DNA of 64,000 bases, taken from positions 1 through 64,000 of the forward strand of contig JAFSRI010000038.1 of assembly GCA_017446155.1 (NCBI GenBank), in the 5' to 3' direction. Below are positions 1 through 64,000 of the stretch, piece after piece. Source of the stretch: Clostridia bacterium (GTDB lineage: Bacteria; Bacillota; Clostridia; Oscillospirales; CAG-272). The position numbers and the translations under genes are program-made. Positions within the stretch are counted from its first letter, which is position 1. Every line of letters starts with the position of its first letter. Under the pieces are notes generated by a model that saw nothing but the letters and a program-made list of their open reading frames with translations, was not told the origin of the DNA and ran no database searches.

Positions 1-19
1 AATCCCACCAGGTCCACCA
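1..19 (+). tRNA. Probable 3' end of a tRNA gene cut by the left edge
   Basis: The window opens with AATCCCACCAGGTCCACCA. This reads as the end of a T-loop, the 3' half of a T-stem (CCCAC), a 7-nt acceptor strand (CAGGTCC), a discriminator A and an encoded CCA. A rho-independent terminator follows 9 nt later. The 5' part lies outside the window, so the amino acid cannot be named. It may instead be another copy of the tRNA-end repeat seen at 149 and 363. Confidence 0.45.
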
Positions 20-27
20 CAAATTGT

Positions 28-54
28 AGGGCGGAAAAAACCGCCCTGTTTTTT
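28..54 (+). terminator. Rho-independent terminator, first repeat copy
   Basis: The hairpin AGGGCGG / CCGCCCT with an A-rich loop is followed by a T run. Near-identical copies occur at 177-202 and 390-416. Confidence 0.75.
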
Positions 55-70
55 AACAAATTCAAACGGC

Positions 71-157
71 GGTGGGATTCGAAGGGCGCGGAGTGAATGA
101 CAGTCCGGTGGACTGGCAGAGCGCGCCCCGGCTCGCCCGCAGGCGAGGAATCCCACC
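71..157. repeat. Palindromic element, short copy
   Basis: The ends GGTGGGATTC (71-80) and GAATCCCACC (148-157) form a perfect 10-bp inverted repeat. Inside are a hairpin CAGTCC-GGT-GGACTG (101-115) and a second hairpin CTCGCC-CGCA-GGCGAG (131-146). The whole could fold as a three-way junction. The right end coincides with the tRNA-like T-arm half, so the element abuts or uses the tRNA end. It codes for nothing and its mobility is inferred. Confidence 0.65.
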
Positions 158-176
158 AGGTCCACCACAAATTGCA

Positions 177-202
177 GGGCGGAAAAATCGCCCTGTTTTT
201 TT
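177..202 (+). terminator. Rho-independent terminator, second repeat copy
   Basis: GGGCG-GAAAAAT-CGCCC followed by seven T. It lies directly after the second tRNA-like end. Confidence 0.7.
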
Positions 203-218
203 AACAAATTCAAACGGC

Positions 219-371
219 GGTGGGATTCGAAGGGCGCGGAGTGAATGACAGTCCGGTGGACTGGCAGAGCCGAGTTTGACCGAGTGGCATCTTGCCGCGA
301 GAATCGACTCCCCTTCGGGGCCCGTCTCGGCGACGCCCGCCACTTCGCTTCGCGAAATAGCGAATCCCACC
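219..371. repeat. Palindromic element, long copy
   Basis: The ends GGTGGGATTCG (219-229) and CGAATCCCACC (361-371) form a perfect 11-bp inverted repeat. The left 50 bases match the short copy, including hairpin CAGTCC-GGT-GGACTG (249-263). The right half is different and holds other hairpins, such as CCCC-TT-CGGGG near 311-321 and TTCGC-TTC-GCGAA near 343-355. Shared tips with an exchanged interior suggest a mobile or recombining palindromic unit. Confidence 0.65.
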
Positions 372-389
372 AGGTCCACCACAAATTGC

Positions 390-416
390 AGGGCGGAAAA
401 ACCGCCCTGTTTTTTT
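390..416 (+). terminator. Rho-independent terminator, third repeat copy
   Basis: AGGGCGG-AAAA-CCGCCCT followed by seven T. From here to the promoter at 567 I see no gene. Confidence 0.7.
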
Positions 417-566
417 GAATGATGTTTTGTCATGTCAGGCAAATAATGTTGCATTCAGCAATTATGTCGCTTAACTTATAATGTGTGCATATCGGAATGC
501 GGAAAAGAAAAAATGGCGTTGCAAAAGAGCAAAGAAACACAACCAATCGCTTTTTCGCCGACGTTG

Positions 567-595
567 TTGAAAAGTTCACAATTCAATACTATAAT
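567..595 (+). promoter_or_regulatory. Sigma-70-type promoter for the EEP lipoprotein
   Basis: TTGAAA (567-572), a 17-bp spacer, TATAAT (590-595). It sits about 95 bases upstream of the start codon at 690. Confidence 0.65.
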
Positions 596-689
596 AAAAT
601 ACGAAAAGAAATAAGTTAGTCGGTATTTGCGGAATCGACATGTTTGAAAATCAACGCTGAAAAATATCGGAAAGGAATCGGATGATTAA

Positions 690-1595
690 ATGAAGCGAAC
701 AAGAAATACAAAACGGTTAATATGTGCGGCGACACTTTCATTTTTGGTTTTTTTCAGCGGCTGCTCGACAAACAATAAAGTTGAAAATACGACGATGGAG
801 AACGGTACTGTCATACAAAGCACAACGACTGAGCAAATCGTCACGACAGAACATATATCTATTGCGGAACAAAGCACTTCCACAGAACAAATAACCGTGG
901 TTGATAAAAAGACGCTCAGCACGGAGATCGTGCTGGCAACGCTGAATATTGCTCACGGTGCGGCGGGACTTGATGTGGTTGCTCAGGCTATACGCGAAAT
1001 TTCACCCGATATTATAGGCTTGCAAGAGGTTGACGTCGGTTGCGAACGTTCGGGATATGTCGATGAGGTGGCAGAACTTGCACGGCTGGCGGGGTACGAT
1101 TACCATGTTTTTTTTAAGGCTATCCCGCTCGGCGACGGAGAGTATGGCACGGCGCTGTTATCGCGCTATCCGATTGAAAGTTTTGATGTGACGCCGCTTG
1201 AATCCGGCGGCGGCGAAAGACGTTCCGTCGGGCACGCGGTTATATGTATTGAAGAGATGAAGCTTGACGTATTGGTCACGCATCTTTCTTACGAAGATCG
1301 CTCGGTGCGTATCGAACAGATGAAAACGATAGGTAAAATGCTGAAAAATTATGATCGCTATGTGCTAACGGGAGATTTCAACTGTTTTGATCTCGGCGAG
1401 ATGAGCAATCTTGAAGGCGCATATTATGTAAGCCGACCGGACAGACGTTATGCGTCGTTTCGTCGATACAGCAGTTTTGCGCCGGACAATATTGTGGTAA
1501 GCGATGGATTTGTCGAACTTTCAAGCGGTATGTCAGAGGCTGAATGTTCCGACCATAAGATGATTTATGCAACATTTATGCTAAGCGGCGAGTGA
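690..1595 (+). CDS. Endonuclease/exonuclease/phosphatase (EEP) family lipoprotein
   Basis: A 301-aa predicted surface lipoprotein of the EEP fold (DNase I, Mg-dependent phosphodiesterases). A signal peptide ends in lipobox FSGC with the lipidated Cys at residue 25. A Thr/Ser/Glu-rich linker of about 50 residues follows. The EEP core starts near residue 80 and shows the expected motifs LNIAHG, LQEVD (metal-binding Glu), TGDFN (catalytic Asp/Asn) and a terminal SDH. The substrate cannot be told: extracellular DNA, a lipid head group or a sugar phosphate are all possible. The ATG follows AAAGGAA about 15 bases upstream, a long spacing, with nothing better nearby. It appears monocistronic, with its own promoter at 567. 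Confidence 0.85.
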   Translation: MKRTRNTKRLICAATLSFLVFFSGCSTNNKVENTTMENGTVIQSTTTEQIVTTEHISIAEQSTSTEQITVVDKKTLSTEIVLATLNIAHGAAGLDVVAQAIREISPDIIGLQEVDVGCERSGYVDEVAELARLAGYDYHVFFKAIPLGDGEYGTALLSRYPIESFDVTPLESGGGERRSVGHAVICIEEMKLDVLVTHLSYEDRSVRIEQMKTIGKMLKNYDRYVLTGDFNCFDLGEMSNLEGAYYVSRPDRRYASFRRYSSFAPDNIVVSDGFVELSSGMSEAECSDHKMIYATFMLSGE

Positions 1596-1884
1596 GCAAA
1601 GTATAGAAATATTTGCGATAGAAGCAAAAGACAGACTTCTGACGGGATTTGCATAAAAACATGATGTGAGTTATCAAATTCTGTTTTCGTATTCACCTGG
1701 ATGGAAACATCGTCGGATTATAAAAAAGCGGCTTTATTCATGCCTGAATCGACGGTAAGGGCGGTTTTGTCATAACACACAGATATGTTTGTGAATGTTG
1801 ACATATCTGAATTTGCAGAACTGATTATAACCGTTGGAAAAAATACTCAGAAAATTATAAAATCGGTATTCAGTGAGGACACAA

Positions 1885-2439
1885 ATGATAAAGGGAAAAG
1901 TTTTGACAGCAGTTCAAGTCGTATTTATGTATCTATCGCATTTGTTCTTTTTTGTCTTGTTCTTTGTATTGACCGGCTCGGAAAGTAACGGCTTATTTTG
2001 GACGTTATTTGCATTTGGCGCGTTATTCTTGGTTGTTGCCGTAATTGCGGGGTGCATCGGCGTTGTTTTCTCGCTTGCCGAGAAAAACGACGAAACGCAG
2101 TCGCCGTTTAAAACAACGTTAATAATAAAGCTGCTGCTTATACCGTGGTATGTTTTTAACATTGTATACTGCGTTTTTATCGTCGGCGGATCGCTTAACC
2201 CTTTTTTATTGATAGCAATCCCGCTTGAAATCGTCATTTCTGTATTTATAACGTATATTTTAACTTTGTTGACCGGAGCGCCGAACGTTATTTATGTTTT
2301 AAAAAACTTAAAAGCAGGAAACACTGTTGTGTCTCCCGCGGTTATTGCGGGCACGATAATGCAATTCTTCTTTGTTTTGGACGTGATAGGGAGCGCCATT
2401 CTTTACTTTGATCTAAAAAAACGGAAGAGAAATACTTAA
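1885..2439 (+). CDS. Small integral membrane protein, unknown function
   Basis: I do not recognise this 184-aa protein. It has four or five hydrophobic segments (roughly residues 8-30, 38-65, 85-115, 118-140 and 155-175) with a short charged loop near residue 65 and a basic C-terminus (KKRKR). I chose ATG 1885 over GTG 1873 because GTGAGGAC gives a GAGG ribosome site 6 bases before the ATG. A terminator follows at 2484. The 289 bases upstream contain no recognisable gene; an overlapping open frame from 1785 is not convincing. It could be a transport accessory or a stress membrane protein, but nothing in the sequence decides this. Confidence 0.7.
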   Translation: MIKGKVLTAVQVVFMYLSHLFFFVLFFVLTGSESNGLFWTLFAFGALFLVVAVIAGCIGVVFSLAEKNDETQSPFKTTLIIKLLLIPWYVFNIVYCVFIVGGSLNPFLLIAIPLEIVISVFITYILTLLTGAPNVIYVLKNLKAGNTVVSPAVIAGTIMQFFFVLDVIGSAILYFDLKKRKRNT

Positions 2440-2483
2440 AAATATTTGATCGCGCAAAATCAAAAGTTTTCGCACGAAAAGAG

Positions 2484-2508
2484 AAAAAACGCCCGTGTGG
2501 CGTTTTTT
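2484..2508 (+). terminator. Rho-independent terminator
   Basis: AAAAACGCC-CGTGT-GGCGTTTTTT. It ends the small membrane protein gene. Confidence 0.75.
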
Positions 2509-2546
2509 ATTTTACAAAAAGTTCAAAAAAGATTGGACTCGAACCC

Positions 2547-2575
2547 TTGAATAATATTTTAAAAAGCAGTATAAT
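2547..2575 (+). promoter_or_regulatory. Promoter of the ABC exporter operon
   Basis: TTGAAT (2547-2552), a 17-bp spacer, TATAAT (2570-2575), about 50 bases before the TTG start. Confidence 0.65.
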
Positions 2576-2625
2576 TAACTATATGTTTAATTTTATAATA
2601 TTATCTTCGGAGAGGGTGATGTGCA

Positions 2626-4377
2626 TTGATAAAAACACTTGCACGGTGTGTCAGGGAATATAAAATGCCTGCTGTTATGACGTTGCTTTTTATGGTGGGT
2701 GAGGCGGCGATAGAAACGGTAATTCCGTTTATTACCGGCAATTACCTGATAAACGCCATTCAGCGCGACGCTGAAAACATCGATTTAAATTACATTCTTA
2801 AAATCGGACTTTTGCTTGTGGGCATGGCGATTGTGTCGCTTGCATGCGCGGGCCTCGGCGGCTATATGTGTGCGAAAGCCTCGGCGGGTTTTGCAAAAAA
2901 TATGCGCCACGATATGTACGATAAGATTCAGGAATATTCGTTCTCTAACATCGACAAATTCTCGTCATCATCGCTTGTAACCAGAATGACAACTGACGTG
3001 CAGAACGTGCAGATGTCGTTTATGATGCTTATTCGCACGGCGGTAAGAAGCCCGCTTATGCTTATCTTTTCCGTCGTTATGGCGGCGGTGATGGGCGGTT
3101 GGCTCGCGGCGACGTTCGTCATCGTTATTCCGGTACTTGCGGGCGGTCTTTTGCTCATTGCAAAGTATGCGATGCCTGCGTTCAGACGAGTGTTCAAAAG
3201 ATACGATAAGCTGAATGAATCGATAGAGGAGAACGTTCGCGGAATGAGGGTCGTAAAGAGCTTTGCCCGCGAGGAATATGAAAAACAGAAATTCGGTAAA
3301 GAGGCGGACTCTATCCGCGACGATTTCACAAAAGCCGAACGCATTGTTGCGGTAAATACGCCGCTTATGAACTTTTGTATGTATTTCAATATGGCGTTCA
3401 TTCTTTCAATCGGATCGTTGCTTGCGATAAAATACCCGTCAAGCGGAGTGAATATTGGACATATTTCCGCACTTTTGACATACGGAATGTCTGTGCTGAT
3501 GTCGCTTATGATGCTGTCGATGATATACGTTATGCTCACAATGTCGGCAGAATCCGCAAGACGTATTTGCGAGGTTTTGGGCGAGGTTCCGTCGCTCAAC
3601 AACCCCGAAAATCCTATTTTTGACGTTGCCGACGGATCGGTCGATTTTGAAAACGTAAACTTCAAATATTCGGAAAGCGCGAAACGTTTTGCTCTTTCAG
3701 ACGTAAACCTTCACATAAAATCCGGCATGACGGTCGGTATTCTCGGCGGCACGGGTTCGAGCAAATCGACGCTTGTGCAGCTTATACCGCGGTTATACGA
3801 CGTGACCGAAGGAAAGGTTAAAGTCGGCGGGGTGGACGTAAGAGAATATGACATCGAAACGCTGAGAAACTCGGTTGCCATGGTTTTGCAGAAAAACTTG
3901 CTGTTTGCCGGAACGATAAAGGATAATCTCCGCTGGGGCAACGAAAATGCGACGGACGAGGAGATAATCGAGGCGTGCAAACTCGCACAGGCGGATGAGT
4001 TCGTTTCATCTTTCCCTGACGGTTACGACACTTATATAGAGCAGGGCGGAACGAACGTTTCCGGCGGTCAGAAACAAAGACTGTGCATAGCAAGGGCGCT
4101 TCTTAAAAAACCGAAGATACTTATTCTTGACGACTCGACGAGCGCCGTTGACACAAAGACCGACGCGCTTATCCGCGCAGGGTTTAGATCGTATATTCCC
4201 GATACCACAAAAATAATAATAGCGCAAAGAGTGTCTTCCGTTGAGCATGCCGACATGATAATCGTCATGGATAACGGTATGGTGGTTGACAGCGGAACGC
4301 ATGACGAACTTTTGAAATCAAGTGAAATATATCGCGAGGTATATGAGCAGCAAACGGGCGGAGGTGACAAAGAATGA
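2626..4377 (+). CDS. Heterodimeric ABC exporter, subunit with degenerate ATP site
   Basis: A 583-aa half-transporter: six membrane helices to about residue 310, then an ATPase domain. Walker A is GGTGSSKST, the signature VSGGQ, and Walker B ends ILDD with Asp where the catalytic Glu normally sits. With the next gene (signature LSQGQ, Walker B ILDE) this is the pattern of asymmetric exporters such as TM287/TM288, in which one ATP site is non-hydrolytic. The start is TTG at 2626, 9 bases after GGAGAGGG; no in-frame ATG lies closer to the ribosome site. The next gene overlaps by ATGA, so the two are translationally coupled. Likely substrates are drugs, lipids or peptides; none is shown. Confidence 0.9.
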   Translation: MIKTLARCVREYKMPAVMTLLFMVGEAAIETVIPFITGNYLINAIQRDAENIDLNYILKIGLLLVGMAIVSLACAGLGGYMCAKASAGFAKNMRHDMYDKIQEYSFSNIDKFSSSSLVTRMTTDVQNVQMSFMMLIRTAVRSPLMLIFSVVMAAVMGGWLAATFVIVIPVLAGGLLLIAKYAMPAFRRVFKRYDKLNESIEENVRGMRVVKSFAREEYEKQKFGKEADSIRDDFTKAERIVAVNTPLMNFCMYFNMAFILSIGSLLAIKYPSSGVNIGHISALLTYGMSVLMSLMMLSMIYVMLTMSAESARRICEVLGEVPSLNNPENPIFDVADGSVDFENVNFKYSESAKRFALSDVNLHIKSGMTVGILGGTGSSKSTLVQLIPRLYDVTEGKVKVGGVDVREYDIETLRNSVAMVLQKNLLFAGTIKDNLRWGNENATDEEIIEACKLAQADEFVSSFPDGYDTYIEQGGTNVSGGQKQRLCIARALLKKPKILILDDSTSAVDTKTDALIRAGFRSYIPDTTKIIIAQRVSSVEHADMIIVMDNGMVVDSGTHDELLKSSEIYREVYEQQTGGGDKE

Positions 4378-6305
4378 ACAGAATGAGAGGAAAAAATCCG
4401 CCGAAAAAAATTGATAAAAACGTTCTCGGCAGAGCTGTAAAAATGCTGTTCGGATATTACCCGAAGCTCGTTCCGCTTGCGATAGCGGGTATCGTCTTTT
4501 CGGCGTTTGTTTCCGTTATGCCGGCGATATTTCTTCAACAGGTGACGCAGGCGATAGACACTTGCTTAAAAGACTCCATACCGTGGGAAACCGCCCGCGG
4601 GATGATCATTCCGAAGGTGCTTATACTCATCGGCTTTTACGTGCTTTCCATCATCGCCGTAACGCTTGAAACGCAGGTGGCGGCTGTGATAACGCAAGGA
4701 TTTTTGGGAAATATGAGAAAAACCTTGTTTGACGGAATGCAGAATTTGCCGATAAAGTATTTCGACACGCATAAGCACGGCGACATAATGAGTTATTACA
4801 CAAACGACATCGACACTCTGCGACAACTCGTGGGGCAGTCGTTGCCTACGCTTATTCGCGCGGGAGTTATAGTTGTCAGCGTCTTTATGGTAATGCTCTA
4901 TTACAGCATTTGGCTTACGCTTTTGCTTTTGGGAAGTGTGATTTTGATGATGCTCGTGTCGGGCAAACTCGGCGGCGGGTCGGCAAAATTCTTTGTCAAA
5001 ATGCAGAAAGCTGTGGCAAAAGAAGAGGGCTACGTTCAGGAGATGATGAACGGGCAGAAAGTTGTTAAGGTTTTCTGCCACGAGAAAAAGAGCAAGGATG
5101 ATTTCGACGTGTTAAACGAGGATTGTTATGAAAATACGTTTCGCGCGCACGCATACGCGAATATGCTCGGCCCTGTTATCATGAACATCGGCAACATAAT
5201 GTATGTTATCGTTTGCCTTGTCGGTTGCGCTATGATGGTCGGCGGTGCGTATAACCTCAGCCTCGGCGGGATATTCGGCGTAAATACCGCAATGGACGTA
5301 AGTATTGTCGTTACATTCCTTTCAATGACAAAACAGTTCACCGGCAACATAAACCAAGTGACTCAACAGATAAACTCGGTAGCCATGGCTATGGCGGGCG
5401 CCGAAAGAGTATTTGCTTTAATGGACGAAAAACCGGAAGAGGACGAGGGATATGTTACACTTGTCAACTGCAACGTCGGCAAAAACGGCGAAATAGAAGA
5501 AACACCGGAACATACAGGCCATTGGGCGTGGAAGCATCCGCACTCCGACGGAAGCGTGACTTACACGCTTCTTCGCGGCGACGTTACGCTCACCGACGTT
5601 GATTTTGCATATGAAGAGGGCAAACCGGTGCTTCATGACGTTTCCGTATACGCGAACTTCGGTCAGAAGGTTGCCTTTGTGGGAGCGACCGGCGCCGGCA
5701 AAACAACGATAACAAATCTTATCAACCGTTTTTATGATATTGCCGACGGCAAAATTCGCTATGACGGCATCAACGTAAACAAGATAAAGAAATCCGACCT
5801 CAGACGTTCGCTCGGAGTTGTTTTGCAGGAAACAAACCTGTTTACCGGCACAGTTATGGATAACATCCGTTACGGCAAACTCGACGCAACTGACGAGGAA
5901 TGCATAAACGCGGCTAAACTTGCAGGTGCTGACGATTTTATCACAAGACTTCCGCAGGGGTATGATACGGAACTTTCAAACAACGGCGCAAACCTTTCAC
6001 AAGGGCAAAGACAGCTTATAGCCATTGCTCGCGCGGCCGTCGCAGACCCGCCGGTAATGATACTTGACGAGGCGACCTCGTCTATCGACACGAGAACCGA
6101 GGCTATCGTTGCAAAAGGCATGGACAAATTGATGGAGGGCAGAACCGTGTTTGTAATAGCCCACAGACTGTCAACCGTTATGAACTCGGACGTTATCATG
6201 GTGCTTGATCATGGGCGGATAATCGAGAGAGGCAATCACGAAAAACTAATTGCCGACAAGGGAACGTATTATCAGCTTTATACAGGCGCGTTTGAACTTG
6301 AATAA
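4374..6305 (+). CDS. Heterodimeric ABC exporter, canonical ATPase subunit
   Basis: A 643-aa half-transporter partnering the previous gene. Six-helix membrane domain, then Walker A GATGAGKTT, signature LSQGQRQ and Walker B MILDEATSSID with the catalytic Glu. Between the membrane domain and the ATPase core there is an extra stretch (about residues 355-400) rich in charged and aromatic residues, so the protein is longer than its partner. The start ATG overlaps the previous stop and has GGAGGTGA upstream. A strong terminator follows directly. The LSQGQ signature is expected to face the degenerate Walker B of the partner, giving one active and one structural ATP site. Confidence 0.92.
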   Translation: MNRMRGKNPPKKIDKNVLGRAVKMLFGYYPKLVPLAIAGIVFSAFVSVMPAIFLQQVTQAIDTCLKDSIPWETARGMIIPKVLILIGFYVLSIIAVTLETQVAAVITQGFLGNMRKTLFDGMQNLPIKYFDTHKHGDIMSYYTNDIDTLRQLVGQSLPTLIRAGVIVVSVFMVMLYYSIWLTLLLLGSVILMMLVSGKLGGGSAKFFVKMQKAVAKEEGYVQEMMNGQKVVKVFCHEKKSKDDFDVLNEDCYENTFRAHAYANMLGPVIMNIGNIMYVIVCLVGCAMMVGGAYNLSLGGIFGVNTAMDVSIVVTFLSMTKQFTGNINQVTQQINSVAMAMAGAERVFALMDEKPEEDEGYVTLVNCNVGKNGEIEETPEHTGHWAWKHPHSDGSVTYTLLRGDVTLTDVDFAYEEGKPVLHDVSVYANFGQKVAFVGATGAGKTTITNLINRFYDIADGKIRYDGINVNKIKKSDLRRSLGVVLQETNLFTGTVMDNIRYGKLDATDEECINAAKLAGADDFITRLPQGYDTELSNNGANLSQGQRQLIAIARAAVADPPVMILDEATSSIDTRTEAIVAKGMDKLMEGRTVFVIAHRLSTVMNSDVIMVLDHGRIIERGNHEKLIADKGTYYQLYTGAFELE

Positions 6306-6311
6306 AAACCG

Positions 6312-6337
6312 AAAACTCCCGATAATACGGGAGTTTT
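6312..6337 (+). terminator. Terminator of the ABC exporter operon
   Basis: AAAACTCCC-GATAATAC-GGGAGTTTTTT, a few bases after the stop codon. Confidence 0.85.
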
Positions 6338-6491
6338 TTGTTGAACTATATGGATATATAAAGGCTAAATCATTTTGGAGGTTTGTAAAACGAAAAGCTA
6401 CCTATGCGATGAGTCTGAAAAACTCTATCGTCGATAAGCTTGTTTTATTTAACTTATTTAAATTCACGGCGAAAAAGTCAGCTGAAAACAT

Positions 6492-6529
6492 GAAAAATCC
6501 CTTCTGCGACATAGAGCCACGGAAGGGAT
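6492..6529 (-). terminator. Terminator of the Crp/ABC importer operon
   Basis: On the minus strand ATCCCTTC pairs with GAAGGGAT across a 17-base loop and is followed by a short T run. It lies just beyond the ATPase gene stop at 6534. Confidence 0.65.
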
Positions 6530-6533
6530 CGTT

Positions 6534-7115
6534 TTAATTCAGCACGCCGTCTTTCAGACAAACGATCTTGTCGCAAAGCGCTTCTGCGTCGGCGCGGTCG
6601 TGAGTTACGGTGACGGCGAGTTTACCTTTAAGCGAGGATTTAAGATATTTTATAACTTCGTTTTTCGTTTCCTCATCGAGTCCGCGAAGGGGCTCGTCGA
6701 GCAGGAATATATCGCGGTCGGAATAAATCGCCCGCGCAAGCGCCACGCGCTGTGCCATGCCTGTCGAAAGCTCTGATGGGCGAAGCATGAGCGCTTCTTT
6801 CAGCCCGAGAGAACTGAGAATTTTCTCTGCTTTTGCCGGGTCTGCGCTTCCGTCCCCGACGCATGTTACGTTTTGAAGTACGGTTATGTTCTCAAACAAT
6901 CTTGGCTCAGCGAACACGAATGCAACGGTTCCGTCTGCCTTAACTATGCCGCCGTCGGCTTTTTCAAGGCCTGAAATTATACGCAAAAGCGTTGTTTTTC
7001 CGCTGCCTGATTCACCCATAATGGCGGTGTTGCCAGCTTCAAGCAAGAGCGAAACACCGCGCAGAACATGTTTTTCGCCAAAAGATTTTGTTATGTTTTC
7101 AAGCTCTATTTTCAT
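6534..7115 (-). CDS. ABC importer ATPase, TauB/SsuB type
   Basis: A 193-aa ATPase of the nitrate/sulfonate/taurine importer class. Walker A GESGSGKTT near residue 36, signature STGMAQR, Walker B FLLDEP and switch His in VTHDR. It is short for the family (usually 240-260 aa) and lacks the C-terminal extension, but all catalytic motifs are present. I chose ATG 7115 over a longer frame because GGGGGGCGAGG lies just upstream and the ATG overlaps the permease stop in an ATGA junction. It is the last gene of the regulator, binding protein, permease, ATPase operon. Confidence 0.88.
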   Translation of the reverse strand: MKIELENITKSFGEKHVLRGVSLLLEAGNTAIMGESGSGKTTLLRIISGLEKADGGIVKADGTVAFVFAEPRLFENITVLQNVTCVGDGSADPAKAEKILSSLGLKEALMLRPSELSTGMAQRVALARAIYSDRDIFLLDEPLRGLDEETKNEVIKYLKSSLKGKLAVTVTHDRADAEALCDKIVCLKDGVLN

Positions 7116-7867
7116 GCAACCTCGCCCCCCTTTAACGCCTTGCCCAAAAGCCATATGAGCAGCTTTTCAATGATCACGCTTAAAATTATAACGACGATCG
7201 TCCATGCGAAAAGATTTTCCGATTCGAGATAAACCTTTGAATTATAAAGCATAGTGCCTATCGTGCTTTTCGGGGTGCAGATTACTTCGGCGGCGATACC
7301 GGCTTTCCACGCAAGCCCCAGCGCAGATTTGCATCCTGCGGAAAAATATGGAATGACTGAGGGCAGATAAACGTATTTGAGCCGTTTCTTTGCCGTAAAG
7401 TTGTAAATTTTCGCAACTTCGAGCTTGTCTTTTGAAGCGGACGCAATGCCTCGTCGAATGTTCATAAACAGAATCGGAATAACCATTAACGCCGCCGCGA
7501 GCATCGGAACGATGCTTTTTGTCATGACGAACAACAATACGATTATAACCGACGCGACGGGCGTCGCTTTGACAACGTCTACCGCAGGTGAAAGGAGCAC
7601 GTCGAGAGGTTTTAAGGCGCACGTTATCACCGCAAGCAGCGTTCCCGCGACAATACCGAGTATAAGTCCGGAAAAAATCCCTCCGATGGATCTAAGACAC
7701 GTAAGATAAAATTCTCCTGTGCCGAGCATTGCCCATAGCGCTCCTATAACCGACAGCGGGGTGGGCAATATTACGGCTTTTCCTATCGCCACCGCGGCGA
7801 GCCACCATACGCCTATCCAAAACAGCAGGGCGACGCACGCCCTTGCGACTTTTTTAAGAGTTGACAT
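7112..7867 (-). CDS. ABC importer permease, TauC/SsuC type
   Basis: A 251-aa membrane protein with about six helices and the binding-protein-dependent permease (BPD) fold. The cytoplasmic EAA-like loop lies around residues 160-190 (GCKSALGLAWKAGIAAE). It starts inside the end of the binding-protein gene (14-base overlap), has no strong ribosome site and is probably translated by coupling. Its end overlaps the ATPase start. The family carries small organosulfur, nitrate or thiamin-precursor compounds; the specificity here cannot be read. Confidence 0.88.
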   Translation of the reverse strand: MSTLKKVARACVALLFWIGVWWLAAVAIGKAVILPTPLSVIGALWAMLGTGEFYLTCLRSIGGIFSGLILGIVAGTLLAVITCALKPLDVLLSPAVDVVKATPVASVIIVLLFVMTKSIVPMLAAALMVIPILFMNIRRGIASASKDKLEVAKIYNFTAKKRLKYVYLPSVIPYFSAGCKSALGLAWKAGIAAEVICTPKSTIGTMLYNSKVYLESENLFAWTIVVIILSVIIEKLLIWLLGKALKGGEVA

Positions 7868-8927
7868 CGTTTACATAGAAGTTTGACGCACCGTCGGGCA
7901 GTTTTCCGCCGACCGACGCAGGATTGGCGTCGTAGAGCACTTTGAGCATTTCTGACATATATGAATTGCCGTCGGTGCCTGATATGCACACTGTGTTGCA
8001 GTTCGGTATTGCCATTTTCGCAACGGCGGCTTTCGGAACTATGCCGAATAATTCGCAATAAGCGGCGGCGGTTTCTACGTTCTCGTTTACAAATTTGACG
8101 GATTTTTCGTACTCAGCAAGGAAGCTGTATACTGCCGCGGTGTTTTCCTCATAAAAATCGCCTCTTACAACTATGACGCCCTGAACAAGCTGGTTGCCGC
8201 TCGCAACTTTGTTCCATTCTTCCGTCATGTTGAGGGCAATTCTAAGGTCTGTGTTCGAGTTAGCTGTGGAAGATATGCGTGCGCTTGTTACCTGCGGTTC
8301 GGGGAGAAGTCCGATAGCAACTGTGTTTGCGGCGAGCTTTGACGCAAGCTCGGCATGTTCGGCAAAATATTCGACTTCAACGTCTTTTCCGACAACAAGT
8401 CCGTTCTTTTCAAGTACATATTCAAGCACGTACTGCGGGGTAGAGCCTTTGCCTGTTGCATATACCGTTTTGCCTGCAAGGTCGGAGATGGAGTTTATAG
8501 TGTTGCCGTTTTCCATGATATAGAGAACACCGAGGGTGTTCACGGCGAGAAAACGGACGTCGGCGCCTTTATTATAGAGAACGGAAGCAAGGTTTACCGG
8601 AACTGCGGCGATGTCAAAATTGCCTTTTATTATCTCGGCGCTTACTTCGTCCGGCGCCGAGGCGAGAGTAAATGTATAGTTATTTGACGCAGTTTTTTCG
8701 GAGTTTGAATACATGAGTTGAGCCATGCCGATTCCTGTCGGACCTTTGAGGGCGATGACGCGCATATCAACCGGCTTATAAACGTCAGGCGTTTCTTCTC
8801 TTGTCGTCGTTGTCGTTTCGGCTGTTGTTGACGAAGAAGAACTGTCAACCGGGTTTTTTGACGAATTGCATGATATGAGCGTAAGCGCAAGAATGATGCT
8901 TAGCAAAAGTGCGATGATTTTTTTCAT
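7854..8927 (-). CDS. ABC importer substrate-binding lipoprotein, TauA/SsuA/NMT1-like
   Basis: A 357-aa exported lipoprotein. The signal peptide ends LISC with the lipidated Cys at residue 20, followed by a Ser/Thr linker. The mature part fits the periplasmic binding type II fold of the NMT1/TauA class: KGPTGIGMAQLM near the start of the domain, DIAAVPVNLA in the first lobe and a hinge segment near ISDLAGKTVYATGKGSTPQYVL. It lies 15 bases after the Crp/Fnr-type regulator, with AAAGG before the ATG. The ligand is unknown: an aliphatic sulfonate, a pyrimidine precursor or an aromatic carboxylate would all suit the family. Confidence 0.85.
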   Translation of the reverse strand: MKKIIALLLSIILALTLISCNSSKNPVDSSSSSTTAETTTTTREETPDVYKPVDMRVIALKGPTGIGMAQLMYSNSEKTASNNYTFTLASAPDEVSAEIIKGNFDIAAVPVNLASVLYNKGADVRFLAVNTLGVLYIMENGNTINSISDLAGKTVYATGKGSTPQYVLEYVLEKNGLVVGKDVEVEYFAEHAELASKLAANTVAIGLLPEPQVTSARISSTANSNTDLRIALNMTEEWNKVASGNQLVQGVIVVRGDFYEENTAAVYSFLAEYEKSVKFVNENVETAAAYCELFGIVPKAAVAKMAIPNCNTVCISGTDGNSYMSEMLKVLYDANPASVGGKLPDGASNFYVNDVNS

Positions 8928-8942
8928 TTTTTGTTACCTTTT

Positions 8943-9596
8943 TTAAGAGATAAGCTCTCTTAATGCCTTTCTGTCAAGTATTTTTACCGTGCCCTCAGAA
9001 TATTCTATTGTTCCGAGCCGCACGAGATTTTCAAAAGAACGGTAAAGGGAGGTTCGCCCGATGTCAAGTTGCTTGCACAAGCGCGACATATTCACTTTGA
9101 ACTCGTCCACGCCGCTTTCAAGCAATGCCTGTGCCGTGGCGTCATCGGCATTCTTTGCGGTGAAGGATGTGATTTTTCGGTTGAGAAAACGTATCCTGTC
9201 GGAAAGAAAAGCAATATACGCAAGTGCAAGTGACGAGTCGGAACGGATAAACCGTTCCATTTCGTTCTCGTCGATGAACAACACCTCAGCCGCTGTTTTT
9301 GCACGAACAACGCTGACATACTGTTCCGGTGATCCGAACAGCGCCGCCGCGCCGAAAATTTCGCCGACGGTTGCCGTGTTTAACCGAACCGTATTATTGC
9401 AGGACGTGCCGAACATCTCTACTTTGCCCGAAAGTATCACGCCGAGACATTTTCGATACGAGTCGGTGGAGTAAATCGGCTCGGCGGCGTTAAACCTGCT
9501 GACGGTGCATTTTGCTATTTTATCAAGCGTTTCTCTTTCTGCCGAGCCGAATAGTGCGCTGCTTGCAAGTATTCCGACTATGCGTTCTTCTTTCAT
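8943..9596 (-). CDS. Crp/Fnr-family transcription regulator
   Basis: A 217-aa regulator with an N-terminal cyclic-nucleotide-binding fold (GKVEMFG and VGEIFGAAALFG resemble the beta-roll) and a C-terminal winged helix in which LCKQLDIGRTSLYRSFENL is the recognition region. No Cys cluster like that of FNR is visible in the N-terminus, so an oxygen-sensing Fe-S cluster is not supported. ATG 9596 was chosen because GGAGG precedes it; the longer frame to 9671 would run through the promoter. It heads the importer operon and probably binds the palindrome at 9611-9634 in its own promoter. Confidence 0.88.
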   Translation of the reverse strand: MKEERIVGILASSALFGSAERETLDKIAKCTVSRFNAAEPIYSTDSYRKCLGVILSGKVEMFGTSCNNTVRLNTATVGEIFGAAALFGSPEQYVSVVRAKTAAEVLFIDENEMERFIRSDSSLALAYIAFLSDRIRFLNRKITSFTAKNADDATAQALLESGVDEFKVNMSRLCKQLDIGRTSLYRSFENLVRLGTIEYSEGTVKILDRKALRELIS

Positions 9597-9610
9597 TGAG
9601 GTTTCCTCCA

Positions 9611-9634
9611 AAACTGTTCCGTTTGGTACAGTTT
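9611..9634. promoter_or_regulatory. Operator-like palindrome over the transcription start
   Basis: AAACTGTTCC and GGTACAGTTT are 10-bp inverted arms with one mismatch around a 4-base centre. It lies just downstream of the -10 box and upstream of the ribosome site of the Crp/Fnr-type gene. A site here would normally repress, so autorepression is the simplest reading (inference). Confidence 0.6.
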
Positions 9635-9635
9635 T

Positions 9636-9664
9636 ATTATAAAACTCTGCAAGCAAAATGTCAA
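9636..9664 (-). promoter_or_regulatory. Consensus promoter of the Crp/ABC importer operon
   Basis: On the minus strand TTGACA (9664-9659), a 17-bp spacer, TATAAT (9641-9636). This is a perfect match to the vegetative consensus. Confidence 0.85.
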
Positions 9665-9841
9665 TAGCCAATATGTTTTATTTTGCGCTTTTTTAAAGTT
9701 TTATTGCAAATGTTTTGCATGGGTAAGATGTGTAAAAATATAAGTGTTTTTAACTTGGAGCAAAAATAAAAAGACAAATTATTTAAAACGGAAAGATGTG
9801 TGAGAAAAATAAATTGTATAATCACTTGCGGACACAAGTCA

Positions 9842-9876
9842 CCGCCGCGTTGCGCCATTGCGGACGGCGGATTTTT
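9842..9876 (+). terminator. Hairpin with T run in the divergent intergenic region
   Basis: CCGCCG (9842-9847) pairs with CGGCGG (9865-9870), with inner pairs CCGC/GCGG possible, followed by ATTTTT. No plus-strand gene lies upstream. It may end an unseen transcript or be a stray palindromic element. The rest of 9665-9916 holds nothing recognisable. Confidence 0.35.
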
Positions 9877-9916
9877 AATCAAGCTGAAAATATAGCAAAA
9901 AATAAAACGTTGATAC

Positions 9917-9945
9917 TTTACAACAGATGTAATTTATGATAAAAT
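9917..9945 (+). promoter_or_regulatory. Promoter of the FRG/sugar importer operon
   Basis: TTTACA (9917-9922), a 17-bp spacer, TAAAAT (9940-9945), about 37 bases before the FRG gene start. Confidence 0.5.
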
Positions 9946-9981
9946 TTTACTTGGGAAAAACTAAGAGAAAGGTTGCCGAAT

Positions 9982-10782
9982 ATGATAAAAACCGTTGTGA
10001 TAGACAGTATGGAAGGCGTAATGCGGCTTATTTCCGATCAGGAATTTAACAGCGAGATAAACCGCGTTCGAAGCGCCTTTCTTTATCGAGGCTTGCCGGA
10101 TGTGAAATTTTCGCTTACGACAAGCATCCGAATGAACTGCAAGCATCTGTATAAAGAACTTGAACCTGCCGTGCTGAGAAACTTCACGAAATATGCGAGC
10201 ATCGAGGACCCAACGCTCAGCACTTCCGTCTGGAAGCAGATGATAGTAGGGCAGCATTACGGCTTGCCGACGCGGCTTATGGACTGGACGCGCTCGCCGC
10301 TTATCGCTTTGCACTTTGCACATTCGGAAACGAATTTTGATAAGCTCGGCAAACGCGATTGCGTTGTGTGGAGAATAGATATGCGCGACGTAAACAGAAA
10401 CTTGCCCGAAAAGTATTCAGAAGTGCTGAAAAGTCAAAATTCATATGTTTTTTCGGTGGAGCAGCTTACGTCTATCGCAGACAGTCTTGAAGAATATGAT
10501 AATGATATGGGAAATTCGGCACTTGCAAATATAGAGCCGCCGTCGCTCGACCAGCGTATAATACATCAATATTCGCTTTTCTCGGTAATCCCAAACGAAA
10601 TGACGGATATAGAGGGCTTTCTCGACGTTCATACGGAAAAAACAGTTAAATATATAATCAAAAAAGAAGTAAGATGGGACGTGCGAGATATGCTCGACCA
10701 GCTCAATATCAGCGAGCGAACGATATATCCCGGACTCGACGGACTTTCGAGAACGCTTGCAAGGCATTATTTCGTAAAGTGA
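9982..10782 (+). CDS. FRG-domain protein
   Basis: A 266-aa protein with the FRG domain, named after its F-R-G motif. Here it reads FLYRGLPD near residue 33, and a second block GQHYGLPTRLMDWT lies near residue 93, followed by PLIALHFA. The C-terminal 100 residues look like a helical extension with no family I recognise. FRG proteins are often found as accessory or toxin-like genes and their biochemistry is poorly defined. ATG 9982 is preferred to TTG 9973 because GAAAGG lies 9 bases upstream. Only 9 bases separate it from the sugar permease gene, so it appears to be the first gene of that operon, an unusual setting. Confidence 0.8.
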   Translation: MIKTVVIDSMEGVMRLISDQEFNSEINRVRSAFLYRGLPDVKFSLTTSIRMNCKHLYKELEPAVLRNFTKYASIEDPTLSTSVWKQMIVGQHYGLPTRLMDWTRSPLIALHFAHSETNFDKLGKRDCVVWRIDMRDVNRNLPEKYSEVLKSQNSYVFSVEQLTSIADSLEEYDNDMGNSALANIEPPSLDQRIIHQYSLFSVIPNEMTDIEGFLDVHTEKTVKYIIKKEVRWDVRDMLDQLNISERTIYPGLDGLSRTLARHYFVK

Positions 10783-10791
10783 GGCGGTAAA

Positions 10792-11682
10792 ATGGGTAAA
10801 AACAACTGGAAAGCGTGGCTTTATCTGCTGCCCGCTATATTTTTCCTCGGCGTATTTATGGTTTATCCGCTTGTTGACGTTTTGGTTTATTCGTTTGAAA
10901 ACGGATATAATTCAGCGTCACAGACGTTTTTCGGTACAGGCACATATAACTATTCGTACGTTCTGCACGACCCGTATTTTTTGCAGGCTGTGAAGAATAC
11001 GTTCATTCTTGTCATCATCACCGTGCCGATCTCAACCGGGCTTGCACTGCTTATATCGGTTGGGTTAAGCTCGATAAAACCGCTTAAAAACCTGTATCAA
11101 ACGGTGTTTTTCCTGCCTTACGTCACAAACACTTTGGCGGTCGGACTCGTATTTATGATACTTTTCAAAAAGACGGCGTACACGGACGGACTTATAAATT
11201 TGCTTATAAACGTTTTCGGCGGAAGCAGCGTAGATTTTATCGACGGACCGTATTGGGCAAAGATGTTCGTTTTGTGTTTCTATACGATATGGGTGGTAAT
11301 GCCGTTTAAGATTTTGATACTCACAAGCGCCCTTGCGTCTGTCAACAAAAACTATTACGACGCGGCAAAGCTCGACGGAACTTCAAAGTGGAGAACGTTC
11401 AGAAAAATTACGCTTCCGATGATCTCATCCATACTATTTTATCTTATTATCACCGGATTTATAGGGGCGTTTAAGGCATACAGTGACGCCGTGGCGCTTT
11501 TCGGAACAAATCTCAATGCGGCGGGAATGAATACTATCGTCGGTTACGTTTACGATATGCTCTACGGCGACAGCGGAGGTTTTCCGTCATATGCGTCAGC
11601 CGCAGCGCTCATACTGTTTGCGATTGTGCTTACGATAACAGTTATCAATCTGATTGTAAGCCGAAGAAAAGTCCGTGTGTGA
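10792..11682 (+). CDS. Carbohydrate ABC importer permease, MalF/UgpA type
   Basis: A 296-aa permease with six membrane helices (first near residues 10-30). The cytoplasmic EAA loop near residues 185-205 reads NYYDAAKLDGTSKWRTFRKI, a typical sugar-importer form. It pairs with the next permease to form the translocation channel. The ribosome site GAGGCGG precedes the ATG. No ATPase gene lies in this operon; many Firmicutes sugar importers share one MsmX-type ATPase encoded elsewhere, which is the likely explanation. Confidence 0.92.
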   Translation: MGKNNWKAWLYLLPAIFFLGVFMVYPLVDVLVYSFENGYNSASQTFFGTGTYNYSYVLHDPYFLQAVKNTFILVIITVPISTGLALLISVGLSSIKPLKNLYQTVFFLPYVTNTLAVGLVFMILFKKTAYTDGLINLLINVFGGSSVDFIDGPYWAKMFVLCFYTIWVVMPFKILILTSALASVNKNYYDAAKLDGTSKWRTFRKITLPMISSILFYLIITGFIGAFKAYSDAVALFGTNLNAAGMNTIVGYVYDMLYGDSGGFPSYASAAALILFAIVLTITVINLIVSRRKVRV

Positions 11683-11694
11683 GAGGTGAAAGAT

Positions 11695-12567
11695 ATGAAT
11701 AATGTAAATTACGCAAAACTCTCCAATGCGGCAAAGACGCGCTCGACTATTGGGAAAATTTTCACATATTTTCTGCTCACGGTCTGGGGACTTATCGTTC
11801 TGTTTCCGTTTTACTGGATGATACTCACGTCGGTGAAAAGTTATGGCGCATATAACTCTGAATTTGTCCCGAAATTCTTCACGCTTACACCGACGTTTAA
11901 AAACTACGTCGACGCATTCACGACCGTAAGCCTTGGCAGATATTTTACAAACACAATAGTATTTACGCTTATAACAACGGCTATGATGCTTATTGTAATA
12001 GTGCTCGCGGCGTTTGCGTTCGCAAGGCTCGAATTTAAGGGAAAAAATCTGCTTTTCACGATTTTCCTTTCACTTATGATGATACCGAGCGAGCTTGTGA
12101 TAATCACAAACTTTCAGACGATAACGAACTTGGGGCTGAGAAACACATTCCTCGGTCTTATCCTGCCGTCTGTGACGTCGGTGTTCTATATTTATCTGCT
12201 CAAAGAGAATTTTGAACTTATACCGAACGAGCTGTACCTTGCGGCGAAAGTTGACGGCACAAGCGACTTTAAATATCTTATGCGCGTGATGGTGCCGATC
12301 TGCCAGCCGACGCTTGTTACGATAACAATTCTTAAAGTTATCGAGTGCTGGAACTCTTATGTATGGCCGCGGCTCATCACCGACGATCAAAACTATTTCC
12401 TTGTGTCAAACGGAATTCAGGAGATCAGGGAAAACGGGTTCGGACGAGAAAATATTCCCGCTATGATGGCGGCGGTAGTTGTAATTTCGGTGCCGCTTAT
12501 AGTGTTGTTTCTCGTGTTCCATAAAAAGATTATGGAAGGCGTTTCGAGGGGAGGCACGAAGGGATGA
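11695..12567 (+). CDS. Carbohydrate ABC importer permease, MalG/UgpE type
   Basis: A 290-aa second permease with six helices. Its EAA loop is NELYLAAKVDGTSDFKYLMR around residue 185. ATG 11695 is preferred over GTG 11686 because GAGAGGTGA lies 7 bases upstream of the ATG. Its stop overlaps the start of the binding-protein gene (ATGA), so translation is coupled. Together with the neighbours it should import an oligosaccharide or glycoside; the sugar is not identifiable. Confidence 0.92.
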   Translation: MNNVNYAKLSNAAKTRSTIGKIFTYFLLTVWGLIVLFPFYWMILTSVKSYGAYNSEFVPKFFTLTPTFKNYVDAFTTVSLGRYFTNTIVFTLITTAMMLIVIVLAAFAFARLEFKGKNLLFTIFLSLMMIPSELVIITNFQTITNLGLRNTFLGLILPSVTSVFYIYLLKENFELIPNELYLAAKVDGTSDFKYLMRVMVPICQPTLVTITILKVIECWNSYVWPRLITDDQNYFLVSNGIQEIRENGFGRENIPAMMAAVVVISVPLIVLFLVFHKKIMEGVSRGGTKG

Positions 12568-14165
12568 AAAGAGAAAAAATTACAGCGTTCATCTTGGTAC
12601 TTGCCATTGCATTGCCGCTTGTCACAGCGTGCCACGGCTCGGACGGATTGGGCGAATTTGTCATTCCCGAAGAATTTGACACTTCAAGAAATTACGAGAT
12701 AACTTTTTGGGCGAAGAACGACAACAACAAAGTGCAGACGGGCGTTTTTGAAACGGCGATAAAAGATTTTGAAGCGCTTTATCCAAACGTAAAGATAACG
12801 CTTAAACTCTATGCCGACTATGGCAGGATCTACAACGACGTTATAACAAATATTTCTACGAACACAACGCCGAACATTTGCATAACGTATCCCGACCATA
12901 TAGCAACGTATATTACCGGCGTCAACACCGTAGTGCCGCTTGACGAACTTTTTGTAAATGAAAAATACGGTTTGGGCGGCAGCGAGCTTCGTTTTGACTC
13001 ACCGACGTACGATGAGATGATAAAAAAGTTTGTGGACGAATGCAAAATAGGCGACTATCACTATGCCATCCCTTATATGCGCTCGACCGAGGCGTGCTAT
13101 ATCAACAAAGACATTGTTGAAAAGCTCGGATATGCCGTGCCTGACGTTTTGACATGGGATTTCATGTGGGAAGTTGCCGAGGCGGCGATGAAAAAAGACG
13201 ACAGCGGCAATTTTATTATCAACGGTCAAAAGGTGATGATACCGATAATATATAAATCCACCGACAATATGATGATTCAGCGGCTTCGTCAGGAGGGGGC
13301 GGGATATTCAAACGAGGACGGCGATATTCTTCTGTTCAATGACACCGCAAAGCGTTTTTTGCTCGACGAGGTTGCTGTTCATGCGGGAACCGGGGCATTT
13401 TCTACGTTTGGAATATCGAGCTATCCCGGCAATATGTTTAACGCCGGGCAGTGTATTTTCGCCATTGACTCGACCGCAGGCGCAACGTGGATAGGTACAA
13501 AAGCAAACCATATGGATATTTCATCTGACGCTGTTGTCGATTTTGAAACTGCGGTGAGAATGATACCGCAGGTCGATGTTGATAATCCGAAAATGATTTC
13601 ACAGGGGCCGTCGGTGTGTGTGTTCAACAAGGCGGACAGCCAAGAAGTTTTGGCTTCATGGATGTTTGCGCAGTTTTTGCTCACCGACAAAGTGCAGCTT
13701 GGTTATGCGATGACTGAGGGCTATGCACCCGTCACCCAAAAAGCAAGGGACACCGAAACATACAAAACGTATCTCGCCGCAAGCGGAGATGACAACGGTG
13801 AACATTATCACGTGAAAATTGACGCAACCAAGCTCCTGCTTGAAAACACCGAAAACACGTTTATCACACCCGTTTTCAACGGTTCGACGTCCGTAAGGGA
13901 CGCCGCCGGGCAAATGATTGAAAACGTGACAAAATCAATGCGGAGAAAAGAAAAAGTTGACGACGAATATATTGAAAAAATGTATAAGGATATAACGGCT
14001 TTATACAGGCTTGACCAGAGGAGCGATGTTGCAATAGGTGTAAAGGATTTGGGAAAACTGCCCGACATCGCGATAGTTCTGATTTCATCGCTTGCCGTCG
14101 CATGGGCGCTTATTATTGCATATTTTGCCGTTTCTGTGATTAAAAAGAAAAAAATGAAACGATAA
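12564..14165 (+). CDS. Sugar-binding lipoprotein with an extra C-terminal membrane anchor
   Basis: A 533-aa family-1 solute-binding protein. The signal peptide ends VTAC, giving a lipid anchor, and the mature domain begins EITFWAKND. Near the C-terminus (about residues 503-526) there is a second hydrophobic segment followed by KKKKMKR, a stop-transfer signature. Binding proteins normally end soluble, so this one seems anchored at both ends. The protein is also longer than the usual 420-450 aa. It overlaps the preceding permease by 4 bases. The downstream promoter at 14178 marks the operon end, but no clear terminator hairpin was seen. Confidence 0.88.
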   Translation: MKREKITAFILVLAIALPLVTACHGSDGLGEFVIPEEFDTSRNYEITFWAKNDNNKVQTGVFETAIKDFEALYPNVKITLKLYADYGRIYNDVITNISTNTTPNICITYPDHIATYITGVNTVVPLDELFVNEKYGLGGSELRFDSPTYDEMIKKFVDECKIGDYHYAIPYMRSTEACYINKDIVEKLGYAVPDVLTWDFMWEVAEAAMKKDDSGNFIINGQKVMIPIIYKSTDNMMIQRLRQEGAGYSNEDGDILLFNDTAKRFLLDEVAVHAGTGAFSTFGISSYPGNMFNAGQCIFAIDSTAGATWIGTKANHMDISSDAVVDFETAVRMIPQVDVDNPKMISQGPSVCVFNKADSQEVLASWMFAQFLLTDKVQLGYAMTEGYAPVTQKARDTETYKTYLAASGDDNGEHYHVKIDATKLLLENTENTFITPVFNGSTSVRDAAGQMIENVTKSMRRKEKVDDEYIEKMYKDITALYRLDQRSDVAIGVKDLGKLPDIAIVLISSLAVAWALIIAYFAVSVIKKKKMKR

Positions 14166-14177
14166 TCGCTTGACTTA

Positions 14178-14205
14178 TTGACTTTTTCCGGTATTTGAAT
14201 ATAAT
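14178..14205 (+). promoter_or_regulatory. Promoter of the small lipoprotein gene
   Basis: TTGACT (14178-14183), a 16-bp spacer, TATAAT (14200-14205). Confidence 0.65.
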
Positions 14206-14255
14206 AATAGACGAGTAGTGTGAAAACACTATTATATAAACAAGGAGATTTTATC

Positions 14256-14984
14256 ATGAAAAAAATTTTAGCCGTTTTGATTGCACTCGCGATGATGCTC
14301 ATCGTCGTTAGCTGCGGCACAACAAAACCGGTCGACGATCCCTCGAAAAAATCCGAAGGCGTTATGACCTATGAAGAATACGCAAAGGCGGAACTTAACT
14401 CGAAAGTTACCGTTGAAACCTACGTTCAGGACAAGCAGTCTTGGTGGGATAACAAAGCTACCGTTTATACTCAGGACCTCGACGGCGCTTATTTCCTTTA
14501 CAATATGGCGTGCACCGAAGAAGAGTATGCTAAGCTCACACCCGGAACAAAGATAAAAGTTGAAGGTTACAAATCCGAATGGGCGGGCGAAGTTGAAATA
14601 ACCGACGCTACGTTCACGATCCTCGAAGGCACATATGTTGCTCAAGCCAAAGACACAACGGCTCTTCTCGGAAAAGATGAAATCATAGACAAACAGAACC
14701 AGCTCGTTTCTTTCAAGGGACTGACGGTTGAAGCCTATGATGAAACAGGCGCCGCTTTCGCGTATAAAAACGCGGTAGACAAGACAGACGACCTTTATTT
14801 TAAGGTTTCGCTCGACGGCACGACTTATTCTTTCTGCGTTGAGTTCTATCTCCGCGGAAAAGACACCGACGTTTACAAAGCTGTTGAAAACCTTAAAGTC
14901 GGCGATAAGATCGACGTTGAGGGCTTCCTCTATTGGTATAACGGTGTTAACCCCCACATCACAAAAGTAACTGTTGTTGGCTGA
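14256..14984 (+). CDS. Lipoprotein with two OB-fold-like repeats
   Basis: A 242-aa exported lipoprotein. The signal peptide ends VVSC with Cys near residue 21. The mature part seems to hold two related segments: one around KVTVETYVQDKQSWWDNKATVYTQD with LTPGTKIKVEGY, and a second around QLVSFKGLTVEA with LKVGDKIDVEGFLYWYNG. The recurring G-x-K-I-x-V-E-G pattern is typical of bacterial OB-fold lipoproteins. Its function is unknown. ATG 14256 follows AAGGAG at good spacing; the earlier ATG at 14220 lies upstream of that site. It is monocistronic, between a promoter and a strong terminator. Confidence 0.8.
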   Translation: MKKILAVLIALAMMLIVVSCGTTKPVDDPSKKSEGVMTYEEYAKAELNSKVTVETYVQDKQSWWDNKATVYTQDLDGAYFLYNMACTEEEYAKLTPGTKIKVEGYKSEWAGEVEITDATFTILEGTYVAQAKDTTALLGKDEIIDKQNQLVSFKGLTVEAYDETGAAFAYKNAVDKTDDLYFKVSLDGTTYSFCVEFYLRGKDTDVYKAVENLKVGDKIDVEGFLYWYNGVNPHITKVTVVG

Positions 14985-15002
14985 TAATTACAAAAAAACA
15001 AA

Positions 15003-15025
15003 CACGCACGGCTCGACCGTGCGTT
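15003..15025. terminator. Bidirectional terminator between convergent genes
   Basis: GCACGG-TCGA-CCGTGC type stem with a T run on the plus strand and a T-rich run on the minus strand. It serves the lipoprotein gene and probably the 101-aa gene facing it. Confidence 0.7.
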
Positions 15026-15033
15026 TTTTATAT

Positions 15034-15339
15034 TTAAAATCTTTTTTCTTCGGGGCAGAGCTCTTTATATAACTCTTTTAGTTTTATGTATCTTTCCGTT
15101 TCTTTGGTTGCGTCTTCATCATCTACGTTCAGTTTCAGAGCCTTTATTGCTTCGCTGAGTTGCCCCATGCGATAGCTGTCTTCACACTCGAATGTTTTTA
15201 GATTTGTCATTGCTTTTAAAAAATTATCAAACAAAATCACTTGTTTCTCATTTAACGTTTCCTTAAATTCCTTGTATGCTTGATCATAATTTTTGGTAAG
15301 CGTCATGAATAACTTATAAGCAGAAAACTCTTTTCCCAT
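15034..15339 (-). CDS. Small helical protein downstream of the small-RNA array
   Basis: I do not recognise this 101-aa protein. It is charged and mostly helical by eye, with no signal peptide or membrane segment and a Lys/Glu-rich C-terminus. The segment FECEDSYRMGQLSEAIKAL resembles a motif of small phage- or plasmid-like Clostridia proteins of unknown function (weak memory, not a firm match). GGGAGG precedes the ATG. Only 21 bases separate its start from the terminator of RNA unit 1 on the same strand, and no promoter fits in that gap, so it is probably expressed by read-through from the array. That arrangement recalls RNA-antitoxin/toxin loci or attenuators. Confidence 0.65.
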   Translation of the reverse strand: MGKEFSAYKLFMTLTKNYDQAYKEFKETLNEKQVILFDNFLKAMTNLKTFECEDSYRMGQLSEAIKALKLNVDDEDATKETERYIKLKELYKELCPEEKRF

Positions 15340-15360
15340 TCTTTTATCCTCCCGGTTCCT

Positions 15361-15528
15361 AAATAAAAAGTGCGCCCCGTAAGGAACGCACCAAAAAAGT
15401 GTATTCCTCCGGTTCTGTTACCACGCAGAAACCATACTTCTAAACCGAGAAAAAGGCAAGAAAGAGAAAACACTTTTTTACAAAGTAAGTTTTCTCGGAT
15501 TCAGAAGCAATATTCATTTCTGCGTGGT
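15361..15528 (-). ncRNA. Tandem structured small RNA, unit 1
   Basis: The minus strand holds TTGACA (15563-15558), 17 bp, TAAGAT (15540-15535), then a structured RNA of about 168 nt. Stem I pairs TACCACGCAGAAA (plus strand 15419-15431) with 15517-15529, 13 bp without mismatch. Stem II pairs 15437-15450 with 15493-15507, 14 bp with one bulge. The apical region holds AAAAAAGTGTTTTCTC (15479-15464). After the stems come GAGGAATACACTTTTTT (15409-15393) and a 9-bp terminator hairpin GTGCG...CGCAC (15391-15370) with a T run. Stem I begins almost exactly at the predicted first transcribed base. No reading frame is conserved between units, so it is taken as noncoding. Confidence 0.75.
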
Positions 15529-15534
15529 ATTTTC

Positions 15535-15563
15535 ATCTTACCACGATTGCTGAATTTTGTCAA
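15535..15563 (-). promoter_or_regulatory. Promoter of small RNA unit 1
   Basis: TTGACA-17-TAAGAT on the minus strand. Its spacer (AAATTCAGCAATCGTGG) is identical in unit 2 and differs by one base in unit 3. Confidence 0.8.
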
Positions 15564-15571
15564 TAAAAAGA

Positions 15572-15737
15572 AAAATAAAAAGTGCGCCCCACAAGGGAAC
15601 GCACCAAAAAAGTGTATTCCTCCGTGAGTTGTTGTCATACAAACTTAATTTCATCAGCAGAATGAAAATAAAGAGGAAACACCTTTTTTCAAAGGATAGT
15701 TTCTTCCTGCTGACGAAAGATATTTAGTTTGTATGAC
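15572..15737 (-). ncRNA. Tandem structured small RNA, unit 2
   Basis: Same plan as unit 1 at a 210-bp offset, with different stems. Stem I pairs TGTCATACAAACT (15633-15645) with 15726-15738, 13 bp, perfect. Stem II pairs TTTCATCAGCAG (15649-15660) with 15707-15718, 12 bp with one G-U. The apical loop is AAAAAAGGTGTTTCCTC (15689-15673), the 3' motif GAGGAATACACTTTTTT is unchanged (15622-15606), and the terminator hairpin (15604-15582) has one extra G-C pair. The loop carries a one-base change relative to unit 1. Arms share no sequence with units 1 or 3. Confidence 0.75.
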
Positions 15738-15743
15738 ACAAAC

Positions 15744-15772
15744 ATCTTACCACGATTGCTGAATTTTGTCAA
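15744..15772 (-). promoter_or_regulatory. Promoter of small RNA unit 2
   Basis: TTGACA (15772-15767), 17 bp, TAAGAT (15749-15744) on the minus strand. Confidence 0.8.
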
Positions 15773-15782
15773 TAAAAAGACA

Positions 15783-15937
15783 AATAAAAAGTGCGCCCCG
15801 TAAGGAACGCACCAAAAAAGTGTATTCCTCACTGCGCCACACAGTTAACATACCAAACAAGGAATGAAAAATGAGAAAACACTTTTTTACAATAAAAAAG
15901 TATTTCCTTGCTTGGCATAACTATTTAAATGTGTGGC
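15783..15937 (-). ncRNA. Tandem structured small RNA, unit 3
   Basis: Third unit. Stem I pairs GCCACACA (15836-15843) with TGTGTGGC (15930-15937). Stem II pairs TACCAAACAAGGAA (15851-15864) with 15904-15917, 14 bp including two G-U pairs. The apical loop AAAAAAGTGTTTTCTC (15888-15873), 3' motif GAGGAATACACTTTTTT (15830-15814) and terminator hairpin (15812-15791) match unit 1. An 8-bp apical hairpin ACTTTTTT/AAAAAAGT is also possible, which would compete with pairing of the loop to the 3' motif. Confidence 0.75.
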
Positions 15938-15943
15938 ACAAAT

Positions 15944-15972
15944 ATCTTACCACAATTGCTGAATTTTGTCAA
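15944..15972 (-). promoter_or_regulatory. Promoter of small RNA unit 3
   Basis: TTGACA (15972-15967), 17 bp, TAAGAT (15949-15944) on the minus strand. One spacer base differs from the other two copies. Confidence 0.8.
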
Positions 15973-15980
15973 TAAAAAGA

Positions 15981-16144
15981 CAAAAAAACATATTACTCCG
16001 TGCGTTGTCGCACAAAACCGCAAACCCAAAAGCCGCGAGAAATGCAAAAACGCCTTTTTGACATAAGGTGATTTTCTTACGTATGCATGAAAAATCATCT
16101 TTTGCAACGTAAATATAATAGGGTATAAAAACTCAAATGGTCAA
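15981..16144 (-). ncRNA. Possible diverged fourth small RNA unit
   Basis: On the minus strand TTGACC (16144-16139), 18 bp, TATTAT (16120-16115) could be its promoter. It ends with hairpin GTGCG-ACAA-CGCAC (16013-16000), then GGAGTAATATG and seven T, recalling the GGAGGAATACAC-T6 motif of the other units but with the order of hairpin and motif changed. The stems are shorter and less clear (TGATTTT / AAAATCA near 16070-16100). It may be a degraded or an ancestral unit. Confidence 0.4.
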
Positions 16145-16221
16145 AAATTCAACAGAAAACACAAAAATAATTAAAAATTGTCGAAATGAATTGAAATGTT
16201 TTCTCAGTATAACATACACAG

Positions 16222-16250
16222 TTGACTTTTGTGCTTGTTTTTAGTATAAT
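16222..16250 (+). promoter_or_regulatory. Promoter of the M6 protease gene
   Basis: TTGACT (16222-16227), a 17-bp spacer, TATAAT (16245-16250). Confidence 0.75.
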
Positions 16251-16279
16251 ATAAAAAGAAAAAATAAAGGGGCATACTC

Positions 16280-18700
16280 ATGAATAAAAAAGGAATTTTC
16301 CGTAAAATATCCGCGGTTTTCATAGTTTCGCTGATGCTTTTGATGACAAGCATAACGGCGTTTGCCGCAGATATAAGCGACTCGAATTATAATTATCTCA
16401 GCCCGATACCGTTGCTTATCATTAAAATTTCATATGATGCGAACGGAAACGGCAGAAATGACTTTGACGCGCAAAACCCGAGCAAACTCACCGATAAAAA
16501 CTCGGAATTTTACGGTGAGCAGTGGAGTTATTCGGACGATACCGTGTGGTATAAAAACTTTTTTGATACCGGCAACTCCGCGTCGATGATAAACTTTTAT
16601 AAGAAAATGACAAACGACAAATTCTGGTATTATCCGGCAGAGGAAACCTCAGCTGACGTCCAGAAGAACGGCAAGGAAAATGACGGAATTGTCAACGTTA
16701 TCGTAAAGCATAAACATCCGGAAGCGAAAACGAACAGCGATTCCAGCGAGGATGCGGCGTCCCGTCAAGCGGCGCTGAGAGAAGCCGACAAATACGTTAA
16801 TTTTGCGTCTTTCGATAAAAACAAGGACGGGAAAATTTCATATAACGAGCTTGCGATCGCATTTGTTTGCGCGGGATATGAATCGTCCGGTACGTCGAAA
16901 ACGTCGAAACTCGCGTTCGGCGTTCACGCGCATTATACAAACGGCTCCGGCATCAACGCCGACGGCGTATCCGTCGGCAATTCCGGTTTTGTTCGTCTTG
17001 GCGAATATGTTACAAGCGACACACCGGCAACGATCGGCGTTTTGGCGCACGAATTGGGGCATTTCATCGGTGCCGCCGACCTTTATGACACATCCTCCGG
17101 CGGAAGTTATTCAAAATACGTCGGGAATATGTCGCTTATGGCGAGCGGCTCTTGGGGCGGAAGCAAGGGTGCCGGCCCGTCATACATGGATCCGTATAAC
17201 GCGATAGTTTGCGGTATTGCAAGATCATCGCTTATTGTTGACGACGGAGAATATACGCTTTATTCACGCCAGAGCAAAAAAGGGGACTATAATATTCTGA
17301 AAATAACAACGCAAAACCCCAACGAATATTATTTGATTGAAAATAGATATTCCGACTCGGATGTTTTCGATAAAAGTCTTACAGATGCACAAAAAGGTAT
17401 CGTCATCTGGCATGTCGATGAATCTATTGCCGCCAGCTTCGGCAATAAACTCAATTCCTCGGGCGGAATGCACGACCCGAGCGTAGCCGTTATAGGAACA
17501 AGTTCTCTCTCGACCACAGCGTTTAAATACATAGATAATTCTATAAACGGGCAAAGTTATACGTTTGTTCCGTATTCTACAAAATATAAATTCCCGATAA
17601 GCGGCGGTCCGTTTACTCTTTTGACAGACGAACAGGCAAAAGCGTTCACAATTCAGGTTGACGTTCTTTCATACGCGGGGAATGAGATGAAGATAAAAGT
17701 CAACAGTGTAATAACCATTCCTCCCGCAATTTCGGTTGTTGCGTCTGAAAAAGAAGTTGATTCGCTTACGTTTACATGCAGGTTAACAGATCTCAACGGT
17801 GCGGTGGCGGGAAAGGCGAAGCTCATTCTTTCCGAAGATCCTAACCCGACGGAAGAAAACGGAACGACGATCGACTTTGAATTTGACACCGAAACATATG
17901 AGTTTGTATATAAGTTCGACGAGCTTAAAGCGAATACAAAATATTTCTGCAAACTTATAGTTGACAGCGACCACGGCAGCACCGAAAAAACATTGATAGG
18001 CTATACAAAGGCAGTTCAGAAACCTCGCACAGAATATTATGTAATTTACTGTTACAAGGGCTTGCTTGAAGTTGAACGCTCATATGAGGTAAGGGTAAAG
18101 CCGGGCGCCACGTTTGATTATTCGTTCCCGATGCAGAAACGCGGATACGATTTCTGTGGATGGTATCTCGATTCCGACTATACCGAAAGATACGATATGG
18201 CATACACTCAGGACACCTGCACGGACTTCTCAATCTATGCAAAGTGGGTTAAATCGGGGAACACCGCCACATTAAAACTTGTCGGCGCTACGTCAAAATA
18301 TAAGATGTTTGCGGCTGAGGTCGGCGATACGTTCGTTGAACCTGTTGCAAACGAAAGAGAAGGATATTCGTTTGGCGGCTGGTATGCCGACGAGGAGCTT
18401 ACGGTTGAATTTGACTTTGGCGAACAGATAAAAGAGGCGGAAGAGGTAACGATCTACGCAAAGTGGATAAAAGACTCATCTCAGCCGGAGAAAACGACAG
18501 AAACGACGACAACAGTTGAAACGACCGAAACCACAACGACCGATAAGCCACAGGAAACATCGGCAACGGAAACCACCGATGCAACACAACAGCCCGGAGA
18601 AAAAACCGGATGCGGCGCTGTAATCGGCGTTGGTGCAGTTGTTTCCGCCGTAACGGTTGTTCTCGCTTGTGCAATCGTGACAAGAAAAAAAGAGGACTGA
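16280..18700 (+). CDS. Surface-anchored M6-family metalloprotease
   Basis: An 806-aa exported protease of the immune-inhibitor-A (M6) type. The signal peptide ends near residue 30. The catalytic domain contains LAHELGHFIGAADLYD near residue 258, the zinc site of the family. Just before it, near residue 175, FDKNKDGKISYNEL is an EF-hand-like calcium loop. After the catalytic part comes an Fn3-like segment (about 475-575), then two InlB-type B-repeats (GWYLDSDY and GWYADEEL, each closing with YAKW), a Thr/Glu-rich linker and a C-terminal membrane helix ending RKKED. There is no LPxTG motif, so anchoring is by the helix. It has its own promoter and terminator. It probably degrades extracellular protein; the substrate is unknown. 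Confidence 0.9.
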   Translation: MNKKGIFRKISAVFIVSLMLLMTSITAFAADISDSNYNYLSPIPLLIIKISYDANGNGRNDFDAQNPSKLTDKNSEFYGEQWSYSDDTVWYKNFFDTGNSASMINFYKKMTNDKFWYYPAEETSADVQKNGKENDGIVNVIVKHKHPEAKTNSDSSEDAASRQAALREADKYVNFASFDKNKDGKISYNELAIAFVCAGYESSGTSKTSKLAFGVHAHYTNGSGINADGVSVGNSGFVRLGEYVTSDTPATIGVLAHELGHFIGAADLYDTSSGGSYSKYVGNMSLMASGSWGGSKGAGPSYMDPYNAIVCGIARSSLIVDDGEYTLYSRQSKKGDYNILKITTQNPNEYYLIENRYSDSDVFDKSLTDAQKGIVIWHVDESIAASFGNKLNSSGGMHDPSVAVIGTSSLSTTAFKYIDNSINGQSYTFVPYSTKYKFPISGGPFTLLTDEQAKAFTIQVDVLSYAGNEMKIKVNSVITIPPAISVVASEKEVDSLTFTCRLTDLNGAVAGKAKLILSEDPNPTEENGTTIDFEFDTETYEFVYKFDELKANTKYFCKLIVDSDHGSTEKTLIGYTKAVQKPRTEYYVIYCYKGLLEVERSYEVRVKPGATFDYSFPMQKRGYDFCGWYLDSDYTERYDMAYTQDTCTDFSIYAKWVKSGNTATLKLVGATSKYKMFAAEVGDTFVEPVANEREGYSFGGWYADEELTVEFDFGEQIKEAEEVTIYAKWIKDSSQPEKTTETTTTVETTETTTTDKPQETSATETTDATQQPGEKTGCGAVIGVGAVVSAVTVVLACAIVTRKKED

Positions 18701-18722
18701 TTTTACAGAATAAAAGATAAAG

Positions 18723-18752
18723 CCCGAAACGGATTAACCGTTTCGGGTTTTT
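18723..18752 (+). terminator. Terminator of the M6 protease gene
   Basis: CCCGAAACGG-ATTAA-CCGTTTCGGG followed by five T. It overlaps the last codons of the convergent spoIIID gene. Confidence 0.85.
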
Positions 18753-19009
18753 GTCTTTTGTGAGAGCATTTCATATTTCAACCGCGTGGCTTCTCCTCCG
18801 CGCATATGGCGTTCAGCCTTATTTTTTTGAAGGACCGCCTTTACTTCTTTTGCAAGAGCGGGATTGATTGTTGAGAGCCGTTGAGTAACATCCTTATGCA
18901 CGGTTGATTTGCTTACCGAAAATGCTTTTGCGGTTTCTCTAACCGTTGAATCTTTTTCAACTATGTATTGCCCGAGCATTACCGCCCGTTCATCGACCAG
19001 ATCTTTCAA
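18734..19009 (-). CDS. spoIIID: Sporulation transcription regulator SpoIIID
   Basis: A 91-aa DNA-binding protein of the mother-cell sporulation programme. It matches the SpoIIID family over most of its length: VRETAKAFSVSKSTVHKDV is the helix-turn-helix, followed by RLSTINPALAKEVK and the basic HMRGGEATRLKY segment. The real start is TTG at 19009, 7 bases after GGAGG; the longer frame upstream reads AT-rich noncoding sequence. In the family it works downstream of sigma-E and activates or represses mother-cell genes. Its presence is the main evidence here that the organism forms spores. The bases upstream hold an AT-rich imperfect palindrome of unknown role. Confidence 0.95.
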   Translation of the reverse strand: MKDLVDERAVMLGQYIVEKDSTVRETAKAFSVSKSTVHKDVTQRLSTINPALAKEVKAVLQKNKAERHMRGGEATRLKYEMLSQKTKTRNG

Positions 19010-19072
19010 AACTGAGCCTCCGTAAATATATATCCTGATAAATATATATGACGGGGGCTTGGGCATAATTCA

Positions 19073-19109
19073 TTAAAAAACAAAAACGGCAAGGGAAAAT
19101 CCCTTGCCG
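19073..19109 (-). terminator. Terminator of the hydrogenase operon
   Basis: On the minus strand CGGCAAGGGA-TTT-TCCCTTGCCG followed by a T-rich run. It lies 24 bases after the hndD stop. Confidence 0.85.
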
Positions 19110-19132
19110 CATGTTTGTTATTTTGGTAAATA

Positions 19133-20896
19133 TCAGTTATACAAGCCGCGCTTGATATAGCTTGTGTGAAGTATCTCGTGTGCAAGATGGCTTCCCGGCT
19201 CGCCGAGGTACTCTTCATAAATTTTAAGTACCGCGGGGTTATCCTGAGATTTACGGTATTCAAGGTTCTTGTCCGCTGTGTAGAGGATGGACGCTCTTGC
19301 TTTTTTGAGGTCGATCTCTGCCTTTGTCTTTGCGGTTTGAACGGGCTGTCCGCCGCCGTTTACACAGCCGCCGGGGCAGCACATAACTTCGATGAAGTCA
19401 ACTTCAACTTCGCCGGATTTGACTTTGTTGAGAAGTTCTTTTGCGTTTCCTGTGCCTGAAACAACAGCAACACGAACGGACATATCACCGAGCTTGTATG
19501 TCGCAAACTTGATCGGTTCCGTTCCGCGAACTTCCATAAAGTCAAGCGATTCTTTTTCAAGTTTTGTTCCGAGGATTACCTCAGCCGCCATACGGAGAGC
19601 AGCCTCCATAACGCCGCCTGTTGCGCCGAAAATAGCGCCGGCACCCGAACCTATATCGAACGGAGCGTCATATTTCTCGTCGTCAAGCTTTCTGTAATCG
19701 ATGCCGGCTCTTTCGATCATACGCGCGAGCTCTCTTGTCGTTATAGCATAGTCAACGTCATAAATGCCGTTGCCGACTGCGCTTTGATCGGGACGTCTGC
19801 ATTCAAATTTCTTTGCGGTGCAGGGGATAGCCGATACGAATACGATGTCTGCCGGGTCGAGACCTGCTTTTCTTGCGTAGTATGTTTTATACATAGCGCC
19901 GAACATCTGCTGAGGAGATTTGCAGGTTGAGAGATTGTCGGTAAATTCCGGGAAGTAATGCTCGCAGAATTTGATCCAGCCGGGTGAGCAGGACGTCATC
20001 ATCGGAAGCGTTCCGCCGTTCTTGACTCTGCCGAGGAACTCCGTTGCTTCTTCCATGATCGTAAGGTCAGCCGTGAGGTTCATATCGTAAACACCGTCAA
20101 ATCCAAGACGTTTAGCGGCGGCAACGAGTTTACCTTCTGTGTCAACGCCGGGCTCAAAGCCGAAGCATTCGCCGATGGTCGCTCTGATGGACGGTGCCAT
20201 GCAGATAGCAACGTGTTTTGTCGGGTCACTGAGTGCTTCAAACACTTTTGCGGTGTCATCTTTTTCATAAAGCGCACCTACGGGGCAAGCAACTACGCAC
20301 TGCCCGCAGTTTACGCACGCCTGGGCCGCAAGGGGCTGATCGAAAGGAGAGGCTATGTGGGTATCGAAACCGCGGTCAAGAGAGTTTATAACTCCGATGC
20401 CCTGAGCGTTACAAGCGGCAACGCATCTGCGGCAAACGATACATTTGTTGTTATCGCGTACAAGAGACGGCGAGCTTTCGTCAAGCTCATATTTGATCGT
20501 TCTGCCCTTGTATGCTTCCTCGTCCTCAACGCCCATCTCAGAGCAGAGTTGCTGCAATTCGCATTTCTGGTTGCGTATGCAGGAGAGGCACTTCTTTTCA
20601 TGTGTAGAAAGAACGAGTTTCAAGTTCATCTTTCTGTATTTGCGGACTTTTTCCGTGTTTGTAAATATTTCCATGCCCTCGTTTACGGTCGTAACGCACG
20701 CGGTCATAAGACCTCTTGCACCTTTAACTTCAACAAGGCAAAGACGGCAAGCGCCTATTTGGTTGAGGTCTTTTAGATAGCAAAGAGTGGGTATATCGAT
20801 GTGAGCGATGCGTGCGGCTTCAAGAATGGTTGAACCCGCGGGAACGGAAACGTCAATACCGTTTATTTTTACATTAACCATGTTTTCCATTTTCAC
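19133..20896 (-). CDS. hndD: [FeFe] hydrogenase catalytic subunit (HndD/HydA type)
   Basis: A 587-aa catalytic subunit that makes or uses H2. N-terminal plant-type [2Fe-2S] domain (residues 5-80), a His/Cys [4Fe-4S] region (about 80-120), two [4Fe-4S] motifs (CIVCRRCVAAC and CVNCGQCVVACP, about 150-210), then the H-cluster domain and a short C-terminal small-subunit-like segment. H-cluster motifs are TSCSPGW, IPCTAKKFE and EVMCCPGGCVNGGGQP. The second is usually MPC, so Met is replaced by Ile here. The start is GTG 20896 or ATG 20890; AAGGAG lies 4 or 10 bases before them. It is the last gene of the operon, 12 bases after hndC. Confidence 0.93.
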   Translation of the reverse strand: MKMENMVNVKINGIDVSVPAGSTILEAARIAHIDIPTLCYLKDLNQIGACRLCLVEVKGARGLMTACVTTVNEGMEIFTNTEKVRKYRKMNLKLVLSTHEKKCLSCIRNQKCELQQLCSEMGVEDEEAYKGRTIKYELDESSPSLVRDNNKCIVCRRCVAACNAQGIGVINSLDRGFDTHIASPFDQPLAAQACVNCGQCVVACPVGALYEKDDTAKVFEALSDPTKHVAICMAPSIRATIGECFGFEPGVDTEGKLVAAAKRLGFDGVYDMNLTADLTIMEEATEFLGRVKNGGTLPMMTSCSPGWIKFCEHYFPEFTDNLSTCKSPQQMFGAMYKTYYARKAGLDPADIVFVSAIPCTAKKFECRRPDQSAVGNGIYDVDYAITTRELARMIERAGIDYRKLDDEKYDAPFDIGSGAGAIFGATGGVMEAALRMAAEVILGTKLEKESLDFMEVRGTEPIKFATYKLGDMSVRVAVVSGTGNAKELLNKVKSGEVEVDFIEVMCCPGGCVNGGGQPVQTAKTKAEIDLKKARASILYTADKNLEYRKSQDNPAVLKIYEEYLGEPGSHLAHEILHTSYIKRGLYN

Positions 20897-20908
20897 GCTG
20901 CTCCTTTC

Positions 20909-22729
20909 TTATTCTTTATAAATAGCTTTGAATTTACATGTTGCGATGCACGCGCCGCATTTAACGCACTTGCTCTGGTCGATGACAAGATAAGGAAGCT
21001 TCTTTCCTTCTTTGACTTCGCCTGCGGCGTTGACATGGATAGCGTCTGCCGGGCAACCTTTTGCACACATCTTACATCCGATACATTTGTCGGCGTTGAT
21101 GTGATATTGAAGCAAGCTCTTGCATACGCCGGCAGGACATTTCTTGTCGACGATGTGAGCGATATACTCGTCGCGGAAATAGCGGAGGGTAGAGATAACG
21201 GGGTTAGGTGCCGTTTGGCCGAGACCGCAGAGCGATGCGCCTTTGATGTAGTTGCAAAGCTCGTCGAGTCTGTCGAGGTCTTCTATCTCGCCCTTGCCGG
21301 ATGTGATCTTGTCGAGAATTTCAAGCAAGCGAACCGTACCTACGCGGCAGGGAACGCACTTACCGCAGGATTCATCAACCGTAAATTCAAGGAAGAATTT
21401 TGCAATGTCAACCATGCAGTTGTCTTCGTCCATAACGATAAGACCGCCGGAACCCATCATCGAGCCGATAGCGATAAGGTTATCGTAGTCGATGGGGGTG
21501 TCGATAAGCGAGGCGGGTATACAACCGCCGGAAGGACCGCCGGTTTGAGCCGCTTTGAATTTCTTTCCGTTCGGAACGCCGCCGCCGATCTCTTCTACGA
21601 TCTCGCGAAGCGTTGTTCCCATCGGAATTTCAACAAGACCCGTGTTTGTGATCTTGCCGCCGAGAGCAAATACTTTTGTTCCCTTGGATTTTTCAGTACC
21701 CATGGACGCGAACCATTCGGGTCCTTTGAGGATGATCTGAGCAATGTTTGCGAGCGTTTCAACGTTGTTGATTATCGTGGGTTTGCCGAAAAGACCTTTT
21801 ACAGCGGGGAACGGAGGACGCGGATGAGGTTCGCCGCGTTTGCCTTCGATAGATGCGAGAAGAGCTGTTTCTTCGCCGCATACAAACGCGCCTGCGCCGA
21901 GACGAAGAGTAATATCGAAGTTGAAATCGGTTCCGAAAATGTTTTTGCCGAGGAGTCCGTATTCTCTCGCCTGATCGATTGCAATCTGCAAGCGGTGAAC
22001 GGCGATCGGGTATTCGGCTCTTACATAGATGTAACCTTCGTCAGCACCGATAGCATATCCCGCGATAGCCATAGCTTCAATGACTGCGTGCGGGTCGCCT
22101 TCAAGAACGGAACGGTCCATGAACGCACCGGGGTCGCCCTCGTCGGCGTTACATACAACGTATTTCTTGCCCTTGGGCTGATCGGCTGCGAACTGCCACT
22201 TTCTGCCGGTGGGGAAGCCCGCGCCGCCACGGCCGCGAAGGCCGGATGCGAGGATTGTGTCGATTACCTGCTGAGGCGTCATTTCGGTGAGAACTTTGCC
22301 GAGAGCCTGGTAACCGTCGGTACCTATGTATTCGTCGATGTTTTCGGGGTTGATAACACCGCAGTTGCGAAGAGCAACACGATGCTGTTTTTTATAGAAT
22401 TTTGTTTCAGAAAGCGGAACTGCCTGTTTTTCGCCGACTTCCGTATCCTCGTGATGAACAAGACGGTCAACGACACGGCCTTTGAGCAGGTGTTCGGAAA
22501 CAATCTCCGGAACGTCCTCAACTTTAACGTGAGAATAGAACGTGCCTTCCGGATAAACTATCATTATCGGCCCGTTTGCGCAAAGACCGAAGCAACCTGT
22601 CTGAACGAGTTTTATCTCATCCGTAAGGTCTTGTGCGGCAAGCTCACGCTCCATCGCTTCGCGAATTTTTACACTTCCCGAAGACGTACAGCCCGTACCA
22701 CCGCAAATGAGTACATGTGAACGAATCAT
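20909..22729 (-). CDS. hndC: Hydrogenase NAD(P)H-binding flavoprotein subunit (HndC/HydB, NuoF-like)
   Basis: A 606-aa diaphorase subunit. N-terminal thioredoxin-like [2Fe-2S] domain (CGGTGC and CFGLC), then the NuoF core with GRGGAGFPTGRKW (FMN/nucleotide site), ADEGDPG and GAGAFVCGEETAL, a SLBB-like segment, and ESCGKCVPCRVG for a [4Fe-4S] cluster. The C-terminus carries two extra ferredoxin motifs (CIGCKMCAKGCP and CVKCGACIATC). This layout is that of electron-bifurcating trimeric or tetrameric hydrogenases, in which NAD(P)H and ferredoxin are oxidised together. GGAGGAG precedes the ATG. The opposite strand has a long open frame of 561 codons, a shadow of this gene. Confidence 0.94.
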   Translation of the reverse strand: MIRSHVLICGGTGCTSSGSVKIREAMERELAAQDLTDEIKLVQTGCFGLCANGPIMIVYPEGTFYSHVKVEDVPEIVSEHLLKGRVVDRLVHHEDTEVGEKQAVPLSETKFYKKQHRVALRNCGVINPENIDEYIGTDGYQALGKVLTEMTPQQVIDTILASGLRGRGGAGFPTGRKWQFAADQPKGKKYVVCNADEGDPGAFMDRSVLEGDPHAVIEAMAIAGYAIGADEGYIYVRAEYPIAVHRLQIAIDQAREYGLLGKNIFGTDFNFDITLRLGAGAFVCGEETALLASIEGKRGEPHPRPPFPAVKGLFGKPTIINNVETLANIAQIILKGPEWFASMGTEKSKGTKVFALGGKITNTGLVEIPMGTTLREIVEEIGGGVPNGKKFKAAQTGGPSGGCIPASLIDTPIDYDNLIAIGSMMGSGGLIVMDEDNCMVDIAKFFLEFTVDESCGKCVPCRVGTVRLLEILDKITSGKGEIEDLDRLDELCNYIKGASLCGLGQTAPNPVISTLRYFRDEYIAHIVDKKCPAGVCKSLLQYHINADKCIGCKMCAKGCPADAIHVNAAGEVKEGKKLPYLVIDQSKCVKCGACIATCKFKAIYKE

Positions 22730-22750
22730 TTGATCTCCTCCTAAAACTTA

Positions 22751-23116
22751 TTAGTTGTTGCCTATCGTGTATTCAACCACGGGCTTTCCGCCCTTGATGT
22801 GTTTCTCAATGACCTCGCGCGCTTTGTCGGCTGTCATTTTGATATAGGTTACTTTTTCTTCGCCGGGTTTGATTACCTCAACGATCGGTTCAAGACGGCA
22901 CATTCCGATGCAGCCCGTTTGCGAAACCGTAACGCTGTCGGTAAGACCTTCTTTTTCAACCTCTTCAACGAGAGCGTTGAGAACAGGGCGTGCGCCTGCC
23001 GCAATTCCGCAGGTAGCCATGCCGACTACGATACGAGTCTCGTTTGTGCCTTCGCGAATAGCGACTTTGTTTTTCATTTTGTCTCTGATCGCAGCAAGTT
23101 CTTCAAGTGTTTTCAT
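22751..23116 (-). CDS. hndB: [2Fe-2S] thioredoxin-like ferredoxin (HndB-like)
   Basis: A 121-aa small ferredoxin. The four cluster Cys are in CGIAAGA and TGCIGMCRLEP (Cys near residues 36, 68 and 72; the further ligand is less clear by eye). In NADP-reducing hydrogenases HndB carries one [2Fe-2S] cluster between the NuoE-like and NuoF-like subunits. It lies 21 bases before hndC and has AAAGGAAC upstream. The first 25 residues are charged and may form a helix contacting a partner subunit. Confidence 0.85.
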   Translation of the reverse strand: MKTLEELAAIRDKMKNKVAIREGTNETRIVVGMATCGIAAGARPVLNALVEEVEKEGLTDSVTVSQTGCIGMCRLEPIVEVIKPGEEKVTYIKMTADKAREVIEKHIKGGKPVVEYTIGNN

Positions 23117-23179
23117 GAGAATTGTTCCTTTCGGTTTATATTTTTTTAAATTTTAATGCTTTTTATGCGGTGTGCGTTA

Positions 23180-23722
23180 TCACTCGTAGCTTTCGCTTAG
23201 ATATTCGCGCACCCAAGAGATCACCTCCGGCGATGAGAGCGGCACGTCTTCGCCGAGCATCTGCCGCATCTCGGCGGTAGAAAGCTCAACCGCGTGCCCG
23301 TTTATGGTGTGAACGAACACAAAGTCGATACCCTCTTCGCCTTGAATGAGTGTGCATACGGTGCCTACAATATCGCCGAGCGGGATAAAATCTATGCTGT
23401 CTTTAAGAAATTTCGCTCTCACTGTCGTTCCGTGATCTGCATATTCTTCCGCGCTTTTCGATTTTATCTCAAATTCGCCACCCGTCATTTCCGCCTCCAT
23501 TTTAAGAAGCGGAAGCCCCAGACCGACATTTCTTGTTTTTCTTGTTGTCGTGAACGGATTTGTTACGTTGGCTAAAAAATCTGCCTTCATACCTTTGCCG
23601 TTGTCACGAATCATAAATTCAAGAAAACTGTCGGTTTCGTCGATTATTATCTCAACGAGCGTTGAGCCCGCCTTTACCGAATTTTCGGCAATGTCGAGAA
23701 TATTAAGTGAAATCTCTTTCAT
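23180..23722 (-). CDS. GHKL ATPase-domain protein of the hydrogenase operon
   Basis: A 180-aa protein built almost only of the histidine-kinase-type ATPase (GHKL) domain. N-box LDIAENSVKAG, G1-type IRDNGKGM, and GLGLPLLK as the G2 box with T-G-G following. No dimerisation/phospho-acceptor domain or sensor is fused, so it is not a complete kinase. The C-terminal 60 residues are specific to this subfamily. Its start overlaps the PHP gene stop (ATGA). Small proteins of this type recur in clostridial hydrogenase operons; their action on a partner is unknown. Confidence 0.85.
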   Translation of the reverse strand: MKEISLNILDIAENSVKAGSTLVEIIIDETDSFLEFMIRDNGKGMKADFLANVTNPFTTTRKTRNVGLGLPLLKMEAEMTGGEFEIKSKSAEEYADHGTTVRAKFLKDSIDFIPLGDIVGTVCTLIQGEEGIDFVFVHTINGHAVELSTAEMRQMLGEDVPLSSPEVISWVREYLSESYE

Positions 23723-24450
23723 ATGTTTTTAATCATCTTTAACAATTTTTCGCGTACCAGCGCCGAACTGTAAGGTTCGTCGTCGATGAGCAAAAAGTTT
23801 TCCGCTTCGTTTATCTCCCATAGCCTGTGCGCGTCGGAGTCTGTCAAGATAAGTCTGTTTTCAAGCGAATAATTGTTTATATACTCGTCTTTTTTGCTGC
23901 CGTCGTTTATTTCAAGGCATGGGAAATACGGCTCGTCCGGAATACCGCCGAGCATGGCGATTATTCCGTTTTCCTCTCTGTCGATGTGGGCGGGGAACAC
24001 CGCCGCACCGTAATTTTCAAGAAGTTTCTTCGCTTCCGGTATCGAAAGCGTTGACGCGTTTATCAGCAGATTTTCTTCTTCTCCGACTATATTGTCGTTT
24101 TCATCGACTATGAGCTGATCTCCGAAAATGTCTGTTCTGTTTTTGTATAAGACTCTGTACTTTTGATATTCACGGTCGAACTCCTCTGCCGCTTCAAGCG
24201 TGGGGAAGAGCGCGACGATATGAACGTCTTCCGCTGTCGTCATCTCCATGCCCGCCACGGGAATTATCCCATGTTTTTTTGCCGCCGCGAAAAACGCGCG
24301 GCAATTCTTTGTGGAGTTGTGATCCGTCAACGCCACGATATTCAGTCCGCACAAACTCGCCATACCGGCGATATTGGCGGGTGTCATGTCGTTTTCGGCA
24401 CACGGCGAAAGGCATGAATGAATGTGAAGATCGTAAAAGTATTTATTCAT
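23719..24450 (-). CDS. PHP-domain phosphoesterase of the hydrogenase operon
   Basis: A 243-aa metal-dependent phosphoesterase of the PHP family. The metal site begins with LHIHSCLSP near residue 9, continues with ALTDHNS (about residue 40), GMEMTT (about 66), FPAHIDR (about 154) and ends with TDSDAH (about 208). The substrate is unknown: nucleotides, histidinol phosphate or 3',5'-bisphosphates are typical. It is coupled by ATGA overlaps to genes on both sides, so it is a fixed member of this operon. A role in hydrogenase regulation or assembly is inferred only from position. Confidence 0.88.
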   Translation of the reverse strand: MNKYFYDLHIHSCLSPCAENDMTPANIAGMASLCGLNIVALTDHNSTKNCRAFFAAAKKHGIIPVAGMEMTTAEDVHIVALFPTLEAAEEFDREYQKYRVLYKNRTDIFGDQLIVDENDNIVGEEENLLINASTLSIPEAKKLLENYGAAVFPAHIDREENGIIAMLGGIPDEPYFPCLEINDGSKKDEYINNYSLENRLILTDSDAHRLWEINEAENFLLIDDEPYSSALVREKLLKMIKNI

Positions 24451-24773
24451 ATCAGTTTTGATATTTCAACGCAAAATTCATATATCGGAAGTTTTGTGCG
24501 AAGAAGATTGACACCTTTTTCGGCGGCCGTGTTTATCACGTCGTCACCTATCTCGCTTTCCTCGCAGACGACGGCGCATGCGACGTCAACCAAGGACGCC
24601 ACGGCTATTACGTTTACGTTCGTCATAATCGTCGCCCAAACGCAATCCTCTTCGGCTCTTCCCATAACCCAACTTAACAGATCGCCGGCATATGCGCCGT
24701 TGATCTCGCGGTCGGGCTTCGGAAGAGAAAGAATTTCAAGTCCGAGCGCATCTTTAAGAGCGGAAACTGTCAT
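24447..24773 (-). CDS. DRTGG-domain protein, first copy
   Basis: A 108-aa single-domain DRTGG protein (the domain often sits next to CBS pairs or in phosphotransacetylase). It reads INGAYAGDLLSWVMGRA in the first half, with hydrophobic strands around IAVASLVDVACAVV. No catalytic motif is visible; a nucleotide- or metabolite-binding role is plausible. It overlaps genes on both sides by 4 bases. A second copy, 115 aa, lies at 26508-26855 in the same operon, suggesting the two could form a heterodimer. Confidence 0.75.
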   Translation of the reverse strand: MTVSALKDALGLEILSLPKPDREINGAYAGDLLSWVMGRAEEDCVWATIMTNVNVIAVASLVDVACAVVCEESEIGDDVINTAAEKGVNLLRTKLPIYEFCVEISKLI

Positions 24774-26047
24774 TTGCCATTCTCTCCTTCTTCTTTATAT
24801 AAATCTTTGAATTTCTCGCGCATGATAACCACGCATTCAGAGAGATTCGCGTTGCCGCTTGCAACATCCTGCGCGAAAGCCGCGCATGTCGGCGCGCCGC
24901 ACGAGCCACAGTCGATGCCGGGTAATTGCTTTTTGAGTTCTTCGCTCTCAATCATTATCCGCATCGCTTCCGCTCGGCTGCTGCCTATCGTTTGCGGAGC
25001 GTAATTGTAAGTAAATTGATTTTTCAGTTCGTCGGGAACTCCGTCGCCGTCATCGGCGTGGTTTTCCGCTACGGGAAGGTAACGTCTGAGGTTTTGCAGG
25101 CGCGCTTTTGCGATAAACGGATTTGTCACCGTCATAACACCGCCAACGCATCCGCCGGGGCAGGCGTCAAGCTCAACGAATTCAAGCTCCGGAAACGATC
25201 CGTTGTCGATTTCTTCCAAAACTCTTACAACGTTCTCGATGCCGTCCGCCGCGAGATATTTCTCGTTGAAAAGCGCTGTTGCCTCGCCGCCCGTGCTTGC
25301 CCAGCTAAGCCCAATCATACCTGTTCTCGATACCGGAACGGGTGAGAGGGAATCGCCTTTCATTACTCCGAGCAATTCAAAGTAAACGTCGGACATCGAC
25401 ACGACGTAATCCACGTAAGATCGCTCGCCCGCGTCTTTGTTCTTAACATAGCTTACCTTTGCGGGGCATGGGGAGATGAACACTGTGCAAATGTCGTCCT
25501 CGCTCAGCTCGGGATGATTTTTCAAAACTTCGCGCTTTGCATATTTTGCGGCAATCTCCATCGGCGGCAAAATGTCAAGCAGGTTATCCGTCAGCAACGG
25601 ATACCTCAGTGACAGGAGTCGTTCTATCACGGGACATGCCGATGATATAACCGGTTTTTTTGCCGTTTTGATCATTCGCCGAGTGTAGTCGGAAACGATC
25701 TCTGCCGCACGTGCCACCTCGAATACTTCGTCAAAGCCGTAATCCAGCAAGCCTTGAAGCACATAATCGATGTCTTCAAGATTGTCAAATTGCCCGAACA
25801 GCGTCGGCGCCGGCAGCGCAATTTTGAATTTATCCTTCGGAATGTCGGTTAGGCTGTCGTAAACCGACTTTTTCGCTTGATGCGGGCAAACTCTGATACA
25901 TTCGCCGCAATCTATACAGCGGGCGGAGTCTATTACCGCGCGTCTGTCGCGAATCCTTATCGCTTCCGTAGGACAGTGCCTCAGACAATGCGTGCACCCG
26001 CAGCATTTTTCGGGGTTCAGAGAAACCGAGTGATTATACTGTGCCAC
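24770..26047 (-). CDS. Fe-S protein with a degenerate hydrogenase C-terminal domain
   Basis: A 425-aa iron-sulfur protein. Two ferredoxin motifs start the chain (CCGCTHCLRHCP, CIDCGECIRVCP; about residues 14-55). Then comes a domain related to the [FeFe] hydrogenase H-cluster domain, but its motifs are altered: SACPVIE, SPCPAK and DACPGGCVGG. It ends with a Fes motif CGSCGAPTC. Such proteins lack hydrogenase activity or act as redox sensors (HydS-like); there is no PAS domain here. The start is GTG 26047, after AAAGGG. Its partners in the operon are ATPase-domain and DRTGG proteins, which suits a signalling role (inference). Confidence 0.88.
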   Translation of the reverse strand: MAQYNHSVSLNPEKCCGCTHCLRHCPTEAIRIRDRRAVIDSARCIDCGECIRVCPHQAKKSVYDSLTDIPKDKFKIALPAPTLFGQFDNLEDIDYVLQGLLDYGFDEVFEVARAAEIVSDYTRRMIKTAKKPVISSACPVIERLLSLRYPLLTDNLLDILPPMEIAAKYAKREVLKNHPELSEDDICTVFISPCPAKVSYVKNKDAGERSYVDYVVSMSDVYFELLGVMKGDSLSPVPVSRTGMIGLSWASTGGEATALFNEKYLAADGIENVVRVLEEIDNGSFPELEFVELDACPGGCVGGVMTVTNPFIAKARLQNLRRYLPVAENHADDGDGVPDELKNQFTYNYAPQTIGSSRAEAMRIMIESEELKKQLPGIDCGSCGAPTCAAFAQDVASGNANLSECVVIMREKFKDLYKEEGENGK

Positions 26048-26069
26048 GTTTTCACGCCCTTTCAGTGAA

Positions 26070-26492
26070 TTATGTGTTTACGGTCATTGTGATCGTGGTT
26101 CCCACACCAAGCTCGGATTCTATCGTCATCGTGTCGGTATTCTTTTTCATGTTCGGCAAGCCCATTCCGGCACCGAAACCGAGCGATCTGATATTTTCCG
26201 GAGCGGTGGAGAAGCCCTCTTTCATCGCCAGCGCAACGTCGGCAATTCCCGGGCCGTTATCCTTTAATATAATTTCTATTTTATCAGGATAAACGGTTAC
26301 GGTGGCAAATCCGCCGCCGGCGTGGATGACCATGTTGATTTCGCCCTCGTACATGGCGATGGCGACCCGCCTGATTATATCCGGCGGATAACCGAGCATT
26401 CGCAGATTTTTCTTCGTCGCAACGGAGGCTTCGCCCGCTGAGGTGAAGTTTTCACCGTTTACGTCAAAGGTGAATTGAAGCTGTTCGCTCAT
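26070..26492 (-). CDS. RsbW-type anti-sigma/serine kinase-like ATPase
   Basis: A 140-aa GHKL ATPase of the RsbW/SpoIIAB class. MYEGEINMVIHAGGG is the N-box, LKDNGPGI the G1 box and GFGAGMGLPNMKKN the G2 box. In the family the protein binds a sigma factor or phosphorylates an anti-anti-sigma partner; neither partner is encoded nearby. ATG 26492 is preferred to the GTG at 26501 because the purine-rich AAGGA lies too close to the GTG. It is a second ATPase-domain gene in the same operon (the other at 23180). Confidence 0.82.
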   Translation of the reverse strand: MSEQLQFTFDVNGENFTSAGEASVATKKNLRMLGYPPDIIRRVAIAMYEGEINMVIHAGGGFATVTVYPDKIEIILKDNGPGIADVALAMKEGFSTAPENIRSLGFGAGMGLPNMKKNTDTMTIESELGVGTTITMTVNT

Positions 26493-26507
26493 ATTGATCA
26501 CTTTTCC

Positions 26508-26855
26508 TTATTTGTTATAGTTGTTTAAACCGTTTGCATAAAGCATTCCGCACGCTTCATACATTCTTCTTTCGGTGGCCATTACGACCATTCCGTTTTT
26601 CTTTGCCAGTTCAAGCATCTCTTCGCTCGGCTTTTTAGACCTTACGAAAACTATGCAACGCATATCCATCATTTCAGCCGTACGGATGACCTGTGTGTTT
26701 ACAAGCCCTGTAAGAAGCACCGCTTGATCCTTTACAAACGCTAAAACGTCGCTCATCATATCCGATCCGCAAGCGGAGCAGACCTCAGAATCGGCGAGTT
26801 CTTCGCAGCAAAGTATCTCGGCTTCGAGTATCTCGGCAACCTTTGAAATCTTCAT
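26508..26855 (-). CDS. DRTGG-domain protein, second copy
   Basis: A 115-aa relative of the 24447-24773 gene. It begins KISKVAEILEAEILCCEELADSEV-like text with a CSACGSDMM segment whose two Cys could bind metal or sit near an Fe-S protein. The C-terminus has a MERRMYEACGMLYA-type helix. AAGGAAATAAT precedes the ATG. Its operon position, directly after the NuoE-like subunit and before the RsbW-like gene, is conserved in my memory of clostridial hydrogenase operons, but not verified here. Confidence 0.75.
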   Translation of the reverse strand: MKISKVAEILEAEILCCEELADSEVCSACGSDMMSDVLAFVKDQAVLLTGLVNTQVIRTAEMMDMRCIVFVRSKKPSEEMLELAKKNGMVVMATERRMYEACGMLYANGLNNYNK

Positions 26856-26864
26856 ATTATTTCC

Positions 26865-27359
26865 TTACTGATAACTTTTAAGTATTGTGGGAATGTCGGC
26901 AACCGTAAGTCTGCCGTACACTTCGCCGTTTACCGTCATTACGGGTGCCAGACCGCACGCGCCTATGCAACGGGTAGCTTCAAAGCTGTATTTGCCGTCG
27001 GGCGTCGTTTCGCCGGGTGCGATACCGATTATCTCGGTTATCTTGTCTGCAAGCTGACCCGAGCCTTTTACATAGCATGCCGTTCCGAGGCAGACAGCGA
27101 TAGCAACCTCGCCGTCGGGGTTAAGCTTGAACTGTGAATAGAAGGTAACAACGCCGTATACTTCCGCAAGCGATACGCCGAGACCTTCCGCAATGATTTC
27201 CTGGACCTCTACGGGAAGATAACCGTAGATTTCCTGAGCTGCTTGAAGAACGGGAAGCATATTGCCTTCTTTGCCCTTATATTTTTCAATAACGGCCATG
27301 AGCTTCGCTTTTTGTTCTTCGGTGCCCTTGAATGTGACTGTCGTCGTTTTCTTTTTCAT
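26865..27359 (-). CDS. hndA: Hydrogenase NuoE-like [2Fe-2S] subunit (HndA/HydC)
   Basis: A 164-aa subunit of the NuoE family. Helical N-terminal part (KYKGKEGNMLPVLQAAQEIYG), then a thioredoxin-like domain with four cluster Cys in CLGTACYVKG and ATRCIGACG. It carries the [2Fe-2S] cluster that contacts the flavin subunit HndC. It is the first gene of the operon: an AGGAGGAAAG ribosome site lies 13 bases upstream and a structured leader of about 180 bases precedes it. Confidence 0.92.
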   Translation of the reverse strand: MKKKTTTVTFKGTEEQKAKLMAVIEKYKGKEGNMLPVLQAAQEIYGYLPVEVQEIIAEGLGVSLAEVYGVVTFYSQFKLNPDGEVAIAVCLGTACYVKGSGQLADKITEIIGIAPGETTPDGKYSFEATRCIGACGLAPVMTVNGEVYGRLTVADIPTILKSYQ

Positions 27360-27560
27360 AAAAAAGAACTTTCCTCCTGTGTCTCCTGATTTTTCGGCGG
27401 TGACTTAAATTCCGCCTGTGTTCGTGTTATGTACTTCCTTTGCTTTGCGCGCCTCCCGGGGAGGGTTTCCCGCCCGATATTCGTCGCGAGACGAAATGCG
27501 GTCGCGGTGCCTTTCACAACGGTAGAGCACACCTACACGCATACGCTGTTATTATACTAT
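27360..27560 (-). promoter_or_regulatory. Promoter and structured leader of the hydrogenase operon
   Basis: On the minus strand the AT-rich start contains TATAAT (27556-27551) and, further up, TTGAAA (27590-27585) with TTTATA at 17 bp as an alternative. The following roughly 185 bases are much more GC-rich than the surroundings. They include hairpin TTCGTC-TCGC-GACGAA and a palindrome CCTCCCCGGGAGG, ahead of the ribosome site. A regulatory RNA is possible, but I do not recognise a known riboswitch class. Confidence 0.45.
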
Positions 27561-27651
27561 ATATAAATAAAAAAATCTATACTTTTTCAATAATTTCTCG
27601 AAAAAACTTTTAGAAAAAAATAAAAAAATTATTATAAAAAACAATATTATG

Positions 27652-27680
27652 TTGCATTTGAGAATTTTTTATAGTATAAT
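27652..27680 (+). promoter_or_regulatory. Promoter of uxaC
   Basis: TTGCAT (27652-27657), a 17-bp spacer, TATAAT (27675-27680), with a short hairpin (CCCGC-ATAAT-GCCGGG) before the start codon. Confidence 0.6.
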
Positions 27681-27736
27681 TTATTTTAGAGTAATTTCCC
27701 GCATAATGCCGGGATGAAAAAACGGAGGTATCCACA

Positions 27737-29188
27737 ATGAACAATTTTATGGATGACGATTTTTTGCTTGACACCGAAACTGCCCGAATGCTTTATCACA
27801 CGTATGCGTCGCAGCTTCCGATAATCGATTATCACTGCCACATTGACGCAAAAGAAATAGCCGAGGACAAGCGTTATGAAAACATCACTCAGCTTTGGCT
27901 CGGAGCAGACCATTACAAATGGCGCGCGATGCGTTCCTGCGGCATAAGCGAAAGACTGATAACTGGGGATGCTTCCGATTACGAAAAATTTGAGGCGTTT
28001 TGCTCGGCCATGCCGTATCTTATCGGAAATCCGCTTTATCACTGGTCGCATCTTGAACTTAAAAGATATTTCGGCTTTGAAGGCGTCCTTTCTCCCGAAA
28101 CGTGTTACGATGTATGGGAATTGACGAAAGAAAAACTTCAAAGTCCGGAAATGAGCGCGCGCGGAATAATGAAAATGTCAAACGTCAAACTAATTTGTAC
28201 GACGAATGATCCGAGCGAATCGCTTGAACATCATATTGCGATAAGAGAGGACAAGGATTTTGACATTTCCGTGCTTCCCGCATTCCGCCCCGACAAGTGC
28301 CTTTATGTGGAAAGAGATGGATTTGCAAAATACATAAAAGATTTTTCGACCGCGGCCGGTGTTGAAATAAAAGATTTCAAGACCTTGTGTGAAGTGCTGG
28401 CAAACAGGATACAATATTTTAATGTCCTCGGTTGCCGTGCGTCCGACCACAGCCTTGAAGACAGCGTTGTGTTCGACGTGTCGGTTTCCGCCGGACAAGC
28501 CGAATCGATAGCGGATATTGTTTTCAAAAAAGCGATGGCAGGCGAAGGGATAGATTCCGATACCGCAAGAATATACAGAAGTGCGCTTATGCGTTTTTTG
28601 GCGAAACAGTATACAAAATACGGCTGGGTGATGCAGCTGCATTTCGGCGCAATGAGAAACGTAAGCCCGATGATGTTCTCGCTTCTCGGTGCAGACGCGG
28701 GATACGACACTATCCATGCCGGCTCCGGAAGGATTGCGTCGCTTGCAAGTATGCTCGGCGCGCTCGAAGCAGAATCGGCACTTCCGAGAACGATTCTTTA
28801 TTCGCTCAATCCTGCGGAAAACACGGCGGTAGCCGCCCTTGTCGGATGCTTCCAGCGCACGGGCGAGGAACTTGAAGGCCTTTCATGCATGCCGAAAATG
28901 CAACAGGGAAGTGCGTGGTGGTTCAATGACAACATTGACGGCATGCGCGCGCAGCTTACAACTTTTGCAAATCAGTCTGCACTCGGAAAATTTATCGGTA
29001 TGACGACCGACTCACGCAGTTTCCTTTCATATACACGACACGAATATTTTCGCAGAATTTTCTGCTCTGTTCTCGGCGGATATGTTGAGCGCGGGGAATA
29101 TCCGCTTGACGTTGATACGCTTGCACAAATGGTTTGCGATGTATGTTATAACAACACAAAAGACTATTTTGATTTCAGGGTAATCTGA
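27737..29188 (+). CDS. uxaC: Uronate isomerase
   Basis: A 483-aa isomerase that converts D-glucuronate to fructuronate or D-galacturonate to tagaturonate, the first step of uronic-acid breakdown. It belongs to the amidohydrolase fold. Recognisable family segments are IDYHCHIDAKEIAED near residue 34 (metal-binding His pair), LWLGADHYKWRAMR, MQLHFGAMRN in the middle and MTTDSRSFLSYTRHEYFRR near the C-terminus. The length is usual for the family (460-480). No other uronate gene (uxuA, uxaB, kdgK) sits next to it, so it appears isolated. GGAGG lies 7 bases before the ATG. Confidence 0.95.
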   Translation: MNNFMDDDFLLDTETARMLYHTYASQLPIIDYHCHIDAKEIAEDKRYENITQLWLGADHYKWRAMRSCGISERLITGDASDYEKFEAFCSAMPYLIGNPLYHWSHLELKRYFGFEGVLSPETCYDVWELTKEKLQSPEMSARGIMKMSNVKLICTTNDPSESLEHHIAIREDKDFDISVLPAFRPDKCLYVERDGFAKYIKDFSTAAGVEIKDFKTLCEVLANRIQYFNVLGCRASDHSLEDSVVFDVSVSAGQAESIADIVFKKAMAGEGIDSDTARIYRSALMRFLAKQYTKYGWVMQLHFGAMRNVSPMMFSLLGADAGYDTIHAGSGRIASLASMLGALEAESALPRTILYSLNPAENTAVAALVGCFQRTGEELEGLSCMPKMQQGSAWWFNDNIDGMRAQLTTFANQSALGKFIGMTTDSRSFLSYTRHEYFRRIFCSVLGGYVERGEYPLDVDTLAQMVCDVCYNNTKDYFDFRVI

Positions 29189-29194
29189 GTTTGC

Positions 29195-29325
29195 ACCGCC
29201 GACGGCGGCGCGCGGCAACGCCGCGCGCGGGCGCTGTGGCGAACAGCAAAGCAAAAACAATAATTGACATAAAGCGCCACAGCGCATACGCCGTTCGCGA
29301 AGGCGAACGGCGCGCCGTCGGCGGT
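29195..29325. repeat. Cloverleaf-shaped GC-rich palindromic element A
   Basis: A 131-base noncoding element. Terminal arms ACCGCCGACGGCG (29195-29207) and CGCCGTCGGCGGT (29313-29325) form 13 bp. Inside are hairpin GCGCGCGGC-AAC-GCCGCGCGC (29208-29228, 9 bp), a central stem GCGCTGTGGCG/CGCCACAGCGC (29231-29241 with 29275-29285, 11 bp) enclosing an AT-rich 33-base loop, and hairpin GCCGTTCGC-GAAG-GCGAACGGC (29290-29311, 9 bp). All stems are perfect. It sits directly between uxaC and the Mrp gene. A second element with the same plan is at 55517-55640. Confidence 0.85.
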
Positions 29326-29354
29326 AAAATAAAAAAGAAAAGAGAAAAAATATT

Positions 29355-30200
29355 ATGGCAGAGGAATGCACACACGATTGTTCCACATGTTCGGCAAATT
29401 GTTCGTCAAGAAATCAAGCGCCGACATTTGAAAAAACAAATTCACTCAGTAGAGTAAAAAAGACGGTAGCCGTTATAAGCGGTAAAGGTGGCGTAGGCAA
29501 ATCGCTTGTTTCATGTATGCTTGCGACGGAGCTTTCACGCAGAGATCTTAAAGTAGCCGTTATGGACGCTGATATAACCGGTCCTTCGGTACCTCAGGCG
29601 TTCGGGCTCAAAGGGCTTTGCGAGGCGGCGCCGCTCGGCGGCATCATGCCAAAGCAGACAACGACAGGCATGGAAGTTATCAGCGTAAACCTTCTTCTTG
29701 AAGACATCAAATCACCCGTTATATGGAGAGGTCCCGTCATTGCGGGAATGGTAAAACAGTTCTGGACGGATGTTGTTTGGGGCGATGTTGACGTTATGGT
29801 GATCGACTGTCCCCCCGGCACAGGAGACGTTCCGCTGACGGTTTTCCAAACAATCCCCGTTGACGGAATCATCATTGTCACAACTCCGCAGGATCTTGTG
29901 TCTATGATCGTTTCAAAAGCCGTGAATATGGCGAAGATGATGAACGTACCGATAATCGGTATCGTTGAAAATATGAGCTATGTCGAATGTCCCGACTGTC
30001 ACAAAAAAATAGATATATTCGGCAAGAGCAAAACCGAAGATGTGGCAAAAGAATTCGGTATACCCGTAATCGCAAAACTTCCGATAAACCCCGAACTCGC
30101 ATATCAGTGTGATAAGGGCGTTATCGAGGCGTTCGAGGGCGACTATATGGCAAATGCCGCAGATATGGTTGAGGCACAGCCCGAAAGAGAAGGCAAATGA
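29355..30200 (+). CDS. Mrp/NBP35-family Fe-S carrier ATPase
   Basis: A 281-aa P-loop ATPase of the Mrp (ApbC) family that carries and inserts Fe-S clusters. The N-terminus has CTHDCSTCSANC, a Cys-rich region typical of the NBP35 subtype. The deviant Walker A is GKGGVGKS near residue 40, followed by DADITGPSVPQAFG. A C-terminal CPDC pair lies near residue 216 and would bind the bridging cluster at the dimer interface. It may supply clusters to hydrogenase and other Fe-S proteins encoded nearby. Ribosome site weak (AAAAGAG). The stop overlaps the next start (ATGA). Confidence 0.93.
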   Translation: MAEECTHDCSTCSANCSSRNQAPTFEKTNSLSRVKKTVAVISGKGGVGKSLVSCMLATELSRRDLKVAVMDADITGPSVPQAFGLKGLCEAAPLGGIMPKQTTTGMEVISVNLLLEDIKSPVIWRGPVIAGMVKQFWTDVVWGDVDVMVIDCPPGTGDVPLTVFQTIPVDGIIIVTTPQDLVSMIVSKAVNMAKMMNVPIIGIVENMSYVECPDCHKKIDIFGKSKTEDVAKEFGIPVIAKLPINPELAYQCDKGVIEAFEGDYMANAADMVEAQPEREGK

Positions 30201-31090
30201 CAAAAGTACTTTTTGTTTGCACGATGAATACGGCTCGTTCCGTTATGGCGGAGATGATTTTGAAAAAATACGGCGGAGACAAATTCATACCGTCATCCGC
30301 CGGGATTTTCACAACCGGATTTACCCCGATGGAACTGTTTGCATATCAAACGTTGCTGAAAGAGGGCGTGGGAGCTAATATCCTAAACGACTTCTACTCT
30401 CGCAAAGTGAAAAGAGAGTATATTGAAGAAAACGATATTATTGTTGGAATAACTCCCGAACATATGCAGGCACTTAAAGCAAAATATCCTGAATATGCAG
30501 ACAAAATAACAACGTTCGATTCTCCTGTGGAAAATCCTTGGAACGACGAGGATTCATATGAAAAATGTTTTGAGTCGATAAAAGAAAACGTAATGAAAAT
30601 GTTTTCGCTAAGCGACAAAGACATCACAGTGCGTACAATGGACGCATCCGGTGCGTCGCAATCGGCGGCGCTCGAAGCGGAATGTTTTTCAAACCCATGG
30701 ACACTTGAAGAATATGAAAAAGCGCGGCAAAGCGACGATCATATTTGCCTGTGCGGATATGTGAACGCCGAATATGCGGGGTTTGTCATGGCATACCGTG
30801 TGCTTGATGAGGGGCACTTGCTGGACATTGCCGTAAGACCGAAATTCCGTCGATGCGGGGTGGCAAAGGCGCTTATCGAAGAACTTTCTTCAAGGCTTGA
30901 AAAAGCGGGTGTTACAAGCGTTATGCTGGAAGTGAGAGAACATAATATTCCCGCGCGTGCGCTGTATTCAAAACTTGGCTTTAAGGACGTCGGCAAAAGA
31001 AAATATTATTACAAAGATCCTACGGACGACGCAATTTTATGTACGCTCGTTCTAAAAGAAAAGGAAAACAATGAAGATATTGGGAATTGA
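30197..31090 (+). CDS. Fusion of low-molecular-weight phosphatase and RimI-type acetyltransferase
   Basis: A 297-aa protein with two domains. Residues 1-140 are a low-molecular-weight protein-phosphatase fold: VCTMNTARSVMAEM is the CX5RS signature at the start and TTFDSPVENPW resembles the DP loop, though with DSP instead of DP. Residues 145-297 are a GNAT acetyltransferase of the RimI type with RPKFRRCGVAKAL as acetyl-CoA site and HNIPARALYSKLGFKDVGKRKYYY. RimI next to tsaD is a standard pair; a phosphatase (YwlE/PtpA-like) fused in front of it is not one I know. It overlaps neighbours on both sides (4 and 20 bases). Confidence 0.85.
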   Translation: MTKVLFVCTMNTARSVMAEMILKKYGGDKFIPSSAGIFTTGFTPMELFAYQTLLKEGVGANILNDFYSRKVKREYIEENDIIVGITPEHMQALKAKYPEYADKITTFDSPVENPWNDEDSYEKCFESIKENVMKMFSLSDKDITVRTMDASGASQSAALEAECFSNPWTLEEYEKARQSDDHICLCGYVNAEYAGFVMAYRVLDEGHLLDIAVRPKFRRCGVAKALIEELSSRLEKAGVTSVMLEVREHNIPARALYSKLGFKDVGKRKYYYKDPTDDAILCTLVLKEKENNEDIGN

Positions 31091-32087
31091 AAGCTCGTGC
31101 GACGAAACAGCTGCGGCTGTGTTGGAATGTACAGGCGACAGCGATTTTGAAATTTTATCAAATAGAGTTGCATCGCAAATAGAGATGCACGCGCGATACG
31201 GCGGGGTAGTGCCGGAGATTGCGAGCAGAGCGCATTGCGAGATAATTTCAAAACTTGTATATGACACTTTAAGTGATGCAAAAATCGGTATAAACGATAT
31301 TGACGCGATTGCCGTTACGGCATATCCGGGGCTTATCGGTGCATTGCTTGTAGGGGTAAATTTTGCAAAAGGACTTGCTTATGCAAATTCAAAGCCGCTC
31401 ATAGCCGTAGACCATATTAAAGGTCATATCGCATCTATTTACCTTACCGAAGAAAAAATCATGTTTCCGTATATAGCGCTCGTGGCGTCTGGCGGACACA
31501 CATCGATAATTAAAATTGACGACTACAACTCTCACGTTGTTATAGGCGGTACACGCGACGACGCGATGGGCGAAGCGTTTGACAAAGTGGCGCGCGTAAT
31601 GGGGATGCCTTATCCGGGCGGTGCAGCGATGGACAAGCTCGCATATGAAGGCAAATCCCCCGTTCCGTTTCCGACGGCGGCAATTCGCGACGGTTCGCTC
31701 GATTTGTCGTTTTCCGGAATTAAAACTGCGGTGTTAAACTATATAAATTCATCTGAACAGCGCGGGGAAGAAATAAATAAGGCAAATATTGCGGCAGGGT
31801 TTGTAAACGCCGCTGTTAGTTCGGCGTATATAAAACTTGAAATGGCGCTGAACGAATATCCTGAAACAAAAGCCATTGCGATTGCGGGCGGCGTTTCGGC
31901 AAATTCACATTTGCGCGAGGCGATAGGAAAGTTGTGTGAAAAGCACAAGATAGATTTTTATAAACCCCAACCTTCGTTTTGCGGCGACAACGGCGCAATG
32001 ATTGCGGCAGCCGGATATTTTGAATATAAAGAGCATAAATTTGCCGATTTGTCTCTAAATGCCGACGCTTCAAAATGGGAAGTGTGA
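31071..32087 (+). CDS. tsaD: tRNA threonylcarbamoyladenosine synthase subunit TsaD
   Basis: A 338-aa Kae1/TsaD ATPase that transfers the threonylcarbamoyl group to A37 of ANN-decoding tRNAs. ILGIESSCDETAAAVLE starts the chain. The metal-binding His pair is in PEIASRAHCEIIS (about residue 55), ASGGHTSI (about 142) follows, and GGVSANSHLRE near residue 277 completes the nucleotide site. Family length is usual. It starts inside the previous gene with AAAGGAAAAC ahead of the ATG. TsaB/TsaE partners are not in this window. Confidence 0.97.
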   Translation: MKILGIESSCDETAAAVLECTGDSDFEILSNRVASQIEMHARYGGVVPEIASRAHCEIISKLVYDTLSDAKIGINDIDAIAVTAYPGLIGALLVGVNFAKGLAYANSKPLIAVDHIKGHIASIYLTEEKIMFPYIALVASGGHTSIIKIDDYNSHVVIGGTRDDAMGEAFDKVARVMGMPYPGGAAMDKLAYEGKSPVPFPTAAIRDGSLDLSFSGIKTAVLNYINSSEQRGEEINKANIAAGFVNAAVSSAYIKLEMALNEYPETKAIAIAGGVSANSHLREAIGKLCEKHKIDFYKPQPSFCGDNGAMIAAAGYFEYKEHKFADLSLNADASKWEV

Positions 32088-32195
32088 CAATTTAATTTAC
32101 ATATTTTATAAAACGCAAGTTTTCAACAATCTGTTGAAAAAACGGATTTACAAATAGCAAACACGAAAAATAACTCGGAAAAGCCCGATGTTTTT

Positions 32196-32259
32196 GTGGA
32201 AAAGAATGTTGAAAGCGTGGAAAAACATTTGTATAAAATGGTTTTTAAAAAGTGGAAAA
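32196..32259 (+). repeat. Three GTGGAAAA repeats upstream of dnaD
   Basis: TGTGGAAAA (32196-32204), CGTGGAAAA (32217-32225) and AGTGGAAAA (32251-32259) lie in the same orientation. The first differs by one base from TGTGGATAA, the complement of the DnaA box. A hairpin TTTTCAACA-ATC-TGTTGAAAA lies upstream at about 32119-32139. They could be weak DnaA sites or an origin-like iteron cluster. The rest of the gap (32088-32334) is AT-rich with nothing else seen. Confidence 0.4.
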
Positions 32260-32334
32260 CTTTTCAAATGACAACGCGATGAACATTTACAGTAAATTAT
32301 ATTTACATATAGTTTTGAATATGGAGTTTAACAA

Positions 32335-33312
32335 ATGAAAGTGGAATTTCTGTATGGGACGGCGGTGATAACGCTCCCTGCCGACGTGAAAAAACACATA
32401 CCGCGTGCTTCTCAAAATGATTTGCGTGTGCTTGTAGCTTTGGCCGCGGGCGCCGCCGCAAGCGCGGATGCGCTTGCGCGGGCGTGCGACATATCGGTGG
32501 GCGAAGTTACTGCGTCGCTTGCATTTTGGCGCGGGGCGGGGATAATCAAAACAACGGACTACGTCGCGCCGCCCGCCGCGTCGGCAGAGCCGACGGCGGC
32601 GCCCGCGGCAGCAAACGAGCCTGCGCCGTATCAAATGACAGGCGAAGAGATTGAACGCATCTGTTCGGAGCATCAAGATTTAAAGAGCACGCTTGATAAA
32701 TGTCAACAACTTTACGGGAAAGTATTTACATATTCCGAGGCGAGCGTAGTTGTTTATTTATATGATCACCTCCGCCTTGATTGCGAATACATTTTGCTTT
32801 TATGCCAATATTGTGTAAATCATGGACAAAAGTCTTTGAGATATTTTGAAAAGACAGCACTTGCGTTGTATGATAAAGGAATTGACAGTGTTGAAAAACT
32901 CGACGATTATATATCAAACGAGTCAAAACGCGCTGAACTGGAATATAAAGTAAGAAAACTTTTCGGCTTTGGAGAAAGGGCGCTTACGTCAAAAGAAAAA
33001 GAACATCTTAACACTTGGGCAAACGAGTGGAATATTTCGTTTGAACTCGTTGAGGCGGGATATGAACGCATGATGGCGAATATTTCGGAGCCGAAGATTC
33101 ATTATGAAAATAAGATACTGAAAGCATGGCATGACGCGGGTATTAACACGGTTGATGAAATAAACGAAAAAGATCTGCCGAAGAGCGAAAAGAAATCGTC
33201 GTCAAAGCAGACGATGTCGTCGCCGGGATTTGATATAGACGAGTTTTTTAAACTCGCTGTAGAGCGCGGTAAAAACGGTGCGGATGAAAACAATAACGGA
33301 GAAAACAAATGA
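32335..33312 (+). CDS. DnaD-domain replication protein
   Basis: A 325-aa replication-initiation protein. N-terminal winged helix (SQNDLRVLVALAAGAA and ISVGEVTASLAFWRGAGII, residues 30-75), an Ala/Pro/Glu-rich linker (about 80-105) encoded by GC-rich palindromic DNA, then the C-terminal DnaD (DDBH2) domain with RKLFGFGERALTSKEKEHLNTWANEW, YERMMANISEPKIHYENKILKAWHDAGI near residues 220-280. The family recruits the helicase loader to the origin. GGAG lies 8 bases before the ATG and the stop overlaps the dnaC-like gene by 4 bases, the normal pairing. Confidence 0.88.
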   Translation: MKVEFLYGTAVITLPADVKKHIPRASQNDLRVLVALAAGAAASADALARACDISVGEVTASLAFWRGAGIIKTTDYVAPPAASAEPTAAPAAANEPAPYQMTGEEIERICSEHQDLKSTLDKCQQLYGKVFTYSEASVVVYLYDHLRLDCEYILLLCQYCVNHGQKSLRYFEKTALALYDKGIDSVEKLDDYISNESKRAELEYKVRKLFGFGERALTSKEKEHLNTWANEWNISFELVEAGYERMMANISEPKIHYENKILKAWHDAGINTVDEINEKDLPKSEKKSSSKQTMSSPGFDIDEFFKLAVERGKNGADENNNGENK

Positions 33313-34277
33313 GCAGAAACGAAAACGAACAAAGCGAAATAATTCACGCGTTCAGAGAAAAGAGCGCACGCGCAAGAGCGGACGCCGAGGCGCGCCGCGC
33401 GGAAGTTGACGCAAAATTTCCCGAAATAGCAAGGATAGACGAAACGCTTCAAGCCACGGGACTGAGAATATTGCTTGCCGCGACAAAGGGCGAGGGAGAT
33501 ATTAAAAAGCGGATAGCGCAACTTAAAGAAACGAACGACGAGTTGCTTGCTGCAAGAGGAGAGATACTCAGATCAAACGGATACCCCGAGGATTACAGCG
33601 ATGTTCATTATGAATGCGAAAAGTGCTCGGACTCCGGCTTTTTGCCCGACGGAAAAATGTGCGACTGCCTTAAAAGAACTATTGCGCGCTCCGGTTTTGA
33701 ACGTTGCGGAATAGCAAAACTCGTCGAGAAGCAGAACTTCGATTCGTTCGATCTCGGCTATTATACCGGTTCGGCGAGAGAAAACATGGAAGGGGTGCTT
33801 CGCATCTGCCGTTCGTATGCGGAAAAGTTTAACGGAGAAGAGATGCAAAACCTTATTTTCATCGGCAAGACGGGACTTGGCAAAACGCATCTTTCATCGG
33901 CAATCGCAAAAGAAGTGATAGAACGCGGATATGACGTTATATATGAAAGTGCGCAGAACATAATCTCCGATTTTGAAAAAGAGAAGTTCTCGCGCTATGA
34001 TGCGGACCTTCCCGATACGAAGAAATATTTTGATTGCGATTTGCTCATAATTGACGATCTCGGCACGGAGATGACGACACAGTTTACTGTTTCTTGTCTG
34101 TATAACCTTATAAACACACGGTTAATAAACGAAAAGAGCATGATAATAAGCACAAACATCGAACGGCAAGAGTTGCTTGAACGCTATTCCGACAGGATAA
34201 CGTCGCGTCTTTTCGGAGAGTTTATAATTTGTGTTTTTGAAGGCACAGACATAAGAGCAAGCAAACTCAGAAGATAG
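33309..34277 (+). CDS. DnaC/DnaI-like helicase-loader ATPase
   Basis: A 322-aa AAA+ ATPase loading the replicative helicase. N-terminal coiled-coil-like region to about 90, a zinc-binding CEKCSDSGFLPDGKMCDC block near residue 105, then the ATPase: Walker A GKTGLGKTH near 187, Walker B LLIIDDLG near 245, sensor I ISTN near 283 and an Arg finger in SRLFGE. DnaI of Bacillus has the same arrangement. It is coupled with dnaD (ATGA) and followed by a terminator. Confidence 0.92.
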   Translation: MSRNENEQSEIIHAFREKSARARADAEARRAEVDAKFPEIARIDETLQATGLRILLAATKGEGDIKKRIAQLKETNDELLAARGEILRSNGYPEDYSDVHYECEKCSDSGFLPDGKMCDCLKRTIARSGFERCGIAKLVEKQNFDSFDLGYYTGSARENMEGVLRICRSYAEKFNGEEMQNLIFIGKTGLGKTHLSSAIAKEVIERGYDVIYESAQNIISDFEKEKFSRYDADLPDTKKYFDCDLLIIDDLGTEMTTQFTVSCLYNLINTRLINEKSMIISTNIERQELLERYSDRITSRLFGEFIICVFEGTDIRASKLRR

Positions 34278-34306
34278 CGGGGAACATCATAACAGAAGCA
34301 TTTTTT

Positions 34307-34340
34307 AGGCACAAATCAATTTGGTTTGTGCCTTATTTTT
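34307..34340 (+). terminator. Terminator after the dnaD-dnaC pair
   Basis: AGGCACAAA pairs with TTTGTGCCT across a 9-base loop and is followed by TATTTTT. Confidence 0.7.
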
Positions 34341-34392
34341 GTTCGTGACCGCGTCAATCACAAATTAGAAAAATCCGATGCTCTGATAACGG

Positions 34393-34419
34393 AAAAAGCC
34401 CGGCATAACCGAGCTTTTT
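34393..34419 (-). terminator. Terminator of yifB
   Basis: On the minus strand AAAAAGCTCGG-TTATG-CCGGGCTTTTT, a few bases after the yifB stop at 34426. Confidence 0.8.
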
Positions 34420-34425
34420 CTATGT

Positions 34426-35964
34426 TTATTGCCAATATTTTCTGTCGAGAGATCGAAACTGAATTGCTTCGGCTACGTGCGGTGCTTTTATCGTTTCGCT
34501 TTCGGCTAAGTCTGCTATCGTTCTTGCAACTCTCAATATTCTGTCATAACCGCGTGCTGAAAGTCCGAGCCGGTCAAATGCTTTTTTAAGCAGATCTTTT
34601 GCGGCGTCGTCGAGCGTGCAGTATTTTCGTATCTGTGCCGATGAAAGCTGGGCGTTGCAGAAAAGATTATCTTCATTTTCATATCTTTTTGCGGCGAAAT
34701 TCCTCCCGCGGTTGACTTTTTCGGCTATCATGGCTGATGTCACGGGAGATTGAGTTTGATCGGACACCTCGTCGTAGCTAAGCGACGGCATTTCGATTTG
34801 AATGTCAATACGGTCGAGGAGCGGCCCGCTTATTTTTGCAAGATAGCGCTTAATATCCGATTGCGAACATGTACACTGCTTTGTCGGGTGGCCGTAATAG
34901 CCGCATTTGCATGGGTTCATTGCACACACAAGCATAAAGTCCGCCGGGAAAGTTATCTTGCCGCCTACGCGGGTTATCGTCACTTTGTTATCTTCTATCG
35001 GCTGTCGGAGAACCTCCATCGAGTCGCGCGAAAATTCAGGCAGTTCGTCGAGAAACAGCACGCCGTTGTGTGCCAATGAGATCTCGCCCGGCATAGGTAT
35101 TCTGCCTCCGCCCGCCAGCCCTGCGCTTGACATTGTGTGATGCGGCGAGCGAAACGGACGATCTGTCATAAGAGGCGCGTCGGGCGGAAGCGTTCCCGCG
35201 ACGGAATGAATTTTTGTCGTTTCGATAGCTTCTTCAAACGTCATGTCGGGCAGTATCGTCGGTATGCGCTTGGCAAGCATGCTCTTGCCCGTTCCGGGAG
35301 GACCGATAAGCAGAACGTTATGACCTCCCGCACATGCGACTTCCAGCGCGCGTTTGGCTCTTTCCTGACCTTTGACGTCTGCAAAATCAAGCCCGATATA
35401 TTTTTTTCTCATTTTAAATTTCGATTCGTCAAACGTGACCGGCGTAATTTTTTCTCTGCGGCAAAGGTGGCTTACAAGCTGTGCGACGTTATCGACGGGA
35501 TAAACCTCAATGCCCGACACTGCCGACGCTTCCTCGGCATTCTTTGCTGCGACGAAAAATTTTTCTATCCCAGCCTCTTTTGCCGCAAGGCACATCGACA
35601 GCGCTCCGCAAACGGGGCGAACGTCGCCGGATAGGGAAAGCTCCCCGAGAAAACACGAGTCTGAAAAATCATCTTCACCCAAGATTCCCGCGCATTTCAG
35701 CACCGACAACAACATAGCCAAGTCATATCCGGAGCCTTCTTTTTTCTTGTCTGCCGGAGCAAGATTGAGTGTGATGTCAGCCTCGGGAAACATAAATCCG
35801 CTGTTAATTGCCGCGGCTTTTATGCGCTCTTTCGATTCTTTTATGGCGGCGTCCGGCAAGCCGACTATCTCAAACTCGGGCAAGCGGTCCTGGGCGTCAC
35901 ATTCAACCGTTACAATGTATCCGTCGATGCCTGTCAATCCTGCACTGAAAATTTTGGAAAGCAT
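34426..35964 (-). CDS. YifB/ComM-family magnesium-chelatase-like ATPase
   Basis: A 512-aa AAA+ ATPase of the YifB/ComM family, linked in other bacteria to branch migration during natural transformation; in Clostridia its role is unclear. N-terminal Lon-S5-like domain (residues 1-165; [17 protein letters not shown]), then the Mg-chelatase-type ATPase with Walker [12 protein letters not shown] near 221, FLDELPEF as Walker B near 302, and a C-terminal helical domain with [20 protein letters not shown] zinc-like [10 protein letters not shown]... block is near 354. CAGGAG lies before the ATG. Complete, with family-normal length. Confidence 0.95.
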
Positions 35965-35989
35965 ATCTACTCCTGAAACTTTTTTCTTT

Positions 35990-36018
35990 ATTTTACACTA
36001 AAAAATACTATTAGGCAA
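35990..36018 (-). promoter_or_regulatory. Promoter of yifB
   Basis: On the minus strand TTGCCT (36018-36013), 17 bp, TAAAAT (35995-35990). Confidence 0.6.
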
Positions 36019-36193
36019 TACTTTTTGCGTGAAAAAAGGAAAAAAACGAAATCACATAACGCTATGGCTCGCTTTGCCACGACCGACGTCGATTATCTTC
36101 GGAAAACCGCGTTTTATAAACTTGTATAAAAACATGATCGGCTTTTTGCAGCCTTGATTTTTCTTTTTTTGGGTAAAACGGATTTTTTTTGAA

Positions 36194-36199
36194 TATAAT
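36194..36199 (+). promoter_or_regulatory. -10 box of clpC
   Basis: TATAAT 30 bases before the clpC start. No convincing -35 lies 17 bp upstream, so an activator or a different sigma factor may be needed. No CtsR-type operator was seen. Confidence 0.35.
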
Positions 36200-36228
36200 C
36201 ACATTGAAAAGAATTATCGGAGGGGAAA

Positions 36229-38640
36229 ATGAGGGGACTTACAGATTCGGCACGCGCCGCTATTTCAAACGCAAATACGGAGGCGGTCGAGCTTTGCAGG
36301 GGATATGTCGGCACGGAGCATTTGTTGCTCGGCATTCTGCGCGAGGAAGAAAGCATTGCCGCAAACATACTGAAAGCTCATGACGTGACGTATTCGGCGA
36401 CGCGCCAGCTTGCCGGAAACGGAGGTGAAAGAGACGTTGCAACGGGAGAGCGCGAAATGACGCCGGGACTGAAAACAGCAATCGAGGACGCCGCTGAGGA
36501 GGCGCGATCACGCGGAAGTGACAGCGTGGGAACCGAGCACTTGCTGTTGGCGCTTATTTCAGAGCGCGAGTCGGCGGCGGTGAGGCTTATTACGCTTCAA
36601 AGCGCAAGCGTTGGTGAAATAAGAAACGATATAACTACGTTTTTTTCGGAAATAAAGGGAGATTCAAAGCCGCGCGGTGCCGACGCAAAGCAAAATTATC
36701 TGCACGACGGGGATTTGGCTACACTGATGTCGTTCGGGGTAGATTTGACGGAGCAGGCGAGAAGAGGAAAACTGCCGAATGTAGTTGGGCGAGATGAGGA
36801 AACCGAGCGTGTGATAAGAATACTTTCAAGAAAGACAAAGAACAATCCTTGTCTTATAGGAGAACCCGGCGTAGGTAAGACGGCGGTTGTTGAGGGGCTA
36901 TGCTGTCGAATAGCCGATGGCAGAGTGCCGCAAAGCCTTTCGGGCAAGAGCATTATAATGCTCGATCTGGGGGCTATGATAGCGGGCGCAAAATACAGGG
37001 GAGAATTTGAAGAACGACTGAAAAAAATAATGAACGAGGTGGCGAAAAACGATTCGGTTATACTGTTTATCGACGAACTTCACACGATAGTAGGCGCGGG
37101 GGCGGCGGAAGGTGCCGTTGACGCGGCGAATATATTAAAGCCGGCGCTTGCAAGGGGAGAATTGCGCGTAATAGGCGCGACGACGATTGAGGAATACAGA
37201 CGGCATATAGAAAAAGATGCGGCGCTCGAAAGACGATTTCAACCTGTATTGGTGGAAGAACCGTCACGCGAGAAAGCGGAAGAAATTCTTTTTGCACTCA
37301 GGTCGCAATATCAAGAGCATCACGGAGTAATAATTACAGACGATGCGATAAAGGCGGCGGTTAGATTATCCGCAAGATATTTGACGGATAGATTCTTACC
37401 TGACAAGGCGATAGATCTGATCGATGAAGCGGCGGCTGAAAAGCGAACGAAAATTTCCGAACTTCCGGATGATATAAAGCGGTTGCAAGGTGAGGTAAAT
37501 TTGCTGTGCGCCGAAAGAGAAAACGCTATAACGCGGCGCGATTTTGCTACCGCAGCGAAAATAAGACTTAAACTTACTGACAAACGCGGGGAACTATCGG
37601 AACTTATGCGCGGATATGAGGATGAAAAACGTGAGGCGATGTCGAAGATAACCGAGGATGATATAGCAAAAGTGCTTGAATCGTGGACGCATATCTCGGT
37701 AAGCCGTTTGCTCGACGACGAAACGCGACGGCTTGCGACGCTTGACGACGAAATAAAAAAACGGGTCATCGGTCAGGATGACGCCGTAAAATCGCTTACT
37801 CGCGCGATACGGCGCGGAAGAACCGGCATGAGCGACCCTATGCGCCCTATATGTTCGCTGATATTCGCAGGACCGACGGGCGTTGGAAAGAGCGAGCTTG
37901 CAAAGGCTGTGGCTGAGGTGTTGTTCGGTTCGGAGGATGCGATGATACGGCTTGACATGTCAGAGTATATGGACAAATACAGCTCGTCGAAAATGATAGG
38001 TTCTCCGCCGGGATACGTCGGATACGACGAGGGCGGACAGTTGACCGATAAAATTAGGCGAAAGCCGTATTGCATAATTCTTTTCGACGAAATCGAAAAG
38101 GCGCACCCGGATATATTTAATTTGCTTCTGCAAATTTTAGAGGACGGCAGACTGACGGATTCGCAGGGAAGAGTGGCGGATTTTCGCAATTCTGTAATAA
38201 TCATGACGAGCAATCTCGGATATGAAAACCAGTCACGACGCGCGGGCTTTTCGGGCGAAAAAGAAAGCGAGCGGCGAAAAGAAGAGGTGAGAATAGCCGT
38301 AAAAACGGCGTTTAAGCCGGAATTTATAAACAGGATAGATGAAATTATAGTGTTTGACGTTCTTGATGAAACGGCGTTGAGGCAAATAACGGGAAAATTT
38401 TTAAACGGCATTGCCGAGCGCGCGAAAAATATCGGCGTGAAACTCTCTTTTGACGCTTCCGTGGCCGATCTTATTATATCGGAAAACGATGAAAAATACG
38501 GCGCAAGGCCGCTCCGACGCGCAGTGAGCAGATTTGTTGAAGATTCGTTTTCAAACGAAATGATAATGGGAAATATTCGAGCCGGAATGAAAGTGAAAGC
38601 GTTTGCCGACGGTGAAAAAGTCATTTACAAAACCGAATAA
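36229..38640 (+). CDS. clpC: ATP-dependent Clp protease ATP-binding subunit ClpC
   Basis: An 803-aa Hsp100 unfoldase that feeds proteins to ClpP. Two N-terminal Clp repeats (about 1-145, each with [12 protein letters not shown]-type text), AAA-1 with Walker [10 protein letters not shown] near 215 and pore loop KYRGEF, a UVR-type coiled coil ([18 protein letters not shown] near 440), and AAA-2 with GPTGVGKSE near 545, pore [12 protein letters not shown] loop in RRAGFSGE near 683 probably contacts ClpP. It lacks the usual ctsR-mcsA-mcsB neighbours and stands alone, with GGAGGGG before its ATG. Confidence 0.94.
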
Positions 38641-38641
38641 A

Positions 38642-38670
38642 AAACCGCTCCGCTTCGGCGGGGCTGTTTT
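38642..38670 (+). terminator. Weak terminator of clpC
   Basis: AACCGC-TCCGCTTCGG-CGGGGCTGTTTT. The stem is imperfect but the position right after the stop fits. Confidence 0.5.
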
Positions 38671-38712
38671 GATATTAAAACAATATTTTGTCTTTACATC
38701 ATACTTTCATGC

Positions 38713-38741
38713 TTGACCTTGCCTTTTTGTTGTGATAAAAT
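38713..38741 (+). promoter_or_regulatory. Promoter of udk
   Basis: TTGACC (38713-38718), a 17-bp spacer, TAAAAT (38736-38741), about 40 bases before the start. Confidence 0.6.
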
Positions 38742-38781
38742 ATTTTTTTGAAGGAACACTTTGAAGCGTTTGGAGGGAAGT

Positions 38782-39399
38782 ATGAAAAAAGTATTGACGG
38801 TAGGGATTGCAGGCGGCTCGGGGAGCGGTAAAAGCACGATAACAGATATTTTGAGGAAAAGATTTTCAAACAGCGTAGCCGTTATAAACCACGATGATTA
38901 TTATAAGGCGCATCATAATTTAAGCTATGAGGAACGCTCGAAAACAAACTATGACAGTCCGGACGCTTTTGACACGTCGCTTATGGTTGAACATTTGCAC
39001 AAATTGCAGAACTTTGAGGCGGTCGATTGCCCGGTATACGATTATATGATACATGACAGAAGCGATAAAACTCGCCGTATTGAGCCTGCCGAGGTATTGC
39101 TAATCGACGGAATACTCGTGTTGGCGGAACCGGAACTTCGCGAATGTATGGATATAAAACTGTTCGTAGACACCGACGCCGATATTCGCATACTTCGCAG
39201 AATCAAACGCGACGTTCAGCAGCGCAAAAGAACGCTTGATTCGGTAATAAATCAATATCTTACCACTGTAAAACCCATGCATGAAGCATACGTCGAGCCA
39301 AGCAAGAAATTTGCCGATATTATAATTCCGGAGGGAGGGTATAACCTGATTGCAATGGAAATTGTGGAACAGAGGATACTTTCTCATCTGAAAAAATAA
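38782..39399 (+). CDS. udk: Uridine kinase
   Basis: A 205-aa kinase that phosphorylates uridine and cytidine to UMP and CMP in pyrimidine salvage. The P-loop GGSGSGKST starts near residue 10, NHDDYYKAH near residue 38 carries the catalytic Asp, the base-recognition part DSPDAFDT follows, and LFVDTDADIRILRRIKRD is the LID region. ATG 38782 is used rather than the upstream TTG because GGAGGG lies 8 bases before it. Single gene with its own promoter and terminator. Confidence 0.92.
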   Translation: MKKVLTVGIAGGSGSGKSTITDILRKRFSNSVAVINHDDYYKAHHNLSYEERSKTNYDSPDAFDTSLMVEHLHKLQNFEAVDCPVYDYMIHDRSDKTRRIEPAEVLLIDGILVLAEPELRECMDIKLFVDTDADIRILRRIKRDVQQRKRTLDSVINQYLTTVKPMHEAYVEPSKKFADIIIPEGGYNLIAMEIVEQRILSHLKK

Positions 39400-39410
39400 A
39401 CGTAATATGC

Positions 39411-39447
39411 AGCAAAAACCTCCGCCGAAAAAGCGGAGGTTTTTGCT
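39411..39447. terminator. Bidirectional terminator between udk and the RHH gene
   Basis: AGCAAAAACCTCCGC (39411-39425) pairs with GCGGAGGTTTTTGCT (39433-39447), a 15-bp perfect stem with T-rich flanks on both strands. Confidence 0.85.
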
Positions 39448-39449
39448 GT

Positions 39450-39617
39450 CTATTTCTTTATATTGATTTTACCATGCTTATTTTCATATTCTTCTATTGC
39501 CTGTCTTATCAATATTAAAATTTGACTGTTAAGACTTCTGCCTTCATAGTCCGAAACAACATGTAATTTATCAAGCATTTCACTGTCTATTCTTATTGAT
39601 ACGCTTTTTATAGCCAT
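39450..39617 (-). CDS. Small ribbon-helix-helix DNA-binding protein
   Basis: A 55-aa Arc-type ribbon-helix-helix protein. SVSIRIDSEMLDKL is the DNA-contacting strand and first helix, GRSLNSQILILIRQAIEEY the second helix. GAGG lies 5 bases before ATG 39617. It faces away from the SLOG gene at 39726, and the shared gap has inverted repeats TGTTTATT / AATAAACA around a TATAAT box. It is most likely the repressor of that divergent gene, of itself or of both (inference). No typical toxin partner is present. Confidence 0.85.
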   Translation of the reverse strand: MAIKSVSIRIDSEMLDKLHVVSDYEGRSLNSQILILIRQAIEEYENKHGKINIKK

Positions 39618-39639
39618 GGTTACCTCAAAATATATTTAA

Positions 39640-39695
39640 TATATGTTTATTTTATATCCGGATTGTGATATAATGTTACAAATAAACACATAATA
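39640..39695. promoter_or_regulatory. Divergent promoter/operator region of the RHH-SLOG pair
   Basis: The gap holds ATATGTTTATT near 39640-39650 and its near-inverse AATAAACACAT near 39683-39693, flanking GATATAATG (TATAAT, 39669-39674). The layout suits a repressor binding on both sides of a promoter. Confidence 0.45.
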
Positions 39696-39725
39696 TATTC
39701 AAAATGTGTTCAATGAGAGGTAAAA

Positions 39726-40055
39726 ATGAGAATAGCAGTTGTGGGCTCACGAAATTTATGTTTTTATGAGTTTGAAAAGTTTTTTCCAAATGAAGAATAT
39801 GAAATTATATCAGGCGGAGCACGGGGTATAGACAGCTGTGTAAAAGAATACGCAAAAAAGAACGATATAATATTTACTGAAAAACTACCTCAGTACAACA
39901 TTTATGGACATGCTGCTCCAATCATAAGAAATCGGATAATTGCAGATCTTTCCGATTTGGTTTTTGCTTTTTGGGACGGAAAAAGCAAAGGGACAAAAAA
40001 TGTAATTGATTATTGTAGAAAAACGAATAAAAAGGTAAAAATAATTTATTTATAA
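39726..40055 (+). CDS. SLOG-fold nucleotide-sensor-like protein
   Basis: A 109-aa protein of the YspA/DUF2493 SLOG group. VVGSRNL near residue 5 and SGGARGIDS near residue 30 are the typical ligand-loop motifs, and LVFAFWDGKSKGTKNVID is the third strand-helix. In other systems SLOG domains bind nucleotide signals or NAD in defence or metabolic switches. The protein is too small for an effector fusion. It is divergent from the RHH gene. GAGAGG before the ATG. Base composition is more AT-rich than in neighbours, which may point to recent arrival. Confidence 0.75.
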   Translation: MRIAVVGSRNLCFYEFEKFFPNEEYEIISGGARGIDSCVKEYAKKNDIIFTEKLPQYNIYGHAAPIIRNRIIADLSDLVFAFWDGKSKGTKNVIDYCRKTNKKVKIIYL

Positions 40056-40083
40056 AAAAACAGCACCTTTAAGGTACTGTTGA

Positions 40084-40159
40084 TGGCGCGCCCGGAGGGA
40101 TTCGAACCCACGACCTACCGGTTCGTAGCCGGGCACTCTATCCACTGAGCTACGGGCGC
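40084..40159 (-). tRNA. tRNA-Arg (anticodon ACG)
   Basis: On the minus strand GCGCCCG opens the acceptor stem. The anticodon loop CTACGAA is flanked by GCCGG/CCGGT, the T-loop is GTTCGAATC and CGGGCGC closes the stem. An encoded G-CCA end is present at 40084-40086. The pairing is complete in all four arms. Confidence 0.95.
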
Positions 40160-40312
40160 ATATTTTTTCGTGCTTTGATATTCTATCACATTTAGCGGAT
40201 GATGTCAACCTTTATTTTGAATTTTTTAATAAAATTTCTTTGTTCTATTGACAAATACAAATGCTGATTATAAAATTAACGTGTTAAAAATCATTTTCAG
40301 AGGGCAATATTT

Positions 40313-40852
40313 ATGCGATTGTTTTTTGCGGTGAATTTTTCTGATGATGAAAAAAATATTTTGCTGAAAAACATAGATGAACTCAAAAAAATATGCTCGC
40401 GCGGGAACTTTACTCATAGGGAAAACCTGCATATTACGCTGGCTTTTTTGGGCGAGGTGGAACGCGCGCGGCTCGGCGCAGTATGCGCCGCCGCGTCGCA
40501 GCTAAGCGCCGCTCCGTTTGATATAACGGTTGAGGGAGCAGGCAACTTCGGAAAGCTCGTTTGGCTGGGTGTTGAGAAAGACGGCGCGAATGAGCTGCGA
40601 CGGCTTGCCTCCGCGCTTCGCGCGGAGTGCCGCGCGCGTAAAATAAATTTTGATGATAAACCTTTTTCTCCTCATTTGACGATATGCCGTCAACCGGAAT
40701 TTTCCGTCGGCATTTCCATTGAAACGTTCAAACCGAACGTTATGCCCGTAACAGCGAAAATAAACTCATTTGAACTTATGGAAAGCATTCGTGTAGACGG
40801 GAAACTGATCTACCGAAAAATATACTCAAAACAACTGAACGGAAAGGATTAA
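40313..40852 (+). CDS. thpR: RNA 2',3'-cyclic phosphodiesterase (ThpR/LigT)
   Basis: A 179-aa 2H-phosphoesterase. The two catalytic His-x-Thr motifs are HITLAFLG near residue 43 and HLTICR near residue 121. The family opens 2',3'-cyclic phosphates in RNA ends; the in vivo role in Clostridia is unclear. AGAGGG lies before the ATG. The central part (about residues 50-105) is markedly GC-rich with small palindromes but stays in frame. It sits 3 bases ahead of the SGNH hydrolase gene, so the two are likely co-transcribed. Confidence 0.92.
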   Translation: MRLFFAVNFSDDEKNILLKNIDELKKICSRGNFTHRENLHITLAFLGEVERARLGAVCAAASQLSAAPFDITVEGAGNFGKLVWLGVEKDGANELRRLASALRAECRARKINFDDKPFSPHLTICRQPEFSVGISIETFKPNVMPVTAKINSFELMESIRVDGKLIYRKIYSKQLNGKD

Positions 40853-40855
40853 AAA

Positions 40856-41920
40856 ATGAATAAAAACGTTGACATTTCGGCTGTTGATAAAAACTTCGCG
40901 GCAAGTGTTCTTGAAGAGGACGGAATAGAGTATTATGACGCCGATCAAGCGCCGCTTAGAGTTTACGGGCTTATTCGCGAAGACGGCGTATATGCAAGAG
41001 TGCCGAGCGAGGTCGCAAAACAGGCGAGCGAGCAGTTGGAGATGCTAAATCATAATACCGCGGGTGGCAGGGTAAGGCTGAAAACCGATTCCGACGTAAT
41101 ATACATCAAATGCATGATGCCGCAAAGTTGGCGCATGAGACATATGGCTGACGCCGGCTCGTCCGGATTTGATGTTTATGAAGTTATCGGCAAAAAGCAT
41201 TTGTATCTCGGCGTCATTCTTCCTCCGAGGGAAAACGTAAAAGAATACACAGAGAAGATAAACGTCCCCGAGGGGATGCACGATATTGAAATAAACATGC
41301 CGCTTTATTCCGCGGCGGGCAAAGTATACGTAGGTGTAAAAAAAGGCAGCCGTGTGCTTGAAGGCGGCAGATATACGTATGAAAAGCCGATAGTTTATTA
41401 CGGTTCGTCGATAACGCAAGGCGCGTGTGCGTCACGCCCCGGCAACACATATCAGGGAATGATAAGCCGCCGGTTTGATACAAACTATATAAACCTCGGC
41501 TATTCGGGCAACGCGAAGGGGCACCCGGCGATGATAAAATACATAAGCACGCTTGATATGAGTATTTTCGTCCTCGACTATGACCACAACGCCGTCACTC
41601 CCGAAAAATTAAAAGACACGCACTACGCCGCATATAAAACCGTTCGTGACGCTCAACCGGGTTTGCCCATCATCATGGCGAGCAGAACCGACTTTGATAA
41701 ACCATTGCAACCCGGAAAACCTTTCCGCGACGTTGTTGCTGAAACATATGAAAGAGCGATCGCCGAAGGCGATAAAAATGTGTATTTCATCGACGGTGAA
41801 AAAGAATTCAAGCATTTTGTGCGCGAAGGCAGAACGGTTGACGGAAGCCATCCAAACGACCTCGGCTTTGAAAAAATGGCAAAAGTTTTCGGTAAAATAA
41901 TCGGAAAACTGCTTAAATAA
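40856..41920 (+). CDS. Two-domain SGNH/GDSL hydrolase
   Basis: A 354-aa predicted esterase with no signal peptide. The N-terminal 170 residues resemble a beta-sandwich accessory domain. The SGNH domain begins with YYGSSITQGACAS near residue 180 (nucleophile Ser), continues with LGYSGNAKG (block II Gly) and LDYDHNA (block III Asn) and closes with DGSHPNDLG (block V Asp/His) near residue 332. Such proteins deacetylate sugars or glycans. GGAAAGG before the ATG. It shares an operon with thpR and is followed by a terminator. Confidence 0.88.
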   Translation: MNKNVDISAVDKNFAASVLEEDGIEYYDADQAPLRVYGLIREDGVYARVPSEVAKQASEQLEMLNHNTAGGRVRLKTDSDVIYIKCMMPQSWRMRHMADAGSSGFDVYEVIGKKHLYLGVILPPRENVKEYTEKINVPEGMHDIEINMPLYSAAGKVYVGVKKGSRVLEGGRYTYEKPIVYYGSSITQGACASRPGNTYQGMISRRFDTNYINLGYSGNAKGHPAMIKYISTLDMSIFVLDYDHNAVTPEKLKDTHYAAYKTVRDAQPGLPIIMASRTDFDKPLQPGKPFRDVVAETYERAIAEGDKNVYFIDGEKEFKHFVREGRTVDGSHPNDLGFEKMAKVFGKIIGKLLK

Positions 41921-41926
41921 AACATC

Positions 41927-41963
41927 ACCGCACGGTCAGCCGACCGTGCGGTGTTTGCGTTTT
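41927..41963 (+). terminator. Terminator of the thpR-SGNH operon
   Basis: ACCGCACGGTC-AGCC-GACCGTGCGGT followed by a T-rich stretch. Confidence 0.8.
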
Positions 41964-42086
41964 AAATTAAATGTGAATTTCTTTAATCGTCGGATGACGG
42001 TTTTTGAATTATGCCTTATTTCCATAACGCTTTTTCGGATAAAACGAAAAGTGAAATTTTGCTTGATCGCTCTTGTTAAAAAGGTA

Positions 42087-42773
42087 TTATACCGTTTTGG
42101 CGACGTTCGATTTTTGCTTTAATTCAACAGCCGACTTTTTTTGCACAACGTATCCCACGGTGAAAAAAATAATGGACGCAAGCAGTATCAAATGGAACAA
42201 ACTGTTGAAATCCATTTTTACGATGAACGTAAAATACAAATCTCGCTTTGCCTGAACAATACCACCCGGAATTTCGATAAATACACCTATTATATAAAAC
42301 CATAGCGCATTTTGTTTTGTTTTGAAAAAGGCAATAATAAATATTGCTCCTGCCGCAAGCACGCATACCGCCGCATAAAGAGTGAAAACGACCAAAAACT
42401 CCGCGCCGGAGAAATAAAGCGCGAGCATTGACGCATATGACAGCGCGCACAAAACCGACGCAAATATCACCGATTTTTTCAAATATCGGGTGTTAAGTTC
42501 CGTTATAGCCCTGGCGAAGAATGCGGAAACCGCAATACACATCGGCAACGGTAAAAGTATCCATACGGCATTTTCAACACTCTCATTCCATTCTATCGAA
42601 TGTACAAACAGCCCCATGGCACCGCTTACCGCAAGAGAGAGCATCATCGCTTTCCAAAGTTTTGCTCCGGCGCTGTTGTCGCGCGAAAGTATTATTAAAA
42701 ACACTATCGCTGCTATTGCGTCAAACAAGTCTGTCACCGCCGTCATTATTTCGGGAGGGGATGTAAACGTCAT
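42087..42773 (-). CDS. Multi-pass membrane protein, unknown function
   Basis: I do not recognise this 228-aa protein. It has about seven hydrophobic segments (approximate starts at residues 8, 40, 68, 98, 120, 155 and 195) with short polar loops and a basic C-terminus. No motif of a transporter, protease or kinase is visible. The promoter TTGAAC-17-TATAAT (42849-42821, minus strand) lies upstream and GGGTG precedes the ATG. Single gene. It could be a member of an uncharacterised seven-helix family. Confidence 0.75.
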   Translation of the reverse strand: MTFTSPPEIMTAVTDLFDAIAAIVFLIILSRDNSAGAKLWKAMMLSLAVSGAMGLFVHSIEWNESVENAVWILLPLPMCIAVSAFFARAITELNTRYLKKSVIFASVLCALSYASMLALYFSGAEFLVVFTLYAAVCVLAAGAIFIIAFFKTKQNALWFYIIGVFIEIPGGIVQAKRDLYFTFIVKMDFNSLFHLILLASIIFFTVGYVVQKKSAVELKQKSNVAKTV

Positions 42774-42820
42774 ATTTTCACCCGTGCATAAAGCACAACA
42801 AGCCTTTCGCTTTTTGTTTT

Positions 42821-42849
42821 ATTATAAATCCTATCATCGCACAGTTCAA
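42821..42849 (-). promoter_or_regulatory. Promoter of the seven-helix protein gene
   Basis: On the minus strand TTGAAC (42849-42844), 17 bp, TATAAT (42826-42821). Confidence 0.6.
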
Positions 42850-42903
42850 TATATAAATGAAAAAAATTTTGTTATACGAATATGCAATATAGTATATATT
42901 CAC

Positions 42904-42933
42904 TTGACAATCAAACGGAAAATAATGTATAAT
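42904..42933 (+). promoter_or_regulatory. Promoter of the purB-fhs operon
   Basis: TTGACA (42904-42909), an 18-bp spacer, TATAAT (42928-42933). A leader of about 165 bases follows before purB. No purine riboswitch core could be recognised in it, but a regulatory leader is not excluded. Confidence 0.7.
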
Positions 42934-43103
42934 TTAAGAGCACGGATATATCCCGAAAATAATACAAAGTTTTAGGTTCGGCGGAGCTTGAAAAATTGAA
43001 ACGAGCGCCTTGCGCCGTGACGGAAAACGATGTTTTAGCCGTGAATAAAAGGCAATGAATTTTGCGGTTTTTGATTTTCGGTAGAGATAAAAAGGAGCAT
43101 AAA

Positions 43104-44537
43104 ATGGACAGCAAAACACGATATGTTTCGCCGTTTTCGACGAGATACGCGTCAGACGAGATGCAATATGTTTTTTCGGAGGAATTCAAATTCAGAACAT
43201 GGCGCAGGCTTTGGATCGCGCTTGCAAAAGCAGAAAAAACGCTCGGTGTGAACATTACAGACGAGCAGATAGTGGAACTTGAAGCGAATGCCGAGAATAT
43301 AAATTACGACGTTGCCGAGGCGAGAGAAAAAGAATGCCGACACGACGTAATGAGCCACGTTTATGCATACGGCAAGCAATGCCCGAAGGCGGAAGGAATA
43401 ATTCACCTCGGGGCGACGTCGTGCTATGTGGGGGATAATACCGACGTTATTATTTTACGTGAGGCGTCGAGGATAATTCTTAAAAAAGCGGCGGCTGTAA
43501 TAAAGAACCTTTCGGATTTTGCTCAAAAATATAAAGCCGTGCCTACGCTTGCATACACACATCTTCAACCGGCACAACTGACGACGGTCGGCAAGCGCGC
43601 AACGCTTTGGATGAACGAACTTATAATGGATATGGAAAATTTGAGATTCCAACTTGACAACCTGAAACTTCTCGGGCAAAAGGGAACGACGGGAACACAA
43701 GCGAGTTTCATGGATATTTTCAACGGCGACGAGGAAAAGGTAAAAAAACTCGAAGCCTTGATAGCAAAAGAGATGGGCTTTGAAAAATGCGTACCTGTGT
43801 CAGGGCAAACGTATTCGAGAAAAACCGACGCATATTTTCTCGGTGTTTTGTCCGGATTTGCACAAAGTGCGGGGAAATTTTCAAACGATATGAGAATTTT
43901 GCAGTCGTTTGAAGAGGTAGAGGAACCGTTTGAAAGTTCGCAGATAGGTTCATCCGCCATGCCGTATAAGCGCAATCCCATGAGATGCGAGCGTATGACG
44001 TCGCTTTCAAGATACGTAATGTCGATTGCCGTAAATCCCGCTCTTACCGCGAGCACGCAGTGGTTTGAAAGAACACTTGACGATTCCGCAAACAAGCGCA
44101 TTTCCACCGCCGAGGCGTTCCTCGCCGTTGACGCAATTTTAAATATATATATAAACGTTACGTCGGGTTTGGTAGTTTATGAAAATGTGATAAATCGTCG
44201 AGTTATGGAGAAACTGCCGTTTATGGCGACGGAAAACATAATGATGGAAGCTGTAAAACGAGGGGGAAACCGTCAGCAGCTGCACGAGGCGTTAAGAGTA
44301 CATTCTCAGGCGGCGGCGACGGAAGTCAAGCTCCACGGCGCAGAAAACGATCTTATCTCACGCATCGCCTCCGACAGTCTTTTCGGGCTGACGGAAGAAG
44401 AGATAAGAAGGGAACTTGATCCGAAGAAGTTTATAGGCAGAAGCATCTCGCAGGTAGACGAGTTTTCTGAGGAGATCGTCAGACCTGTGCTGGAAGAATA
44501 TTACAAGGAAGAAATAAAGGCGGAACTCAAAGTTTAG
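43104..44537 (+). CDS. purB: Adenylosuccinate lyase
   Basis: A 477-aa fumarase-superfamily lyase that releases fumarate from SAICAR and adenylosuccinate, acting twice in purine synthesis. Motifs: ECRHDVMSHVYAYGKQCP near residue 90, GATSCYVGDNTD near 112 and the signature GSSAMPYKRNPMRCERM near 290. ATG 43104 is used; AAAGGAG lies 7 bases upstream, and the longer frame upstream is not supported. Only 24 bases separate it from fhs, which makes the formyl-folate used in purine synthesis. Confidence 0.95.
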   Translation: MDSKTRYVSPFSTRYASDEMQYVFSEEFKFRTWRRLWIALAKAEKTLGVNITDEQIVELEANAENINYDVAEAREKECRHDVMSHVYAYGKQCPKAEGIIHLGATSCYVGDNTDVIILREASRIILKKAAAVIKNLSDFAQKYKAVPTLAYTHLQPAQLTTVGKRATLWMNELIMDMENLRFQLDNLKLLGQKGTTGTQASFMDIFNGDEEKVKKLEALIAKEMGFEKCVPVSGQTYSRKTDAYFLGVLSGFAQSAGKFSNDMRILQSFEEVEEPFESSQIGSSAMPYKRNPMRCERMTSLSRYVMSIAVNPALTASTQWFERTLDDSANKRISTAEAFLAVDAILNIYINVTSGLVVYENVINRRVMEKLPFMATENIMMEAVKRGGNRQQLHEALRVHSQAAATEVKLHGAENDLISRIASDSLFGLTEEEIRRELDPKKFIGRSISQVDEFSEEIVRPVLEEYYKEEIKAELKV

Positions 44538-44561
44538 TTATAAAAAAGGGGGTATTCCCGA

Positions 44562-46232
44562 ATGACATATAAAACCGACATAGAAATCGCGCGGCAAGCA
44601 GTGATAAAACCCATAACCGATGTCGCAAGCTCGCTTGGAATTGATGCGGACGCGATTGAACAATATGGCAAGCACAAGGCAAAGTTGCCGCTGTCGCTGC
44701 TTGATGAAAATCGTGAAAACGGGAAGTTGATTCTTGTAACTGCAATTACCCCGACGCCTGCCGGCGAGGGCAAAACCACGACGACGATAGGGCTTGCCGA
44801 CGGATTGAGAAAAATAGGGAAGAAGTCGGTTGTGGCTTTGAGAGAGCCGTCGCTCGGCCCTGTGTTCGGGATGAAAGGCGGAGCCGCCGGCGGCGGATAC
44901 GCTCAGGTCGTACCGATGGAGGACATAAATCTGCATTTCACCGGCGACTTCCACGCGATTGGCGCGGCGAACAATCTTTTGGCGGCTATGATAGATAATC
45001 ACATTCATCAAGGCAACGCTTTGGGAATTGACCCGCGTAAGATAACGTGGAAACGGTGCGTCGATATCAACGACAGACAACTGAGGAATATTGTTGACGG
45101 CCTTGGCGGAAAAACCGACGGAACTCCGCGTGAGGACGGATTTGATATAACCGTGGCAAGCGAGATAATGGCGGTGTTTTGCCTTTCGGAGTCGATAAAA
45201 GACTTAAAAAAGCGGCTATCCGAAATGATCGTTGCTTACACTTATTCCGACAAACCCGTTACTGCCGGCGATATAAATGCGGTTGGTGCCATGACGGCAC
45301 TGCTGAAAGACGCTTTGAAGCCAAACATTGTTCAAACGCTCGAAGGCACGCCTGCGCTCGTTCACGGCGGTCCGTTTGCAAACATTGCACACGGGTGCAA
45401 TTCGGTCATCGCAACAAAGACGGCGCTTAAACTCGGCGATTATGTTGTGACGGAAGCGGGTTTTGGGGCGGATCTCGGAGCGGAGAAGTTCATTGATATA
45501 AAATGCCGCTCGGCGGGGTTAAAGCCCGACGCCGTTGTAGTGGTGGCAACTGTTCGCGCGCTTAAAATGCACGGCGGCGTGCCGAAAACGTCGCTCGGAG
45601 AAGAAAATCTCGACGCGCTCCAAAAAGGTATGCCGAATCTTTTAAGACATGTTTCAAATATCAAAAACGTATTCGGACTTCCGTGTGTTGTTGCGCTGAA
45701 CCGTTTTCCGACTGACACCGACAACGAGATATGCACGGTCGTTGAAAAATGCAGACAGTTCGGCGTAAACGTGCGGCTGTCGACCGTATGGGCTGACGGT
45801 GGAGAAGGCGGAGCAGAGCTTGCGGAAGAGGTCGTGAGATTGTGTGAAACAAAAAGCGAGCTATCATATTGCTACTCGCTTGATGAGTCGATAGAAGAGA
45901 AGATAAACAGCATAACGACGAAAATTTATGGAGGCGACGGAGCAGTATTCACGCCTCAGGCAAAAAAACAGATAGAAACGCTTGAAAAGCTCGGCTACGG
46001 AGCGCTTCCGGTTTGTATGGCTAAAACGCAGTACAGCTTCTCGGATGAACCGACAAAGCTCGGCGCGCCCGACGGGTTCAACATCACCGTGCGAAACGTA
46101 AAAGTTTCGGCGGGAGCCGGATTTATAGTTGTATTGACGGGTGACATATTGACGATGCCGGGGCTTCCGAAACGTCCGGCGGCGGAGAGTATCGACGTCG
46201 ATGAAAACGGAAATATAACAGGACTGTTTTAA
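44562..46232 (+). CDS. fhs: Formate--tetrahydrofolate ligase
   Basis: A 556-aa ligase that joins formate to tetrahydrofolate with ATP, supplying 10-formyl-THF for purines and the Wood-Ljungdahl or glycine pathways. The P-loop [14 protein letters not shown] lies near residue 67, [21 protein letters not shown] near 98, and the length is normal. AAGGGGG precedes the ATG. It shares an operon with purB and is closed by a strong terminator. There are no other acetogenesis genes here, so a purine role is the safer reading. Confidence 0.97.
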
Positions 46233-46233
46233 A

Positions 46234-46269
46234 AAAATATCCCGTAACGAATCTGTTACGGGATATTTT
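46234..46269. terminator. Terminator between fhs and the serine hydrolase
   Basis: AAAATATCCCGTAACG-AATC-TGTTACGGGATATTTTG type stem with T-rich ends on both sides. It can serve both convergent genes. Confidence 0.85.
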
Positions 46270-46272
46270 GTT

Positions 46273-48084
46273 TTAGTTGTTGCTCTCGCCGCTTGGCAGT
46301 TCATTTTTGTCGTTGTCGCAATTTTCAAGAATATCGCTTGCGCCGTCGGTCTTTTCGGTCAAAGCGGCACTCGGAGAAAAACGCATCGCCGCCTTGTATG
46401 CGATAAGGTCGGAATCTTCAACCATCGACGCCATGTTAAGTTTTGCCGGCAACCCTTTTGTGAGGTATTCGCCGGAATAAAACGGTACGGCGCTTTTGAT
46501 ACATTCGGTGCCCGGCGTTTCGATGTGACTGTAACGAAGTGTGTTTGAATCTATCACCATTGTGAATGTTTTTGAGCTTGGAAGCTCAATAAATGACGCG
46601 CGGAATTTTATTGTCGGCAGTTCATCTTCGTTTACTGTTATCTTGCCTCGTGTCGCCACCCTGAAAATGTTTGGACCGTATTTTATGTCGGTTATTTCGT
46701 ATCTGTCAATACCAAGCGGAACCTCAACCGTGTCGTTTTCCTCGGTGAAAATTATATAAAACTTGCCGTTATCACGTTGCTCGAATTTTATTCGTTTCAG
46801 TCCGCCGGAAAAATAATTTGTTGTTATTTGCGCTGTCAACGGCACAAATCCTATCGGCAGGGATTGGGCTGTAAAATACGTTTTGCCCGAAAGGCGCTCG
46901 GTTATCTCCGGTGTTATTTTTTTTGATATGAATTTTGACAATGGAGTGCGGATGGCGGGGTCTTTTAGAAATCTCAAATAATCGCTTAGGTCTTTTTCGG
47001 TGACTGATGCGTCTTTGAGAATACTTGTGTTTTTATCGAAATATTTTTCGGCGATGCGATAATACGGCGATTGCTGGAAAAATTCATCGTTGCCGGCGGT
47101 AGTAACGATAATAACGCCGCTGTCTTTTAAACAAAACGTGTTTTGCCCGAACATGCCGTTGAACAAGAACGAGTTTGATTTTCTTCCTATCCACATTTGG
47201 TAGCCATAGTCGAAATCTCCGTACGTTTCGGGCGGAGAAAAGTGTGACGATGTGGCGGCATTGACGTAATCCTCCGGCAAAAGTCTTTCGCCGTTCCATA
47301 CGCCGCCATGAAGAAGAAGCATTGCGAGCTTGCCGAGATCCTCCGAGCAGATATAAAGCCCCCAGCCGCCGCGGGCGTGTCCCATGGGGCATTTTTCCCA
47401 GAACGTTCCCTTTATTTCCAACGGAGCGAAGATTTTTCCTTTAAGATATTCGTCAATCTCTTTTCCGCTTTTCTTTTCCACTATGCGCGCGAGCATATAT
47501 GTGTTTAAACTGTTGTAATTATAGGTTTTGCCGACGTTTCCGCCTTGAAAAACCGTAAAAAACTCTCTTGTCCAATCCGTTTCGCAAAGCGCGCCCGCTT
47601 CATTGAAGGTTGAGGCACTTTGCATAGTCAACAGATTTTCTACCGTCAGTTTGTCGTACATACTGCGGTTAAGTTTCTTCACCTCCGGAAACATATCGAC
47701 GACTTTGTCGTTTACCGCAAGTTTCCCTTCGCCTATAAGCGCGCCGACGGCTATCGACACAACGCTTTTACAGCCGGAAAACGTGTATTGCGGAAGGTCG
47801 GCTTGATAAGGGCCGAACTCGGCTTTGCATACGACGGCGCCGTCTTTTATTATTGTGACGGTGTGCATATCGAGTTTTTTGTTCTCTTTCAGCTCTTTAA
47901 GAAAACCGAGTATTTGAGAATAGCTTAGCCCCACCTCTTCCGGCGTTTTTTCGGGGAGTTTTGCGTGATTTCTTACACGCGCCGGAACTTGCTTTATTGC
48001 TGCCTCGCCGTAATCTGTGCAGTGTGACTGTTTGCTATCCATTATTTTTTTCAAATAATCAAATTCATCTCTGTAAATCGACAT
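46273..48084 (-). CDS. Beta-lactamase-fold serine hydrolase
   Basis: A 603-aa protein with a class-C-type serine hydrolase core. The nucleophile motif is SGCKSVVS near residue 105 (SxxK), the second motif YNSLN near residue 195, and a GH-type motif probably lies near NGMFGQNTF. No signal peptide is visible, so it is likely cytoplasmic, unlike classical lactamases. The C-terminal 200 residues form a separate beta-rich domain, perhaps ligand-binding, with a final acidic tail. It is 12 bases after the phosphoesterase gene. Probable role: esterase or peptidase on a small compound; not established. Confidence 0.85.
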   Translation of the reverse strand: MSIYRDEFDYLKKIMDSKQSHCTDYGEAAIKQVPARVRNHAKLPEKTPEEVGLSYSQILGFLKELKENKKLDMHTVTIIKDGAVVCKAEFGPYQADLPQYTFSGCKSVVSIAVGALIGEGKLAVNDKVVDMFPEVKKLNRSMYDKLTVENLLTMQSASTFNEAGALCETDWTREFFTVFQGGNVGKTYNYNSLNTYMLARIVEKKSGKEIDEYLKGKIFAPLEIKGTFWEKCPMGHARGGWGLYICSEDLGKLAMLLLHGGVWNGERLLPEDYVNAATSSHFSPPETYGDFDYGYQMWIGRKSNSFLFNGMFGQNTFCLKDSGVIIVTTAGNDEFFQQSPYYRIAEKYFDKNTSILKDASVTEKDLSDYLRFLKDPAIRTPLSKFISKKITPEITERLSGKTYFTAQSLPIGFVPLTAQITTNYFSGGLKRIKFEQRDNGKFYIIFTEENDTVEVPLGIDRYEITDIKYGPNIFRVATRGKITVNEDELPTIKFRASFIELPSSKTFTMVIDSNTLRYSHIETPGTECIKSAVPFYSGEYLTKGLPAKLNMASMVEDSDLIAYKAAMRFSPSAALTEKTDGASDILENCDNDKNELPSGESNN

Positions 48085-48096
48085 CTTTCCGTCCTT

Positions 48097-49191
48097 TCAA
48101 TAATTGAATGTTCTTCCGTCGCCTATGCCGTATCTTACGGTCTTTATGACGCGTTTTTCTTTGTTTATGCAGTAAAAATCAAAACAGGTTTCCTTTGCCG
48201 AATAAGGAGTTTTTATGAGTTCGCGTCCGTTTTCATCCCGCGCAACGCCGGAATTGTTCCTGCCCGCCGCGGCTGATGATATATCGAGGATTCCTCCGCG
48301 CAACAGATGCGCGTCTGTGTGTATGTGACCGCAAATTCTTGCGATAACGTTTATTTTCCGCGACGAAAAGTCAACGTCAACGTCATACGGAAAGTCGCCG
48401 TCGGAACAATGGCTTTTGTATGAACCGCCGCTCATGGCCGACTTGATTATCTCCGTCAGCACATCGCCGTTCGTCGCTGCGCCGTCGTTTTCAAGTCCGC
48501 CCGGAAAAGGAATATGCTCTATAAGCACGATGTCGGTTTCGCCGTCAACGTTTAACGCCTTTTCGCCAAGCCAACGCAACTGCTCGCCTGAATAGCCGTA
48601 ATCCCATTGTTGAGAATATTTAAGCCACCCGTTTTTCTCAATCATATGCGGTACTTCATCGCCGTTTAGAACAATCACCCGCATACGCTTTTGCGGCATG
48701 TCATACGCGCCGTAAAGCGCCTTTTCTGCGTCGGGAGAAATAAAATTTGCATAGCTCCTTTGATGTGAAAACAGCACGTCGTATTGTACGCTGTCGGGAA
48801 CTTCAAAACCTGATGCAGATTTAAACGGCGGCATGTTTTCTTTGTGGCCGTGAATGGAGTTGTCGTCGTGATTACCTTGACAGACAAGCCATGGCATATC
48901 CAGCGCCGAGAAATATTCGTTAAGCTCGCGCATCATATCAATATGCTCCTCGGGGCTCGGCGGATAGTTTCCGACGTTGTCGCCGCCGAGAACGGCAAAA
49001 TCGACTTTTTGTTCTTTGTTTACGTCGTTTATAACAGAGATGATATTCCCGACGGTCACTCTCATTTCAGTTATGCATTTATAGTGCAAATCGGGTATGA
49101 ACGCAAATACAGTGTCAAAGTTACCGCCCTTTATTTCATTTTTTATCCGTTCCGCTTCTTTTTTCGCATAGTCTCTATATTCTGTTTCCAT
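48097..49191 (-). CDS. Calcineurin-type metallophosphoesterase
   Basis: A 364-aa metal-dependent phosphoesterase. The metal ligands are in PDLHY near residue 33, GGDNVG near 68, QGNHDD near 108, and the His pair in IEHIPFPGG and GHIHTD. The fold suits nucleotide, phospholipid or phosphodiester substrates. No signal peptide. AAGGAAAAG precedes the ATG. It heads a two-gene unit with the serine hydrolase; a shared small-molecule pathway is plausible but unproven. Confidence 0.88.
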   Translation of the reverse strand: METEYRDYAKKEAERIKNEIKGGNFDTVFAFIPDLHYKCITEMRVTVGNIISVINDVNKEQKVDFAVLGGDNVGNYPPSPEEHIDMMRELNEYFSALDMPWLVCQGNHDDNSIHGHKENMPPFKSASGFEVPDSVQYDVLFSHQRSYANFISPDAEKALYGAYDMPQKRMRVIVLNGDEVPHMIEKNGWLKYSQQWDYGYSGEQLRWLGEKALNVDGETDIVLIEHIPFPGGLENDGAATNGDVLTEIIKSAMSGGSYKSHCSDGDFPYDVDVDFSSRKINVIARICGHIHTDAHLLRGGILDISSAAAGRNNSGVARDENGRELIKTPYSAKETCFDFYCINKEKRVIKTVRYGIGDGRTFNY

Positions 49192-49258
49192 ATCTTTTCC
49201 TTGCGGCGTTTATTTACACATATATTATCATATTTTGCCGCTATTTTCAATATCATGC

Positions 49259-49287
49259 TTGATTTTATTGAGAATAATTGATATAAT
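49259..49287 (+). promoter_or_regulatory. Promoter of the GH78-like operon
   Basis: TTGATT (49259-49264), a 17-bp spacer, TATAAT (49282-49287). A leader of about 150 bases follows. Confidence 0.6.
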
Positions 49288-49443
49288 AAAATGTAAATAT
49301 GTTTTATTTAAATATAAAAACAGTTTTTGAATACGGCTGTTTTGGGCAAGATTTCGCATATTTTTGCGTTTACCGACCTATGTTTCGGCGGATACCGCGA
49401 AGAGGCGCCGTAAGATACAACAAAGAGGGGAGATGAATTTTAA

Positions 49444-51552
49444 ATGCTGGCAGATGCAAGCTGGATTTGGCTTAATGAAAAAACACATCCGCAACTTCAA
49501 AGTTCCCCATATACATATTATTGCGAAAAAGACGACTTCGACGGATATTGCGCCGTCGAAATTTCACGCGCATACAGATTCATGAAAACGGCGGTCAGCC
49601 TTAAAATAGACGTATGCGCCGACACGGTCTACCGCCTCTGGATAAACGGTATGTTCACAGGTTCCGGACCCGTTTACAGCGGGGGAGATAATTCCTCGGT
49701 TTTGCGCGCGGGCAAGCGGTATTTTTCAACATACAAACTGCAATCGGACCCCGAAACGCTTTCCATACGCGCTATCGTTCGCAAAAATCCTACGATAATG
49801 GCTGAAAGTTCGGCTGGCGTCGGCGGGTTTATACTCTCGTGCGAGATAACGTATGACGACGGTACGGTTGAGAGCGTGAACACCGACGACAAGTGGGATA
49901 TTCGCTTGCTGAACTCTCGCATAAGCGACGCGGAAACCGACTTTACGCGTCCTCAGGCCGAATGGGAAAAGGCGCAGATCGTGCCGTATCCCGTAGATCT
50001 TTTCAAATCTCCGATACCGAATCTTTCGGAAGAGCAGATATTCCCGCAAAACAGGGAAATGATGATTTGCCCGCCGTATTCTTCCGCACGCTTTTGCGTT
50101 GATTTCGACAGAATATATGCGGCTTATGCGATATTCTCGTGCGACGGAGAGGATTATACGGTGCTTTGCGGCGCGTCTGAATGTGAGGATGAACCGTATG
50201 AAACAGAAAAGATAACCGCAAAAGGCAAGGTCGAATATTTTTCAATACAATACAAAAGTTATGGCAAAATTATATTCGACGTAATAAATCGCGGCTCGAC
50301 TCCGGTTAAAATATATGATGTGTCACTGCTTTTCAGGCATTATCCCGTCAGCCGCCGCGGCACGTTCATGTGCTCGGACGCAGAACTTAATTCGATTTAC
50401 AGGCTGTGCGTTGACACGCTTGATATTTGCAGGCAAGATCTTCACCTTGACAGTCCCCGCCACCGCGAGCCGCTCGGCTGCGTAGGCGATTATTACATTG
50501 AGGCGCTGACCGAATATTTCGTTTACGGCGACAAGGCTCTGACAGGATTTGATATAACCAGAATAGGCGACTATCTGTTGGCAAACGACGGCAAAATGTT
50601 CCACACGTCATATTCGCTTATTTGGATTATGATGATTTATGACTATTATACTTACACGGGTGACGACTCTATCTTTGCCGAAACCGAGCAAGCAATGCTT
50701 AAACTGCTGCAAAAATTCGAGGAATACGTCGGACCTCTCGGAGTAATTGAAAAAGCGCCGAACTATATGTTTGTCGATTGGGTAAACATAGACGGTTTCG
50801 ACCTCCATCATCCGCCGAAAGCGTTGGGGCAGGCGGTGCTTACCGCATTCTATTACAGGGCGCTCGATATTACGTCAAAAATATACGCTTTGCGCTCAAA
50901 CAATAAATTGAGAAGCCGTTTTCGTCTTGCGGCGGACGCCGTAAAAAAAGGATTTAACGATTGTTTCTATGATGAAAAACGCGGACTGTATTTTGCAGGC
51001 ATGGGCACAAAAGAAACGTCGCCTGTCGGCAAGTGGTTGCCGGAAAACGTCCGTAAACGCTATTTTATGCGCCATGTAAATGCCCTTGCGGTACTATTCG
51101 GTTTAGCAGACGGAAAAGACGCAAAGACGATAGCCGTTCGTGTTGCGTCCGACAAGACGCTCGGCGACGTTCAGCCGTATTTTATGCATTATGTCCTTGA
51201 CGTTGTCTATAAATACGGGCTGTTTGAAAAATACGGTTTAAAACTTATAAGGCGTTGGAAAACGCTCGTTGACGAATGCCCGAAAGGGCTGGGCGAATGC
51301 TGGCCCGGGTTTGACGGAGACCACAGCCACGCGTGGGGATGTACGCCTGCGTATCAGCTGACGCGCGCGGTATTGGGGCTTGAAATCGTCGGCGCGGGAT
51401 TTTCGGAGATAAAGTTAAAGCCGGAACTTTACGGGCTTGAATCTGCCGAAATATACCTTCCCACACCGTATGGCGACATAGAATGCATCCTTTCGCGAGG
51501 AAACAAACCGAAAATTAAGGTGCCCGACGGCATAAGTTATACATTGCTTTAA
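49444..51552 (+). CDS. Alpha-L-rhamnosidase-like protein (GH78 type)
   Basis: A 702-aa protein of the GH78 class. The N-terminal 330 residues are beta-sandwich domains (ASWIWLNEK start, YRLWINGMF and GPVYSGG region). The catalytic (alpha/alpha)6 barrel begins near residue 340 with DICRQDLHLDSPRHREPLGCVGDYYIEA, in which the acidic residues are candidates for catalysis, and continues through FVDWVNIDGFD. A C-terminal beta domain follows (KLKPELYGLE). No signal peptide, so intracellular hydrolysis of imported rhamnosides or related glycosides is likely. GAGGGGAG lies rather far (13 bases) before the ATG. Confidence 0.85.
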   Translation: MLADASWIWLNEKTHPQLQSSPYTYYCEKDDFDGYCAVEISRAYRFMKTAVSLKIDVCADTVYRLWINGMFTGSGPVYSGGDNSSVLRAGKRYFSTYKLQSDPETLSIRAIVRKNPTIMAESSAGVGGFILSCEITYDDGTVESVNTDDKWDIRLLNSRISDAETDFTRPQAEWEKAQIVPYPVDLFKSPIPNLSEEQIFPQNREMMICPPYSSARFCVDFDRIYAAYAIFSCDGEDYTVLCGASECEDEPYETEKITAKGKVEYFSIQYKSYGKIIFDVINRGSTPVKIYDVSLLFRHYPVSRRGTFMCSDAELNSIYRLCVDTLDICRQDLHLDSPRHREPLGCVGDYYIEALTEYFVYGDKALTGFDITRIGDYLLANDGKMFHTSYSLIWIMMIYDYYTYTGDDSIFAETEQAMLKLLQKFEEYVGPLGVIEKAPNYMFVDWVNIDGFDLHHPPKALGQAVLTAFYYRALDITSKIYALRSNNKLRSRFRLAADAVKKGFNDCFYDEKRGLYFAGMGTKETSPVGKWLPENVRKRYFMRHVNALAVLFGLADGKDAKTIAVRVASDKTLGDVQPYFMHYVLDVVYKYGLFEKYGLKLIRRWKTLVDECPKGLGECWPGFDGDHSHAWGCTPAYQLTRAVLGLEIVGAGFSEIKLKPELYGLESAEIYLPTPYGDIECILSRGNKPKIKVPDGISYTLL

Positions 51553-51570
51553 ATGAAAGGAACAGACGCG

Positions 51571-52017
51571 ATGAAAGAATTTAAGGTGAGATTCAAAAGA
51601 CTTTCGGATTTATCCAAAATTCCCGTATATTCGAGTCCGAGCGCCGCAGGCGCCGACCTTTATGCAGCGACCGACAGGCCGATAGAAATAAATGCTGGTG
51701 AAACGGTTATGGTAAAGACGGGGCTTGCAGTAGAGATACCGGACGGGTATGTGGGACTTATATTTGCCAGAAGCGGACTTGCAAGTAAAAGAGGCGTAGC
51801 GCCCGCAAATAAAGTCGGCGTGATAGATTCAGACTACCGCGGGGAGATAATCGTTGCTCTTCACAATCATTCAAACGAGTCGCAGACGGTGGACGCAGGT
51901 GAGAGAATAGCGCAGATGGCGTTCTTGCCGTATATGGCGGCGACGTTTGAAGAAGCGGAACAGTTAAGCGACACCGAGCGCGGTATCGGGGGATTCGGCT
52001 CGACGGGGAGAAAGTAA
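51571..52017 (+). CDS. dut: dUTP pyrophosphatase
   Basis: A 148-aa trimeric dUTPase that makes dUMP and keeps uracil out of DNA. All five motifs are present: AGADLYAA, ARSGLAS, GVIDSDYRGE, GERIAQM and RGIGGFGSTG. ATG 51571 follows AAAGGAAC; the ATG at 51553 includes that ribosome site, so it is less likely. It lies 18 bases downstream of the GH78-like gene, so it may be read in the same transcript. Confidence 0.95.
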   Translation: MKEFKVRFKRLSDLSKIPVYSSPSAAGADLYAATDRPIEINAGETVMVKTGLAVEIPDGYVGLIFARSGLASKRGVAPANKVGVIDSDYRGEIIVALHNHSNESQTVDAGERIAQMAFLPYMAATFEEAEQLSDTERGIGGFGSTGRK

Positions 52018-52059
52018 ATTTAATTTGTAAACAAATCATCTTTCAGAGGTACACGCAAA

Positions 52060-52905
52060 ATGGGAAACAAGAGTTTCAGAGAGAAAGGGCTTGGCGCCGA
52101 CGGCAAGTGGACAATGTTCTTGCGGATATTGGGGTTGACCGCCGTCATCGTTCTTGTGGCACTTGTTGTTACAATGACGAGCCGACAGGACGAAAAGCCG
52201 ATAGAGTCGATGATTGACGCGACGACGCAGACGACTCAAACGTCTTTCACGCAGGAAACGACGCCCGTTTTGACCACAACTCAAACTGCAATTCAAACGA
52301 CAACTCAAACGACAACTCAAACAACAACTCAAATCACAACTCAAACGACTTCCGCAACAACTGCCGCTCCCGCGCCGATAGCGCCGACGGACGACGAAAT
52401 GGAAGCGCTGATAAACAAAAAATACATAACCGTAAACCCGTATTCAAGGGTGGGAATCAGGCGCGCGTCAACGCTTAAAATCGTTGTTCATTATGTGGCG
52501 AATCCTTCAAGTACGGCGGAGCAGAATTGGAACTATTTTAACGGATTGGCAAAATCTCACGTTACAAGCGCAAGCTCAAACTTTATAATCGGTCTTGACG
52601 GTGAGATAATTCAATGTATGCCGATATATGAGATAGCATACGCAAATGCACCGATAAACGACACGTCGATTTCCATCGAGTGCTGCCACCCGACAAACGA
52701 CGGACATTTCAATCAAGCGACGTACGACTCGCTTGTGAAGCTCGTTTCATGGCTTGCCAACAGATACGGTCTGTCAAGAAATGACGTGATCCGTCATTTT
52801 GACGTAAGCGGCAAGATGTGTCCGCTTTATTGGGCGGGCGACGAGGGATCGATCGGATATGAACGTTGGATGGCGTTCAAAGAAGATTTGATAATAGACG
52901 AATAA
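52060..52905 (+). CDS. Membrane-anchored N-acetylmuramoyl-L-alanine amidase
   Basis: A 281-aa amidase of the PGRP/Amidase_2 fold that cuts the bond between muramic acid and the stem peptide. Membrane helix near residues 20-43, then a Thr/Gln-rich linker (about 55-105) with five near-identical QTT repeats, then the catalytic domain. Zinc and catalytic residues are visible in VVHYVANPS (His), SISIECCH (Glu) and GKMCP (Cys or third ligand) near residue 255, with RHFDVSG before it. It could act in sporulation, germination or cell separation. AGAGG lies before the ATG. Confidence 0.9.
   Translation: MGNKSFREKGLGADGKWTMFLRILGLTAVIVLVALVVTMTSRQDEKPIESMIDATTQTTQTSFTQETTPVLTTTQTAIQTTTQTTTQTTTQITTQTTSATTAAPAPIAPTDDEMEALINKKYITVNPYSRVGIRRASTLKIVVHYVANPSSTAEQNWNYFNGLAKSHVTSASSNFIIGLDGEIIQCMPIYEIAYANAPINDTSISIECCHPTNDGHFNQATYDSLVKLVSWLANRYGLSRNDVIRHFDVSGKMCPLYWAGDEGSIGYERWMAFKEDLIIDE
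52285..52347 (+). repeat. 12-bp tandem repeat coding the amidase linker
   Basis: About five copies of a 12-base unit (ACAACTCAAACG and variants) encode the Thr-Gln linker. Slippage could change linker length between strains. Confidence 0.7.
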
Positions 52906-52910
52906 AAATC

Positions 52911-52934
52911 AGCGCCGTATTCGGCGCTGTTTTC
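52911..52934 (+). terminator. Terminator of the amidase gene
   Basis: AGCGCCG-TATT-CGGCGCT followed by a T run. Confidence 0.8.
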
Positions 52935-52984
52935 ATCTTTTATATACAAAAGTATAATGTTTAAAAAAATCAAGGCGGCAGATA

Positions 52985-53818
52985 CTATTTTGCCGTTTTT
53001 CTATATACTGCTATGCAAAATTCCACGCGTGTATCGAGAGAGTCTAAATTATCAAGTTTTGCCCTGTCTTTTGACGAGGTTTTATAGCAATACGGCGTCA
53101 TCGAGAACAGATCAAGAATTTGTCGGTTTGTGTCCAAATGAATGCCGTATTTCATTTCTTTTGTATAAAGTAGAGTAAAACCGTCAAAATCGAGCGTGTC
53201 TATTTCATTTTCATACGGCTCGTCATACACGGCGCATTTAAGTTCCCACAGGTGTTTTGCCAGCGGAAAAACGCGAATTAGCAGAGCGTTGTCTTTTGCA
53301 ATTTTAAAAAATTCGTTCGCTTCATGCGGCGCGAAAAGGTTTATTATCACGTCAGAGCAGTTTTCCGCTATCGGAATTGAAAACGCGCTTGCGACGGCAA
53401 GTTCTATATTTGCTTTACGTCTGCCGGCGGCGTCAAGCGCTTTTTTTGAAATATCAATGCCGTAAATTTGATGAGCGATTTTTCTTTCATCAAGTGCTTT
53501 TGAAATATGCTCCGTATAATAGCACTCGCCGCATCCGATGTCGGCAATCACACCGCCTCCGCGCGCGTAAAGTTCATTGCAAACAATGCGGCTGACTTCA
53601 TCGCGCAGGGGAGAGTATTTATCGAGCGAGAGAAAACGTGTTCTTGCGTTTACCATCTCGGTGTCGTCGCCGTGACGTTTTTTTGACGATGCCTGCGACA
53701 TTAAGAGATTGACGTAACCTCTTTTTGAAATATCATAACTGTGCCCGACGGAACAGCGGTATATTTTTTCACATCGTTCAAGTTTGCCGCCGCATACGGG
53801 ACAAATAAATTCAGACAT
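52985..53818 (-). CDS. RlmA-type 23S rRNA (guanine-N1) methyltransferase
   Basis: A 277-aa SAM-dependent methyltransferase related to RlmA, which methylates G745/G748 in 23S rRNA and can affect macrolide or tylosin sensitivity. The N-terminal zinc finger is FICPVCGGKLER with CSVGHSYD (Cys3His). The SAM-binding motif is ADIGCGECYYT near residue 88, followed by GIDISKKAL. ATG 53818 follows GGGAGG 7 bases upstream; a TTG further up would overlap the ribosome site. The next gene upstream (YlmH-like) is on the same strand, 42 bases away. Confidence 0.9.
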   Translation of the reverse strand: MSEFICPVCGGKLERCEKIYRCSVGHSYDISKRGYVNLLMSQASSKKRHGDDTEMVNARTRFLSLDKYSPLRDEVSRIVCNELYARGGGVIADIGCGECYYTEHISKALDERKIAHQIYGIDISKKALDAAGRRKANIELAVASAFSIPIAENCSDVIINLFAPHEANEFFKIAKDNALLIRVFPLAKHLWELKCAVYDEPYENEIDTLDFDGFTLLYTKEMKYGIHLDTNRQILDLFSMTPYCYKTSSKDRAKLDNLDSLDTRVEFCIAVYRKTAK

Positions 53819-53860
53819 CGGTTGTCCTCCCAAAATAATACAAAAGTATAAAAATATAAA

Positions 53861-54637
53861 TCACAAGTATTTGTCGAACAAAATGATCGTTCTTCCTTTT
53901 TTTGAAACGTCGGAGGCAGACACAAGCACTGCCTTACCCGATCCACGCAGAACGAGCTTGCTGCCCTCTGATATTTTCGCGTCTGTTTTTAGTATTTGAC
54001 GGTCGTTCACAAATACGATGCCTGAAACGATCGCTTCCTCTGCTTTTGAGCGCGACAGCGAAAAAACGGACGCTATCAAAGCGTCAAGCCGAAGGGAGGG
54101 AACAGTGTCGCGGCGACGTTCGGTTTTAAAGGACGACATGCTTATTTCATTCAGATTTATCGGCTTTATTGTGAGCGGCACACGCCCTGCCTTGCTGAAA
54201 TTTTCCGAGATATATTTCGCCATGTGACTAATGACAAAAATGTCCGCCGTCCGTTCACCTACGATTATATCGCCCAACATTTCGCGTTTTATGCCAAGCG
54301 CCATCAGTGCGCCGAGAAAATCTCTGTGCGTCAGGTGTGGCGAGCCGCTTGCGTATTCGCAACGGAGTGCACAAATCGGTGAATCGTCAGGGTTTTCGAT
54401 AAAATATTGAGGAAAACTTTCTTTTTGAAAATAGTCAGGGAAAAAAACGCACACAGTGCGCTCGGCGTCGTCATAACCGCCGAGGAATACGGCATTTACG
54501 CTTTTTGATGAGCAGAACCGTATTGCCTCCGAGCGCTCCTCTGCATCGAGAAAGAACGTATGTGTAATCATCGCGTGGTTATCGCATTGAAGCATAAGCT
54601 CGGCAAGTCGCTTTTCAAATAATTCTTTTTCGTTCAT
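53861..54637 (-). CDS. YlmH-like S4-domain RNA-binding protein
   Basis: A 258-aa protein of the YlmH group. N-terminal domain with RDFLGALMALGIKREMLGDIIV near residue 105, then a C-terminal S4 RNA-binding domain: SLRLDALIASVFSLSRSKAEEAI with VFVNDR. In other bacteria YlmH helps rescue stalled ribosomes and sits in a cell-division cluster; here it lies apart from ftsZ and the yggT genes. Its ribosome site is weak. Confidence 0.88.
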   Translation of the reverse strand: MNEKELFEKRLAELMLQCDNHAMITHTFFLDAEERSEAIRFCSSKSVNAVFLGGYDDAERTVCVFFPDYFQKESFPQYFIENPDDSPICALRCEYASGSPHLTHRDFLGALMALGIKREMLGDIIVGERTADIFVISHMAKYISENFSKAGRVPLTIKPINLNEISMSSFKTERRRDTVPSLRLDALIASVFSLSRSKAEEAIVSGIVFVNDRQILKTDAKISEGSKLVLRGSGKAVLVSASDVSKKGRTIILFDKYL

Positions 54638-54690
54638 AAAACAAAACTATACAACAGTATAAATGTAAAAAGCATGATATTGCAAGGAAT

Positions 54691-55494
54691 TTACCCAACA
54701 CATACAGTTTTTGCCGGCGGAATTTCAATCGATTCTCCGTTGACGCTTACCCATACGGATATGCCAGACGGATTATATATTTTTTTGCCGTCGGTCGAAA
54801 CGGTAAGCGCTCTCATTGCGGTAACATAATCGTATATTTCGATGTTCGTCGCATACCAAACGTCGTCAAGGTTTGAGATCGACGAGCATATTTTTTCGGC
54901 AAGATCCCAATTATTCATTCTGTCAAATTCGTAACTGTGCCCCCAAATGTAAAGCAATCCCCCGAAGTTCCACGTTTGTTTGAGGGTGTTTTCGAGGAAG
55001 TTTTTTATAACAGGCTCGGCTTCTGTATGGTGACATGTAGGATGCCAAAGAAGAAAATCTTCCGGCAGGGAAAACCCGCGTGAATGACCCGTCGTTCTGC
55101 TGTAAACGATTCCGCAAGCCTTCATTGCCGTGAGCGTGTCTTCATTGTATGTGCCGTAAGGATACGCCATGCCGCGCACGATATAACCGCATAGCGTTTC
55201 AAGGTTCTTTCTGTCCTCGAATATTTCGGTTGTCTGCGCCGTTATCGGCATTCGTTCAAGATGCGGATGGGTAAGCGTATGAACGGCTATTTCATGACCT
55301 TGATACAGCGTATTTATCTCTTCGGCTTTTACGACGGTATCGTGGTCGAATCTGCCTGATATAAGATTAAATGTGGCTTTAAGATTATATTTGTTAAACA
55401 GTTCGACAAGTCGTCTGTCGGCTTCGTTGCCGTCGTCATAGCTGAACGTTACGGCAAAGTGTTTGCCGTTTTTATATCTGTCAAATTTTATCAT
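54691..55494 (-). CDS. NodB-type polysaccharide deacetylase, copy 1
   Basis: A 267-aa metal-dependent deacetylase of the NodB fold, without signal peptide. Motif 1 is TFSYDDGNEADRRL, in which the second Asp would coordinate metal. The His pair is in HTLTHPHLE and the third motif GMAYPYGTYN near residue 135. The C-terminal block WHPTCHH is atypical and shared with copy 2. About 55% of residues match the next gene by eye, so this is a tandem duplication. ATG 55494 has CGGAG just upstream; the longer frame runs into the palindromic element. Confidence 0.9.
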   Translation of the reverse strand: MIKFDRYKNGKHFAVTFSYDDGNEADRRLVELFNKYNLKATFNLISGRFDHDTVVKAEEINTLYQGHEIAVHTLTHPHLERMPITAQTTEIFEDRKNLETLCGYIVRGMAYPYGTYNEDTLTAMKACGIVYSRTTGHSRGFSLPEDFLLWHPTCHHTEAEPVIKNFLENTLKQTWNFGGLLYIWGHSYEFDRMNNWDLAEKICSSISNLDDVWYATNIEIYDYVTAMRALTVSTDGKKIYNPSGISVWVSVNGESIEIPPAKTVCVG

Positions 55495-55516
55495 TGTCGG
55501 TTCTCCGTTTTTGTGC

Positions 55517-55640
55517 GGCGCCGCGCCGCGCAAACGCTGTGCGTTTGCGCCGACGCGCGATGCCGTCGGGCTGTGTTAAATGTTTGATGATTATATAATC
55601 GGCATCGCGCGCCTATGCCGCGAAGCGGCGGCGCGGCGCC
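55517..55640. repeat. Cloverleaf-shaped GC-rich palindromic element B
   Basis: A 124-base element with the same plan as element A at 29195. Terminal arms GGCGCCGCGCCGC (55517-55529) and GCGGCGCGGCGCC (55628-55640), 13 bp. Hairpin GCGCAAACGC-TGT-GCGTTTGCGC (55528-55550, 10 bp). Central stem CGCGCGATGCCG/CGGCATCGCGCG (55554-55565 with 55600-55611, 12 bp) around an AT-rich 34-base loop. Hairpin GCCGC-GAA-GCGGC (55617-55629, 5 bp). Primary sequence is unlike element A. It lies between the two duplicated deacetylase genes. Confidence 0.82.
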
Positions 55641-55648
55641 TTAAAAAG

Positions 55649-56467
55649 TCAGATCGTGATTGCCTTTGCATGCGGAACTTCGATAGCCTCATCGTCAACC
55701 GAAATCCAAACGTCGATGTCGGTCGGATTGTATATCGTTTTTCCGTCGGCGGATCTTCTCAAAGCGGAAATTGCATTCACATAATCGTATATTTCAATAT
55801 TTGTCGCAAACCAAATTCCATCATTGTGCTCCGACAAAACTTTCAGAATTTCCTCAAATTTTTCCCATTGAACGGGTGATTCTGCATTGTTGAGTTCATA
55901 ACTGTGCCCCCAAATGTAAAGCACACCGCCGGCACGCCACGGCGCTTTTGTAACGTTGTATAAAAATCTTTTTACGCAAGGTTCGCATTCGTTATGGTGC
56001 GACGTCGGATTCCATATTTTGAAATCTTGCGGGAGATTAAAATTGTTTGTTGCGACATTTGTTCTTCCGTAAACCAAAGACGCCGTGCGCATAGCCGTAA
56101 GCGTGTCGTCGTTATATGTTCCGAAAGGATATGCAAGCCCTCGAATTATTTGTCCCCACGCACCTTCAAGTATCTCTCTGTCGCGCATTATCTCATCATA
56201 TTGGTCTTTTATCGACATTTTTTCAAGATGAGGGTGAGTATATGTGTGGCATGCTATTTCGTGTCCATTGTAAAGCTCTTTTATCTCATTGGCCTTTATC
56301 CCGTCGCCCGTTTCTTTTATTACCGACGACGAAATAAGATTAAACGTTGCTTTCATGCCGTATTTGTTGAATAATTCCACAAGCCGTCTGTCGGCGGCGC
56401 CGCCGTCGTCATAGCTGAAAGTTGCGGCATAGCGTTTGCCGCCGGTATATCTGTCATATTTTATCAT
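55649..56467 (-). CDS. NodB-type polysaccharide deacetylase, copy 2
   Basis: A 272-aa tandem paralogue of the previous gene. Motif 1 is TFSYDDGGAADRRL, the His pair is in HTYTHPHLE, the third motif GLAYPFGTYN, and the C-terminal block WNPTSHH replaces WHPTCHH. It has no signal peptide, so the substrate may be a cytoplasmic or imported sugar derivative rather than cell-wall glycan. GGGAGGG lies before the ATG. The element at 55517-55640 fills the gap to copy 1, so the two might be expressed separately. Confidence 0.9.
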   Translation of the reverse strand: MIKYDRYTGGKRYAATFSYDDGGAADRRLVELFNKYGMKATFNLISSSVIKETGDGIKANEIKELYNGHEIACHTYTHPHLEKMSIKDQYDEIMRDREILEGAWGQIIRGLAYPFGTYNDDTLTAMRTASLVYGRTNVATNNFNLPQDFKIWNPTSHHNECEPCVKRFLYNVTKAPWRAGGVLYIWGHSYELNNAESPVQWEKFEEILKVLSEHNDGIWFATNIEIYDYVNAISALRRSADGKTIYNPTDIDVWISVDDEAIEVPHAKAITI

Positions 56468-56874
56468 GTTAAAACCCTCCCGCTTAACTTCAAACTATAT
56501 TTTACCGCATAACGCCGATTTTTTCAAGAGTTTTGATAACGTTTGAAAAATAATAAGCGCTATATTCGTTTTTTAGAACAAGACTATATACGCACCATAA
56601 GCGTTTTGAACCGTCTTTTAATTTAAATCACCTCGTGTTTTTTGTTTCCGAGAGATATTTATTTTATCATTATTACTTGCAATCGAATCGCCTTGGCTTC
56701 CGGCAATTTCTCTTTGATAAACGATCGGCGAGTAAATAAAAATATGGCGCGGGTCGTTTGTGACGTGAATTTTAAGATTGCCGACGCGTCAATAATAAAA
56801 AAACATAAAAAACACTCGCAATTAAGAAGCAAACATGATATAATAAACTTGTAAAGAAAAACGGAGGGAAAAAC
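56468..56874. other. Intergenic region before wecB
   Basis: 407 bases with no gene that I can support. A TATAAT box at 56839-56844, with a weak TCGCAA 17 bp upstream, is a possible wecB promoter. An open frame at 56642-56854 has neither a ribosome site nor recognisable protein features. Confidence 0.5.
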
Positions 56875-57969
56875 GTGAAAAAAATAGCGGTTGTAATAGG
56901 CACAAGGCCTGAGGCTGTAAAAATGTGCCCGCTTTTGCTTGAACTTAAAAACAGGAAAAATATAAATACCGTTTTGTGTGTAACAGGGCAGCATAGGGAA
57001 ATGCTCGACGGGGTGCTTGAACGATTCGGGGTCGTCCCGGACGTAGACCTTGACATAATGAAGGATTCGCAGACGCTTTTTGATATAACTGAAAGAACGA
57101 TGAGCGGATTTCGTGATTTCCTGTTCCGTCAGTCGCCTGACGTTGTCGTTGTGCACGGCGATACCACAACGGCGTTTGCGGCGGCGCTGTCGGCTTTTTA
57201 TATGAAAATTCCGGTGGCGCATGTCGAAGCGGGGCTGAGGACGCACGACGCGTTTTGCCCGTATCCGGAAGAATTTAATCGAACGGCGATAGACGCGGTT
57301 TGCAAATATATGTTTGCCCCGACCGAAAAAGCGCGAGAAAATCTGATAAACGAGGGCAGAAATAAAGATGACGTTTATGTTGTCGGAAATACAGCGATAG
57401 ACGCGTTGAAATATACGATAAAGCGTGATTATTCATCCGAAATTTTGCAAAAAGCAGGCGAAAGAAAACTGCTTGTTTTGACGGCGCACAGGCGCGAGAA
57501 CCGCGACGACCCGAAAAAATTCCGCGCGATGCTTTCGTCTGTTGCAAAAGCCGCGCATGACGCCGGCGCTTACGTTATTTTTCCGGTGCATAAAAGTCCC
57601 GCGGTAAGAAATGTGGCAAACGACGTTTTCGGCAAATATGACAACGCAATGCTTTGCGAACCGCTCGACGTTTTTGATTTTCACAATATTTGCTCTCGCG
57701 CATATCTTTGCGTCACCGACAGCGGCGGAATTCAGGAAGAGTCTCCGTCGATGTCCTTGCCTGTTCTTGTACTTCGTGACGAAACCGAACGCCCGGAGGC
57801 TGTCGAGTGCGGGGCGGTGAAGCTATGCGGCACAAACAGCGAAAGAATATACGGCGAAGTGTACCGACTTTTGACAGACGACGCGGCACACGACGCAATG
57901 ACGGGAAAGAAAAATCCGTTCGGCGACGGTTTTTCTTCGGTAAGAATAGCAGATATATTGACAAAATAA
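56875..57969 (+). CDS. wecB: UDP-N-acetylglucosamine 2-epimerase
   Basis: A 364-aa epimerase that converts UDP-GlcNAc to UDP-ManNAc for wall polysaccharide or teichoic-acid linkage. GTRPEAVKMCPL near residue 8, VHGDTTTAFAAALSAFY near residue 90, HVEAGLRTHD near residue 118 and TDSGGIQEES near residue 285 are all family signatures. The start is GTG, preceded by GGAGGG. It stands 125 bases before galE, perhaps in the same transcript. Confidence 0.96.
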   Translation: MKKIAVVIGTRPEAVKMCPLLLELKNRKNINTVLCVTGQHREMLDGVLERFGVVPDVDLDIMKDSQTLFDITERTMSGFRDFLFRQSPDVVVVHGDTTTAFAAALSAFYMKIPVAHVEAGLRTHDAFCPYPEEFNRTAIDAVCKYMFAPTEKARENLINEGRNKDDVYVVGNTAIDALKYTIKRDYSSEILQKAGERKLLVLTAHRRENRDDPKKFRAMLSSVAKAAHDAGAYVIFPVHKSPAVRNVANDVFGKYDNAMLCEPLDVFDFHNICSRAYLCVTDSGGIQEESPSMSLPVLVLRDETERPEAVECGAVKLCGTNSERIYGEVYRLLTDDAAHDAMTGKKNPFGDGFSSVRIADILTK

Positions 57970-58094
57970 AAAATAAGTTATATAATTTATATGGTGTTTT
58001 TGATGGCGTCCATCTGCATTGAAAAGAAAAAAATGATTCTAACTTTGATAAAATCGATGAACGCCGAATATATTGTATGGAGGAATGATTTATT

Positions 58095-59111
58095 ATGAAA
58101 GTTTTGCTTTCCGGCGGTGCCGGGTATATCGGCTCACACACGGCGGTGGAAATGATAGCAGCGGGATATGACATCGTCATTGCGGATAACTTTTCAAACA
58201 GCAAGCCGGAATCAATCAAACGCATCAAGCAGATAACGGGAAAAGAATTTCCGTTCTACGAGATCGACGTTTGTGACAAAGAAGCAGTGAGAACACTTTT
58301 CAAAAAAGAAAAAATTGACGCTGTGATACACTTCGCGGGACTTAAAGCCGTTGGAGAATCGGTGGCGCAGCCGCTGAAATATTACAGAAACAACCTCGAT
58401 TCCACGCTTACAATTCTTGAAGTGATGGCCGAATGTGACGTTCATAACTTTATATTCAGTTCATCGGCGTGCGTGTACGGCTTGCCGAAACATGTTCCGG
58501 TAACGGAAAATGACGAAGTAGGCAAGTGCCTCAACCCTTACGGCTGGACTAAATATTTTATAGAGGTGATCCTCGAATCCGCTGCGAAAGCCGACCCGTC
58601 GCTTTCTGTTGTTATACTCCGTTATTTCAACCCCGTCGGCGCACACAAGAGCGGCCTTATCGGCGAAGATCCGCAGGGAATACCGAATAATCTCATGCCG
58701 TTTATCTCTCAGGTGGCAGTCGGACGCAGAAAAGAACTTTCCGTTTTCGGAAATGACTATAACACCCCGGACGGCACGGGTGTAAGAGATTATATCCACG
58801 TCGTCGATTTAGCGAAAGGTCACGTTGCGGCTGTAAGCTATGTAAAGGCAAAAAAAGGCGTTGAGGTGTTCAATCTCGGAACAGGCGTTGGATACAGCGT
58901 GCTCGATATGGTAAACGCTTTTGAAAAAGCAAGCGGCAAGCCGATTCCGTATAAGATTACCGCAAGACGCCCGGGCGACTCAGATTCATGCTATGCCGAC
59001 CCGTCGAAGGCAAACGAGGTGCTCGGTTGGAAGGCGGAAAAGACGCTTGAAGACATGTGTGAGGACACATGGAGATGGCAAAGTCAAAATCCGCACGGTT
59101 TTGAAGATTGA
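58095..59111 (+). CDS. galE: UDP-glucose 4-epimerase
   Basis: A 338-aa SDR-fold epimerase that interconverts UDP-glucose and UDP-galactose. NAD motif GGAGYIGSHT at the start, FAGLKAVGES, SSSACVYG (catalytic Ser) and YGWTKYFIE (Tyr/Lys pair) follow, and RYFNPVGAH is the substrate region. Full length. It has GGAGGAATG 12 bases before the ATG. Together with wecB it supplies precursors for surface glycans. Confidence 0.96.
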   Translation: MKVLLSGGAGYIGSHTAVEMIAAGYDIVIADNFSNSKPESIKRIKQITGKEFPFYEIDVCDKEAVRTLFKKEKIDAVIHFAGLKAVGESVAQPLKYYRNNLDSTLTILEVMAECDVHNFIFSSSACVYGLPKHVPVTENDEVGKCLNPYGWTKYFIEVILESAAKADPSLSVVILRYFNPVGAHKSGLIGEDPQGIPNNLMPFISQVAVGRRKELSVFGNDYNTPDGTGVRDYIHVVDLAKGHVAAVSYVKAKKGVEVFNLGTGVGYSVLDMVNAFEKASGKPIPYKITARRPGDSDSCYADPSKANEVLGWKAEKTLEDMCEDTWRWQSQNPHGFED

Positions 59112-59222
59112 AAACACGCTTAAAGTTTTTAAATCATCTTGCGTTTTGACATTGTTTTTGTATTAAAACGATACGGAGATAAAAATATTTTTATAAAAAA
59201 TAAATAAATTCGCAAAAAGGTA

Positions 59223-59252
59223 TTGAAAAACGCAAAAACAGTGTGCTATAAT
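59223..59252 (+). promoter_or_regulatory. Promoter of the small membrane protein gene
   Basis: TTGAAA (59223-59228), an 18-bp spacer, TATAAT (59247-59252). Confidence 0.65.
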
Positions 59253-59326
59253 AAAGTGAAATATCGGATTATTATTCCGAACCGAAAATTGTTCCAAGAA
59301 TTCAAGAAAGGAATGGTATTTATATC

Positions 59327-59701
59327 ATGGCAACGGCAAAATCTTCGTTGCTCCTTTTTATCGTTTCCATCATCTTTGTTATTTGGGGCATACTGTTCGC
59401 TGTAACGAACGTTCTTAATCTTCTTGGAGGACATGTAGAGCTTGGTTTGGCCGCATATGCAGGAGCGGTTGCAGGTTGGGTCGGCGCTGTTATTGAATTG
59501 GTAGCGGGCGTTATAGGACTCAGAGGCAAACACCTCGGTGTTGGTAAACTCCTCGCGTTCGTTCTTGAAGGCATCGTTGCTTATAACTTCATTCTTACAA
59601 TTTCCGCTATCGGCTTTACATGGACCGCATGCGCTACACTCGGAAATCTTATTCTTCCGGCGCTATATTGCGCTGGCGTAGAAAAAGCAACAAAGAAATA
59701 A
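59327..59701 (+). CDS. Small membrane protein, unknown function
   Basis: I do not recognise this 124-aa protein. It has four hydrophobic segments (about residues 7-33, 41-60, 70-90 and 95-118) with a Gly/Ala-rich second helix and a short Lys-rich tail. No catalytic motif. The AAAGG at 59307 lies 15 bases before the ATG, a long spacing. The gene has its own promoter and a strong terminator at 59716. It may be a small stress or envelope protein. Confidence 0.7.
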   Translation: MATAKSSLLLFIVSIIFVIWGILFAVTNVLNLLGGHVELGLAAYAGAVAGWVGAVIELVAGVIGLRGKHLGVGKLLAFVLEGIVAYNFILTISAIGFTWTACATLGNLILPALYCAGVEKATKK

Positions 59702-59715
59702 TTACATAAGTAATT

Positions 59716-59750
59716 AAAAAACACCGTTTCGTCTTGAAACGGTGTTTTTT
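59716..59750 (+). terminator. Terminator of the small membrane protein gene
   Basis: AAAAAACACCGTTTC-GTCTT-GAAACGGTGTTTTTT, a 15-bp perfect stem. Confidence 0.9.
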
Positions 59751-59848
59751 GTTTTGTTTTAGCTACGTCCTTTTACGCACTGTGGAAAATGATTGAACGA
59801 AAGGAAACAGATAATAATTGTTTTTCGGACAAAATTTTGATTTTTCTA

Positions 59849-59877
59849 TTGACAATCGCCGATTGATGTGATATAAT
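59849..59877 (+). promoter_or_regulatory. Consensus promoter of the tRNA pair
   Basis: TTGACA (59849-59854), a 17-bp spacer, TATAAT (59872-59877). A perfect vegetative consensus, as expected for stable RNA. Confidence 0.85.
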
Positions 59878-59908
59878 CTCATTCGTCGCAGGACAAAAGC
59901 GACGAAAC

Positions 59909-59983
59909 GCTGGTGTGGCTCAATGGCAGAGCAGCTGATTTGTAATCAGCAGGTTGATGGTTCGACTCCGTTCACCAGCTCCA
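59909..59983 (+). tRNA. tRNA-Thr (anticodon TGT)
   Basis: GCTGGTG pairs with CACCAGC, followed by U and encoded CCA. The anticodon loop TTTGTAA sits on stem GCTGA/TCAGC. D-arm and T-arm (GGTTCGACTCC) are complete. Confidence 0.95.
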
Positions 59984-60015
59984 ATCGGCTTCGATTTTTC
60001 GAAGCCGATAATATT

Positions 60016-60100
60016 GGGAGCGTTCCCGAGTGGCCAAAGGGGGCAGACTGTAAATCTGTTGTCAGTGACTTCGGTGGTCCGAATCCACCCGCTCCCACCA
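60016..60100 (+). tRNA. tRNA-Tyr (anticodon GTA)
   Basis: An 85-nt class-II tRNA. GGGAGCG pairs with CGCTCCC and is followed by A-CCA. The anticodon loop CTGTAAA sits on GCAGA/TCTGT, and the extra arm GTCAGTGAC is long as expected for Tyr. Confidence 0.95.
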
Positions 60101-60101
60101 G

Positions 60102-60129
60102 AAAAAAGCACGCTTTGGCGTGCTTTTTT
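60102..60129 (+). terminator. Terminator of the tRNA pair
   Basis: AAAAAAGCACGC-TTTG-GCGTGCTTTTTT directly after the tRNA-Tyr CCA. Confidence 0.9.
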
Positions 60130-60326
60130 CTATGCCGTGTGCCTTTGGCACATGATGGCAAACATCGAGCCATTGCGATAAAAGGCGGCAATATTATTTT
60201 TCGGAAAATCAAAAAATATCATAAGAGAATATGCGCCGACGTAAGAGAACATAATCGGGTTTACTATATTGTTTCGGGCAACTCGGACTTTCATTGCATC
60301 GATTATTCGCACATATACTGCACATG

Positions 60327-60357
60327 AAAAAAGACACTTGCTTTAAGTGTCTTTTTT
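60327..60357 (+). terminator. Second terminator with no gene in front
   Basis: AAAAAAGACACTT-GCTTT-AAGTGTCTTTTTT. It lies 200 bases after the tRNA terminator. No gene that I can support is in 60130-60326, so it may end an unseen short transcript. Confidence 0.75.
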
Positions 60358-60376
60358 ATTTTTATTCAAAATTCTA

Positions 60377-60405
60377 TTGACAAATGCGTTAAAACGATAT
60401 ATAAC
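60377..60405 (+). promoter_or_regulatory. Promoter of the AbrB-like/ABC exporter operon
   Basis: TTGACA (60377-60382), a 17-bp spacer, TATAAC (60400-60405). The following bases repeat a GTAAG-AAAAGTTAG-AAAGGTAAG pattern that could bind the regulator. Confidence 0.75.
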
Positions 60406-60441
60406 AAAAGTAAGAAAAGTTAGAAAGGTAAGTGAATAAAG

Positions 60442-60639
60442 ATGAAAGATATACAGGAAGAGAGGTTTATCGTAAGCGTAAAAGTCGGTCCGAAAGGGCA
60501 GATAACGATCCCTGTCGAGGCAAGGAAAATGTTCGATATAAAAGAGGGCGACACGCTTATGGTAATGGGCGACAAGCAACGTGGTATAGCACTTGTAAAG
60601 GATACGGAATTTTATAAACTTATGGGGTATGAAAAATGA
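60442..60639 (+). CDS. AbrB/MazE-type (SpoVT-like) DNA-binding regulator
   Basis: A 65-aa swapped-hairpin regulator. The family core KVGPKGQITIPVEARKMFDIKEGDTLMV is visible near residues 14-41. It lies directly before, and overlaps by 4 bases, an ABC exporter ATPase, an arrangement common for bacitracin- or bacteriocin-type exporters. It probably binds its own promoter region and responds to transport or stress signals (inference). AGAAAGGTAAG precedes the ATG. Confidence 0.9.
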   Translation: MKDIQEERFIVSVKVGPKGQITIPVEARKMFDIKEGDTLMVMGDKQRGIALVKDTEFYKLMGYEK

Positions 60640-61370
60640 TTGCGATCAAAACTGAAAAATTAAGAAAAGAGTATAAAGACCTTGTTGCCGTGGACGACCT
60701 CGACCTTGAAATATACGAGGGAGAGTTGTTTGCGCTTCTTGGAGTGAACGGCGCGGGAAAAACAACGACGATATCAATGCTTACCGGGCTGACGGAGCCG
60801 GACGGGGGAGACGCTTTGGTTTTCGGGCATTCGATACTTCGTGAGATGAACGAAATAAAATCTTTTATCGACATATCGATGCAGGAAACAGCCGTCGCGA
60901 GAAAGTTGACGGTTGATGAAAATATCGAATTTTATGCAGAGCTCAACGGACTCGATAAAGAAACGATAAAACGTGTAAAAAATGAAATTTATGAATCGTT
61001 TGGCTTAAAAATCGTAGCGAATAAACAGGCGGCGAAACTCTCCGGCGGTTGGCAAAGAAAGTTGTCGATAGCACTTTCGCTTGTGACAAATCCCAAAATT
61101 CTTTTCCTCGATGAGCCGACGCTCGGGCTTGACGTGATTGCAAGACGTGAACTTTGGAAAACGATAAAAGGGCTGAAAGGAAAGATGACTGTTGTTCTGA
61201 CGACTCATTACATGGAAGAGGCGGAGGCATTGTCCGACAGAATAGGCGTGATGAAGGACGGGAAACTGCTTTTTGTCGGAATAAAGGAAGAAATGTTTGA
61301 AAAAACAAAAAAGACGAACGTTGAAGATGCGTTTATAGAAATTGTCGGGGGAGGCGAGATAAATGCGTGA
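60636..61370 (+). CDS. ABC-2 type exporter ATPase
   Basis: A 244-aa ATPase of the antibiotic/multidrug DRA group. Walker A GVNGAGKTT near residue 38, signature LSGGWQRKL near 136 (SGGW rather than SGGQ), Walker B ILFLDEPTLGLD near 158 and switch His in TTHYM. The Trp-for-Gln signature variant is found in some ABC-2 exporters. It overlaps the permease gene by 8 bases. The substrate is unknown. Confidence 0.92.
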   Translation: MIAIKTEKLRKEYKDLVAVDDLDLEIYEGELFALLGVNGAGKTTTISMLTGLTEPDGGDALVFGHSILREMNEIKSFIDISMQETAVARKLTVDENIEFYAELNGLDKETIKRVKNEIYESFGLKIVANKQAAKLSGGWQRKLSIALSLVTNPKILFLDEPTLGLDVIARRELWKTIKGLKGKMTVVLTTHYMEEAEALSDRIGVMKDGKLLFVGIKEEMFEKTKKTNVEDAFIEIVGGGEINA

Positions 61371-62115
61371 TTTTTTCCGACGCACCGGAGTGCTGACAAA
61401 GCGTAATCTCAAAGAGATAGCTCGTGATCCCCTCAGCTTGATATTCATGATAGCGTTGCCGCTTATTATGGAAGTGATGTTCTATTATATTTTCCATGAT
61501 TTGACGGAGCAGTTTGCGATAAATGTTCTGGCACCGGGTATCGTTGTGTTTTCTCAATCGTTTCTCACGCTGTTTACGGGTTTGCTTATAAGCGTGGACA
61601 GATCAACTTCTTTCTTGAAACGCCTGTATGTTTCAAAGGCGAGATCGCATGAATTTATTTTCGGCTATTTGTTTGCTCTGCTTCCGATAAGCGTCCTTCA
61701 ATCTGTTTTGTTTTTCGTCGTCGGCGGACTTATTGACAGCTCGTTCTGGTCGTTTAAAATGATTCTCGGAATTGCCGGCGGGGTTATGTCGTCGCTTTTG
61801 TTCATCGGCCTCGGCATTCTTTTCGGATCGCTTTGCAACGAAAAGTCGATAGGCGGTGTTTCGTCTATAATCATCACGGGGCAATCGGTGCTCAGCGGAA
61901 TGTGGTTTCCGACGGAAGGAATGAGCGAAGGATTCTTAACTGTTATGAAAATAATGCCATTCAAAAACGCAACGATGCTCGTTTCAAACCTTGTAAACGG
62001 CTTTGAGAATGTTTTACCCGACGTGATATTTCCGCTTATAATTGTTGCGGCATATACGTTTGTGGCGTTTGCCGCAGCCATCGCCGTGTTCAAACGAAAA
62101 ATGAAAAGCAAATAA
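61363..62115 (+). CDS. ABC-2 type exporter permease
   Basis: A 250-aa membrane protein with about six helices (near residues 20-45, 58-80, 100-130, 135-160, 168-185 and 222-245). The ABC-2 signature region SVLSGMWFPTEGMSEGF lies near residue 175. It pairs with the ATPase to export a drug, peptide or lipid. Translation is coupled by the overlap. The operon has no clear terminator hairpin; the next gene has its own promoter at 62169. Confidence 0.9.
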   Translation: MRDFFRRTGVLTKRNLKEIARDPLSLIFMIALPLIMEVMFYYIFHDLTEQFAINVLAPGIVVFSQSFLTLFTGLLISVDRSTSFLKRLYVSKARSHEFIFGYLFALLPISVLQSVLFFVVGGLIDSSFWSFKMILGIAGGVMSSLLFIGLGILFGSLCNEKSIGGVSSIIITGQSVLSGMWFPTEGMSEGFLTVMKIMPFKNATMLVSNLVNGFENVLPDVIFPLIIVAAYTFVAFAAAIAVFKRKMKSK

Positions 62116-62168
62116 AAAAGCGTTGCCGACATTTTTATAAATTACGACCTAATAAGTTCGCGCGATTA

Positions 62169-62197
62169 TTGACATCAACAAATGAATGGTTTATAAT
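62169..62197 (+). promoter_or_regulatory. Consensus promoter of the LRR lipoprotein
   Basis: TTGACA (62169-62174), a 17-bp spacer, TATAAT (62192-62197). Confidence 0.8.
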
Positions 62198-62253
62198 ACC
62201 ATAAAAGGGCTTTAAGCTCGATAAACAATAACGATTTTATGGGAGAACGACTT

Positions 62254-63180
62254 ATGAAAAAAAGAATTTTAGCGGCGATACTCGGTTTTTGCCTAATTGT
62301 GGGGGTGCTCTCGATGACGGGCTGCGACTTTGTTGACAGACTTCTGCGTGAGTTGCAGAACGCTGTGGAAGAGATAGAGAATAATACCGAAGCGACCTCT
62401 GACATCACAAGCACAGATAAACCTAGCGCAAACGTTGGAACGCTTAATTATTATGTCAACTCCGACGGAACGACATGCACGGTCAGCGGAAAAGGTACAT
62501 ACAACTCAAAAGATCTCGTAATTCCGGAAACGATAGATGACTACACGGTAACGGCTATTAAATCACGCGCGTTTTATTGGGAAGAAGATTTTGTTTCAAT
62601 ATCAATCCCGAAAACAGTAAAAACGATAGGCGACAATGCGTTCAACCAGTGCACGTCGGTTAAAACCGTAACGATTGCCGACGGCGTTGAAACAATAGGC
62701 GAGTATGCGTTCCGCGATTGTGAAGAACTTGTCAGCATCGTAATTCCGGATAGCGTGACAGATCTCGGCGAAAACACGTTTTTCAGTTGCGGCAAACTCG
62801 AAAGCGTAACAATTTCCAAAAACGTAAGAGCTCTCAGAACAAACGTGTTCACAAGCTGCACGAGCTTGAAAAACGTAACGATTCCCGATACCGTAACCGA
62901 AATCGACGTTTTTGCTTTCTCTCATTGCACAGCGCTTGAAGAGATGAAACTTCCCGGCAGATTGCAGTCGATAAAGGGAAGTGCATTCCTCGGGTGCAAG
63001 AGTCTTAAAAGTCTTACTATCCCGTCCTCCGTCACCGAAATAGGCAAACGCGCATTCGACGAATGCACGTCACTCAGCGATATTTATTTCAACGGAACAA
63101 TGGCACAGTGGAATGCGTTCGGGCTTTCAAAGCCGACCGCAAACACGGTTGTTCATTGCTCTGACGGAAATATCCGATAA
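62254..63180 (+). CDS. BspA-type leucine-rich-repeat lipoprotein
   Basis: A 308-aa surface lipoprotein. The signal peptide ends MTGC with Cys near residue 24. After a short acidic linker come about seven 23-residue repeats of the LRR_5/BspA kind: (V/I)TIPDSVTxIGxxAFxxCTxL, ending with GTMAQWNAF. BspA-like proteins bind host or bacterial surfaces in gut and oral Firmicutes. ATG 62254 is preferred: GGGAGAACG lies just ahead, and the ATG at 62239 overlaps it. Own promoter and terminator. Confidence 0.92.
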   Translation: MKKRILAAILGFCLIVGVLSMTGCDFVDRLLRELQNAVEEIENNTEATSDITSTDKPSANVGTLNYYVNSDGTTCTVSGKGTYNSKDLVIPETIDDYTVTAIKSRAFYWEEDFVSISIPKTVKTIGDNAFNQCTSVKTVTIADGVETIGEYAFRDCEELVSIVIPDSVTDLGENTFFSCGKLESVTISKNVRALRTNVFTSCTSLKNVTIPDTVTEIDVFAFSHCTALEEMKLPGRLQSIKGSAFLGCKSLKSLTIPSSVTEIGKRAFDECTSLSDIYFNGTMAQWNAFGLSKPTANTVVHCSDGNIR

Positions 63181-63186
63181 CAAAAC

Positions 63187-63216
63187 AAAGCAGGTTGGAG
63201 TTCAACCTGCTTTTTT
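63187..63216 (+). terminator. Terminator of the LRR lipoprotein gene
   Basis: AAAGCAGGTTG-GAGTT-CAACCTGCTTTTTT. Confidence 0.85.
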
Positions 63217-63347
63217 GTTTTCTTGAAATAATGATGCATATGAAAACGGCATTGAAAGAACCCTTCGGCATACTCAACGCGGCTGTCGTTAGTTATATCA
63301 AAGTGGTTTCGTATGAGATTTGGACCGCCTGATACAGCGCTTTCCTT

Positions 63348-64000
63348 TCAATTTTCCGCCGCATAAATTTTCATTCCGTCAAATGCCTCGGCGGATGAAA
63401 AATCGAACGGGACGGTTCGCTCTGCGTCGGAATAAAACGCTACGTCTTTTCCGGCTGTGTCGATGCCGATATATGTTCCGACCGGAACGTTGAACGTCTG
63501 AATGTGATCGTCGGAGTATTCAATCATCACTTTTATGGTATTATCCAACGTCGGAACGCCTTTAAACTCGCACTGCTTTTCACCGAAATATTCAAACTGA
63601 CGGCATAAGATCTTTCTCTCTTTTGCCTCATTTCCGCCGTCGCGAATAAAATATGTTATTTTGTTTGCCACGCTGTTTAAGTCAAGCTCGTATACAACCT
63701 TTACCGTGTCGCCGAGTTTTATTCCCATGGCTGAATATTTTGCAACTGTCGCAGGCAGTATCTCGGAAAAGTACGCAACGGTAATCGACTCTTTTTCGGT
63801 TTCGGAATAAAGCTGATAGAAAATTCCGTTGTCAAACGGAATATATCCCGTCGAATATTTTTCGGTGAAATCATAATAGGTTCCAAACGCTTGGAGTATC
63901 GAGTATATCTTGCCGTTTTCAACGGAGTAAATCTCGCCATCAACTGCGTAAAGCTGAACGTCACCGTGATTTTCGTGAACGTTGAACGGCTTAAACCCGT
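63348..64000 (-). CDS. Protein of unknown function, N-terminus beyond the window edge
   Basis: The reading frame on the minus strand ends at 63348 and runs unbroken to the right edge, giving at least 217 residues; its start lies outside. An internal ATG at 63728 is not a sensible start because the frame continues upstream with normal composition. The visible part is beta-rich, with repeated segments such as QLYAVDGEIYSVENGKIYSI, YYDFTEKYSTGYIPFDNG and QFEYFGEKQCEFKG. It ends NAFDGMKIYAAEN-like. I do not recognise the family. Confidence 0.75.
   Translation of the reverse strand, partial: GFKPFNVHENHGDVQLYAVDGEIYSVENGKIYSILQAFGTYYDFTEKYSTGYIPFDNGIFYQLYSETEKESITVAYFSEILPATVAKYSAMGIKLGDTVKVVYELDLNSVANKITYFIRDGGNEAKERKILCRQFEYFGEKQCEFKGVPTLDNTIKVMIEYSDDHIQTFNVPVGTYIGIDTAGKDVAFYSDAERTVPFDFSSAEAFDGMKIYAAEN

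Follow-up and report, generated by a model that had tools for sequence, protein, structure and literature searches.

A new family of probable transcription attenuators, sometimes in tandem, mostly upstream of diverse accessory genes in Clostridia

Introduction

The LhrC sRNAs of Listeria are encoded by tandem, sRNA-sized genes that have their own promoters and terminators and share a conserved CU-rich segment. In the leader of pT181, an antiterminator segment held in a hairpin stands in competition with the intrinsic terminator placed before the gene (PMC3753616), and riboswitches with terminator expression platforms, tandem ones included, have been reviewed (PMC9481103). The "mobile attenuators" reported in 2010 comprise related terminator elements that lie before unrelated genes (Naville and Gautheret, PMC2965389).

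The window analyzed here is a stretch of 64,000 nucleotides from a Clostridia bacterium, whose minus strand carries three units at 15361-15980, each made up of a promoter, a long hairpin and an intrinsic terminator. Like the pT181/pIP501 leaders, these units set an antiterminator segment in a leader hairpin against an intrinsic terminator before a gene; however, there is no detected antisense promoter or rep gene, there is one more competing pairing, and many chromosomal and some phage copies exist. With riboswitches they share the 5' leader position, the mutually exclusive antiterminator and terminator and the occasional repetition before one ORF, but they differ in having a promoter for every unit and diverse targets, and in being absent from Rfam 15. 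Tandem sRNA-sized units with their own promoters and terminators and a CU-rich segment recall LhrC, whereas the family to which they belong consists mainly of gene leaders, and its conserved segments form an attenuation switch. Finally, mobile attenuators are terminators that derive from transposons and have spread recently, whereas the diverged module found here comprises promoter, leader and terminator as a whole and shows deep covariation. We conclude that this is very probably a new family of transcription attenuators, sometimes tandem and mostly found upstream of diverse accessory genes.

Results

A tandem array of promoter, hairpin and terminator units

The three units follow each other at distances of 200-213 bp, and all three promoters are of the form TTGACA-17-TAAGAT with an extended TG (Table 1). 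This bears out an earlier note, made from the letters of the window, which had placed three minus-strand units at ~210-bp steps and assigned each its own promoter and terminator. Promoter-like sites number 12 as against 4.7 in shuffles, and terminator-like sites 7 as against 1.2; a T run follows the terminator of each unit. The hairpins are as structured as had been claimed, with unit folds of -61 to -66 kcal/mol (z -7.7 to -8.9) and none of 200 shuffles as stable. Between units, segment B is 82-100% identical, motif C 84-95% and the terminator 90-100%. The stems do diverge between units, but to call them unrelated was too strong: the P1 arms are 38-73% and the P2 arms 33-67% identical. The diverged fourth unit is detectable, but only as a weak match to the covariance model R1, which was built from the window units and their relatives and comprises P1, part of P2 and the A:B and D:E helices described below.

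The earlier note had overlooked that a GGGAGGA Shine-Dalgarno site and then the ATG of a 101-aa ORF lie directly 3' of unit 3. Judging from this layout, the ORF would be governed by unit 3. Divergent from the array, the window encodes a secreted metallopeptidase of the M6 type (806 aa; 16280-18700, +) that carries Listeria-Bacteroides repeats and an EF-hand-like motif, and at 9973-10782 (+) a FRG-domain protein (PF08867, E 5e-21) adjoins a sugar ABC transporter operon.

Table 1. Coordinates of the array features in the window
Feature	Position	Strand	Evidence
Unit 1, probable attenuator leader RNA, most upstream, no ORF behind	15786..15941	-	R1 121.7 bits, genome E 2.7e-24; fold -63.5 kcal/mol, z -8.9
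Unit 2, probable attenuator leader RNA, middle, no ORF behind	15577..15741	-	R1 133.9 bits, genome E 4.1e-27; fold z -7.7
Unit 3, probable attenuator leader RNA, 101-aa ORF behind	15365..15532	-	R1 127.1 bits, genome E 1.6e-25; fold z -8.0
Diverged fourth unit, probably degenerate	15974..16112	-	R1 32.7 bits, genome E about 1e-3; no recognizable terminator of its own
Unit 1 promoter, TTGACA-17-TAAGAT, TG before -10	15944..15972	-	10/12 matches
Unit 2 promoter	15744..15772	-	promoter scan
Unit 3 promoter	15535..15563	-	promoter scan
Unit 1 P1 5' arm	15925..15940	-	predicted fold
Unit 1 P1 3' arm, partner 15925-15940	15833..15848	-	predicted fold
Unit 2 P1 5' arm	15719..15743	-	inverted repeat I1
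Unit 2 P1 3' arm, partner 15719-15743	15628..15652	-	inverted repeat I1
Unit 3 P1 5' arm	15517..15529	-	inverted repeat I9
Unit 3 P1 3' arm, partner 15517-15529	15419..15431	-	inverted repeat I9
Unit 1 segment A, 5' arm of apical hairpin	15893..15908	-	inverted repeat I3; A:B own-partner z -10.6
Unit 1 segment B, AAAAAAGUGUUUUCUC, partner A or C	15873..15888	-	inverted repeat; own-partner tests
Unit 2 segment B	15673..15689	-	own-partner tests, duplex energies
Unit 3 segment B	15464..15479	-	inverted repeat I5; own-partner tests, duplex energies
Unit 1 segment C, GUGAGGAAUACACUUUUUU, partner B or terminator arm D	15814..15832	-	fold; co-evolution; duplex energies
Unit 2 segment C	15606..15628	-	fold; co-evolution; duplex energies
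Unit 3 segment C	15393..15410	-	fold; co-evolution; duplex energies
Unit 1 terminator D-loop-E	15790..15813	-	terminator scan; T run after
Unit 2 terminator D-loop-E	15581..15605	-	terminator scan; T run after
Unit 3 terminator D-loop-E	15369..15392	-	terminator scan; T run to 15361
Shine-Dalgarno GGGAGGA of 101-aa ORF, just beyond last terminator	15347..15353	-	sequence, ORF calling
101-aa ORF behind unit 3, weakly DUF6809-like	15034..15339	-	Pfam E 0.002, below cut-off

Five segments and four competing pairings

Two regions are complementary to segment C (GAGGAAUACACUUUUUU), a 3' motif: the apical arm B (AAAAAAGUGUUUUCUC) and arm D, on the 5' side of the terminator. This, too, had escaped notice before. 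Five segments, A to E, thus give four neighboring and mutually exclusive pairings: A:B, the apical hairpin; B:C; C:D, the antiterminator; and D:E, the terminator. Their mean duplex energies are -12.3, -12.9, -11.8 and -16.4 kcal/mol, respectively, and in the pseudoknot-free minimum-energy folds of all three window units C:D is formed and D:E is not. Since D:E is usually more stable than C:D at equilibrium, C:D would need to win kinetically, and the calculated energy balance would be enough for a kinetic switch.

We compared the duplex energies of own and cross-element partners in 52 elements with less than 70% identity. All four neighboring pairings show a strong preference for the own partner (A:B z -10.6, B:C -9.4, C:D -8.9, D:E -12.5), as against non-neighboring control pairs of the same relatedness (A:C z -0.1, B:D -0.6, C:E -1.0, A:D -1.8); the full element set gives the same result as the divergent 52. 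Pairing of B with terminator arm E plus the U tract, which is possible by composition, was rejected with a weak own-partner preference (z -1.9), as was a pairing of the bulge with C, which shows no clear preference (z -1.7).

The alignment columns tell the same story at the level of base pairs. For P1, P2, A:B and D:E, 91.6% of the cells are paired as against 42-58% when the columns are slid, a figure which leans on an alignment fitted to this part of the structure, and 34 of the 41 pairs have changed on both sides. The model behind the alignment contained neither B:C nor C:D, so their figures do not lean on it: B:C has 91.3% of cells paired (59-75% slid) and 27 double-change cells, and C:D 92.3% (47-65% slid) and 64 double-change cells. 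The claim of selection on the structure thus holds. While the surrounding stems change, an unpaired AUA beside P1 is at least 95% conserved (sequence-weighted); P1 keeps ACAC/GUGU, and a CA is conserved in the linker. As in a transcription attenuator, an intrinsic terminator lies between promoter and gene, and an antiterminator that excludes it, C:D, is kept by compensatory change.

Distribution in Clostridia

A DNA search of 97 relatives found dispersed copies. With the R1 model, matches were obtained in 183 of the 295 genomes of a family sample (E up to 0.1), and, at E up to 1e-4, in 58 of 197 genomes of an order sample and 71 of 291 of a class sample; these samples, like that of the phylum, overlap, so that the counts are not additive, the E-values are rough owing to a shortened calibration, and the genomes are MAG assemblies. 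In the phylum sample of 299 genomes the source genome alone matched, which also shows the model to be specific. Where hosts are named, they are uncultured Oscillospiraceae and Clostridia, the majority of them from ruminant guts. The source genome itself (a 1.7 Mb MAG, 81.5% complete) has, beside the array, three more clear copies (one on contig C28 and a tandem pair on C19) and two borderline ones.

Searched against the 4227 families of Rfam 15 at gathering thresholds, the window and 14 element-bearing loci yielded tRNAs only, in line with the absence from Rfam suspected earlier; the T-box covariance model was unmatched in the same set, and a relaxed search of the array gave implausible, chance-level matches (plant microRNAs, a Phe leader). 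The open literature on attenuation and structured-RNA discovery yielded no matching element. Other short genomic matches to segment B (L005, L006, L015, L017, L018) are isolated and devoid of the leader architecture, and the model did not bear out the exact-pattern hits to records of Legionella, Bryobacterales, Nitrospirae and Acetatifactor.

Leader position and the genes behind the element

A Shine-Dalgarno site and a same-strand ORF start are found within 130 nt behind 131 of the 159 distinct copies with enough sequence for this count, as against 29 of 153 in the control, the divergent direction upstream; the ORF mostly starts 15-50 nt past the terminator. A promoter of the sigma-A type precedes 150 of 165 homologues; its spacer is 17 nt long in 132, and a TG stands ahead of the -10 in 118. 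From this arrangement, the element would usually be an mRNA leader. The earlier description of an array of small RNAs is accordingly right for tandem units with their own promoters, but incomplete, as the majority of homologues stand as 5' leaders before protein genes and have the co-evolving antiterminator and terminator of a switch. A conserved leader ORF is absent, since 127 of 165 elements have no Shine-Dalgarno site with a short ORF even at a permissive threshold; we therefore rejected a ribosome-mediated, leader-peptide attenuator.

The 131 proteins encoded downstream were grouped into 69 clusters, which include a Cys-rich family (29 members), SLOG-like proteins, lipoproteins, zinc ribbons, LRR proteins, DUF6809 and others. 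The commonest is the Cys-rich family of 57-70 aa, typified by IDxTGxELTPGEPxVCLGNGEQGFECCCDECDYFLLCFPEFD (e.g., L013:1567-1767, +, and 28 others), of which the member scanned had no Pfam match. The second largest cluster resembles the SLOG/YspA or DprA fold (L142:2413-2895, +; L009:1643-2101, +; L183:1525-1884, -). Neither a pathway nor a consistent defence theme runs through the downstream genes, the PADLOC matches being scattered. A type III toxin-antitoxin system was also rejected: no ToxN, CptN or TenpN is present among the first 25 of 78 downstream families, and the ORF behind unit 3 is weakly DUF6809-like.

Copies at the head of a phage operon

The element is present in all twelve IMG/VR contigs found by exact pattern. 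Where these are long enough, the leader is followed by a variable ORF (PASTA-like, lipoprotein or zinc ribbon), an exonuclease (phrog_3953) and a phrog_4291 protein of ~900 aa with a DFDGD motif; this operon, conserved in an IMG/VR phage lineage, is seen at L156:8808-13450, L165:8953-13227 and L251-L330, and its polymerase-like protein has a C-terminal HTH. By its family name, a weak RdRP match and the DFDGD motif, the phrog_4291 protein is a putative RNA polymerase resembling YonO of SPbeta, which is described as a single-chain RNA polymerase (PMC5467207). In a separate scan with the phrog_4291 protein, 31 closely related loci reached at least 71% identity and had enough sequence upstream, and 23 of them have the leader there; of 20 more distant loci, none does. 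The phage GenBank collection gave no blastn match, and a phrog_4291 search of 59 related genomes, run without a positive control, gave none either.

The phage leaders (L154-L165, L255-L319) have an extended -10 (TGTGCTATACT) and, in place of the TTGACA -35, a pyrimidine-rich stretch (CTTTTCTTTTT). This composition suggests that their promoter may be activator-dependent.

Tandem arrays and their possible origin

Other arrays of two to four units occur at L145, L166, L147, L116, L205, L172 and L185. In the source genome, the C19 pair (G000:C19 24514-25235; L205:1491-2236, -) consists of two tandem diverged leaders followed by a Shine-Dalgarno site and a 96-aa ORF, which is distantly similar to the 101-aa ORF of the window; both are weakly DUF6809-like. 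At L145:1469-2372 (-), four leaders stand at about 247-bp steps, and a shortened Cys-rich ORF remains between units, which suggests that arrays may arise by duplication of leader plus gene, with subsequent loss of the gene. The window array, with an ORF kept behind its last unit only, agrees with such a history, and its upstream ORF-less units look like duplicated leaders. A terminated transcript of ~160 nt would still be made from each, so that an additional sRNA role is possible.

Discussion

We observe pairings that co-evolve, a promoter and a placement in front of genes, and consider it very probable that each unit is a cis-acting transcription attenuator consisting of a strong promoter, a long P1-P2 hairpin presenting the conserved A:B, motif C and the terminator D:E. 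In the ON/OFF polarity that we infer, C would pair with D as it emerges and break the terminator, allowing read-through into the gene (ON); if C were instead captured by B, D would be left free and the terminator would form (OFF). The decision point would thus be the fate of B, which either stays with A or goes to C. With A shielding B, an input signal, whose existence we likewise infer, would turn the gene on by stabilizing A:B and off by removing A. The conserved unpaired core beside P1 is the probable site of its action, and candidates for its recognition are the near-invariant AUA, the P1 ACAC/GUGU core and the linker CA. In the window, the last unit would govern the 101-aa ORF, the two preceding copies would yield terminated RNAs of ~160 nt, and these extra copies may tune or titrate the signal. 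Counting against attenuation are the two window units that have no ORF, and the want of an obvious common theme among the downstream genes, which is unusual for metabolite riboswitches.

A narrower version of this reading, which we hold as a tentative but real possibility, is a class of small-molecule or ion riboswitches whose aptamer would be formed by P1 together with the linker CA and an asymmetric loop that contains the AUA. The conservation of the AUA amid changing stems and of the P1 core speaks for it, as does the switch architecture in company with neither an antisense promoter nor a common leader ORF; yet the invariant positions are few for a ligand pocket, and the targets are diverse accessory genes lacking a pathway theme.

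The units might instead be trans-acting, LhrC-like sRNAs of ~160 nt, whose CU-rich arm B and bulge would base-pair with target mRNAs rich in purines, while the ORF that follows unit 3 would be incidental. Each unit has its own promoter and terminator, two of the three stand before no ORF and would individually qualify as stand-alone sRNAs, other arrays exist (among them the first five listed above), and pairing in trans is possible, as every B in the window fits the C segments of the other units equally well (-13.2 to -15.8 kcal/mol). We nevertheless regard this as unlikely, because a Shine-Dalgarno site and an ORF lie behind 131 of 159 homologues, which sets the family apart from stand-alone LhrC-type RNAs, because the co-evolution of C:D is sensible only as terminator control, and because B:C is element-specific across the family.

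Control by an antisense RNA, of the pT181/pIP501 kind, is quite improbable: the logic of leader segment, antiterminator and terminator is alike (PMC3753616), and the CU-rich arm and bulge could serve as a landing site for an RNA, but the promoter scan found an antisense promoter (at least 10 of 12 matches) in 1 of 165 elements as against about 2.8 expected, and no replication gene lies behind the elements. Control by an sRNA encoded in trans would still be possible. An exapted transposable-element terminator of the mobile-attenuator type (PMC2965389) would account for multiple copies before unrelated genes, in phages too, but is very improbable given that there is no transposase among the downstream families listed, that the module retains its own promoter and a position just before the start codon, and that its copies have diverged deeply while compensatory changes kept the four competing helices, which points to function and not to recent copying.

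Beyond attenuation at single genes, a wider and somewhat doubtful proposal is that of a Clostridia-wide class answering to one common signal (a new ligand, a protein or a trans-RNA), in which a four-step strand-exchange chain would hold accessory and phage genes silent until they are required. The element would then have been adopted by phages with YonO-like polymerases at the head of that operon, and orphan tandem copies would work in trans, either through pairing or through titration of the signal.

The family, present in most sampled genomes of the host family and in about a quarter of the sampled Clostridia species, often in several copies per genome, is missing from Rfam. Its four co-evolving pairings lend themselves to precise mutations for testing. 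It offers a handle on the control of many uncharacterized accessory genes in the dominant Clostridia of the gut, which are for the most part uncultured, and on a phage operon that encodes an unusual, putative RNA polymerase of its own.
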